A DNA stretch of 36,145 nt from Desulfocapsa sp. (GTDB lineage: Bacteria > Desulfobacterota > Desulfobulbia > Desulfobulbales > Desulfocapsaceae): positions 1 through 36,145 of the forward strand of contig JAOZKN010000015.1 in assembly GCA_029935315.1 (NCBI GenBank). Reading direction: 5' to 3'. Under the pieces are notes generated by a model. The model saw only the letters and a program-made list of their open reading frames with translations. It ran no database searches and was not told where the DNA came from. Made by a program: the position numbers and the translations under genes. Shown in pieces: positions 1 through 36,145 of the stretch; the first letter of the stretch is position 1; each line of letters opens with the position of its first letter.

Positions 1-468
1 TTACGTGGAACCGGTCAGGAGTGGACCTGCCTGTATCTGGATGCGGCATCAAAAGGGTGTAACATTTATGAAAACCGACCCATTGCCTGCAGAACATTGA
101 AATGCTGGGATCCGGAAGAGAGCCTTGCTCTTATTGGCAATGATCTTCTGAGTCGTAGGGTCGTGTTACAAAATGAAGCGATGCTTCTGGAGTTGGTTGA
201 AGGCTATGAAAGAGAGCATCCTCTTCCTGATTTTATATCACTGCAATCAAAGCTTGAAAGAAATCCGAAAGGACTACTCGACGATCTGCAAAATGCAGTG
301 AACGAAGATCTTGCGTTTCGTGATGCGCAGGTACAACATTCTGCAACTGTGGCTTCAGAGGAGTTGTTTCTTTTTGGTCGTCCTCTGTTTCAACTGTTAT
401 CACCATTTGGCATAGAAGTTTTTCAGGAAGGAAATCGCTTATGTTTACAGAAAAGAGTCCGGCAATAA
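1..468 (+). CDS. YkgJ-family cysteine-cluster protein (3' part)
   Basis: The reading frame is open from the first base of the window, so the start lies upstream and 155 residues are visible. The visible N-terminal part has the signature of the YkgJ / zinc- or iron-chelating family (CxxCx~12CxxxC type): a Cys, then C-N-I-Y-E-N-R-P-I-A-C-R and a further C-W. The Y-x-x-R-P-x-x-C-R core is typical. The remainder is a poorly conserved helical tail. Family members are thought to bind a metal ion through the Cys cluster; their biochemical role is unknown. The last 28 bases overlap the start of the TusA-like gene, which suggests translational coupling. A TTG at 97 could be mistaken for a start, but it lies inside the conserved motif. 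Confidence 0.8.
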   Translation, partial: LRGTGQEWTCLYLDAASKGCNIYENRPIACRTLKCWDPEESLALIGNDLLSRRVVLQNEAMLLELVEGYEREHPLPDFISLQSKLERNPKGLLDDLQNAVNEDLAFRDAQVQHSATVASEELFLFGRPLFQLLSPFGIEVFQEGNRLCLQKRVRQ

Positions 469-692
469 AGCTGGAGAGTACGGTCGTTGATTATCGCGGA
501 GATTGCTGAAAAGGTTTTAAAGATGTGCGTGCACGTCTAGAGACCATGGCCCGAAGCCAGGAGTATCAATTTATATGTGATGCCGATATGGCCAGAAGAA
601 TGGACAGGGTTGTAACGCTTGCAGGGGGAATTGTTCAGTCAAAAGATGAACGCGCTGAAGGTGTGCTGGTGAGGGTAATGAAAGCAGAGTGA
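441..692 (+). CDS. TusA/SirA-like sulfurtransferase, probable selenoprotein (in-frame TGA at 507-509)
   Basis: Reading TGA 507-509 as selenocysteine gives one 83-residue protein, the size of TusA (~80). An ATG at 441 has a strong Shine-Dalgarno (AGGAAGGA, 8 nt upstream), codes 22 residues, meets the TGA, and continues in frame to a TGA at 690-692. The N-terminal motif D-Y-R-G-D-C-U matches the TusA active-site block D-x-R-G-x-x-C, so U23 falls exactly on the catalytic Cys. The rest (helix, then a strand ending F-I-C-D, helix, last strand V-L-V-R-V-M-K) follows the TusA fold pattern. TusA proteins carry persulfide sulfur, or selenium in YedF relatives. The usual Pro after the catalytic Cys is missing (U-K-G-F in place of C-P-x-P). 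A hairpin starts 11 nt after the TGA. The gene overlaps the YkgJ gene and is followed by a terminator. The alternative, a nonsense-mutated pseudogene, is less likely given the intact flanks and the hairpin. Confidence 0.75.
521..538 (+). promoter_or_regulatory. Candidate bacterial SECIS hairpin
   Basis: The RNA can fold as a 7-bp stem (AGATGTG 521-527 with CACGTCT 532-538, one G-U pair) with a CGUG loop at 528-531. The loop begins 18 nt after the UGA at 507-509. Published bacterial SECIS models ask for an apical loop roughly 16-37 nt past the UGA with a G among its first two bases; both hold here. It lies inside the coding sequence, as bacterial SECIS elements do. Confidence 0.6.
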
Positions 693-712
693 AAACAGAG
701 AACATGGCGCCC

Positions 713-774
713 AAAACCGCAGAATACAAACAATTTATTGTTAAATACCCTGTTTGATATTCTGCGGTTTTTTT
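713..774. terminator. Bidirectional intrinsic terminator
   Basis: A 14-bp perfect inverted repeat (AAAACCGCAGAATA 713-726, complement at 758-771) with a ~31-nt loop, followed by a run of Ts on the plus strand and four Ts on the minus strand. It separates the convergent TusA-like gene and the ferredoxin gene. Confidence 0.85.
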
Positions 775-783
775 GCTATTTGT

Positions 784-1536
784 CTACCAGCTCTTTTTCT
801 CTATAACAGCGCCTTGAGTAGAAATGGTGATCTGCTCAACGGGAACACTTTTACCAGCAAGCTCGATGGCTTTGTTGATGATACCATTCATGGAAGAGCA
901 ACAGGGAACTTCCATGATAAGAATTGTCAGGCTGTTGAGATTGCAGTTTGCAATAATCTCGCTGAAACGCTGGGTGTACATCTCCGCATCATCAAATTTG
1001 GGACAACCCATCATTACAACTTTTCCCTGTAAATAGTCCAGCTGAAAGTTAGGAGCGGAAACAGCGCAACAATCGGCTGCAACAAGTAAGTCAGCACCTT
1101 GCAGGAATGGTGCGGTGGGCGGAACCAGACGAATCTGAACCGGCCAGTGTGTTAAGGACGAAGTTCCTCCGCCGGCTGCCATTTGTAATGGCTTATTGGC
1201 TGTCTGGCAGGGAGTTTGGGGAGCAAAAGTCTGTAGTTGGGCAGAAGGGCAGCCTGAGGGCTTTGCTGTCTGGGTCTCACCTGCCTTTTTCTGATTGGCA
1301 AGAAATTCCTCAACGGCCTCTTCATCAAAATCTTCAGCTTCCCGTTCAATGATTTTCAATGCTCCTGTGGGGCATGAACCGAGACAGGCTCCAAGGCCAT
1401 CACAAAGATTATCAGAGACAAGTTTCGCTTTTCCATCAATTATCTGTAAAGAGCCTTCAGCGCAGTCAACCACACACTCTCCACAACCGTTGCAGAGCTC
1501 TTCATCAATTTCAATTATTTTTCGCATGATCTTCAT
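784..1536 (-). CDS. hcp-associated ferredoxin (DVU2544-like 4Fe-4S protein)
   Basis: A 250-residue iron-sulfur protein. Its N-terminal domain resembles a 2[4Fe-4S] ferredoxin: the first motif is complete (C15-x2-C18-x2-C21-x3-C25), while the second has Leu where the second Cys should be (C45-x2-L48-x2-C51-x3-C55-P). After a linker there is a Cys-containing C-terminal domain with G-C-P-S, D-C-C, G-C-P and P-C-C motifs, so further metal centres are possible. In Desulfovibrio vulgaris an 'frdX'-type protein (DVU2544) sits next to hcp in the HcpR regulon; the same role, electron supply to hybrid cluster protein, is inferred. The start at 1536 has AAGGA 8 nt upstream; the next Met is three codons in. 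It has its own promoter with an HcpR-like box. Confidence 0.8.
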   Translation of the reverse strand: MKIMRKIIEIDEELCNGCGECVVDCAEGSLQIIDGKAKLVSDNLCDGLGACLGSCPTGALKIIEREAEDFDEEAVEEFLANQKKAGETQTAKPSGCPSAQLQTFAPQTPCQTANKPLQMAAGGGTSSLTHWPVQIRLVPPTAPFLQGADLLVAADCCAVSAPNFQLDYLQGKVVMMGCPKFDDAEMYTQRFSEIIANCNLNSLTILIMEVPCCSSMNGIINKAIELAGKSVPVEQITISTQGAVIEKKSW

Positions 1537-1586
1537 AGTGATATCCTTGTTATAATGAGTTCGTTTGTCAGTACTAATGTGGGTGG

Positions 1587-1627
1587 ATTATAGCATTTTA
1601 TCACACAAAGTCCTTGATCTGGGTCAA
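1587..1627 (-). promoter_or_regulatory. HcpR/FNR-type activated promoter of the ferredoxin gene
   Basis: A palindromic box TTGATCTGGGTCAA at 1614-1627 (extendable by one C/G pair on each side) lies upstream of a perfect minus-strand -10, TATAAT, at 1592-1587. With a start about 7 nt past the -10, the box centre falls near -41, the class II position for CRP/FNR-family activators. HcpR is the member known to control hcp genes in Desulfobacterota. Confidence 0.7.
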
Positions 1628-1645
1628 GTGTGAATTGTTTTGTGA

Positions 1646-2272
1646 CTATTTTTGTTGAAGTAACTCGATACCACTTTGTGTCTTTAGCTCGGGGCTGCTA
1701 CTGGCTTGTGTATCAGCGTGAAAAGTGGTGAGTACACATGCATCATGGAAAATATCTGCGGAGGCCTGTTCTTCATCGGTATTCGGTGTTTGTTTGGAAA
1801 GCAATTTTTCAACGGCTGAAAGCATCTTTGTGTCAGCGTTAAGGGTTTGCAGTAAATCAGACGGGGCTTCACAATCCAGAAGCAGAGTGGCAGCAAGGAT
1901 CGCCGCCATATCGCCGCGCTGTTCTTTCTTCGACAATTCTTCTGCAAATTCAGTACGAATTGTAGCTTGTTTGTAGAGTGCTTCCTTTCCTACTAAGTGT
2001 TTACGTACCGCAATGGCGAGTTTATCTTTGAAAAGATTTTTTTGTTTGGCAAGGAGCTCTGGGGGCATGGAGCCTAAACACTGTTCCGCATGTGAACAGT
2101 AAGCTGCACAGCCAAAGTCAATACGAGGGTTGAGTACACGGTTGCCACACTGTTTGCAGCTGCGTTGACTGTCATCTTTGAAGAATTCCAGGATGTTTCC
2201 ACAGTGGGGGCAGGGGATCTCGAAAACTGCCTCACCATCCCAATATCTGTTGTCCTGTCCGGGGCATTGCAT
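1646..2272 (-). CDS. Zinc-ribbon protein with degenerate HD-phosphohydrolase-like region
   Basis: A 208-residue protein. The N-terminal ~60 residues form a zinc ribbon: C-P-H-C-G near residue 20 and C-x2-C-G-N about 18 residues later. A further Cys block follows (G-C-A-A-Y-C-S-H-A-E-Q-C). From memory, related anaerobe proteins annotated as phosphohydrolases have this front end followed by an HD domain. Here the expected HD region reads A-T-L-L-L-D-C-E, with no His before the Asp, and no downstream HHHH-type motif is visible, so hydrolase activity is doubtful. The start has GAGGAG upstream and lies 15 nt after the stop of the siroheme reductase gene, so the two are co-transcribed. There is no terminator before the ferredoxin gene. 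Its role beside hcp is unknown. Confidence 0.7.
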   Translation of the reverse strand: MQCPGQDNRYWDGEAVFEIPCPHCGNILEFFKDDSQRSCKQCGNRVLNPRIDFGCAAYCSHAEQCLGSMPPELLAKQKNLFKDKLAIAVRKHLVGKEALYKQATIRTEFAEELSKKEQRGDMAAILAATLLLDCEAPSDLLQTLNADTKMLSAVEKLLSKQTPNTDEEQASADIFHDACVLTTFHADTQASSSPELKTQSGIELLQQK

Positions 2273-2287
2273 GGCTGACTCCTCTTT

Positions 2288-2920
2288 TTATAGTACCAGC
2301 TTTTTTAATTCCTCTATTCCAAAGCGTTCCATAAAACGTGCAGAACGTATTGTCGGTCTTGACTGCTGTTGGTAAATTGTAAGACATTTTTTTACAAGTT
2401 CAAGGACCTCATCATCGCTGAGTTTTTTTGCTATGACGTCACCAATTCGTGGTCGTCCGCCACCGTTCCCGCCAAAAACCAGAGTCCAGCCGCTTTTGGA
2501 TGCGTAAACACCAACATCACGTAAGTAGGGCTCGGTGCAACACATACGACAGGCCGATATCGCCACTTTGACTTTGGCGGTAAAGGGTTTATCAAAACTG
2601 AGCTGCTCCAGTTTTCTTCCAAGGGCAAAGGAGTCGGTTTGCCCATATCTGCACCATTTTTTACCGGGACAGGCCTGGACGTAGGTAACTCCGTTTGCGA
2701 CTGATTCGCGGATAAAAGGCTTTAGATCTTTATGCATGGCAAGCATCTGTTCTTTTTCCACTCCTAACAGGGCCAGGCGCTGGGCGCCTGTGATTTTGGT
2801 AGCAGGAACGTCATATTTATTAATTACTTCGAGAATTGATGACAGATCCTTAGGCGAAAAAAGCCCCATGTTCAGGCCAGGAATAACGGAAAAATTTTGA
2901 TTGTTGGTTTCGTTGTTCAT
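2288..2920 (-). CDS. Small assimilatory-type sulfite/nitrite reductase (siroheme-4Fe-4S protein)
   Basis: A 210-residue protein matching the low-molecular-mass assimilatory-type sulfite reductase family of sulfate reducers. It carries one ferredoxin-like half domain and one siroheme/Fe4S4 half domain. The ligand set is visible: A-C-P-G-K-K-W-C (C-x5-C) near residue 84 and S-A-C-R-M-C-C near 122 (C-x3-C). A glycine-rich segment (F-G-G-N-G-G-G-R-P-R-I-G) follows. Such proteins reduce sulfite, or nitrite, by six electrons in the cytoplasm; next to hcp, nitrite or hydroxylamine detoxification is plausible. The ATG at 2920 has no Shine-Dalgarno, and a terminator hairpin lies directly upstream, so expression is probably low or conditional. 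It is followed 15 nt later by the zinc-ribbon gene. Confidence 0.82.
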   Translation of the reverse strand: MNNETNNQNFSVIPGLNMGLFSPKDLSSILEVINKYDVPATKITGAQRLALLGVEKEQMLAMHKDLKPFIRESVANGVTYVQACPGKKWCRYGQTDSFALGRKLEQLSFDKPFTAKVKVAISACRMCCTEPYLRDVGVYASKSGWTLVFGGNGGGRPRIGDVIAKKLSDDEVLELVKKCLTIYQQQSRPTIRSARFMERFGIEELKKLVL

Positions 2921-2935
2921 TATGTAACACTAAGC

Positions 2936-2977
2936 AAAAAAAAAGCAGGATACGCTGAACCTTCAACGTATCCTGCC
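2936..2977 (-). terminator. Intrinsic terminator/attenuator after hcp
   Basis: On the minus strand a 10-bp inverted repeat (2976-2967 with 2954-2945, core GCAGGATACG/CGTATCCTGC) with a 12-nt loop is followed by nine Ts (2944-2936). It sits between hcp and the siroheme reductase gene, which continues on the same strand, so it limits readthrough to the downstream genes. Confidence 0.8.
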
Positions 2978-3001
2978 AGGAGGAGAAAAATCGGTTGAAA
3001 A

Positions 3002-4633
3002 TTATCCGAGAATAGTTTTCAGATCATCGGTAGCAGTCTCACCGATGGGCATAACGTTGAAGTTCTCTACCAATACATCCAATACGTTTGGTGTAACAAA
3101 TGCTGGCAGGGAGGGTCCAAGACGGATATCTTTAATCCCAAGAGAAAACAGGGAAAGAAGAATTACCACGGCCTTCTGCTCGTACCATGAAAGAACAAAA
3201 GAGAGTGGCAGGTCATTTACGCCACACTCAAAAGCACCCGCAAGGGCAACTGCAATCTGAATTGCAGAGTACGCATCGTTACACTGTCCAACATCGAGAA
3301 GACGAGGGATGCCGCCAATATCGCCAAGATCTTTATCAAAGAAGCGGAATTTTCCACAAGCGAGAGTAAGTATCATGCAATCAGATGGAATCTCTTCTGC
3401 CATTTGGGTGAAGTAGTTACGACCAGGCTTGGCTCCGTCACAGCCACCAAGAAGGAAGAAATGACGAATAGCTTTTGACTTAACACCTTCAATTATCTTA
3501 TCGGCAACGCCAAGGACAGTATTTCTGGCAAAACCAACCATTACAGAACCGTTATCAACTTCGTCGGTAAAACCATCCATGGAAAGTGCTTTGTTGATGG
3601 CAGGGCCAAAGTCTTTGTCGTCACCAATGTGCGTAACGTCAGGCCAGCCTACAAGACCGGTGGTGAACACAGCATCTTTATAGGAGTCAGCAGGTTTTTG
3701 AATACAGTTCGTGGTGAAGATAATGGCGCCTGGAAATTTTGGCATCTCTTTCTGCTGGTTCTGCCATGCAGTTCCAAAGTGCCCGTAAAAATGTTTATGC
3801 TTTTTCAATTCAGGATAGCCGTGACACGGTAACATCTCGCCATGGGTGTATACGGTGATACCTTTGCCAGCAGTCTGCTGGAGAATTGAATCAAGATCTT
3901 TCAAGTCGTGACCGGTGACAAGAATACATTTACCGGGAATGTGTCCAAGTGGAACTGAAGTAGGTACCGGATGTCCATAAGTTCCGGTGTTACCGGCATC
4001 AAGGAGTTCCATGGCACGAATATTTACTTCACCTGTCTTGAGACAGAGTGCAACCAGATCGCCAAGTTCCATATCAGTGGTGATGGCAGCCATTGCATGG
4101 TGGATAAATGCGTAGACTTCATCATCTTCCTGGCCCAGGATAGCGGCATGGTCAGCATAGGCTGCAAGTCCGCGCATACCATACATGGTGATTTGCTTAA
4201 GGGATTGCAGATCTTCGTTGGCATCAAGGGTTGTGATAAAGTTCAGTGCAGAACCCTGTTCTTCAAGTCCTGCAGAAGAATCTGCCGGGGTGAAGGTGAG
4301 GGCGGCAGCGGTGGAGTCAATTGACCCGCCAGCAGCTTCAACTTTTGCTTTCAACTCTTCACGCAGGGTAACAGTTTTACGGATCCAGTCTTCGAAACGT
4401 TTTGGGTCAAAATCAACATTGGTCAGGCAGGCAAAGATAGCCTCTGCTGTGAAGCGATCTACAGCATTGTCAACAACACCAACCTTACGACCGGCCTCGG
4501 CAACAATACAGAGTCCTTGTACTGCATGGGTGAGTAAATCTTCAAGTCCGGCTACAGCTTCGGTCTTTCCACAAACACCAATCTTAGTACATGCGATACC
4601 TTTGGCAGTTTGTTCACACTGATTACAAAACAT
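3002..4633 (-). CDS. hcp: Hydroxylamine reductase / hybrid cluster protein, class I
   Basis: A 543-residue cytoplasmic Hcp. The N-terminal cluster ligands are C3-x2-C6-x8-C15-x5-C21, the spacing of the Desulfovibrio-type class I proteins. Downstream the family's hybrid-cluster regions are recognisable (C-I-L-V-T-G-H-D-L-K-D-L, T-H-G-E-M-L-P, T-N-C-I-Q-K-P, L-L-G-G-C-D-G, and V-G-Q-C-N-D-A near the C terminus). Hcp reduces hydroxylamine in vitro and is now mainly seen as an NO reductase that protects anaerobes from nitrosative stress; these are family facts. The start has GGAGG 7 nt upstream. A promoter with an HcpR-type box lies about 140 nt upstream; an intrinsic terminator follows the gene. 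Confidence 0.96.
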   Translation of the reverse strand: MFCNQCEQTAKGIACTKIGVCGKTEAVAGLEDLLTHAVQGLCIVAEAGRKVGVVDNAVDRFTAEAIFACLTNVDFDPKRFEDWIRKTVTLREELKAKVEAAGGSIDSTAAALTFTPADSSAGLEEQGSALNFITTLDANEDLQSLKQITMYGMRGLAAYADHAAILGQEDDEVYAFIHHAMAAITTDMELGDLVALCLKTGEVNIRAMELLDAGNTGTYGHPVPTSVPLGHIPGKCILVTGHDLKDLDSILQQTAGKGITVYTHGEMLPCHGYPELKKHKHFYGHFGTAWQNQQKEMPKFPGAIIFTTNCIQKPADSYKDAVFTTGLVGWPDVTHIGDDKDFGPAINKALSMDGFTDEVDNGSVMVGFARNTVLGVADKIIEGVKSKAIRHFFLLGGCDGAKPGRNYFTQMAEEIPSDCMILTLACGKFRFFDKDLGDIGGIPRLLDVGQCNDAYSAIQIAVALAGAFECGVNDLPLSFVLSWYEQKAVVILLSLFSLGIKDIRLGPSLPAFVTPNVLDVLVENFNVMPIGETATDDLKTILG

Positions 4634-4737
4634 GGGCTATCCTCCAAAAAATTATTGATAAAAGAAACTTCTTGTAAGTATTATGCAGGAAGGAATGAAT
4701 GTCAACTGGAAATCATTGCTTTCTGCTTATTGTGGTG

Positions 4738-4779
4738 AATATAGTCTTGTTGCTTGATGGTTACATTGACATAAATCAA
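4738..4779 (-). promoter_or_regulatory. HcpR/FNR-type activated promoter of hcp
   Basis: The box TTGACATAAATCAA at 4766-4779 (TTGA-N6-TCAA) is followed on the minus strand by a -10-like TATATT at 4743-4738. The predicted start near 4731 places the box centre at about -41.5. The layout is the same as at the ferredoxin promoter, 3.1 kb away. The leader would be about 100 nt. Confidence 0.7.
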
Positions 4780-4824
4780 AGGAAAGACGTTTTTATATCT
4801 TTTATGAAAAAAGTATTATTTGAC

Positions 4825-5622
4825 TCAAGAGGAAGATGCTTTAACTAATAAGAGTGAATCATGCTCTTCCTTGAAGGGACGATTGTCATAACCTCCATAA
4901 AGAGACAGCCGATTAAATCCGGCATCTTTCAGTATTGAAAGCCATTTTTCTAAGGAAAATCCAGACAGGTGGAGGGAGTGTCGCAGATCCTCTTTGCAGC
5001 TGTGCGGTGTGACAGGGCGAATGCGATAGCGCTCTTCCAGAGTAATGATTTCCTGCTCTGGATTATAGCTCCGTATACTTTCCTTGATAAGTTTCCCACT
5101 CCCGGTGGGAAGTGAAAACATCTGAAACTGAAATAATTTTTTATCTCCTCTTTCCTGCATCTCTTTTCCCACAATATATATTTGAAAAAGCAGGCTGCCA
5201 TGGGGGGAAAGGAGGGGCCGAATTTGTTGGAGACAGTCGATTGTTCGGTCTCTCGACTGCAGAAGGTTCAGGGTATTGTAAGGAATGATGATGTGGTCAA
5301 AGAGCTTTTGGAATGCCATTTGAGTCATATCCATACATACATAACCAGCTTCCAGTATTTGTTTTTGTTTTGCCTGTTGCAACATTGCGAGGGAGAGATC
5401 AAGGCCGAACATCGTATGAGTGGATGATAATGCACGACTGATGCGACCGGTGCCGCAGCCCAGTTCAAGGACTGTTGATGCGGGCTCAATGTTTTTTTTG
5501 TAAAAATCAATGTCTTTGCAGAATTTATCCATCTCCAGAGAATAGAATTCAGCGTATCGTTGCGGGGTAAGCGGAAGAAAAACCTCTTCTGGCTCTCTAT
5601 GTGGTGTGTGCGACGGATGCAT
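4825..5622 (-). CDS. Class I SAM-dependent methyltransferase
   Basis: A 265-residue soluble protein. The SAM-binding motif I, V-L-E-L-G-C-G-T-G-R-I-S-R-A-L, is at about residues 50-64, followed by an acidic motif II region (F-G-L-D-L-S) and a motif IV-like D-H-I-I-I-P-Y-N-T-L-N-L. The C-terminal part ends in a glycine-tyrosine segment (L-Y-G-G-Y-D) seen in small-molecule methyltransferases. The substrate cannot be told from sequence. It starts 30 nt after the stop of the response regulator gene on the same strand, so the two probably form one transcript. No good Shine-Dalgarno is visible. Confidence 0.85.
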   Translation of the reverse strand: MHPSHTPHREPEEVFLPLTPQRYAEFYSLEMDKFCKDIDFYKKNIEPASTVLELGCGTGRISRALSSTHTMFGLDLSLAMLQQAKQKQILEAGYVCMDMTQMAFQKLFDHIIIPYNTLNLLQSRDRTIDCLQQIRPLLSPHGSLLFQIYIVGKEMQERGDKKLFQFQMFSLPTGSGKLIKESIRSYNPEQEIITLEERYRIRPVTPHSCKEDLRHSLHLSGFSLEKWLSILKDAGFNRLSLYGGYDNRPFKEEHDSLLLVKASSS

Positions 5623-5652
5623 GGCCAGCAGGTTTATTGTAAAGCAGGGATT

Positions 5653-6291
5653 TTAGTGAGGGAAGTGGTCTGCCAGGCAAAGAAGAAGGGCATTTGCCCG
5701 GTTACATCCTAATTTATGCATGATATTAGTACGGTGTACGCGAACAGTTTTAGGGCTGATAAACAGTGCCTTTCCTATTTCATCGGGGTTCATTCCCTGT
5801 ACCAGTAAATTCGCGATCTCATATTCTCTTGGAGTTAGAGCTGAAAGGCTGCTCCGCTCTGTTTTCCCGGTGATGACTTGTTCCAGAAATTCGGGTTGAA
5901 TATTCCGGCTCAGGAACATCTCTCCTTTGAAGACATCATGAATGGCAGTAACCAGGTCTTGGATCTCATCACCCTTGAACACATATCCTTTTGCTCCGGC
6001 TTTAATTGCGCGCTGAATGTGATTGGGGTCTTTGTGGGTCGAATAGATAACAATAAGGCTGTTATCTAGTTTTTCTTTTATGCGTGGAATAAGATCAATA
6101 CCGCTGATTCCCTTTAAGGTAATATCAAGAACTATCACATCGGGTTGCAGCTTCTGGAGTGGTTTTAGAGCGGATTTAGCATCTGATGCTTCACCAACGA
6201 CATCAAAATCAGGCTGCTTGCTGAGAACGGAGCTTACCCCATGCCTGATAACAGGATGATCATCAATTATAAAGATAGAAATTTTTCCCAT
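5653..6291 (-). CDS. NarL/FixJ-family two-component response regulator
   Basis: A 212-residue protein with an N-terminal receiver domain (acidic pair D-D near residues 10-11, phospho-acceptor D56 in V-I-V-L-D-I-T, switch Ser/Thr in I-Y-S-T, conserved Lys in Y-V-F-K-G) and a C-terminal LuxR-type helix-turn-helix (L-T-P-R-E-Y-E-I through S-P-K-T-V-R-V-H-R-T-N-I). It should bind DNA when phosphorylated. No histidine kinase is adjacent, so it is an orphan regulator here. The ATG at 6291 is preferred over an in-frame TTG at 6297 because GGAG lies 9 nt upstream. It is divergent from uvrB and leads into the methyltransferase gene. Confidence 0.9.
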   Translation of the reverse strand: MGKISIFIIDDHPVIRHGVSSVLSKQPDFDVVGEASDAKSALKPLQKLQPDVIVLDITLKGISGIDLIPRIKEKLDNSLIVIYSTHKDPNHIQRAIKAGAKGYVFKGDEIQDLVTAIHDVFKGEMFLSRNIQPEFLEQVITGKTERSSLSALTPREYEIANLLVQGMNPDEIGKALFISPKTVRVHRTNIMHKLGCNRANALLLCLADHFPH

Positions 6292-6447
6292 TGGCAATTA
6301 CTCCACGCAACCTGTGACGGTGTTAAGGACGCTGTTTCTTAGTGCATGCTTTTTAAACAATATCAGAAGAATAGGCCAACTGTCAATTACTGTCTGCAAG
6401 ACCGGCATTATTTGCAGGAAGCCTAAAAATCGAGTAGATGGGAAGTC

Positions 6448-8469
6448 ATGGATAAAACCTTTGAACTCATAGCGCCCTATGCCGCCTCCGGTGATCAGCC
6501 GGACGCCATTGCAAAAATATCCCAAGGGATTGAAAATGGTGACAGGAGCCAGGTACTGCTTGGTGTTACAGGATCAGGTAAAACTTTCACCATGGCTTCC
6601 GTTATTGATCAGGTACAGCGTCCGGCCCTGATCATCGCCCCTAATAAAACGCTTGCCGCACAGCTTTTTTCTGAATTTAAAGAACTGTTTCCAAACAATG
6701 CAGTTGAATATTTTGTTTCCTATTATGATTATTATCAGCCGGAGGCATATATTCCTCAATCGGACACCTATATTGAAAAAGATTCGTCCATCAATGATGC
6801 CATTGATAAAATGCGGCACTCCGCCACCCGTTCACTTCTCACCAGAAGTGATGTTATCATAGTCGCCTCAGTGTCCTGTATTTATGGACTTGGCTCACCT
6901 GATGAATATAAAAATATGCATCTTTTTCTCCGTGTTGATGAAGAATATCCACCGGAAGAGGTGCAACGACGTCTGGTGTTTATGTTGTACGAGCGAAACG
7001 ATATTTCTTTTCATCGTGGAACATTCCGGGTACGTGGAGATGTCATTGATATTTTCCCGGTGCACGAGGAAGATATTGCCCTTCGCATTGAATTTTTCGG
7101 TGATACCATTGATTCCATTTACGTTATAGATCCTTTACGGGGCGTCGTTCTTGAAAAGCTTGACGAGTATACGGTTTTTCCCGGAAGTCATTTTGTAACC
7201 TCTAAAGATCGATTGCAAAAAGCCGTGGAGACCATAAAAATTGAACTGGTGGAACGGCTCGAGTATTTCCGTCAGAGAAGCAGATTACTCGAGTTGCAGC
7301 GGCTTGAGCAGAAAACAATGTTTGATCTGGAGATGATACAGGAACTTGGTTATTGCAATGGTATTGAAAATTATTCCAGACATCTTACGGGAAAAGAGCC
7401 TGGGGTGGCGCCACCCAATCTCCTTGATTATTTCCCGGAAGATTTTCTGCTTTTTCTCGATGAATCACATATTGGCGTGCCGCAGCTGAATGGAATGTAT
7501 AACGGTGATCGTGCACGGAAAAAGACCCTTGTCGAATTTGGCTTTCGCCTGCCTTCTGCACTGGATAACCGGCCCTTGCGTTTTGATGAGTTCAAAAAGC
7601 GGATCAATCAGGTGGTTTATGTGTCAGCTACCCCGGGATCCTATGAAATTGAAAAGGCTGAGGGGCGAATTGTTGGTCAGATAATCAGACCCACAGGACT
7701 TCTGGATCCTAAAATTGAGGTACGACCGGCTTCCAGCCAGGTGGATGATTTGCTGGAAGAGATTCGTGTACGGACAGATCTGAATGAGGCAGTACTGGTA
7801 ACCACGCTTACTAAGCGAATGGCAGAAGATCTTACCGATTATTATGAAAAACTCGATGTGAAAGTTCGATACCTCCATTCTGATATAAAAACCCTTGAAC
7901 GTATAGAACTGATACATGCTTTGCGAAAAGGTGAGTATAATGTTCTGGTGGGTATTAATCTGCTCCGTGAAGGCCTGGATATTCCGGAAGTATCGCTGGT
8001 TGCTGTACTGGACGCAGACAAGGAAGGATTTTTGCGTTCTGAGAGGTCGCTTATTCAGACATGTGGCAGGGCGGCAAGAAATGCCAATGGGATTGTTATC
8101 TTATACGGGGATGACATAACAGGTTCCATGCAGCGAACAATTGACGAAACTGAACGGAGGAGGGAAATTCAAAAGGCCCATAACCAGGAGCATGGAATTA
8201 TTCCAACAACCATTCGCTCAAAGGTCAAAGACACCCTGCACAAACATTTGCAGGCAAGTGGCTATGAAGCGGCAGATGACAGGGAAAATAACCTTCTTAA
8301 GGCCGCAGAAGATATCCCAGTTTATTACAGTATTAAAGAATTGGAGGCTGAAATCAGGAAGCTGGATAAAAAGATGCAGGCGGCTGCAAAAGAACTTGCC
8401 TTTGAAGAGGCAGCTGCTCTGCGTGACAGGATCAAGGCACTTCGTAAACTCGAGATTGAAATCGGATGA
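6448..8469 (+). CDS. uvrB: Excinuclease ABC subunit B
   Basis: A 673-residue UvrB of full length. Visible are Walker A (G-V-T-G-S-G-K-T-F), the damage-probing beta-hairpin ([12 protein letters not shown]), the D-E-S-H box, the helicase motifs (V-S-A-T-P-G and Q-T-C-G-R-A-A-R-N) and a C-terminal UVR domain that contacts UvrC ([13 protein letters not shown]). UvrB loads at DNA lesions with UvrA and recruits UvrC in nucleotide excision repair. The start is supported by the family N terminus (F-x-L-x-x-P-Y-x-x-x-G-D-Q-P) and a GGGA before the ATG. The last 4 bases overlap the acyltransferase gene. Confidence 0.98.
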
Positions 8470-9137
8470 AAAGTAAATTCGGGTACAATATCTCTTTACG
8501 ACTAGTACCGTCCCTGCTCTCCTTTATCATCAGAGTATGGTTTTTTACCTGTCGGGTGATTGTGCACGGCCAGGAATACAAGGATAGGACGGTGACAGGA
8601 GAGAATACTGTTGTCGCCTCATTCTGGCATTACAGTTTCCTGTATACCCTGTATCACAATCGAAAAGAAAAAACTGTGGCGATGGTGAGCGGAAGTAAGG
8701 ATGGCGAATATTTAAGCAGGCTTCTGGAGAAGCTTGGCGTGAAGACAGTACGTGGCTCAAGAAATAAAGGGGGGATATCAGCACTGAAGGGCTTGATTCG
8801 CTCCATGCGTGACGGCTACAACGCTGCCCTTGTGGCCGATGGCTCACAAGGTCCTGCCCGGATTGTGCAGCCAGGTGCTATATTACTGGCTTCCCGTGCC
8901 GGTGTCCCGGTGTTACCAATGCTCTGGTCTGCCAATCGTTATATTCGTATCCATTCATGGGATACTACAGCTATCCCGTACCCTTTTTCTAAAGTAGAAT
9001 TTTTCTATGGTGAACCATTGGACGTGCCGCCAAAGATTAAGGCAGAAGAAATAGAAAAATACCGGTTTATTCTGGAAGAGCGTTTAAATGCGCTTTATAA
9101 AGAGGCCTGGCAGTTGCAAGATAAAATTGAACATTAA
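8466..9137 (+). CDS. DUF374 / lysophospholipid acyltransferase-family protein
   Basis: A 223-residue protein of the DUF374 family, related to lysophospholipid and late lipid A acyltransferases. A hydrophobic N-terminal segment ([15 protein letters not shown]) suggests membrane association. The F-W-H motif stands at the usual acyltransferase His position; [16 protein letters not shown] and A-D-G-S-Q-G-P-A-R follow in the order typical of the family. It probably transfers an acyl chain in envelope lipid synthesis; the acceptor is unknown. The ATG overlaps the uvrB stop (ATGA), indicating co-translation. Confidence 0.85.
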
Positions 9138-9148
9138 TCAAGAGTTTT

Positions 9149-9221
9149 ACTTAGCCATCGTGAATCTGAGGTTTTTACGCGTTTTAAACTCGTAAAAAAC
9201 CTAAACCTAAGATGGCTAAGT
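9149..9221. repeat. Long imperfect inverted repeat (REP/MITE-like)
   Basis: A 73-bp element whose ends are perfect inverted copies of ACTTAGCCATC (9149-9159 and 9211-9221). A second matching block further in (GGTTTTTACG near 9170, CGTAAAAAACC near 9191) encloses a short centre. It occupies the gap between the acyltransferase and cobyrinate synthase genes. There is no T-run, so it is not a standard terminator. A related half-element may lie near 22660. Confidence 0.65.
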
Positions 9222-9290
9222 AGATAAGCACCCCAAAAAGACCGGGTATAAACTCCGACTTCGAAAAACTTCATATGTTAACGAGATACA

Positions 9291-10673
9291 ATGACTAAAG
9301 GAATAGTTGTCGCCGGGCTTGCCGGTGGATCAGGGAAGAGTGTCGTCGCTGTTGGTTTGATAGCTGCCCTTGCACGTCAGGGGAAAAAAGTGGCTCCTTT
9401 TAAGAAAGGGCCCGACTATATAGATGCCGGATGGATGAAGCTTGCAGCAGGGCAGAATTGTTACAACCTCGATCCTTATCTTATGGATGAAGAGATTATC
9501 CGATCCTCTTTTGTGACTCAATCCGTAAATGCTGACATTGCAATTCTTGAAGGAAACAGAGGATTGTATGATGGTGTAAATCCGGAAGGAGGGTATTCAA
9601 CTGCCGAACTTTCCCTCTTATTAAATCTGCCAGTCCTCCTGGTTGTCAATTGCACGAAGACAACCCGAACAGTTGCGGCCATGGTTCTGGGTTGTATGAA
9701 ACTTGATGAACGTATCGATATCCGGGGTGTTGTGCTTAATCAGATTGGAACAAAACGACATCAGTCCATTGTTACCCAGGCAATAGAAAAATATACCGGT
9801 ATTCCAGTATTAGGTGCAGTCCCACGTATGAAACGTGATATTTTTCCCATGCGCCATCTGGGTGTTACCCCGCACCAGGAGTATGAAGGGAGTGAGCAGG
9901 CAATGGATTTCTTAGCCGAAACGGCCGCTGAGCACCTCGATCTTGATCGTATTCTTGAGGTGATGGCCGAGATTCCACTTCCTGCTGAAATAAAGAAACC
10001 CGGTAAAGCGAAAGATAAAATGCGTATAGGCTTGCTTGTTGATGCTGCTTTTCAGTTTTATTATTCAGAAAATCTTGAGGCTCTGGAAGAGGCAGGTGCA
10101 GAGCTCATTGCCATTAACGCCCTTGAGGAAGAATGTCTGCCACCACTTGACGGTCTCTATATAGGAGGCGGGTTTCCTGAAACATCTGCCAGACTTCTTG
10201 CTGCCAACACCTCTTTTAGAAACTCAGTAAAAGATGCTGCTGAAGAGGGTCTGCCCATTTATGCAGAATGTGGGGGCCTTATTTATTTGGGAGAATCCAT
10301 TGCACTCGATGGTGAGGTGTATCCACTTGCCGGCGTTTTCCCTGTTCGTTTTGCTATGTCAAAAAAACCGCAGGCCCACGGCTATTCTGTTTTTGTAACC
10401 GATGGTGATAATCCTTTTTACATGGAAGGCCAGGAGGTCAAGGGACACGAATTTCGCTATTCAACTATTGTTGACTGGCCAGGCAATGCAGCGGATTTAG
10501 CCTTTAGTATGAAAAGGGGGACGGGATTTAGTGAGGGGAGAGACGGATTGACAACAAAGAATGTTCTGGCGCTCTACACACATGTGCATGCCCTGGGAAC
10601 CCCTGCATGGGCACAGGGATTTATGCAACGGTGTCGTGAGGAAAGAGAAAGACAGGCGTCTCTGCGGAAGTAA
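9291..10673 (+). CDS. cbiA/cobB: Cobyrinate a,c-diamide synthase
   Basis: A 460-residue protein of the CobB/CbiA family. The N-terminal dethiobiotin-synthase-like ATPase domain has the P-loop variant G-L-A-G-G-S-G-K-S and the K-K-G-P-D-Y-I-D segment. The C-terminal glutamine amidotransferase domain has the nucleophile in Y-A-E-C-G-G-L and a late H in Y-T-H-V-H. It amidates the a and c side chains of (hydrogeno)cobyrinic acid in corrin synthesis, using Gln and ATP. No other corrin genes are adjacent; a cobalamin riboswitch lies 20 kb away on the same strand. The Shine-Dalgarno is weak (CGAGA). Cobyrinate and hydrogenobyrinate specificity cannot be separated from sequence alone. Confidence 0.93.
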   Translation: MTKGIVVAGLAGGSGKSVVAVGLIAALARQGKKVAPFKKGPDYIDAGWMKLAAGQNCYNLDPYLMDEEIIRSSFVTQSVNADIAILEGNRGLYDGVNPEGGYSTAELSLLLNLPVLLVVNCTKTTRTVAAMVLGCMKLDERIDIRGVVLNQIGTKRHQSIVTQAIEKYTGIPVLGAVPRMKRDIFPMRHLGVTPHQEYEGSEQAMDFLAETAAEHLDLDRILEVMAEIPLPAEIKKPGKAKDKMRIGLLVDAAFQFYYSENLEALEEAGAELIAINALEEECLPPLDGLYIGGGFPETSARLLAANTSFRNSVKDAAEEGLPIYAECGGLIYLGESIALDGEVYPLAGVFPVRFAMSKKPQAHGYSVFVTDGDNPFYMEGQEVKGHEFRYSTIVDWPGNAADLAFSMKRGTGFSEGRDGLTTKNVLALYTHVHALGTPAWAQGFMQRCREERERQASLRK

Positions 10674-10691
10674 ATGATTAGCTTCCGCAGA
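10661..10691. terminator. Hairpin at convergent gene ends
   Basis: A perfect 10-bp inverted repeat (TCTGCGGAAG 10661-10670 and its complement 10682-10691) includes the last codons of the cobyrinate synthase gene and stands just before the end of the convergent coiled-coil gene. There is no T-run on either strand, so termination efficiency is uncertain. Confidence 0.5.
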
Positions 10692-10703
10692 ACGCGCTGG
10701 TAT

Positions 10704-12596
10704 TTATATCTGTTCTTCGCTTGATTCCTGCTCTTCCTGCTCCTCAGCAGGGATACTTTCTTCAGCGGCTTCTTCCTGGACTTTTTCCATCACTTCATCC
10801 AGGGTTTCAGGAGCTTCATTCTTGATTATCCTGAGTTCCATAGGCTGTTCTTCTGTCATCTCTTCAGCTTCGGAATCTGCAGCTTCGGTTTGTGAAGTGT
10901 CTGGCTGTTTTTCTTCTTTGGGGAGAGTACCAGCGGCCTTTGCGGCAGCAACCTCTTCGATGAGACGGGCAATACGTTTTTCGTGTTCTACATTGATTTT
11001 GTCATTTTTGCTTATTCTCATTTCAGCTTCAACACAATAGCCTTCAAGTTCTACACGTCGACTATTTACATCTACAAGTCGTTTTTCCAGTTGCTGGATG
11101 GTTGTCTGCTGTTCGCTGACTTCAGTCTGAAGGGAATCAGAATTGGAATCCTGTCCTGCTTTGGCTTCCACAGCTTTTACGAGCTGCTGTTGGAGGTCTG
11201 TAAAATTATTTGTAAGGGCAGCATATCTTTCTTCAGATTCGCTCAGTGCCTGTTTCAGGGGGACAATTTTGCTTGCCAGTAATTGACGGGTATCTTCTTC
11301 CTGTAACAGTGCGACCTCCTTGCTTTCGAGGACACCGCTTAAGGTGGAAAGTTCTGTTTGTACATTTGCGTTAGCTGTCTTTGCAGAATTCAATTCCTCG
11401 GTAAGGGTCTTTCTTTCGTTTTGCACTGCCGCGAGATTTGTTTGCGCCTGACTGAGGGATTTTGCCAGCTGAGTGTACTGTGTTGCTCCTTGAGTGAGTT
11501 GCAGTTCAAGAGTTGTAATCTTTTCAGTAAGTGGCTCGGCTATGGCCAGACTCTGGGTCTGGGCAGCCTGAAGTTCTTTGTCTTTGTTGTCCAGATCACC
11601 TTTGAGCTGAGTACTGTTTAGTTTGATGCCATTAATTTTATTCTGAAGTATCCGAATATCGTTATCTTTTGCGGAATTTGTTAAGCGAAGCTGTTCAATC
11701 TCAGTGGCATAGGATGTTACAAGCTCACCGTTTGAAGTGAGTTTGTTCTGCAGCTCTTGAAGGAGATTTTTATGTTCCTGTATTTCAAGGCCGAGATCAT
11801 CGTTTTCAAGACTCAGCTTTATTATTAATGCCTGGCTTTCATCATTGGCTGCAGAATCATTCTCAGCCTGCACGAACGCCTGAGCTTGCGCATCCGGATT
11901 GTTCTTCCAGTTTAACTGGGTGGTGAGCTGCTCTACAGTTGCTGTTTTTGTGGCCAGTTCATCAAGGATAAGTTTGAGATTGAGTTTCTCATTGCTGTCT
12001 TTAACCTGGAGAAGTGTCATGTCTTCAGCAGATTTGTCAAGTTTCTCTTTGTAGATCTGTATTACCCTGTCTTTTTGCGCCAGAGTTTCAATAAATTCCT
12101 CAAGCTCAGCTTCTCTTGTTATTATTTCCTGCTGAGTGGTATGAAGGATTGCAGCAAGTTCAGACTTTTGTTGATGAGCCGTAGTAATGTCATCGGTACT
12201 TTTGTTGAGTAACTGCTGGTGTTCTTCCTGCTGTATTTGTAACGCTGCAATTTCGGTCAGCTGTTTTTCGGCTATATCCACCTGCGTTTGCAATTCTGCC
12301 TGGAAATCGTCAAGTTGCTGGATGTAAACCAGCTTTTCCTGTTCTGTCGTTTTCAGGTTGTTTTGGAGTGTGGGAATAAGCTTGTTCCGGGCCACGGTGT
12401 GTTGGACTGTTGTTTGTGCCGAGACCAGTTCTTCTCTGATGGATTCAATGGCAGTCTCTTTTGCAGTAATAGCACTTTGAATGTCTGTTATGTCCAGCTG
12501 CAGTTGGGCATTTTTTTGCATTGAAAAAATGAGGAACATGAGGACAATGGAAATTGCAAAGAAACTTCCGAAGAGAATTTTGCCTGTAGAATTCAT
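10704..12596 (-). CDS. Membrane-anchored long coiled-coil protein
   Basis: I do not recognise a family. The 630-residue product starts at 12596, where AGGAG lies 9 nt upstream; a longer frame to 12650 lacks a ribosome site. One N-terminal hydrophobic helix (residues about 6-25, I-L-F-G-S-F-F-A-I-S-I-V-L-M-F-L-I-F) is followed by about 500 residues rich in Q, E, L, K, T and A with heptad-like spacing, i.e. a long coiled coil. The C-terminal ~70 residues are very acidic, mostly E. Only one Cys is seen. With the N terminus inside, the rod would lie in the periplasm. It could be a structural or envelope-spacing protein, or resemble tropomyosin-like or SMC-like rods by composition only. It is convergent with the cobyrinate synthase gene and forms its own unit. 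Confidence 0.75.
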   Translation of the reverse strand: MNSTGKILFGSFFAISIVLMFLIFSMQKNAQLQLDITDIQSAITAKETAIESIREELVSAQTTVQHTVARNKLIPTLQNNLKTTEQEKLVYIQQLDDFQAELQTQVDIAEKQLTEIAALQIQQEEHQQLLNKSTDDITTAHQQKSELAAILHTTQQEIITREAELEEFIETLAQKDRVIQIYKEKLDKSAEDMTLLQVKDSNEKLNLKLILDELATKTATVEQLTTQLNWKNNPDAQAQAFVQAENDSAANDESQALIIKLSLENDDLGLEIQEHKNLLQELQNKLTSNGELVTSYATEIEQLRLTNSAKDNDIRILQNKINGIKLNSTQLKGDLDNKDKELQAAQTQSLAIAEPLTEKITTLELQLTQGATQYTQLAKSLSQAQTNLAAVQNERKTLTEELNSAKTANANVQTELSTLSGVLESKEVALLQEEDTRQLLASKIVPLKQALSESEERYAALTNNFTDLQQQLVKAVEAKAGQDSNSDSLQTEVSEQQTTIQQLEKRLVDVNSRRVELEGYCVEAEMRISKNDKINVEHEKRIARLIEEVAAAKAAGTLPKEEKQPDTSQTEAADSEAEEMTEEQPMELRIIKNEAPETLDEVMEKVQEEAAEESIPAEEQEEQESSEEQI

Positions 12597-12832
12597 AGTG
12601 ATTTCTCCTAAACGATGAAAAGCATAACGTTTTTTTATGTGAGTGCCCACAAAAGGCTAAAAGTGAATACTTTGAAACTGTGTTATTTTCTGCTACTCCA
12701 AGGGTAAATAAAAACTGACATTTTTACGAAAAACAACCACCACAAGACTATACATAAAATACAGGTGTCAGGCAATCCCAACCTAAAGAAACAGCCCCTT
12801 TTTTAGCTCCCTGATTCCATTAAATGGCTAAA

Positions 12833-13189
12833 TTAGCTGGTAGAAGGCATGGTACCAAAAACCTTGGAATTAATTTTTTCTTTTTCACTGTCACTTGGTT
12901 CAGGTTTCTGCCAGTGGATAAACTCTTCTGTGACGCGCATAAAATGGCCGTTGTCTTCCTTACATTTAGAGCAGATGCTATCCGCCTGATCACGATACAT
13001 AATGAGTTTTGAGGCGGCCTCTCCATCTTTGGACACAGCAGCCATCTTCTTGCATCCGCATTCCAGGCGAACGATAACGACGCCTATGCCATCAGGGCTT
13101 CCTTCGAGGATGCCGGAAATCATGGCGGTTTCATTTTTTTCTGCAATAAGGGCCGTATTCTTTTTTGAAAGTTGTTTTGATTTTGCCAT
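12833..13189 (-). CDS. Small Cys-containing protein of unknown function
   Basis: A 118-residue protein from the ATG at 13189 (M-A-K-S-K-Q). An in-frame GTG at 13234 would add 15 residues; neither start has a clear Shine-Dalgarno. A basic N terminus is followed by a beta-rich segment (G-V-V-I-V-R-L-E-C-G-C-K-K-M-A-A-V) and a C-x2-C pair (I-C-S-K-C-K). The C-G-C and C-S-K-C pairs could bind a metal. The tail is charged and ends near P-S-T-S. I recognise no family. It stands alone between the coiled-coil gene and a 390-bp gap. Confidence 0.6.
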   Translation of the reverse strand: MAKSKQLSKKNTALIAEKNETAMISGILEGSPDGIGVVIVRLECGCKKMAAVSKDGEAASKLIMYRDQADSICSKCKEDNGHFMRVTEEFIHWQKPEPSDSEKEKINSKVFGTMPSTS

Positions 13190-13582
13190 TGTCTTTTTGT
13201 TTTTTGTGTTAATTGAAGAGTATTGACCGTTCACAAAAGATTTTCAGCTCTCAGTTCTTTCTTTTTGGGGAGGAACTGTAGAGTAAAATCCAGTACCTGA
13301 TGAGCGTATCAATGCAAAGTTTGTTGAGTCGATGACAATACTAGATAGTGATGATAATGGTCAATGATTTTCCTGTGTGTCTATGGTTTTCAGGCTTGAA
13401 AAATGATCCCGTTTTCTCATTCAATGTCATTAATAAAAGGATGAAATATCCTTGACAAACATCAGACACTGAATTAATTGATCGTTACAAATTGAGCATT
13501 CCAGAATCCTGCTGTTATTTATTAGAAACTACGGCAGATACCAAAGGTAACTGTTTATTTAAGACCTGTTTGTTGGAGTATT
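13190..13582. other. Intergenic region upstream of ferredoxin
   Basis: No gene is seen. A TTGACA at 13452-13457 is a possible plus-strand -35 for the ferredoxin gene, but the matching -10 (TAATTG at 13475) is poor. An AT-rich stretch near 13420-13450 is the only other feature I notice. Confidence 0.4.
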
Positions 13583-13771
13583 ATGAGCTGGGAAGTAATT
13601 GTAGATAAAGATAAGTGTGCTGGTGATGAAGAATGTGTTAATGCCTGTCCTGCACAGGTTTATGAGATGGTAGATGGTAAAGCAGAAGTTGTTGAAGAAG
13701 ATGAGTGTCTCGGTTGTGAGACCTGTGTTGAAGTATGTCCTGAGGATGCCATCACCGTTACTGAAATGTAA
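13583..13771 (+). CDS. Small ferredoxin with an Asp at one cluster-ligand position
   Basis: A 62-residue bacterial-type ferredoxin. The second motif is canonical (C42-x2-C45-x2-C48-x3-C52-P) and binds a [4Fe-4S] cluster. The first reads C12-x2-D15-x2-C18-x3-C22-P, with Asp where the second Cys normally stands. In Desulfovibrio africanus ferredoxin III and Pyrococcus furiosus ferredoxin the same Asp allows a [3Fe-4S] cluster that can take up a fourth metal. The protein is strongly acidic, as expected for a low-potential electron carrier. GGAG lies a few bases before the ATG. It is probably transcribed alone, with a hairpin about 130 nt downstream. Confidence 0.93.
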   Translation: MSWEVIVDKDKCAGDEECVNACPAQVYEMVDGKAEVVEEDECLGCETCVEVCPEDAITVTEM

Positions 13772-13904
13772 TTGTTATACACGCTGGTCGCTCCTGATTC
13801 TTTTCCGTTTGAGGAAACGAATTTGGTGAAGGAGTTTTACCATTCTTAACGGTAGTGTGTCTGTTGCCTTCTGAAATGTCATTGAATGGTGCACTGTGTT
13901 GCAA

Positions 13905-13941
13905 GCCTATTCCCTTAAAGGGAGTAGGCTTCTCGTGTTTT
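13905..13941 (+). terminator. Hairpin with weak T-tract after ferredoxin
   Basis: A 10-bp stem (GCCTATTCCC 13905-13914 with GGGAGTAGGC 13920-13929, one G-U pair) and a short loop, followed by a T-rich but interrupted tract. It may end the ferredoxin transcript or lie in the leader of the next gene. Confidence 0.5.
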
Positions 13942-13959
13942 AAGGAAATATAAATAATA

Positions 13960-14400
13960 ATGGGACATAATCTATCACAATTGAAGCCGGGAGCTCCACG
14001 TTCTGCCCATCTTTTTGTGGCTGCCCTGATGTGGTCTTGTGTCGGCTTACTGCTTATATTTCGTGGAACTGTCTGGCTCTACGGGATCGGTCAATTATGG
14101 ATTGTACTCCCCGCAATTTTTTTCGGTAGCCTGAAAGCCATCTATATGCTCGATCGTTCTGCTAATAAAAATATCAAACGTATTGTTGCAGGGAAGGACG
14201 GGAAATGTCTTGGTGCTGTGTATTCATGGAAGACATGGCTTCTGGTTTTGCTGATGATGGGCATGGGCTGTTTGCTCAGGAATTCAACATTACCAAAAGA
14301 ATTTCTTGGCTTGTTTTACGTGTCCATTGGCTGGGCACTCTTTTTTGCTTCACGGAAGAGCTGGATTGCCTGGATTAATGAGACCAGGAAGGCCTGTTAA
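13960..14400 (+). CDS. Four-helix membrane protein of unknown function
   Basis: A 146-residue protein with four hydrophobic segments at about residues 17-35, 44-60, 89-105 and 113-128 and a short polar loop between the second and third (S-A-N-K-N-I-K-R-I). No catalytic motif or known family is recognised. It ends 2 nt before the alr ATG, so it is very probably the first gene of the alr-argS transcript. AAGGA stands about 14 nt upstream of the ATG, rather far. Confidence 0.75.
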   Translation: MGHNLSQLKPGAPRSAHLFVAALMWSCVGLLLIFRGTVWLYGIGQLWIVLPAIFFGSLKAIYMLDRSANKNIKRIVAGKDGKCLGAVYSWKTWLLVLLMMGMGCLLRNSTLPKEFLGLFYVSIGWALFFASRKSWIAWINETRKAC

Positions 14401-14402
14401 CG

Positions 14403-15530
14403 ATGCAAAGCCATTCTTTTAATCAGGTTGAAATAAGTCGTTCTGCACTTCGTCATAATTTCAGTCTGTTGAAAAGGCGTATGCCACCTGATACACCGAT
14501 TCTTGCCATGGTTAAAGCCGATGCCTACGGACATGGTATGGTGGAGGCATCTCAAGCGTTTCAGGAAGCCGGGTGTTGTGAATTTGGCGTGGCAGAACTT
14601 TGTGAAGCGGTAAGGTTGCGGGAGAGTGGAATCACCCGAAATATCTATGTCTTTCTCGGCTTTAAGCTTTTTGATGTTGCCCTGTTTTTTGAGTATAATC
14701 TGATTCCTGTGATCTTCGATATTGAGAGTGCAAGGGCACTGTCTGATGAAGCGGTCAGCCGGAACACGGAAATCACAGTCCATGTTAAAGTAGATTGTGG
14801 GATGACGCGACTTGGTATCGTCCCCGGTGAACTTGGGGATTTTGTCACAGTACTTTGCACCTTACCGGGGATCAAGTACGGTGGACTCGCCAGTCATTTT
14901 CCACGATCTGATGAACCGGATTCCACACAGACAAGGGAACAGTTTGCCCGTTTCAACCAATTAGCTGCTGCCGACGCGAAAGTTTCTGAGATTGTAGTGC
15001 ATACCGCTAACTCCGGAGGAATTCTCTACTTTCCTGATAGCTCCTGTGGTATGGTACGTGCTGGAATCGCTCTGTATGGATATTATCCCGATGGGAAAAA
15101 TGGTATCCTTCGGCAGAGCGGAGAAAAGCTCCAACCCACCATGACATTTAAGAGTCGTGTCCTGCAGGTGAAAACGGTAGATGCCGGAACCGGTGTCAGT
15201 TACGGGCACACCTACACCACAACCAGGGAAACAACGATTGCCGTTTTACCCATAGGCTATGAGGATGGATTGTCTCGTTGCCTATCCAATAAAGGTGAAG
15301 TACTTATCCATGACAAACGTGTTCCCATTGTCGGACGAATATGTATGAACTTGTGTATGGTTGATGTCAGCAGTATTGAACATGTACGTGCTGGTGATGA
15401 AGTCGTGATCATGGGCAGTCAGGGAAATGAAACAATTACCGGTGATGATATCGCCGATTTGATGGGCAGTATCTCTTATGAGGTTCTCTGTCTGTTTGGA
15501 AATAATAATGAAAGAACATATATAGAATGA
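14403..15530 (+). CDS. alr: Alanine racemase
   Basis: A 375-residue, full-length, PLP-dependent racemase that makes D-alanine for peptidoglycan. The PLP lysine is K38 in A-M-V-K-A-D-A-Y-G-H-G. The other catalytic region, V-S-Y-G-H-T-Y, carries the tyrosine, and the C-terminal beta domain has the family's G-R-I-C-M-N and G-D-E-V-V-I-M-G segments. AGGAAGG lies upstream of the ATG, inside the end of the membrane protein gene. The stop overlaps the argS start by 4 nt. Confidence 0.97.
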   Translation: MQSHSFNQVEISRSALRHNFSLLKRRMPPDTPILAMVKADAYGHGMVEASQAFQEAGCCEFGVAELCEAVRLRESGITRNIYVFLGFKLFDVALFFEYNLIPVIFDIESARALSDEAVSRNTEITVHVKVDCGMTRLGIVPGELGDFVTVLCTLPGIKYGGLASHFPRSDEPDSTQTREQFARFNQLAAADAKVSEIVVHTANSGGILYFPDSSCGMVRAGIALYGYYPDGKNGILRQSGEKLQPTMTFKSRVLQVKTVDAGTGVSYGHTYTTTRETTIAVLPIGYEDGLSRCLSNKGEVLIHDKRVPIVGRICMNLCMVDVSSIEHVRAGDEVVIMGSQGNETITGDDIADLMGSISYEVLCLFGNNNERTYIE

Positions 15531-17191
15531 TACAGGAACGTCTTGAAAAAATAGTTGAGGCCTGCTTTGCCCAAGGGGTAGAGTCAGGGAGCTGGTCCGA
15601 TAAGGCTGCTGGTAAATACAGTATCGAAGTGCCCAAACGTGACGGGCAGGGAGACTTTTCTACCAATATGGCCATGGTTATGGCAGGAATGGAAAAAAAG
15701 AATCCCCGTGAAATTGCCAGCCAGGTTGTTGAGCTTCTTGGACAAGAGGATATAATAGAAAAACTTGAGATTGCAGGACCTGGTTTCGTGAATATTTTCC
15801 TGAAGCCGCAGGTCTGGCAGGATGTCTTACAACCTGTCCTTGACGCCGGTGCGGATTTTGGAAAGTCCAGTGTGGGGAAAGGGCGAAAGGTAATGGTGGA
15901 GTTTGTCAGTGCCAACCCCACCGGTCCTCTCAGTATTGGTCATGGCCGTCAGGCTATTCTTGGCGATTCCATTGCAAAACTTCTTGAAGCTACCGGACAT
16001 TCCGTTTATCGGGAATATTACTTTAATGATGCCGGTCGACAGATGCGTGTGCTTGGCCAGTCTACCAGGGCCAGGTATCTTGAATTGCTCAATAAAGAAT
16101 TCGAATTTCCTGAAGATGGGTACCAGGGGCAATATATCATGGATATCGCCCAGACCCTAATTGATGAAAAGGGTGAATCTCTGGTTGAGAATGATGATGT
16201 GCTGCCTTTTACCGAGAAAGCGGTTGAGTTAATTTTCAAGGATATTTCCTCCACCCTGGAGAGTATGGGGATACACTTTGATAATTATTTTAATGAACAC
16301 ACTCTCTATGATGATGGTCATATTGATTCTGTTGTCAAAGAACTTCGTGATAAAGGGCTGGTATATGAAAAAGATGGTGCAACCTGGTTTAAGACCACAG
16401 AGTTTGGTCATGAACAGGACAGGGTCATCATTAAGCAAACCGGAGAACCAACATATCGTCTCCCGGATATTGCCTATCATCGTCAAAAGTTTCGTCGGGA
16501 CTTCGACTGGCTGGTTGATGTGTTTGGTTCAGATCATATCGCAACTGTCCCCGACGTTCTGGCAGGAGTTGAGGCCCTTGGTTATGATCCAGGGAAAGTA
16601 ACCGTTGTGCTGCATCAGTTTGTGACCCTCACCAGAAACGGAAAACAGGTGAAGATGTCCACCAGAAAGGCGACCTTTGTCACCGTGGATGAATTACTTG
16701 AAATTGTTGGTCCAGATGTACTTCGTTTCTACTTTATGATGCGGAAAGCCGATAGCCAGCTGGAGTTTGATCTTGACCTGGCCACCAGCCAGGAGAAAGA
16801 GAATCCTGTTTATTATGTACAGTACGGCCATGCCCGAATCTGTTCGATCTTAAAGCGTGCAAAGGAAATGGGTCTGAGTCTCGACGATCCATTGAGTGCT
16901 GATTTGTCACTATTGGTGGAACCTGAGGAGTTACAACTGTTAAAACGTATTGCCTCTTTTCCTGAAGCCATAGAAGCAGCGGCCCTTGATCTGGCCCCCC
17001 ATCGTGCTATCTTTTTCCTTATGGAACTTGCAGGGGACTGGCATAGCTATTATAACAAGCACAAAGTTATTGATCCTGAAAATGTAAGTCAGGAGGTAAC
17101 TGATGCCAGATTATGTCTGGTACTTGCCATGCAGCAGGTGTTTAAAAATGGTCTGGAAATACTTGGGCTCACTGCACCTGAGCGAATGTAA
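15527..17191 (+). CDS. argS: Arginyl-tRNA synthetase
   Basis: A 554-residue class I synthetase. After the N-terminal ArgRS-specific domain comes the HIGH-type signature in A-N-P-T-G-P-L-S-I-G-H-G-R; the KMSK-type loop is K-M-S-T-R-K-A-T-F. The C-terminal anticodon-binding domain ends in the family's G-L-x-x-L-G-x-x-A-P-E-R-M. It charges tRNA-Arg in the cytoplasm. Its ATG overlaps the alr stop. Confidence 0.98.
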   Translation: MIQERLEKIVEACFAQGVESGSWSDKAAGKYSIEVPKRDGQGDFSTNMAMVMAGMEKKNPREIASQVVELLGQEDIIEKLEIAGPGFVNIFLKPQVWQDVLQPVLDAGADFGKSSVGKGRKVMVEFVSANPTGPLSIGHGRQAILGDSIAKLLEATGHSVYREYYFNDAGRQMRVLGQSTRARYLELLNKEFEFPEDGYQGQYIMDIAQTLIDEKGESLVENDDVLPFTEKAVELIFKDISSTLESMGIHFDNYFNEHTLYDDGHIDSVVKELRDKGLVYEKDGATWFKTTEFGHEQDRVIIKQTGEPTYRLPDIAYHRQKFRRDFDWLVDVFGSDHIATVPDVLAGVEALGYDPGKVTVVLHQFVTLTRNGKQVKMSTRKATFVTVDELLEIVGPDVLRFYFMMRKADSQLEFDLDLATSQEKENPVYYVQYGHARICSILKRAKEMGLSLDDPLSADLSLLVEPEELQLLKRIASFPEAIEAAALDLAPHRAIFFLMELAGDWHSYYNKHKVIDPENVSQEVTDARLCLVLAMQQVFKNGLEILGLTAPERM

Positions 17192-17216
17192 GGCGAAGGC
17201 CACCTGATTCACACTA

Positions 17217-17477
17217 ATGGCTACCAGAAAACGAAAAAAACCGGTACGGAAAGTAAAATTCCAATTGACCCGTAGTGGAATTGTCGGAATTGGAGTGGTG
17301 TTTTTCTGTATCTTTCTCTGGATGTTCCTTATTGGGGTCTGGGCTGGGCAGTCTTTGTTGTACCCTCCTGTATATAAAGAGAAAACCTTTGAAGGTGTTC
17401 GTGATAGCGGTGAGGGGAAGCAGATTCTTGATGTGATTCAGCTGGAAGCAAAAAAGAAAAAAAAGATGATTCATTAA
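17217..17477 (+). CDS. Small single-pass membrane protein
   Basis: An 86-residue protein with a very basic N terminus (R-K-R-K-K-P-V-R-K), one transmembrane helix at about residues 21-43 (I-V-G-I-G-V-V-F-F-C-I-F-L-W-M-F-L-I-G-V) and a short polar tail ending in a Lys cluster. In related bacteria argS is often followed by a SPOR-domain protein with a similar anchor; here no SPOR domain is present, so this could be a truncated relative. That comparison is from memory and is inference. It lies between argS (25 nt) and the acetyltransferase (1-nt overlap), so it belongs to the operon. Confidence 0.6.
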   Translation: MATRKRKKPVRKVKFQLTRSGIVGIGVVFFCIFLWMFLIGVWAGQSLLYPPVYKEKTFEGVRDSGEGKQILDVIQLEAKKKKKMIH

Positions 17478-17953
17478 TGAAAATCCGTAACGCCACCATG
17501 GGAGATGTGAAACAGATTCACACCCTCCTTAATTATTTTGCTGACAAAGGATTGCTTCTTGGCCGATCGTACAGCGCATTATATGACCAGTTGCGAGATT
17601 TTAAAGTATGCGCAAATGAAGACGATAAACTGGTCGGAGTGTGTGCGTTGCATATTATTTGGGACAATCTTGCCGAAATACGATCTCTGGCTGTGAGTGA
17701 AGAGGTGCAGGGAAAAAGCATAGGATTACAACTCGTGCGTGCCTGTCTTGAAGAAGCTGCAGAATTTGAGATTGATAAGGTCTTTACCCTGACCTATCAG
17801 GCCGGATTCTTCAGAAAGCAGGGCTTCCATGGCGTGGATAAAAGTGATCTTCCCCATAAAATCTGGAGTGATTGTATAAACTGCCCCAAATTTCCTGATT
17901 GTGATGAAGAAGCTCTACAGTGTTCCGTGAAAGATATTCTAACTAGAAACTGA
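17477..17953 (+). CDS. argA: GNAT N-acetyltransferase, probable short-form N-acetylglutamate synthase
   Basis: A 158-residue GNAT-fold protein. The N terminus (M-K-I-R-N-A-T-M-G-D-V-K-Q-I) and the acetyl-CoA loop region (E-V-Q-G-K-S-I-G-L-Q-L-V) are typical. The Y-Q-A-G-F-F-R-K-Q-G-F segment and the Cys-rich end (S-D-C-I-N-C-P-K-F-P-D-C) match the short ArgA-type proteins, which lack the amino-acid-kinase domain of E. coli ArgA. It would acetylate glutamate as the first arginine step. argJ, whose product can recycle the acetyl group, is present at 25134. The ATG shares one base with the preceding stop. Confidence 0.8.
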   Translation: MKIRNATMGDVKQIHTLLNYFADKGLLLGRSYSALYDQLRDFKVCANEDDKLVGVCALHIIWDNLAEIRSLAVSEEVQGKSIGLQLVRACLEEAAEFEIDKVFTLTYQAGFFRKQGFHGVDKSDLPHKIWSDCINCPKFPDCDEEALQCSVKDILTRN

Positions 17954-17994
17954 CCCAGGCGTGAGCCATTTACTTATTCGAGTGATTTGCTGAT

Positions 17995-20553
17995 ATGATA
18001 GGAAAAGTACTGACAAAAGTTTTTGGAAGCAAAAACGATAGAACTCTTAAACAGATTCAACCTCTGGTTAACAGAATTAATGAACTGGAAGATAGTGTTC
18101 TCTCTCTTGATGATGCAGCCCTGATTGCCAGGACTGCTGAGTTCCGCGAGCGTATTGCCAAGGGTGAAACCCTTGACCAAATTCTACCAGAGGCCTTTGC
18201 CACCATGCGTGAGGCTGCAAAACGCGTTCTTGGTGAGAGACACTATGATGTCCAGCTTGTTGGTGGCGTGATTCTTCATCAGGGACAGATTGCTGAGATG
18301 AAAACCGGTGAGGGAAAAACGTTAACTTCAACCCTTCCTGTGTATCTGAACGCTCTGGCCGGCAAAGGTGTACACCTTGTAACCGTTAACGATTATCTGG
18401 CAGCCCGAGATGCTGACTGGATGGGTGAGGTGTATAATTTTCTGGGCATGTCAGTTGGCAAGATCATCCATGATATGGAAGATGATCTTCGCCGGGATGC
18501 ATATAATGCCGATGTTACCTATGGAACCAATAACGAATTCGGTTTCGATTATCTGCGTGATAATATGAAATTTGAAAAGGCCGATTTTTGTCAGCGGGGA
18601 TTTAATTTTGCCATTGTGGATGAGGTCGATTCCATCCTCATTGATGAGGCGAGGACTCCACTGATTATATCCGGTCCTGCAGAGATATCCACAGAGATGT
18701 ATATGGACGTGGACAAAATAATGGGTGCTTTTAAGGCTGAAGAACACTACGAGGTTGACGAAAAAGCGAAGCAGGTTGCTCTTTCAGAAGAGGGTATAGC
18801 CCTTGGTGAAGAATTGCTTGGTGTTGATAACCTGTATGAGCCCGAATCCATCGAACAGCTCCATCATCTCAATCAGGCCCTGAAGGCGCACACTCTTTTT
18901 CAGCGTGACGTTGATTATCTCGTGCGCAATGGAGAGGTGGTAATCGTCGACGAATTCACCGGCCGGACCATGGAAGGACGTCGTTACAGTGACGGCCTGC
19001 ATCAGGCACTGGAAGCAAAAGAGCAGGTGAAGATTGAAAAAGAAAACCAGACCCTCGCCTCCATTACCTTTCAGAATTATTTTCGTATGTACGAAAAACT
19101 CTCCGGTATGACAGGTACTGCCGATACTGAGTCAGCAGAATTTAAAAAGATTTATGATCTGGATGTTGTCATAATGCCCACTAATATGCCAATGGTGCGA
19201 AAGGATTATGCCGACGTTATTTATAAAAATGTAGCTGCCAAAGATCGTGCCGTTGTTCAGGAAATTCAGGATCTTTACGAAAAAGGACAGCCTGTACTTG
19301 TCGGAACCATATCCATCGATGTTTCTGAAAAAATCTCGAACATGCTGAAGAAAGTTAAGGTTCCCCATGAAGTCCTGAATGCAAAACAACATGACAGAGA
19401 AGCAGAAATTGTCGCCAATGCCGGGCAATACGGCAAGGTAACCATTGCCACTAATATGGCCGGTCGTGGAACAGATATTAAACTGACTGATGAGTCTAAA
19501 GAAGCTGGTGGCCTTCATATTCTCGGCACATCGCGACACGAATCGCGGCGTATTGACAACCAGCTCCGGGGGCGTTCAGGCCGTCAGGGAGATCCGGGTT
19601 CCTCCAGGTTCTTCCTCTCCCTGGAAGATGATCTACTCCGTATCTTTGGCTCTGGCCGTATTTCTGGAATTATGGATAAACTCGGCATGGAGGAAGATGA
19701 GCCCATCGAGCATAATCTGATTTCCAAGGCCATTGAGAACGCACAGCGAAAAGTTGAGGGACATAACTTTGATATTCGTAAACATCTGCTTGAGTATGAT
19801 GATGTTATGAATAAACAGCGTGAAGTTATCTATCGTCAGCGCCGCGAAGTGCTGTCTGGTGAAGATCTCAGTGAAGCGATTCAGGAAATGATAGGGGCTC
19901 AGGTTGAAGTGATCGTTGCTGAATTTGCCAACGAACGCCTTGCCTCGGAAGACTGGGACTGGGATGGTTTTGATGAGCAGATGCTGGGGCTCTTTCATAT
20001 TCAGACAGATTGGAATGAGGAAGATAAATCCGGTATGAACACTGAAACCTTCAGAGAGAAGATTAACGGCTATGTGCTTGACCACTACAAAGAGCAGGAA
20101 CAGGAGAACGGGGAAGATACCCAGCGCCATCTTGAACGTATTATTCTGCTGCAGACCGTAGATAGTCTCTGGAAAGATCACCTCTTATCCATGGATCATT
20201 TGAAGCAGGGCATCGGGCTACGTGGGTATGGCCAGAAAAACCCGCTGGATGAGTATAAAAAGGAAGGCTACAATCTTTTCCTGAATATGGTTGAGATGGT
20301 TAAAGACCAAACGGTAAAAACCCTAATGCGTGTTCGTATTGTGCAGGAAGATGATGTCGAACGTCTGGAAGAAGAGCGGCGTCAACGTCAGCTTCAGCAG
20401 CAGGAACAGGCAAAGTTGAATCAGGGCGCAGCCGGTGAAGAGGCTCCTGCACAACAACCTGAAAAACGCGAAGGGGACAAAGTTGGTCGAAATGCTCCCT
20501 GTCCTTGCGGGTCTGGTAAGAAATACAAAAAATGTTGCGGCAGGCCTAACTGA
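17995..20553 (+). CDS. secA: Preprotein translocase ATPase SecA
   Basis: An 852-residue SecA. Visible are Walker A (M-K-T-G-E-G-K-T), Walker B/DEAD-like [12 protein letters not shown], the second motor domain (N-M-A-G-R-G-T-D-I and [10 protein letters not shown]), the scaffold and wing domains, a Q/E-rich linker, and a C-terminal zinc motif ([13 protein letters not shown]) that binds SecB or ribosomes. It drives post-translational export through SecYEG. The start has only a weak upstream purine stretch but matches the family N terminus. A bidirectional hairpin follows. Confidence 0.98.
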
Positions 20554-20583
20554 GTTAACACCATATCTGGATAAATCAGACCT

Positions 20584-20622
20584 GAAATCCTGCACTGTAA
20601 TAAACTACAGGTGCAGGATTTC
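20584..20622. terminator. Bidirectional hairpin between secA and ppk2
   Basis: A 12-bp perfect stem (GAAATCCTGCAC 20584-20595 with its complement 20611-20622), extended inside by five more pairs past a single bulge. No long T-run follows on either strand. It stands between convergent genes. Confidence 0.65.
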
Positions 20623-20651
20623 GTATTGAACAGTTTCAGGTTTCCCTCTTA

Positions 20652-21572
20652 CTATCCGTGCAATTTCTCCGGGTTCATCAAGTGCCGTTCCATGTGTTTG
20701 AGTTCGTCAATTCCGGAAACAATGATTTTAGGATCAGAGAGCAGATGTTTTGCTGAAATTTTATTCTCATAGTCCATTTTGGAAAGAATATGTTTAATAC
20801 AGTTGATTCTTGCCGTCTTCTTCACATCGGAGCGTATAATAGTCCAGGGAGCTATTGTGCGGTTGGTTTCCGATAACATCTGGAATTTACGGACGGAGTA
20901 TTCGTTCCAGTACTTTTGGGCAAGGTTATCAACAGGAGAGAGTTTGTACTGTTTGAGCGGATCTTCTTTTCGGGCGTCAAAGCGTTCTTTCTGTACATCC
21001 TTTGAAACAGAAAAATAGAATTTGAATAACTTGATACCATCTTTTACCAGTAACTCCTCGAGCATGGGGACATCTTTTAAAAAACGTTTGTTTTGCACAT
21101 CGGTACAGAAATTCATTACCGGTTCGACCATGGCACGGTTATACCAGCTGCGATCAAAAAGTACCATTTCACCAGCTGCTGGTAAATGTGGTGTGTAGCG
21201 CTGAAAATACCACTGGCTGCTTTCTGTCTCATTTGGCTTAGTCAGGGCAACAATACGGGTATTTCGAGGGTTCAGGTTGGCGGTGATACGTTTTATTGTC
21301 CCACCTTTTCCTGCTGCATCACGGCCTTCGAAGATCATCAGCATTCGTTCACCACTTGCCTGCATATGACGTTGCAATTTCATTAATTCGATCTGCAGGC
21401 TGCGTAGTTCTGCTTCATAGGCCAGGTGCCAATTCTTCACACACACTGCAGTTTTCCCTTTTCCGGGTTTTCTTCCTTCGTTTCTTGATGCGGTTCCTTC
21501 AAGAAGCTTAATTTTTTTACAACTAATCTGTTTTTGGGGCTTATTTTTCTTTTTGTTTTTATTGTCAGACAT
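20652..21572 (-). CDS. ppk2: Polyphosphate kinase 2 (first of two tandem paralogues)
   Basis: A 306-residue PPK2 (P-loop kinase). A Lys-rich N terminus of ~40 residues precedes the core. Walker A is G-R-D-A-A-G-K-G-G-T-I, the Walker B-type segment is L-F-D-R-S-W-Y-N-R-A-M-V-E-P-V-M, and the lid carries R-F-D-A-R and D-P-L-K-Q-Y-K-L-S. PPK2 enzymes transfer phosphate between polyphosphate and nucleotides; whether this one favours NDPs or NMPs cannot be told. GGGAG precedes the ATG. It follows the second PPK2 gene by 74 nt on the same strand. Confidence 0.95.
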   Translation of the reverse strand: MSDNKNKKKNKPQKQISCKKIKLLEGTASRNEGRKPGKGKTAVCVKNWHLAYEAELRSLQIELMKLQRHMQASGERMLMIFEGRDAAGKGGTIKRITANLNPRNTRIVALTKPNETESSQWYFQRYTPHLPAAGEMVLFDRSWYNRAMVEPVMNFCTDVQNKRFLKDVPMLEELLVKDGIKLFKFYFSVSKDVQKERFDARKEDPLKQYKLSPVDNLAQKYWNEYSVRKFQMLSETNRTIAPWTIIRSDVKKTARINCIKHILSKMDYENKISAKHLLSDPKIIVSGIDELKHMERHLMNPEKLHG

Positions 21573-21646
21573 ATGGAACTCCCGGGAAAAAGATAAAGGA
21601 ATAAAAAATAATTACATAGGGTAAATAATGGGCGCAAGTTCACCTG

Positions 21647-22615
21647 TCAGCTTAACGGCACACCATATTGTTTTTTCTGTTTTTTCATGAGTTTCAATTC
21701 ACGTTTACCTTCAATAACGATGTCGTCGTCTACCTTAAAGGAGAGACTCCTGCTGCGTCCCCTATATTTAGTAGAGTTCAGAATAAGTTTCATTGTCTCT
21801 CTTCTTGCCATATGTTTATCGTCAGAGCGAATAATATACCATTTAGAGGTGTCAGTGTGCGTTTTTTGGAGGAGGATTTTTTTCTTTTTGGTGAATTCAT
21901 CCCACAGGTTTTGCGCCTGCAGATCTACTTCGCTGAGTTTCCATTGTCTGAGAGGATCATTCTGCCGGCGTTCAAAGCGTTTAGCCTGTTCCTCTTTACT
22001 CACAGAAAAATAGAGTTTTAGGAGGATGGTTTTCCCGGCATCAAAGATAAAGTTCTCCTCGTAGGTTGTTACTTTCTTCAAGAAACGTAAGTATTGAGCC
22101 TTGGTACAAAACCCCATTACAGGCTCTACCATTGCACGATTATACCAGCTCCGATCAAAGAGAACGATTTCACCTGCATGGGGAAAACGTTCAATATAAC
22201 GTTTCATATGCAGTTCACTTTTTTGTAAGTCGTTGGGCTTTCCAAGTGCTTCAACCCGGTAATGTTTTTCGTTCATATAACGGGTAACACGCCGGATTGT
22301 CCCGCCTTTACCGGACGCGTCGCGACCATCAAAGAGGATGATCATTTTTTTGCCAGTTTTTTCAAGGTGGGCTTGCATCTTGATCAGTTCAGCCTGGTAG
22401 GGTTTCAGCTCCTCAGAGTTGTAATATTTGAGAAGGGTTGCTTCAACAATTTCTTCTTTGTGTCTGTCCTTTAAAATAGTAAGGATTTTTCTGCTTTTTT
22501 CTGTAGGCGCGTGCGTCTTGAAATTTTTGTCAAGTTTGTGCACAACTTTACGAATGATTGCAGTGCTTCCAAGATGCTCTGCCTGAGAGCTGGTTTTTTT
22601 CTTTTTGGGTCCCAT
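21647..22615 (-). CDS. ppk2: Polyphosphate kinase 2 (second tandem paralogue)
   Basis: A 322-residue PPK2 upstream of, and on the same strand as, its paralogue. The N-terminal extension is longer and basic. The core has Walker A G-R-D-A-S-G-K-G-G-T-I, an identical L-F-D-R-S-W-Y-N-R-A-M-V-E-P-V-M block, and a lid with R-F-E-R-R and D-P-L-R-Q-W-K-L-S. Outside these blocks the two proteins differ widely, so the duplication is old or one copy was acquired. Different nucleotide preference is possible. GGTGAG lies before the ATG. Confidence 0.95.
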   Translation of the reverse strand: MGPKKKKTSSQAEHLGSTAIIRKVVHKLDKNFKTHAPTEKSRKILTILKDRHKEEIVEATLLKYYNSEELKPYQAELIKMQAHLEKTGKKMIILFDGRDASGKGGTIRRVTRYMNEKHYRVEALGKPNDLQKSELHMKRYIERFPHAGEIVLFDRSWYNRAMVEPVMGFCTKAQYLRFLKKVTTYEENFIFDAGKTILLKLYFSVSKEEQAKRFERRQNDPLRQWKLSEVDLQAQNLWDEFTKKKKILLQKTHTDTSKWYIIRSDDKHMARRETMKLILNSTKYRGRSRSLSFKVDDDIVIEGKRELKLMKKQKKQYGVPLS

Positions 22616-22633
22616 AATTTAACTCACCAATGA

Positions 22634-22700
22634 TGGCATCGTAAAAACTAATTACCTGTTTCGTAAGCCATCTTACATTTAACCTTTTTAGGCGTTTATC
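22634..22700. repeat. Possible diverged relative of the 9149 inverted repeat
   Basis: GATGGC near 22632 and GCCATC near 22667 form the outer arms of an imperfect hairpin, and the sequence running right from AAGCCATCTTA (about 22664) resembles the right arm of the 9149-9221 element in reverse complement for roughly 35 bases. It lies in the promoter region of the second ppk2 gene. The match was judged by eye. Confidence 0.35.
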
Positions 22701-22783
22701 AACTTTGAATGTTTCTCTTTATTTAGGGTAGCAGAATGCTAAGGGAAAGATCAACTGATTTTCGTATTAAAATTGCAGCAGGC

Positions 22784-23500
22784 CTAATTCAGTTTTTTCC
22801 CCAGCTGATACATTTTTTGATAAATTTTCGGTAGTTTTTGTCTGCCAAGTTCTTTGGTTGTCTCATCAATAAAATAGGGGATCCTGTAGTGGGTAATGTT
22901 CATTTCCAGATCGTTCAACGACAATACAGCGCAAGAACTGGCAGGGTTTGAGTCAAACATACGACCAACACTGCCGGGATTGATAAAATGCGTGTCTCCT
23001 ACTTGTTTATGATAGGGCATATGTGAGTGTCCTGTAACAATAACAGGGCATGGGCAGCAGGATGCGAGTTCTCTAAAACGTGTTAATTCCGTATCTGGAA
23101 AGAGAAATTCGTTGGGGTGCTCAGGACTTCCGTGATAGAGGCAGATGTCCGAAAATTTCGTATGCAGTATATATGATTTTTTGAGGGAACAGAGATATGT
23201 GCTGGATTGTAAATCCAATTGATTAGCCGTCCATGTATACATGATTCGTTTCTCTGGTTTGTTGGGCTTTTTAAAGCTTTTGCCACGAAGAAGCTTTTTT
23301 ACTTTTCTGTCTGTGTTACCAACAATAGAGTATACCTTATTGGCTTCAAGCCAGTGCAGTGTTTCGTTGGGGAAGGGGCCATAGACCAGAGAATCACCAC
23401 AATTACAGATGGCATCAAAGGATGCTTCCCTAAAATGGGTAATAATTGCCTTCAGTGCCGGGAAGTTGCCATGGATATCTGAAAGGAGGAGGATTCTCAT
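22784..23500 (-). CDS. YfcE-type metallophosphoesterase
   Basis: A 238-residue calcineurin-like phosphoesterase. The metal ligands are in D-I-H-G-N (residues 7-11), G-D-S-L-V-Y-G-P, V-G-N-T-D and the late V-T-G-H-S-H-M-P, followed by N-P-G-S-V-G. YfcE-like enzymes hydrolyse phosphodiesters in vitro; their physiological substrate is unknown. It starts 6 nt after the stop of the cardiolipin synthase gene on the same strand, so the two are one operon. Confidence 0.9.
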   Translation of the reverse strand: MRILLLSDIHGNFPALKAIITHFREASFDAICNCGDSLVYGPFPNETLHWLEANKVYSIVGNTDRKVKKLLRGKSFKKPNKPEKRIMYTWTANQLDLQSSTYLCSLKKSYILHTKFSDICLYHGSPEHPNEFLFPDTELTRFRELASCCPCPVIVTGHSHMPYHKQVGDTHFINPGSVGRMFDSNPASSCAVLSLNDLEMNITHYRIPYFIDETTKELGRQKLPKIYQKMYQLGKKLN

Positions 23501-23506
23501 TCCGGC

Positions 23507-25012
23507 TTACAGTAGTGGGCTGATAATAAGAGCAGCATTTTCAAGGAAGCGCACCTTGAAGTTTCGGTTATTCAGTTGCTCAAGGGTAAGGGGCGAAGAA
23601 CTGAGCTCATATTCTGCCTGCATTTGCCGCAGTTCTTTGGTGAATTTTTGATTGTAAATAAAGAGGGTGGCTTCAAAATTAAGCCAGAAACTGCGCATAT
23701 CAATATTCACCGAACCAAAAAGAGCAAACGTATCATCTACAGTGATTGTTTTAGAGTGCAGTAAACCGCCCTTGAACAGTTTAATAGTGATTCCACTCTC
23801 AAGCATATTTTCAAAACGTGCATAGCTTGCATAATGGACAAGTTTCGAATCGTTTTTTTCGGGGATGATAATGCGAACATCTACACCACGACGGGCTGCA
23901 GACTGAAGAGCCGTAAGAATCGACTCATCCGGAACGAAGTAAGGCGTGGTCAGGGTAATATGATTCCTGGACGCATAGATGGTAGTGAGGAGCAGCTGGT
24001 GAATTGATTCCTGCAAAAAAGAAGGCCCGGAAGGTACAAGTTGTACAGGAATATCACCAGCCCTTGACTGGTGATTAATGTCAGCAATGGAACGGACGTG
24101 TTGAATGCCCTCATTCAGTGATCGGGAATCTATTTCCTTCCGGTCTGTTTCAAGGAACCAGTCACTGATAAAGGTTCCGGCTAATGCTTCAACAACGGGT
24201 CCCTGAATACGAACCATTGAATCAATCCATTGGCCAACCCCTGAGTCCTGTTTGAAAAAACGCGGATCAACCATATTCTGGCTGCCGGTGTAGGCAATTT
24301 TACCATCAATGACCACGATTTTACGATGGTTTCGAATATCTATGCGTACAAAAAGAGCTTTAAAAAAACCAGCGGGTAAGGATTCAAGAACTCGTACCCC
24401 CGCAGTACGCAGGGTCTGAATCTGTCTTCCCCGTAAAAAAATCTTTGAGCCAATGCTGTCCACAAGAATGCGACAGGTCACCCCCCGTTTTGCTGCACGA
24501 ATAACTGCCGCAACAACATCGTCGGTAGTACCCCCTTTATGCCAGATATAAAATTGCAGATGACAAGTGGATTTTGCAGCATCAATATCACTGATAATGG
24601 TACGGATAAATTTTTCGGGTTTTTCTATAAGCTCAAGAGCGTTGCCGTCCATTGCGGGGATACCAACAATACTATCGGCCTGCTTGTGGATAGGTTCGAG
24701 TTCAGGGGAGAGGGTGGACCAGTTGACAGGCGCAATGTTACGAAGTGATGCTATCCAGCTGTGGTAATGGCCTAAGGCTTCCTGTGCCCGCCTGGCTCTG
24801 GTGTCACCTATCCTGTTTTCACCAAAGAGCAGATACACAAATGCTCCGAGAAAGGGGACCAGGAGTATGATAATCAGCCAGGCCAGGGTTACTCCATATT
24901 GGCGTTGACGCATTATTACCCTGACGCAGAGACCAAACCGAATAAGTAGATCTGCCAGTGGGATGAAGACAGCAAGAAAGTAATTTCCAAAATGTAAAGT
25001 CTCTGTTTCCAT
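23507..25012 (-). CDS. cls: Cardiolipin synthase (phospholipase D family)
   Basis: A 501-residue membrane protein with two N-terminal hydrophobic helices (residues about 9-32 and 41-63) and two HKD catalytic motifs: H-R-K-I-V-V-I-D-G in the first half and H-S-K-T-I-T-V-D in the second, each followed by a G-S-x-N segment. This is the bacterial Cls layout, in which two phosphatidylglycerols, or a related pair, are condensed to cardiolipin. It is the first gene of a two-gene unit with the phosphoesterase. The upstream region is shared with the divergent argJ. Confidence 0.95.
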   Translation of the reverse strand: METETLHFGNYFLAVFIPLADLLIRFGLCVRVIMRQRQYGVTLAWLIIILLVPFLGAFVYLLFGENRIGDTRARRAQEALGHYHSWIASLRNIAPVNWSTLSPELEPIHKQADSIVGIPAMDGNALELIEKPEKFIRTIISDIDAAKSTCHLQFYIWHKGGTTDDVVAAVIRAAKRGVTCRILVDSIGSKIFLRGRQIQTLRTAGVRVLESLPAGFFKALFVRIDIRNHRKIVVIDGKIAYTGSQNMVDPRFFKQDSGVGQWIDSMVRIQGPVVEALAGTFISDWFLETDRKEIDSRSLNEGIQHVRSIADINHQSRAGDIPVQLVPSGPSFLQESIHQLLLTTIYASRNHITLTTPYFVPDESILTALQSAARRGVDVRIIIPEKNDSKLVHYASYARFENMLESGITIKLFKGGLLHSKTITVDDTFALFGSVNIDMRSFWLNFEATLFIYNQKFTKELRQMQAEYELSSSPLTLEQLNNRNFKVRFLENAALIISPLL

Positions 25013-25133
25013 TGTAAGCTCAGTTTACACTGCTCTCTTAAAATGTAAAAGGGCTTATTTTTCACTGGCATTAATCATTCTTAGAATGCTACTATGCAGG
25101 TTTTAAGGTATTAATTTTCTAAGGATAAAAGAA

Positions 25134-26318
25134 ATGAAAATCAAAGGATTCTCAACATCGGCTGTTGCAGCCGGAATTCGATATCAGGATCGACTGGATC
25201 TTGCTCTTATTTATAGTGACACGCCTGCCGTAACCGCTGGTGTATTTACAGAAAACCAGGTTAAGGCCGCTCCCGTTCTTATCGACAAAGACCGTCTGAA
25301 ACAAGGACGTGCACAGGCAATTCTTGTCAACTCCGGAGTGGCGAATGCATGCACCGGAAAAGCAGGAATGACTGCGGCTTTGTTAACCAGCTCGCTACTC
25401 TCTTCGCGGCTTGATATTGAGGATGAGATGGTGTTACTTTCCTCCACAGGCGTTATTGGAGAACAGTTAAATCTTCCGGCTTTCCGTGCATCCATGGATG
25501 AACTTGTTGAGGGACTGTCCGATGATAATTTTGCAGATGTTGCCAATGCTATCATGACCACCGACACCGTGCCAAAACTTGTCAGCCGTTCTGTTATGAT
25601 AGGAGATCATGAGGTCAAATTTATGGGAATGGCAAAGGGTGCCGGAATGATTATGCCCAATATGGCCACCATGCTTTCCTTTGTGATTACCGATGCTCAA
25701 ATCTGTTTCCCCGAATTACAGACCTCTTTGCGTGAGGCAACGAACACAACCTTTAATCGTATCAGTATTGATGGTGATACCAGTACCAATGATATGGTGC
25801 TGGTAATGGCCAACGGAACTTCCTCCAATGCCTGGATTGATGAAGATAATCCCCTGGACAGACAGATTTTTCAGGATACCCTGGAAGATGTTTTAAAGGA
25901 TCTGGCATTACAGATTGTCTCAGACGGTGAAGGGGCGACCAAATGTATTACCATAAGGGTTTGTGGCGCAAAAGACGGAAAAGATGCCGAAAAAATTGCC
26001 CGCACTGTTGCTAATTCACCCCTGGTGAAGACTGCCTTTTTTGGTGAAGATGCAAACTGGGGCAGGATTCTCGCTGCCATGGGACGTTCCGGCGTACGTT
26101 TTAACCCTGATCGTGTCGATATCGCCATAGGTGATGTGGTTCTTGTACGTGATGGCCTGGCCGTTGGCAAAACTGCCGAAAGCGAAGCAACGGCTTTACT
26201 CAAAGAGAAAAACATAGCCGTCCGCCTCGACTTAAAAGACGGGGTCGGCTGTGAAGAGATGTACACTTGTGATTTTTCACTGGATTACGTGAAAATTAAC
26301 GCTGATTATCGTTCATAG
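25134..26318 (+). CDS. argJ: Glutamate N-acetyltransferase ArgJ
   Basis: A 394-residue ArgJ. The autocleavage site is the Thr in M-A-T-M-L-S-F, where the precursor is split into alpha and beta chains; K-G-A-G-M-I just before it and G-E-D-A-N-W-G-R late in the protein are conserved. ArgJ moves the acetyl group from N-acetylornithine to glutamate, and in some organisms also uses acetyl-CoA. AAGGA lies 9 nt upstream. A palindrome ATTCTTAGAAT (about 25077-25087) lies in the promoter region and may be an operator, but it does not match a known ARG box closely. Confidence 0.96.
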   Translation: MKIKGFSTSAVAAGIRYQDRLDLALIYSDTPAVTAGVFTENQVKAAPVLIDKDRLKQGRAQAILVNSGVANACTGKAGMTAALLTSSLLSSRLDIEDEMVLLSSTGVIGEQLNLPAFRASMDELVEGLSDDNFADVANAIMTTDTVPKLVSRSVMIGDHEVKFMGMAKGAGMIMPNMATMLSFVITDAQICFPELQTSLREATNTTFNRISIDGDTSTNDMVLVMANGTSSNAWIDEDNPLDRQIFQDTLEDVLKDLALQIVSDGEGATKCITIRVCGAKDGKDAEKIARTVANSPLVKTAFFGEDANWGRILAAMGRSGVRFNPDRVDIAIGDVVLVRDGLAVGKTAESEATALLKEKNIAVRLDLKDGVGCEEMYTCDFSLDYVKINADYRS

Positions 26319-26391
26319 TTGAGGGTGGTCAAACGATCAACCTACGGCACAAGTATAAGTATTATAGTTTGAATAACAAAGAGAGATGACG

Positions 26392-27645
26392 ATGGATTTA
26401 TCACTGTTCGGCCAACAGTTTACCGGGAATGCAGGTATTTTGAGTCTGATGGATGACCTGGGCAATGCCCTGGCTTCCGGCGGCGACGATATGGTTATGA
26501 TGGGTGGAGGAAACCCCGGTCATGTCCCGGCTTTTCAGGCGATCATCCAAAAACGCCTGCAGGAACTCGCTGCTGATACAGACTCATTCAAAAGGCTTAT
26601 AGGCGTTTACGATCCACCCCGTGGAGAAAAAGATTTTGTTGCAAGCCTGGCAAAGCTGTTGCGCAATGAATATGGATGGGAGGTTGGAGAAAAAAACATA
26701 GCTCTCACCAACGGCAGTCAATCAGGTTTTTTCCTTCTTTTTAATATGTTTGCAGGAGCATATGAGAATGGTGAGCAGAAAAAAATACGTCTTCCCCTTG
26801 CCCCTGAGTACATAGGCTATGGTGATCTGGGCACCTGCGATTCTTTCTTTGTTTCCAACAGGCCACGCATAAAGCTCCTCGAGGATAACCTGTTTAAGTA
26901 CCATGTGGATTTTGACAATATGCATGTTGGTTCTGAAACCGGGGCAATCTGTGTTTCCCGCCCGACGAACCCCACAGGCAATGTGCTGACCAATGAGGAA
27001 ATTGAAAAACTCGATAGCCTGGCAAAGCAGCATGGTATTCCGCTTATCCTCGATAATGCTTATGGCGTTCCATTTCCCGGAATTATCTACACAGAAGCGG
27101 AACCGGTCTGGAACGAGAATATAATTGTCTGCCTCTCCCTTTCTAAGCTTGGTCTTCCCGCTGCAAGAACTGGTATTATTGTCGCTCGTGAAGAGATTAT
27201 TCAGGCCGTGTCAGGGATGAATGCCATTATGAATCTGGCAACCGGTAGCTTTGGTGCCATGCTCGCTCAGGAGATGGTGGAGAGTGGTGAGGTGCTAACG
27301 ATCAGCCGTGAGATAATAAGACCTTTTTATGAAGAGAAAATGAAAAAGGCACTTACTCTGTTTCACGAAAAACTAGCCGGGACACCGTATAAAATTCACA
27401 GCCCTGAAGGCGCCATGTTTCTCTGGCTTTGGTTTGAAGATATGCCAATCAGCAGTCATGAGCTCTATTCCCGACTGAAGAAGAGGAATGTACTGGTTGT
27501 TTCCGGACATTTCTTCTTTCCCGGCCTGGAAGAACCATGGCAGCATGAAAAAGAATGTATTCGTGTCACCTATTCTCAGGATGAGGAACAGGTTGCCAGG
27601 GGAATCAAAATTATCGCAGAAGAAGTTCATAGAGCCTATTCCTGA
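26392..27645 (+). CDS. avtA: Valine-pyruvate aminotransferase
   Basis: A 417-residue fold-type I PLP aminotransferase. Its N terminus (M-D-L-S-L-F-G-Q-Q-F-T-G-N-A-G-I) closely follows E. coli AvtA. The S-x-x-K PLP lysine is in L-S-L-S-K-L-G-L-P, with R-P-T-N-P-T-G-N upstream and A-R-T-G-I next to it. It exchanges amino groups between valine and pyruvate/alanine. The ATG at 26392 is preferred over 26386 because the GAGAG ribosome site is too close to the first one. The stop overlaps the MORN-protein ATG by one base. Confidence 0.93.
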   Translation: MDLSLFGQQFTGNAGILSLMDDLGNALASGGDDMVMMGGGNPGHVPAFQAIIQKRLQELAADTDSFKRLIGVYDPPRGEKDFVASLAKLLRNEYGWEVGEKNIALTNGSQSGFFLLFNMFAGAYENGEQKKIRLPLAPEYIGYGDLGTCDSFFVSNRPRIKLLEDNLFKYHVDFDNMHVGSETGAICVSRPTNPTGNVLTNEEIEKLDSLAKQHGIPLILDNAYGVPFPGIIYTEAEPVWNENIIVCLSLSKLGLPAARTGIIVAREEIIQAVSGMNAIMNLATGSFGAMLAQEMVESGEVLTISREIIRPFYEEKMKKALTLFHEKLAGTPYKIHSPEGAMFLWLWFEDMPISSHELYSRLKKRNVLVVSGHFFFPGLEEPWQHEKECIRVTYSQDEEQVARGIKIIAEEVHRAYS

Positions 27646-29360
27646 TGGAGAGAAGCGGAGTGCAGAAAATACTCAAATATACTGGTCTGTTTTATGGAAG
27701 CATATTGCTTCTTGCAGGAATCGCACAGGCAGAATGTCTGGAAGGTGACTGCCGCAATGGAATGGGTGTCCTGGTGCATGAGGACGGACGGCGTTATAGC
27801 GGTGAGTTTAACGCTGGTGCCATTCACGGAACAGGAGAGTTGAAATATCCTGATGGCACGATCTATCTGGGTGATTTCGTGTTGGGCAGGTTTGACGGAA
27901 AGGGCATACTGGTTTCCAGTGATGGTCGCAGGTATGAAGGTGAATTTTCTCAAAATGTAATTGATGGCAAAGGCATTTTGCAGTTGCAGGACGGAAGTAC
28001 CTACGACGGTGAATTTCTCCTGGGGCGTTTCCATGGCCATGGCACACTGATTTATGCAGATGGCCGCCTGTATGAAGGAGAATTTAGAAGCAATCTCCTT
28101 CAGGGACAGGGGAAATTAACGGCTCTGAATGGAACATGGTTTGAAGGCAATTTTCATGAAGGGCAGCCGGCTGGTAAGGGAGTTAAAACCTATGCTGATG
28201 GCTCCAGGTACAGTGGCGAGTTTTATGGCGATATTCGTCATGGTCAGGGCCTGTGGGAGGATGTCGATGGAACAAGGTATGAAGGAACATTTGTTAATAA
28301 TACGTATACTGGATACGGCGTCTTACATTCGCCTGACGGAAGTCAGTACAGTGGAGAGTTCCTCGATAACTTTCCCCACGGTAAAGGAGAATTAACTGAT
28401 ATTGACAACAGTCGTTATGTCGGCGAATTTGTCAGGGGGAAAAAACAGGGTAAAGGTATACTTTATTATGCTGATTCCAGCCGTTATGAAGGTGAGTTTG
28501 TAAACGATCTTCCCCAGGGAACAGGGGAGTATTTTTATGCAGATGGGTCTGTCTACAAGGGAGAGTTCCTCGAAGGAAAACAGGATGGACAGGGAACGCT
28601 GCAGCGAAATGATGAAAGGAATTATACAGAGGCGCTTGTTGAAGGTAAACCGACAGAGAGTATTACGTCATCTGAAGTTGTTCAGCCTGTAACTGCAAAA
28701 GAGAATAAGGAGATACTCCCGGAAAAGAGTACGCCGGTCACGGGGAGCTATCTGATTATCAATGGTAAGTTGTGTCATGTTGCTGACAATAAATCGGTAA
28801 ACGGCAGGGTTAATTATCTGTTTAGCAATGGTATTTATTATAATGGAGAAATGAAGCAAGGTATTATGGACGGCTTCGGTGCCATTGAATATGTTAATGG
28901 TGATCACTATGAAGGGGATATTAGTAAAGGAGAAATCCAGGGTAATGGCATGTATACCTACACTAATGGTCGTCGTTATGAAGGGCAGTTTCATGGGGGC
29001 GTAAAAGAGGGGAGTGGGGTGTTTACCTACCCAGACGGTTCTCGTTATGCAGGACAATTTGAAAATGGCCATTTTTCCGGAAAGGGAAGTTATTTCTTCA
29101 ACAACGGTAGCCAATATGAGGGGAATTTCAAACTGGGCCGATTTGAAGGCATCGGTAAATTGATATATGCAGATGGTGGTACCTTTGAGGGTGACTTTAA
29201 GGATGATATGCCTCACGGTGAAGGAGTACTACTCTCCAGTGACGGGAGTCGTTATGATGGTGAATTTGAAATGGGTCGCAGAACCGGCTATGGGAAACTG
29301 ACCACTCCCAAGGGGAAGGTTTACGAAGGGCAATTCAGGAACGACGAATTTATACAATAA
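27645..29360 (+). CDS. Secreted MORN-repeat protein
   Basis: A 571-residue protein with an N-terminal signal peptide (hydrophobic L-F-Y-G-S-I-L-L-L-A-G, cleavage probably after A-Q-A). About 20 MORN repeats of 23 residues (Y-x-G-E-F-x-x-G-x-x-x-G-x-G-x-L-x-Y-x-D-G-x-x) follow in two blocks, separated by a ~55-residue non-repeat linker (about 332-385). MORN repeats fold as an elongated beta-sheet that often binds membranes or other proteins. The last repeat ends within 12 residues of the C terminus. The gene shares one base with avtA and is 8 nt before the DUF4177 gene, so all three are one transcript. The function is unknown. Confidence 0.9.
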   Translation: MERSGVQKILKYTGLFYGSILLLAGIAQAECLEGDCRNGMGVLVHEDGRRYSGEFNAGAIHGTGELKYPDGTIYLGDFVLGRFDGKGILVSSDGRRYEGEFSQNVIDGKGILQLQDGSTYDGEFLLGRFHGHGTLIYADGRLYEGEFRSNLLQGQGKLTALNGTWFEGNFHEGQPAGKGVKTYADGSRYSGEFYGDIRHGQGLWEDVDGTRYEGTFVNNTYTGYGVLHSPDGSQYSGEFLDNFPHGKGELTDIDNSRYVGEFVRGKKQGKGILYYADSSRYEGEFVNDLPQGTGEYFYADGSVYKGEFLEGKQDGQGTLQRNDERNYTEALVEGKPTESITSSEVVQPVTAKENKEILPEKSTPVTGSYLIINGKLCHVADNKSVNGRVNYLFSNGIYYNGEMKQGIMDGFGAIEYVNGDHYEGDISKGEIQGNGMYTYTNGRRYEGQFHGGVKEGSGVFTYPDGSRYAGQFENGHFSGKGSYFFNNGSQYEGNFKLGRFEGIGKLIYADGGTFEGDFKDDMPHGEGVLLSSDGSRYDGEFEMGRRTGYGKLTTPKGKVYEGQFRNDEFIQ

Positions 29361-29368
29361 GGAGAGTT

Positions 29369-29719
29369 ATGCGCTGGAGTTACAAAACCACCCATTTCAG
29401 TATGAAAAAAGAAGGAATTCTAGGCAATGCTTTTCTGGATGAGGCCGAAATCGAGGCTACTTTGAATGAATTTGGCTTAGCCGGGTGGGAGCTTGTTTCA
29501 CTCATGGAAGTAAATGATGGATTAATTGCTGTTTTTAAACAACCCTTTTCAAAAAACATAGCTCCTGTTTATGAGACAACACATGGAGATGCATTGCAGC
29601 AATCCCAGAATGTGACAGAGATGCCCGGACAGACAGTGCAGGCGGCACCTCCTGCACCTGTTGCTGGCAGTGATACCCCGCCAACCGATGAAGATGTTGG
29701 TGCTATTAAAATAATGTAG
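29369..29719 (+). CDS. DUF4177-type small protein
   Basis: A 116-residue protein. The first ~60 residues (M-R-W-S-Y-K-T-T, then L-N-E-F-G-L-A-G-W-E-L-V-S and I-A-V-F-K-Q) have the pattern of the DUF4177 family, a small beta-alpha-beta domain with a conserved G-W-E-L. The remaining ~55 residues are Pro/Ala/Gln-rich and probably disordered. AAGGAG precedes the ATG. It is the last gene of the argJ/avtA/MORN group on this strand. Confidence 0.75.
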   Translation: MRWSYKTTHFSMKKEGILGNAFLDEAEIEATLNEFGLAGWELVSLMEVNDGLIAVFKQPFSKNIAPVYETTHGDALQQSQNVTEMPGQTVQAAPPAPVAGSDTPPTDEDVGAIKIM

Positions 29720-29730
29720 GGACTTTCATG

Positions 29731-29751
29731 GTTGTGTAGAAACTACACAAC
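29731..29751 (+). terminator. Perfect hairpin after DUF4177 gene
   Basis: A 9-bp perfect stem GTTGTGTAG/CTACACAAC with a 3-base loop, starting 12 nt after the DUF4177 stop. There is no T-run, so it may be an RNA 3'-end stabiliser rather than a terminator. Confidence 0.45.
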
Positions 29752-29834
29752 GGGATGTGCGTGTGGGTAAAAAAGAACCATCTTTCTTTGTCTGTCTGAC
29801 GGCAATACAGTCCTATCTTTTCGCAAAGTACATA

Positions 29835-29856
29835 AAAACAGTATGTTAGCTGTTTT
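29835..29856 (+). promoter_or_regulatory. Dyad upstream of sigma-54-type promoter
   Basis: AAAACAG-N8-CTGTTTT, a perfect 7-bp dyad 8 nt upstream of the sigma-54-type element. It could be an activator or repressor site. Its centre would be about -47, close for a usual enhancer. Confidence 0.4.
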
Positions 29857-29864
29857 CGTGTAAG

Positions 29865-29880
29865 TTGGCACGTATGTTGT
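29865..29880 (+). promoter_or_regulatory. Candidate sigma-54 promoter
   Basis: TTGGCACGTATGTTGT matches the sigma-54 consensus TTGGCACG-N4-TTGC at all positions except the last base (T for C). GG (29867-29868) and the -12 dinucleotide (29879-29880) have the required spacing. The predicted start is near 29892. Confidence 0.55.
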
Positions 29881-29891
29881 AACATATAACG

Positions 29892-29966
29892 TAAATGAAA
29901 TAACAAACTTCATTTTCTTCCCCTCCCTTTTAACCCCTCTGGTCTGTTCCAGAGGGGTTTTTTTTT
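29892..29966 (+). ncRNA. Candidate sigma-54-driven small RNA (~75 nt)
   Basis: The unit between the predicted start and the terminator T-run has the layout of a trans-acting small RNA: a 5' stem-loop (AAATGAA 29893-29899 with TTCATTT 29909-29915), a CU-rich unpaired linker (about 29916-29931, CTTCCCCTCCCTTTT), then a terminator hairpin with ten Ts. The CU-rich linker is complementary to Shine-Dalgarno sequences. It has no credible ORF. No expression evidence is available. Confidence 0.45.
29932..29966 (+). terminator. Strong intrinsic terminator
   Basis: An 11-bp GC-rich stem (AACCCCTCTGG 29932-29942 with CCAGAGGGGTT 29949-29959), a 6-nt loop and a run of about ten Ts to 29966. Confidence 0.92.
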
Positions 29967-30050
29967 GCCTTTTAATATGTGCGCTGTACGTTCTGGTGTA
30001 GGTTCTGTTTTTTTGACCACATGATATTGTATAGTGTGAGGAGAAAGTCG

Positions 30051-30079
30051 TTGACAAGAAGATCTGTTAATTATATGCT
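30051..30079 (+). promoter_or_regulatory. Sigma-70-type promoter of the cobalamin riboswitch
   Basis: TTGACA (30051-30056), a 17-nt spacer and TATGCT (30074-30079). The predicted start near 30086 is just before the first helix of the riboswitch. Confidence 0.7.
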
Positions 30080-30086
30080 CTTTTTA

Positions 30087-30259
30087 TTCAGGTGTCCTGC
30101 TGATCACTTTTACATAACTGAGGACTGAAAAGGGAACTTCGTGAAAATCGAAGACGGGCCCGCCGCTGTAATCGGAAATATTAACTGCTATAGCCACTGA
30201 TCGATTTATTGGGAAGGCGCCGTTAATCAACAATCCGAAAGTCAGAAGACCTGCCTGAA
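30087..30259 (+). ncRNA. Cobalamin (B12) riboswitch aptamer
   Basis: The conserved segments occur in order: closing helix P1 (TTCAGG 30087-30092 with CCTGAA 30254-30259), A-A-A-A-G-G-G-A-A near 30128, G-G-G-C-C-C-G-C-C-G-C-T-G-T-A-A near 30156-30171, C-C-A-C-T-G near 30195, G-G-G-A-A-G-G-C-G near 30211, and the B12 box A-G-T-C-A-G-A-A-G-A-C-C-T-G-C-C at about 30240-30255. It binds adenosyl- or related cobalamins. An intrinsic terminator follows. No normal gene lies downstream on this strand. Confidence 0.95.
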
Positions 30260-30318
30260 CAATAGAGTATTTGCCGTCGAGGAATATCGGTATAAACTGA
30301 TCTTATGGATATGCAGGG

Positions 30319-30354
30319 AAATCCCAGGTCTGAATAACGGCCTGGGATTTTTTT
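30319..30354 (+). terminator. Riboswitch expression-platform terminator
   Basis: AAATCCCAGG (30319-30328) pairs perfectly with CCTGGGATTT (30341-30350), and a T-run ends at 30354. It is placed as the B12-responsive terminator of the riboswitch. Confidence 0.88.
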
Positions 30355-30395
30355 GTTTTCAGGTCATTCACACTGTTGTTTGAGGAGGTAGTGAA

Positions 30396-30488
30396 ATGGT
30401 TCTTCGGGAAAAAAGTGTTACTAAGCTTGTTTTATTGCAGGTAAAGGATTGGGATTCTTTTCAAGTGTTAATGCGTCAATTTTTATAA
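30396..30488 (+). CDS. 30-codon ORF behind the riboswitch
   Basis: An ATG with a very strong Shine-Dalgarno (GAGGAGG, 7 nt upstream) opens a 30-residue frame, M-V-L-R-E-K-S-V-T-K-L-V-L-L-Q-V-K-D-W-D and ten further residues. It is the only frame with a ribosome site between the riboswitch terminator and feoB. I recognise no family. It may be a genuine small protein, a leader peptide, or the first codons of a lost gene. Confidence 0.4.
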   Translation: MVLREKSVTKLVLLQVKDWDSFQVLMRQFL

Positions 30489-30499
30489 GGAGTATGCAT

Positions 30500-30539
30500 A
30501 GGTACTGTTAAATCCTGCTTGCAGGGTTTAACAGTACCT
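30500..30539. terminator. Long near-perfect hairpin between the riboswitch unit and feoB
   Basis: A 19-bp stem with one G-U pair (30500-30518 with 30521-30539; outer core AGGTACTGTTAAA) and an almost loopless turn. It has no T-run on either strand. It is 21 nt past the feoB stop and could end both transcripts or act as a processing site. Confidence 0.5.
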
Positions 30540-30560
30540 AACTCCACTGACCCTGTGAAT

Positions 30561-32726
30561 TTATGAGAACATACTCCCCAGTTGGAAAACCAGTACCGAA
30601 GCAATAAAGGCGAAAATGGTATTAAAGGTCATGGAAAAAAGGGCCCACTTCCATGAGGATTCTTTGGCAATACAGACGACTGTTACAAAGCAGGGCGCAT
30701 AAAACATAATAAAAATTAATGCGGAAACAGCGACCACTGCATTCCAGTGTGGATCTTTTACCAGCCTGTCGCCAAGAGAGCTTGCCTTGTCAGCTTCTAT
30801 TACTCCCATTGAGTATACTGTGCCAAGGGTAGATATAATGACTTCCTTGGCTGCAAATCCGCCAAGCATCGCAATATTCGTACGCCAGTCAAAGCCGGCA
30901 TAACTGGATACTGGTTCAAAAAAGAGGCCGACTTTCCCAGCGATTGAATTTCTCAGGGTCGCAGCGGATTCTTCCTGATTGATACCAGTCAGTGCATCCT
31001 GTAACTTTTCAGTTTGTTTTGCCAGTGTTTCCGTTATTTCCAGGCGTTGACTTTCATACAGGTCCTGTTCCGATTGAGGAAGTCCGGGGAAAGTCATCGA
31101 GGCCCAGAGTAAAATAGAGATCCCTAAAATAACCGTCCCCGCCTTTTTTATATACTGCCAGGTCCGTTCCCAGGTATGAATAACCAGACCACGAAAGGTA
31201 GGAAAGCGATAAGGGGGGAGTTCCATTACAAAGGGAGTTGCCTCACCACGTAACACCGTCATCCGCAAAAATTTGGCGGCAACAAGGGCCACCAGCCAGG
31301 CAAGCATTGTGAAAAGAAACATATACAAGGCCTTGTGTTCGGTAAAAAATGCTCCAATTAAGAGAACAAGGACCGGTACTTTTGCGCCACAGTTCATAAA
31401 AGGTACGGTGAGCAGGGTGGCCATACGCTCTTTGGGCGAGCGAAGGGTTCGTGTGGCCATAACGCCGGGAACTGCACATCCTCCTGCAATTCCACCAGAG
31501 ACAATAAATGGCATCACAGAGGAACCGTGCAGGCCAAAGAAGTGGAAAACACGGTCCATCATAAAGGCAACCCGTGCCAGATAGCCGGAGTCTTCAAGGA
31601 CTGCTATGCCAAAAAACATAAACATAATTAAGGGAACGAAGCCAAGAACACCCCCCACACCGTCGATAACACCAGAAATAATCATGGATTTCAACAATCC
31701 ATCGGGCAGGGTGTTTTCAACCACTCCTCCAAGCCAGCCAAACAATGCTTCCATCCAGGAGACGGGCAGTTCGCTCCAGGAAAAGGTAAACTGATAGAGG
31801 CCAAAAAGAATGGCTAGCATAATTACAGGACCAAGAAGACGGTTGGTAAGTACTTTGTCAATCTTATCCGAAGTATAGAGGCGGTCTGTATCAAATTTAT
31901 GGGTAAGAACACCTTGCCTGAGAATTGCCTTGATAAAGCCGTAACGATGATCGGCAATTATGGCCTCAGGGTAGACGTCCATGGTGGCTTGAAGATGGTC
32001 AGATGTTTTACTTACAATTTCTTCAAGTTTCCGGGCAGTTTCGGGGGCGGCAGCCTGTCCTTTTCTGAGCATTTCATCGTCATGCTCAAGGTATTTTATT
32101 GCTGTGAACCGGGCAGGGTAGGCTGATGAGAGGAAGGATGTCTGCTCAATGGTTGCGATGAGTTCCATCAGACTTTCGTCAAGGTCTTCACCGTATGAGA
32201 TATCCCTTGGTTCCATGGTTTTTGAAGATGCCGCAACCTCGAGGGCCTGGGAGATAAGTTCTTTTGTACCCTTGCCGGATCTGGCAATAATCGGGACTAT
32301 TGGAATCTCCAGCAATTCGGACAGTTTTTCCACGCGAATTTCAATTCCACGATCTTTGGCAACATCCATCATGTTCAGGGCAATGATGACAGGAAGCCCC
32401 ATTTCAAGGAATTGAGTGCTCAGATATAAATTTCGTTCGAGGTTTGAAGCGTCTACAATATTGACCACCACATCAGGTTTTGCAGTGGTGAGGAAGTCAC
32501 GACTTACAACTTCCTCAACAGAATAGGCTGTAAGAGAGTAGGTTCCGGGAAGATCTGTTATACTGATCTGTTGCCCGTCTTGATGAAAAGAGCCCTCTTT
32601 ATGGTCTACTGTAATTCCAGGATAATTCCCCACATGTTGTCTGGCTCCGGTGAGGTGATTAAAGAGTGTTGTTTTACCGGCATTGGGGTTGCCGGCAAGA
32701 GCCATGGTGATCGGTTTGTTGCCCAT
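30561..32726 (-). CDS. feoB: Ferrous iron transporter FeoB
   Basis: A 721-residue FeoB. The N-terminal G domain has G1 (G-N-P-N-A-G-K-T-T), G3 (D-L-P-G-T-Y) and G4 (N-M-M-D); the membrane part has the two Gate regions with C-A-V-P-G (inside S-G-G-I-A-G-G-C-A-V-P-G) and N-C-G-A-K-V-P-V, and N-I-A-M-L-G-G-F-A-A-K-E-V near the C terminus. It imports Fe(II) across the inner membrane. The ATG at 32726 (M-G-N-K-P) is chosen; a longer TTG frame would overlap the preceding gene. It is 11 nt after the stop of the Cys-rich partner gene, with no clear Shine-Dalgarno, so translational coupling is likely. Confidence 0.96.
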   Translation of the reverse strand: MGNKPITMALAGNPNAGKTTLFNHLTGARQHVGNYPGITVDHKEGSFHQDGQQISITDLPGTYSLTAYSVEEVVSRDFLTTAKPDVVVNIVDASNLERNLYLSTQFLEMGLPVIIALNMMDVAKDRGIEIRVEKLSELLEIPIVPIIARSGKGTKELISQALEVAASSKTMEPRDISYGEDLDESLMELIATIEQTSFLSSAYPARFTAIKYLEHDDEMLRKGQAAAPETARKLEEIVSKTSDHLQATMDVYPEAIIADHRYGFIKAILRQGVLTHKFDTDRLYTSDKIDKVLTNRLLGPVIMLAILFGLYQFTFSWSELPVSWMEALFGWLGGVVENTLPDGLLKSMIISGVIDGVGGVLGFVPLIMFMFFGIAVLEDSGYLARVAFMMDRVFHFFGLHGSSVMPFIVSGGIAGGCAVPGVMATRTLRSPKERMATLLTVPFMNCGAKVPVLVLLIGAFFTEHKALYMFLFTMLAWLVALVAAKFLRMTVLRGEATPFVMELPPYRFPTFRGLVIHTWERTWQYIKKAGTVILGISILLWASMTFPGLPQSEQDLYESQRLEITETLAKQTEKLQDALTGINQEESAATLRNSIAGKVGLFFEPVSSYAGFDWRTNIAMLGGFAAKEVIISTLGTVYSMGVIEADKASSLGDRLVKDPHWNAVVAVSALIFIMFYAPCFVTVVCIAKESSWKWALFSMTFNTIFAFIASVLVFQLGSMFS

Positions 32727-32737
32727 TTTTATTATTT

Positions 32738-32911
32738 TTACTGTTTTTCTTTTCTGCTTTTGCAATTGTCAGTGCTGCAAGCACTGCACCCGCATCCACA
32801 AGAGATGGTTTGAGAGGGATCAATGGCCTGACGGAATTGATAATAAAGTTTTCGACCAATGAAAAAGAGTGCAATGGCTACGATAATTCCAGTGAGTATG
32901 TTTTGCCACAT
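32738..32911 (-). CDS. FeoB-associated Cys-rich membrane protein
   Basis: A 57-residue protein starting at the ATG at 32911, with GAGG 7 nt upstream. It has one transmembrane helix (about residues 3-20, N-I-L-T-G-I-I-V-A-I-A-L-F-F-I-G) and a Cys-rich tail (S-C-G-C-G-C-S-A-C-S-T-D-N-C). This is the FeoB-associated Cys-rich family, thought to assist or regulate FeoB. It lies immediately upstream of feoB. Confidence 0.85.
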   Translation of the reverse strand: MWQNILTGIIVAIALFFIGRKLYYQFRQAIDPSQTISCGCGCSACSTDNCKSRKEKQ

Positions 32912-32974
32912 GGGAAACCTCAAATGTTAGTCAAGACTAAGTGTGAAGCCAAAAAAAAACAAAACCTTGATATA

Positions 32975-33286
32975 CTAGATAGTTTCAACAATAATATTGC
33001 TGCTGGTATTCTGATCAATACTGAGAGTACCACCATGAATCTTCAAAAGACATTGCGAACCACCCTGGGAACAAATAAGCTCAGCCTCCTGACCGGGTAG
33101 AACACCAAGGGCAGCCATTTTTGCACACTCTTTTCTGTCACCGGTTAGCTTACAAATCTTCAGCTTACCGGCCTGACAGGTCTCTGAGAGAGGGCCATGG
33201 TGTCGTTTGCATCGTTTCCCTTGCTTACACTGCTGCAGTTTATGGGCAAGAGAGCAACATTTTTTATTGAGTTTTTGTATTGTCAT
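32975..33286 (-). CDS. FeoA-domain protein with Cys-rich N-terminal extension
   Basis: A 103-residue protein from the ATG at 33286, where GGAG lies 7 nt upstream. The C-terminal ~65 residues are an SH3-like FeoA domain (K-I-C-K-L-T-G-D, M-A-A-L-G-V-L-P-G, I-H-G-G-T-L-S-I). The N-terminal ~35 residues hold C-C-S, Q-C, R-C-K-R-H-H-G and T-C, unusual for FeoA and a possible metal or Fe-S site. It is the first gene of the unit with the Cys-rich membrane protein and feoB. FeoA domains bind FeoB in the cytoplasm. Confidence 0.85.
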   Translation of the reverse strand: MTIQKLNKKCCSLAHKLQQCKQGKRCKRHHGPLSETCQAGKLKICKLTGDRKECAKMAALGVLPGQEAELICSQGGSQCLLKIHGGTLSIDQNTSSNIIVETI

Positions 33287-33364
33287 TTTCTGCTCCACTA
33301 AAGACATCTTTTAGGTACAACAAACAATATGCGCTGTCAATAAGAATATCAAGGGGCTTGAGTA

Positions 33365-33383
33365 ATTTAGGTCCCACTTAAAT
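33365..33383. promoter_or_regulatory. 19-bp metalloregulator-like dyad
   Basis: ATTTAGGT-CCC-ACTTAAAT, an 8-3-8 dyad with one mismatch, in the middle of the spacer between the divergent feo and cation-transporter units. Size and the TTTAGGT half-site resemble DtxR/MntR/IdeR operators. Confidence 0.45.
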
Positions 33384-33438
33384 GATAAAAGATGGTACTA
33401 CAAAGCGTGATGATTGAAATGATTGATGCATTTGGGGT

Positions 33439-33455
33439 ACACTCTTGACGAGTGT
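33439..33455. promoter_or_regulatory. 6-5-6 dyad close to the transporter start
   Basis: ACACTC-TTGAC-GAGTGT, a perfect dyad ending 18 nt before the transporter ATG. It could be an operator or an mRNA hairpin near the ribosome site. Confidence 0.35.
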
Positions 33456-33473
33456 GAATGATTTTTTGAGACC

Positions 33474-34688
33474 ATGTCAGCCGACTATTTTGACCTGATG
33501 GCAGGTGATAATGCAATGAAGAAGGAACAATCACAGCAAAAACTTGCAGAGGCCAGAAAACGTGCTGCTGTTTCCATTGGCCTTAATCTTTTTCTTGCCC
33601 TTGGAAAAGGTGTGGCAGGCATATTGTCAGGTTCTGCTGCTCTGTTGGGCGATGCAATTCATTCCGCCACAGATGTCGTTGCCTCCACCGCTGTTTTCCT
33701 CGGTATCTGGGTGGCAGGGCGTGAGCACCCATCTTTTCCTTATGGACTCTACAAAGCTGAAACTGTTGCCTCGCTTGCTGCTTCTGTCGCCATAATTCTT
33801 GCAGCTTATGAGATAGGCAGGCAGGCTGTTTTTGGGGTAGCAAGTCTTCCTGATGTGACTATTGCACTCCCTGTTGCTGCGCTTTCATTGCTCATTGCCC
33901 TTGGTTTTGGGCTGATGCAGTTACGTGCCGGGAAAAGACTAAATTCCCCTGCGCTTTTAGCGGATGCAAGGGATTATCTTGCCGACTCGCTGTCAACTGC
34001 AGTCGTACTCATAAGTTTACTAGTCGTTCCTTTTGGCTATAATATTGACAGAATTGCGGCTGGAATAGTGTCTCTTTTTGTCTTTATTGCTGGTGGCCAA
34101 CTATTTGTCAATGCCTTGAAAGATCTGTTGGATGCAGCCATTGACAGGGAAACAGAAAGGGAAATCATCACTTTTGTTGAAGATTATCCTCGAATCAGCC
34201 GCGTAAAAAAATGTTTCAGCAGAAAAGCAGGCGGGCGATTTCTTGTGGATATGGATGTTGAATTACGAACACCATCCCATAAGATCGCAGATCTTGTGGC
34301 TGATCGACTTGAAGAGGAATTACTGGTTGAATTTCCAGGTTTGGTTCTGGCTCGTATCCGGCCCCATTATGCCGCCGGCGTCTTTATGAAAAGGGTTGTG
34401 CCGGTGGAAAGCCCTGAAGGGGAATACAGCCATCATTTTGCCACCTCCCCCTGGTTTCTTGTCGAGACCATGACCATTGATGGAAAGGAAGTGAAAAAAC
34501 GGGAATTTATAGAGAATCGCTATAAAGACGCGGAAAAGAAAAAGGGATTGCTCGTTGGACGCTGGTTGTTAAAACTGAACCCAGATGAAGTTGTAGCTGA
34601 GGATAACGAAAGCGTGGCGCTGGAACTTCTCAAAGAATCAGGTGCCGAGATTATTCATCCCTCAACGTTGACTTCAACTATGATATGA
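33474..34688 (+). CDS. Cation diffusion facilitator fused to a NifX/FeMo-cofactor-type domain
   Basis: A 404-residue protein. Residues ~30-215 are a CDF transporter: the transport-site motifs are H63-S-A-T-D67 in TM2 and D167-Y-L-A-D171 in TM5. A cytoplasmic CDF C-terminal domain (about 215-300) follows. The last ~100 residues resemble the dinitrogenase iron-molybdenum cofactor family (PF02579): S-H-H-F-A-T-S-P-W-F-L-V, then G-R-W-L-L and A-L-E-L-L-K-E-S-G-A-E-I-I. CDF proteins export divalent metals by proton antiport; Fe(II), Mn or Zn is plausible beside feo genes. The start at 33474 is uncertain: ATG 33516 has a better ribosome site (AGGTGAT). It is divergent from the feo unit, and its 3' end overlaps the convergent feoA by 34 nt. 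Confidence 0.85.
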   Translation: MSADYFDLMAGDNAMKKEQSQQKLAEARKRAAVSIGLNLFLALGKGVAGILSGSAALLGDAIHSATDVVASTAVFLGIWVAGREHPSFPYGLYKAETVASLAASVAIILAAYEIGRQAVFGVASLPDVTIALPVAALSLLIALGFGLMQLRAGKRLNSPALLADARDYLADSLSTAVVLISLLVVPFGYNIDRIAAGIVSLFVFIAGGQLFVNALKDLLDAAIDRETEREIITFVEDYPRISRVKKCFSRKAGGRFLVDMDVELRTPSHKIADLVADRLEEELLVEFPGLVLARIRPHYAAGVFMKRVVPVESPEGEYSHHFATSPWFLVETMTIDGKEVKKREFIENRYKDAEKKKGLLVGRWLLKLNPDEVVAEDNESVALELLKESGAEIIHPSTLTSTMI

Positions 34689-34897
34689 TCGGCCTCATTA
34701 TTGCGAAGGGTCAAGGTTCCACCCATTACGCGAAGTGCGACGGGATCATAAAGCGGTGCACGTCCCTGTATGGTAATGTCGGTACCGGGAACCAGGCCCA
34801 TCTCCCGGATACGCCGGCCAAGTACACCACCAATTTTTACTGACTTGATAGTGCCGGTTTGTTTTTCTTTCATTTTTCGTAAATTAATTTCGCTCAT
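34655..34897 (-). CDS. feoA: FeoA-domain protein (solo)
   Basis: An 80-residue FeoA from the ATG at 34897 (M-S-E-I-N-L-R-K), with CAGGA just upstream; a longer frame to 34972 has no support. The SH3-like core is I-G-G-V-L-G-R-R-I-R-E-M-G-L-V-P-G-T-D and V-M-G-G-T-L-T-L. FeoA assists FeoB in Fe(II) uptake. It is not beside feoB but convergent with, and overlapping, the CDF transporter gene. Confidence 0.9.
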   Translation of the reverse strand: MSEINLRKMKEKQTGTIKSVKIGGVLGRRIREMGLVPGTDITIQGRAPLYDPVALRVMGGTLTLRNNEADHIIVEVNVEG

Positions 34898-35027
34898 GCA
34901 TCCTGCCTGCAGTAATTTGGTTGTCTGGTATGTGAAAATTGCCTTTATAGCTCTGGCGAGGGATCCTGTCAAGCCCCTTTGCCGCGTATATGTCTATCGC
35001 ACCCACGGGAGGACATATCGTATGAAT

Positions 35028-36119
35028 TTATGACGCTAATTTTTCAAGATAGCTGTCGTAGGCATTTTTTAAGCCAGACTGTAAATCAAATTCCGGTTTC
35101 CAACCCAGGGTATTGATCCTGTCTGTATTAAGAAGTTTCTTAGGGGTTCCATCAGGTTTGGACGAGTCAAAAACTACCTCACCTTCAAAACCAATAGCTT
35201 TCTTTATCATCTCTGCGGTTTCTGCAATACTTTGATCTGTTCCTGTTCCTACGTTTAAGAAAGAGGTTTTCATATTCCCGGAGTCAGGAGTAAACAGGGA
35301 TTGATCAAGATTCATGGTGAAAATGCAGGCGATGGCCATATCATCAACATGGAGAAATTCACGGTAGGCCTGACCCGTACCCCAGAGAATTACACGTGCC
35401 TTTGCAGCTTGTGAGCTAAGGGCTGTGGATTGGGCATTAAGCCCGATGGCATCTTTGATATCTTCAGGGATCGAACCATAGATAGCTTCATCTTTGCGGA
35501 TTGTCTGCAGATCACCTTGCATTGCGAGTTTAGCCAGATGGAACTTGCGAATCATGGCTGGAACGACATGACTGTTTTCCAGGTGGTAATTATCACCGGG
35601 GCCATACAGGTTGGTTGGCATAACTGAACGGTAGGATGTCGCATACTGACGGTTATAGGCTTCGCACATTTTAATACCAGCTATCTTGGCCAGTGCATAT
35701 GGTTCGTTTGTCGGTTCAAGTACACCGGTGAGAAGGTATTCCTCTTTTATGGGCTGCGGGGCCATTTTCGGATAAATACAGGAACTGCCAAGAAACAACA
35801 GGTTTTTGATACCAGCTTGATAGGCACCGTGAATAATGTTGGTCTGAATCATGGTGTTGCTATAGATAAATTCTGCAGGATAGGAATAATTTGCGTGGAT
35901 TCCTCCAACTTTTGCGGCTGCAAGGACTATGGCATCAATTTTTTCTGTGGAAAAGAAATCGTTTACAGCCTGCTGATTACATAGGTCAAGTTCTTTATGG
36001 GTTCTTGTAATAATACACTCAGGATCGTGGCCTATGCTTAACAGTCTTCGTATGATTGCAGAACCGACCATACCCCGATGGCCGGCAATAAAGATCCTGG
36101 TCTTCATTTTATTTTTCAT
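35028..36119 (-). CDS. fcl: GDP-L-fucose synthase
   Basis: A 363-residue extended SDR enzyme. The Rossmann motif is G-H-R-G-M-V-G-S; the active site includes S-S-C-I-Y-P and Y-A-L-A-K (YxxxK). It converts GDP-4-keto-6-deoxymannose to GDP-fucose by epimerisation and NADPH reduction, for surface glycans. An insertion of ~40 residues (around E-A-I-Y-G-S-I-P-E-D-I-K-D) makes it longer than the ~320-residue E. coli enzyme. The start has an AGG about 10 nt upstream; the in-frame Met at codon 5 is an alternative. Its neighbours would lie beyond the window. Confidence 0.95.
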   Translation of the reverse strand: MKNKMKTRIFIAGHRGMVGSAIIRRLLSIGHDPECIITRTHKELDLCNQQAVNDFFSTEKIDAIVLAAAKVGGIHANYSYPAEFIYSNTMIQTNIIHGAYQAGIKNLLFLGSSCIYPKMAPQPIKEEYLLTGVLEPTNEPYALAKIAGIKMCEAYNRQYATSYRSVMPTNLYGPGDNYHLENSHVVPAMIRKFHLAKLAMQGDLQTIRKDEAIYGSIPEDIKDAIGLNAQSTALSSQAAKARVILWGTGQAYREFLHVDDMAIACIFTMNLDQSLFTPDSGNMKTSFLNVGTGTDQSIAETAEMIKKAIGFEGEVVFDSSKPDGTPKKLLNTDRINTLGWKPEFDLQSGLKNAYDSYLEKLAS

Positions 36120-36145
36120 TGATATCTTTTACCTGTATTTGTTTA

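Follow-up and report, generated by a model that had tools for sequence, protein, structure and literature searches.

The window analysed here, a 36,145-nt stretch of Desulfocapsa sp. DNA, carries at its 5' end what we hold, with a probability of about 0.9, to be a selenoprotein gene in which a SECIS element directs insertion of selenocysteine (Sec); its product is inferred to be, most likely, a small selenium/sulfur relay of the TusA fold linked to selenium metabolism. The frame opens with an ATG at 441, meets an in-frame TGA at codon 23 (507-509) and closes with a second TGA at 690-692, giving 83 residues; similarity to its homologues places it far beyond chance, and by this comparison it is a real coding frame. 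The sequence-only reading had proposed a strong ribosome site ahead of this frame, a TGA at its 23rd codon and a product of 83 residues, all of which were confirmed, with AGGAAGGA as the Shine-Dalgarno-like element. Decoding of this UGA as selenocysteine is very probable on the evidence below, which is comparative and not biochemical; there is no biochemical proof of selenium in the product. The source genome is a draft assembly (3.1 Mb, 257 contigs, the window being contig C127), and the features discussed are collected in Table 1.

Table 1. Coordinates of the predicted selenoprotein gene, its signals and its neighbours within the window.
Feature	Position	Strand	Description
Upstream CxxCxxCC (PF03692) protein gene, 3' part	1-468	+	Cut by the contig start; 28-nt overlap with the selenoprotein gene
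Shine-Dalgarno-like AGGAAGGA	425-432	+	8 nt 5' of ATG 441; read directly from the sequence
Predicted selenoprotein CDS	441-692	+	83 residues, putative Sec at 23; homologues and purifying selection past the TGA
Cys22-Sec23 codons TGC-TGA	504-509	+	Putative Sec codon TGA 507-509; same-column TGA in 120 distinct homologues
Putative SECIS hairpin	521-538	+	7-bp stem 521-527/532-538, loop CGTG 528-531, invariant G 529; covariation, recoding excess
4Fe-4S ferredoxin-like protein gene	784-1536	-	Convergent, downstream; conserved neighbour, no shown functional link

The frame was recovered in 20 of 56 relatives, nearly all matches containing exactly one TGA. Within the order, profile searches further located the family in 82 of 258 genomes; across the phylum, sampled evenly, they gave clear matches in 32 of 395 genomes (E ≤ 1.2e-15), each again with a single TGA. 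The next matches in the phylum sample appeared only from E 4.8e-5 on; six of the seven inspected carried the Cys-Pro motif of ordinary TusA/YedF proteins, and the seventh aligned likewise. Across the phylum, 120 distinct homologous sequences have TGA at the Sec column (L128 of genome G118 is one of the predicted selenoproteins), and a Cys codon lies directly 5' of it in 118 of them. Their terminal stops are TGA in 69, TAA in 34 and TAG in 16, the remaining one lying beyond its contig end. Downstream of the hairpin, genes of the window's own type showed a dN/dS of ~0.19, that is, purifying selection after the TGA. A selenoprotein gene should conserve its in-frame UGA and be conserved as coding sequence both before and after it, a criterion that these 120 homologues satisfy.

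We weighed these data against the reading of UGA under the standard code as an ordinary stop, which would close a 22-codon leader or interrupt a decayed TusA gene, the similarity past the stop being a relic. Small paralogous genes can indeed decay, and one copy (L088) has TAA at the Sec codon; however, a TGA common to 120 homologues, purifying selection after it and the covarying hairpin described below all speak against termination, and non-TGA stops are otherwise absent from this column, so that we give this reading almost no credence. Selenocysteine insertion had been declared refutable by homologues ending before the TGA, or by homologues with an ordinary stop there. Neither was encountered: the frames continue past the TGA, and the TAA is confined to that single copy and not to a set of homologues. 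L088 (G080:C24) retains a fully intact hairpin and may represent a recent inactivation or a read error; G080 holds a second copy, L094, with TGA.

The remaining family members comprise, besides L088, four of one genus with Leu at the Sec column and four truncated sequences. No Cys was found at this column among the family homologues, nor were there Trp variants among the members, for which reason UGA as a Trp codon was rejected. Selenoprotein predictions usually have Cys homologues, and their absence here counts against the selenoprotein reading. Because Cys homologues were not found, the family looks Sec-dependent, with the exception of one clade in which Sec would have given way to Leu. The comparison that the sequence-only reading had proposed, a survey of homologues for Cys or Sec at position 23, thus yielded TGA in 120 and Cys in none found. 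Two further observations concern individual genomes. G007 harbours three family paralogues (L018, L027 and L034) of three different types, and L005, on a contig labelled Bacteroidetes (JAJRWG010000236.1), is a 5'-truncated copy nearly identical to L006 of a Deltaproteobacteria MAG; the L005 contig is probably misbinned.

The hairpin with a G-containing loop that had been noticed 3' of the TGA behaves as a SECIS element in sequence comparisons. Its loop G529 (alignment column 23) is G in 120/120 TGA members, and 97.3% of the stem cells in 91 aligned genes are paired, with 41 cells changed on both sides, that is, compensatory changes. None of 500 shuffles reached this pairing, and slid registers paired at no more than 59%. 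Synonymous recoding in the fixed register, which is the informative test even if relatedness among its genes means that they are not independent, left 3.76 of the six inner pairs per gene as compared with 5.90 observed; all six were kept in 112 of 119 genes, 35.7 being expected. For the window gene alone, the six in-register pairs have a P of ~0.014 upon synonymous recoding. Allowing the hairpin a free position in each gene rendered only moderate significance, with 40% of the genes below 0.05. A second criterion for a selenoprotein, a SECIS-type hairpin just 3' of the TGA with a loop G, is also met. A scan for terminators found nothing under the rule applied. Among members of the HCU type, L109 has the standard stem register; L022 and L027 do not, which weighs against the selenoprotein reading; their hairpin may be an alternative one situated nearer the UGA, e.g. 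UCCGU-GAUAU-ACGGA in L022.

The four Leu members belong to one genus and occupy the same tatC-adjacent locus as members with the CU motif. Their stem is broken, with only 2-4 of the six pairs left, as against 5 and 6 of 6 in the two CU-motif members of that genus, and in the tree they form one clade nested within the Sec family, consistent with a single inferred loss of Sec. We count this decay of the hairpin where TGA became Leu in support of a coupling between hairpin and Sec. Nested in the Leu clade, L087 (G061:C171) reads TGA at a codon (locus position 1962) that is TTA in its relatives; it lacks both the preceding Cys and an intact hairpin, which leaves reversion, decay or sequencing error as explanations. 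A TGA lacking its hairpin likewise weighs against the selenoprotein reading.

The Leu forms, together with the failure to detect selC in the host assembly, could also be invoked for a UGA decoded as some residue other than selenocysteine or by leaky read-through. We regard this as very improbable, since neither Trp nor Cys forms were encountered, the hairpin goes with Sec and is decayed in the Leu forms, and the selenocysteine genes are otherwise in place: the host genome contains selA, two selD genes and a selB that is truncated by the end of its contig. No selC (tRNA-Sec) scored over the cut-off in this draft, the candidates having been rejected as Ser, Arg, Glu and Leu tRNAs, whereas 17 of 18 related genomes have one over the cut-off. 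The search for sel genes prompted by the sequence-only reading was therefore borne out for selA, selB and selD and not for selC, and the host, judged by its gene content, is likely able to make selenocysteine. Both selD genes (G000:C222:23797-24735 and G000:C225:6520-7443) carry an in-frame TGA, for which reason SelD itself looks like a selenoprotein in this host.

As to the product, a distant member of the TusA superfamily with a TusA-like fold is supported by structure prediction and profile comparison, which agree with the fold first suggested for it. AlphaFold2 predicted a beta-alpha-beta-alpha-beta-beta fold (pLDDT 82.6 and 83.5), and Foldseek ranked YeeD/TsuB, TusA and SirA first or close to first among the matches to the predicted structure. 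In hhalign, the family aligned over its full length with a broad TusA set at 91.9% (E 6.8e-7; reversed control, 0.2%). This value was obtained after adding TusA/YedF sequences matched by the family profile itself and is somewhat favoured by that selection; a narrower TusA set performed more weakly, with 6.4% in the first hhalign run and 55% with a broader query. The window protein had no match in Pfam or NCBIfam scans, and sequence-profile searches of the PDB returned chance matches only. The Pfam cut-off for TusA (PF01206) was not met either: 4 of 52 members matched weakly (best E 0.029), and member L157 scored 18.4 bits against a cut-off of 28.6 bits.

The family shares with TusA (PF01206; E. 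coli TusA, PDB 3lvj, 1dcj) the order of secondary-structure elements (TM ~0.7), the D-x-R start and a reactive residue at the N-terminus of helix 1, and differs from it in the presence of Sec, a loop before helix 1 that is one residue shorter, and the loss of the Cys-Pro-x-Pro carrier motif (CPxP), replaced by Cys-Sec-x-Gly in most members. The missing Pro had already suggested that this may be a distinct Sec variant, a reading that is supported. The placement of the TGA on the catalytic Cys stands only in part: Sec coincides with the TusA carrier Cys if residues are counted from the N-terminal D-x-R-G, but the best profile alignment puts Cys22 there and Sec23 on the following Pro ('CP' to 'CU'). 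Which residue of the pair corresponds to the carrier Cys is uncertain, the profiles favouring Cys22. YeeD/TsuB of the YeeE-YeeD thiosulfate uptake complex (PDB 8k1r, 8j4c), a small TusA-fold partner, is the top structural match and has Cys-Pro in place of Cys-Sec; no YeeE-like transporter was identified among the recurrent neighbours of family genes. YedF (TIGR03527; TusA plus DsrE) contains a TusA-type domain tied to selenium metabolism (PMC5322559), and TusA proteins of YedF length are the next profile matches after the family, whose members, in contrast, are single domains of ~70-90 residues with a predicted Sec. Two other candidates were discarded. Hypothetical protein DG (NF049953, deep-Sep 2025) is likewise a selenoprotein predicted recently in these bacteria; its model spans 172 positions and matches another locus of the genome (G000:C20), with no NCBIfam match here. 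None of 52 members matched the Pfam model of DUF3343, a selenium-linked small protein.

On this basis, ribosomes would start at 441 and reach the UGA at 507-509; there, the hairpin (521-538) would guide SelB and its Sec-tRNA to insert selenocysteine, and translation would run on to 690-692. The resulting single-domain member of the TusA fold group is predicted to carry two vicinal residues, Cys22 and Sec23, at the N-terminal end of helix 1, the site taken in TusA by the sulfur-carrier Cys and the Pro after it. Such a pair in this position points to selenenylsulfide chemistry or to selenium or sulfur being bound transiently; most likely, it would cycle between thiol/selenol and selenenylsulfide, or carry a selenium or sulfur adduct.

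Gene context, as compared across genomes, is an independent link to selenium. In three genomes, selB lies 7-16 nt upstream of the family gene (the one tested scored 381.9 bits with TIGR00475), and in eight loci a LysR regulator precedes it; both of the two tested exceeded the cut-off of NF040786 (selenium metabolism-associated). Such neighbours point to a function in the handling of selenium. Other clades have tatC or napH-like genes as neighbours, and we also read polyphosphate kinase-like or dus-like genes in the adjoining sequences. At the window locus, the CxxCxxCC gene and the selenoprotein gene are likely on the same transcript; the former is also the upstream neighbour in 12 further loci of the type, and the ferredoxin-like gene (neighbour cluster 0) lies downstream in 21 loci, encoded on the other strand. 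Because neighbours vary between clades, the functional role is only weakly constrained. That the protein acts biochemically as a carrier of selenium/sulfur or as a redox relay is an inference.

Two other functions were considered for the selenoprotein. It could be a redox enzyme or a metal/thiol-handling protein with its own chemistry: the CPxP motif of TusA is missing, the loop is one residue short, metal-binding proteins occur among other CU-motif selenoprotein families (PMC13188914), and genes of the window type adjoin those of Fe-S and CxxCxxCC proteins. With sulfur carriers as the closest folds and profiles, and with the gene beside selenium genes in two clades, we consider this a possibility to be kept in mind without favouring it. 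A mainly regulatory function, in which Sec insertion would serve as a readout of selenium status and adjust genes that lie downstream or are linked, would fit a gene that is often the second of a short transcription unit and that in some clades comes after selB or a LysR regulator of selenium metabolism. Yet purifying selection acts on the protein as a whole, which is also predicted to fold, and the downstream genes differ or are convergent, which makes that function improbable. A selenium/sulfur relay, by inference, remains our preferred reading.

The family appears neither in a 2022 selenoprotein list (PMC9312934) nor among the 119 selenoprotein families listed in 2026 (PMC13188914), and no NCBIfam 20.0 model matches it. 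From Desulfolithobacter dissulfuricans GF1, deep-Sep described no new selenoprotein. Within the open-access PMC literature, and allowing for a description elsewhere, the family very probably represents uncatalogued selenoproteins, with more than 120 genes in sulfate-reducing bacteria and their kin, and, as far as the selenoprotein catalogues consulted show, the first member of the TusA fold group with Sec. Ordinary gene calling would end the gene after 22 codons. The TusA-type protein YedF has been linked to SelD (PMC2432076, PMC5322559), and the route by which selenium reaches SelD is not yet fully understood (PMC13188914). It is conceivable, if on balance unlikely, that this phylum-wide Sec-dependent TusA-fold branch, with vicinal Cys-Sec for Cys-Pro, serves Desulfobacterota as a dedicated carrier of selenium or as a selenium-status protein, which would make it a candidate for the selenium-delivery factor to SelD that has yet to be identified. 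Since TusA-type proteins are natural candidates for that delivery, the family makes the question testable.
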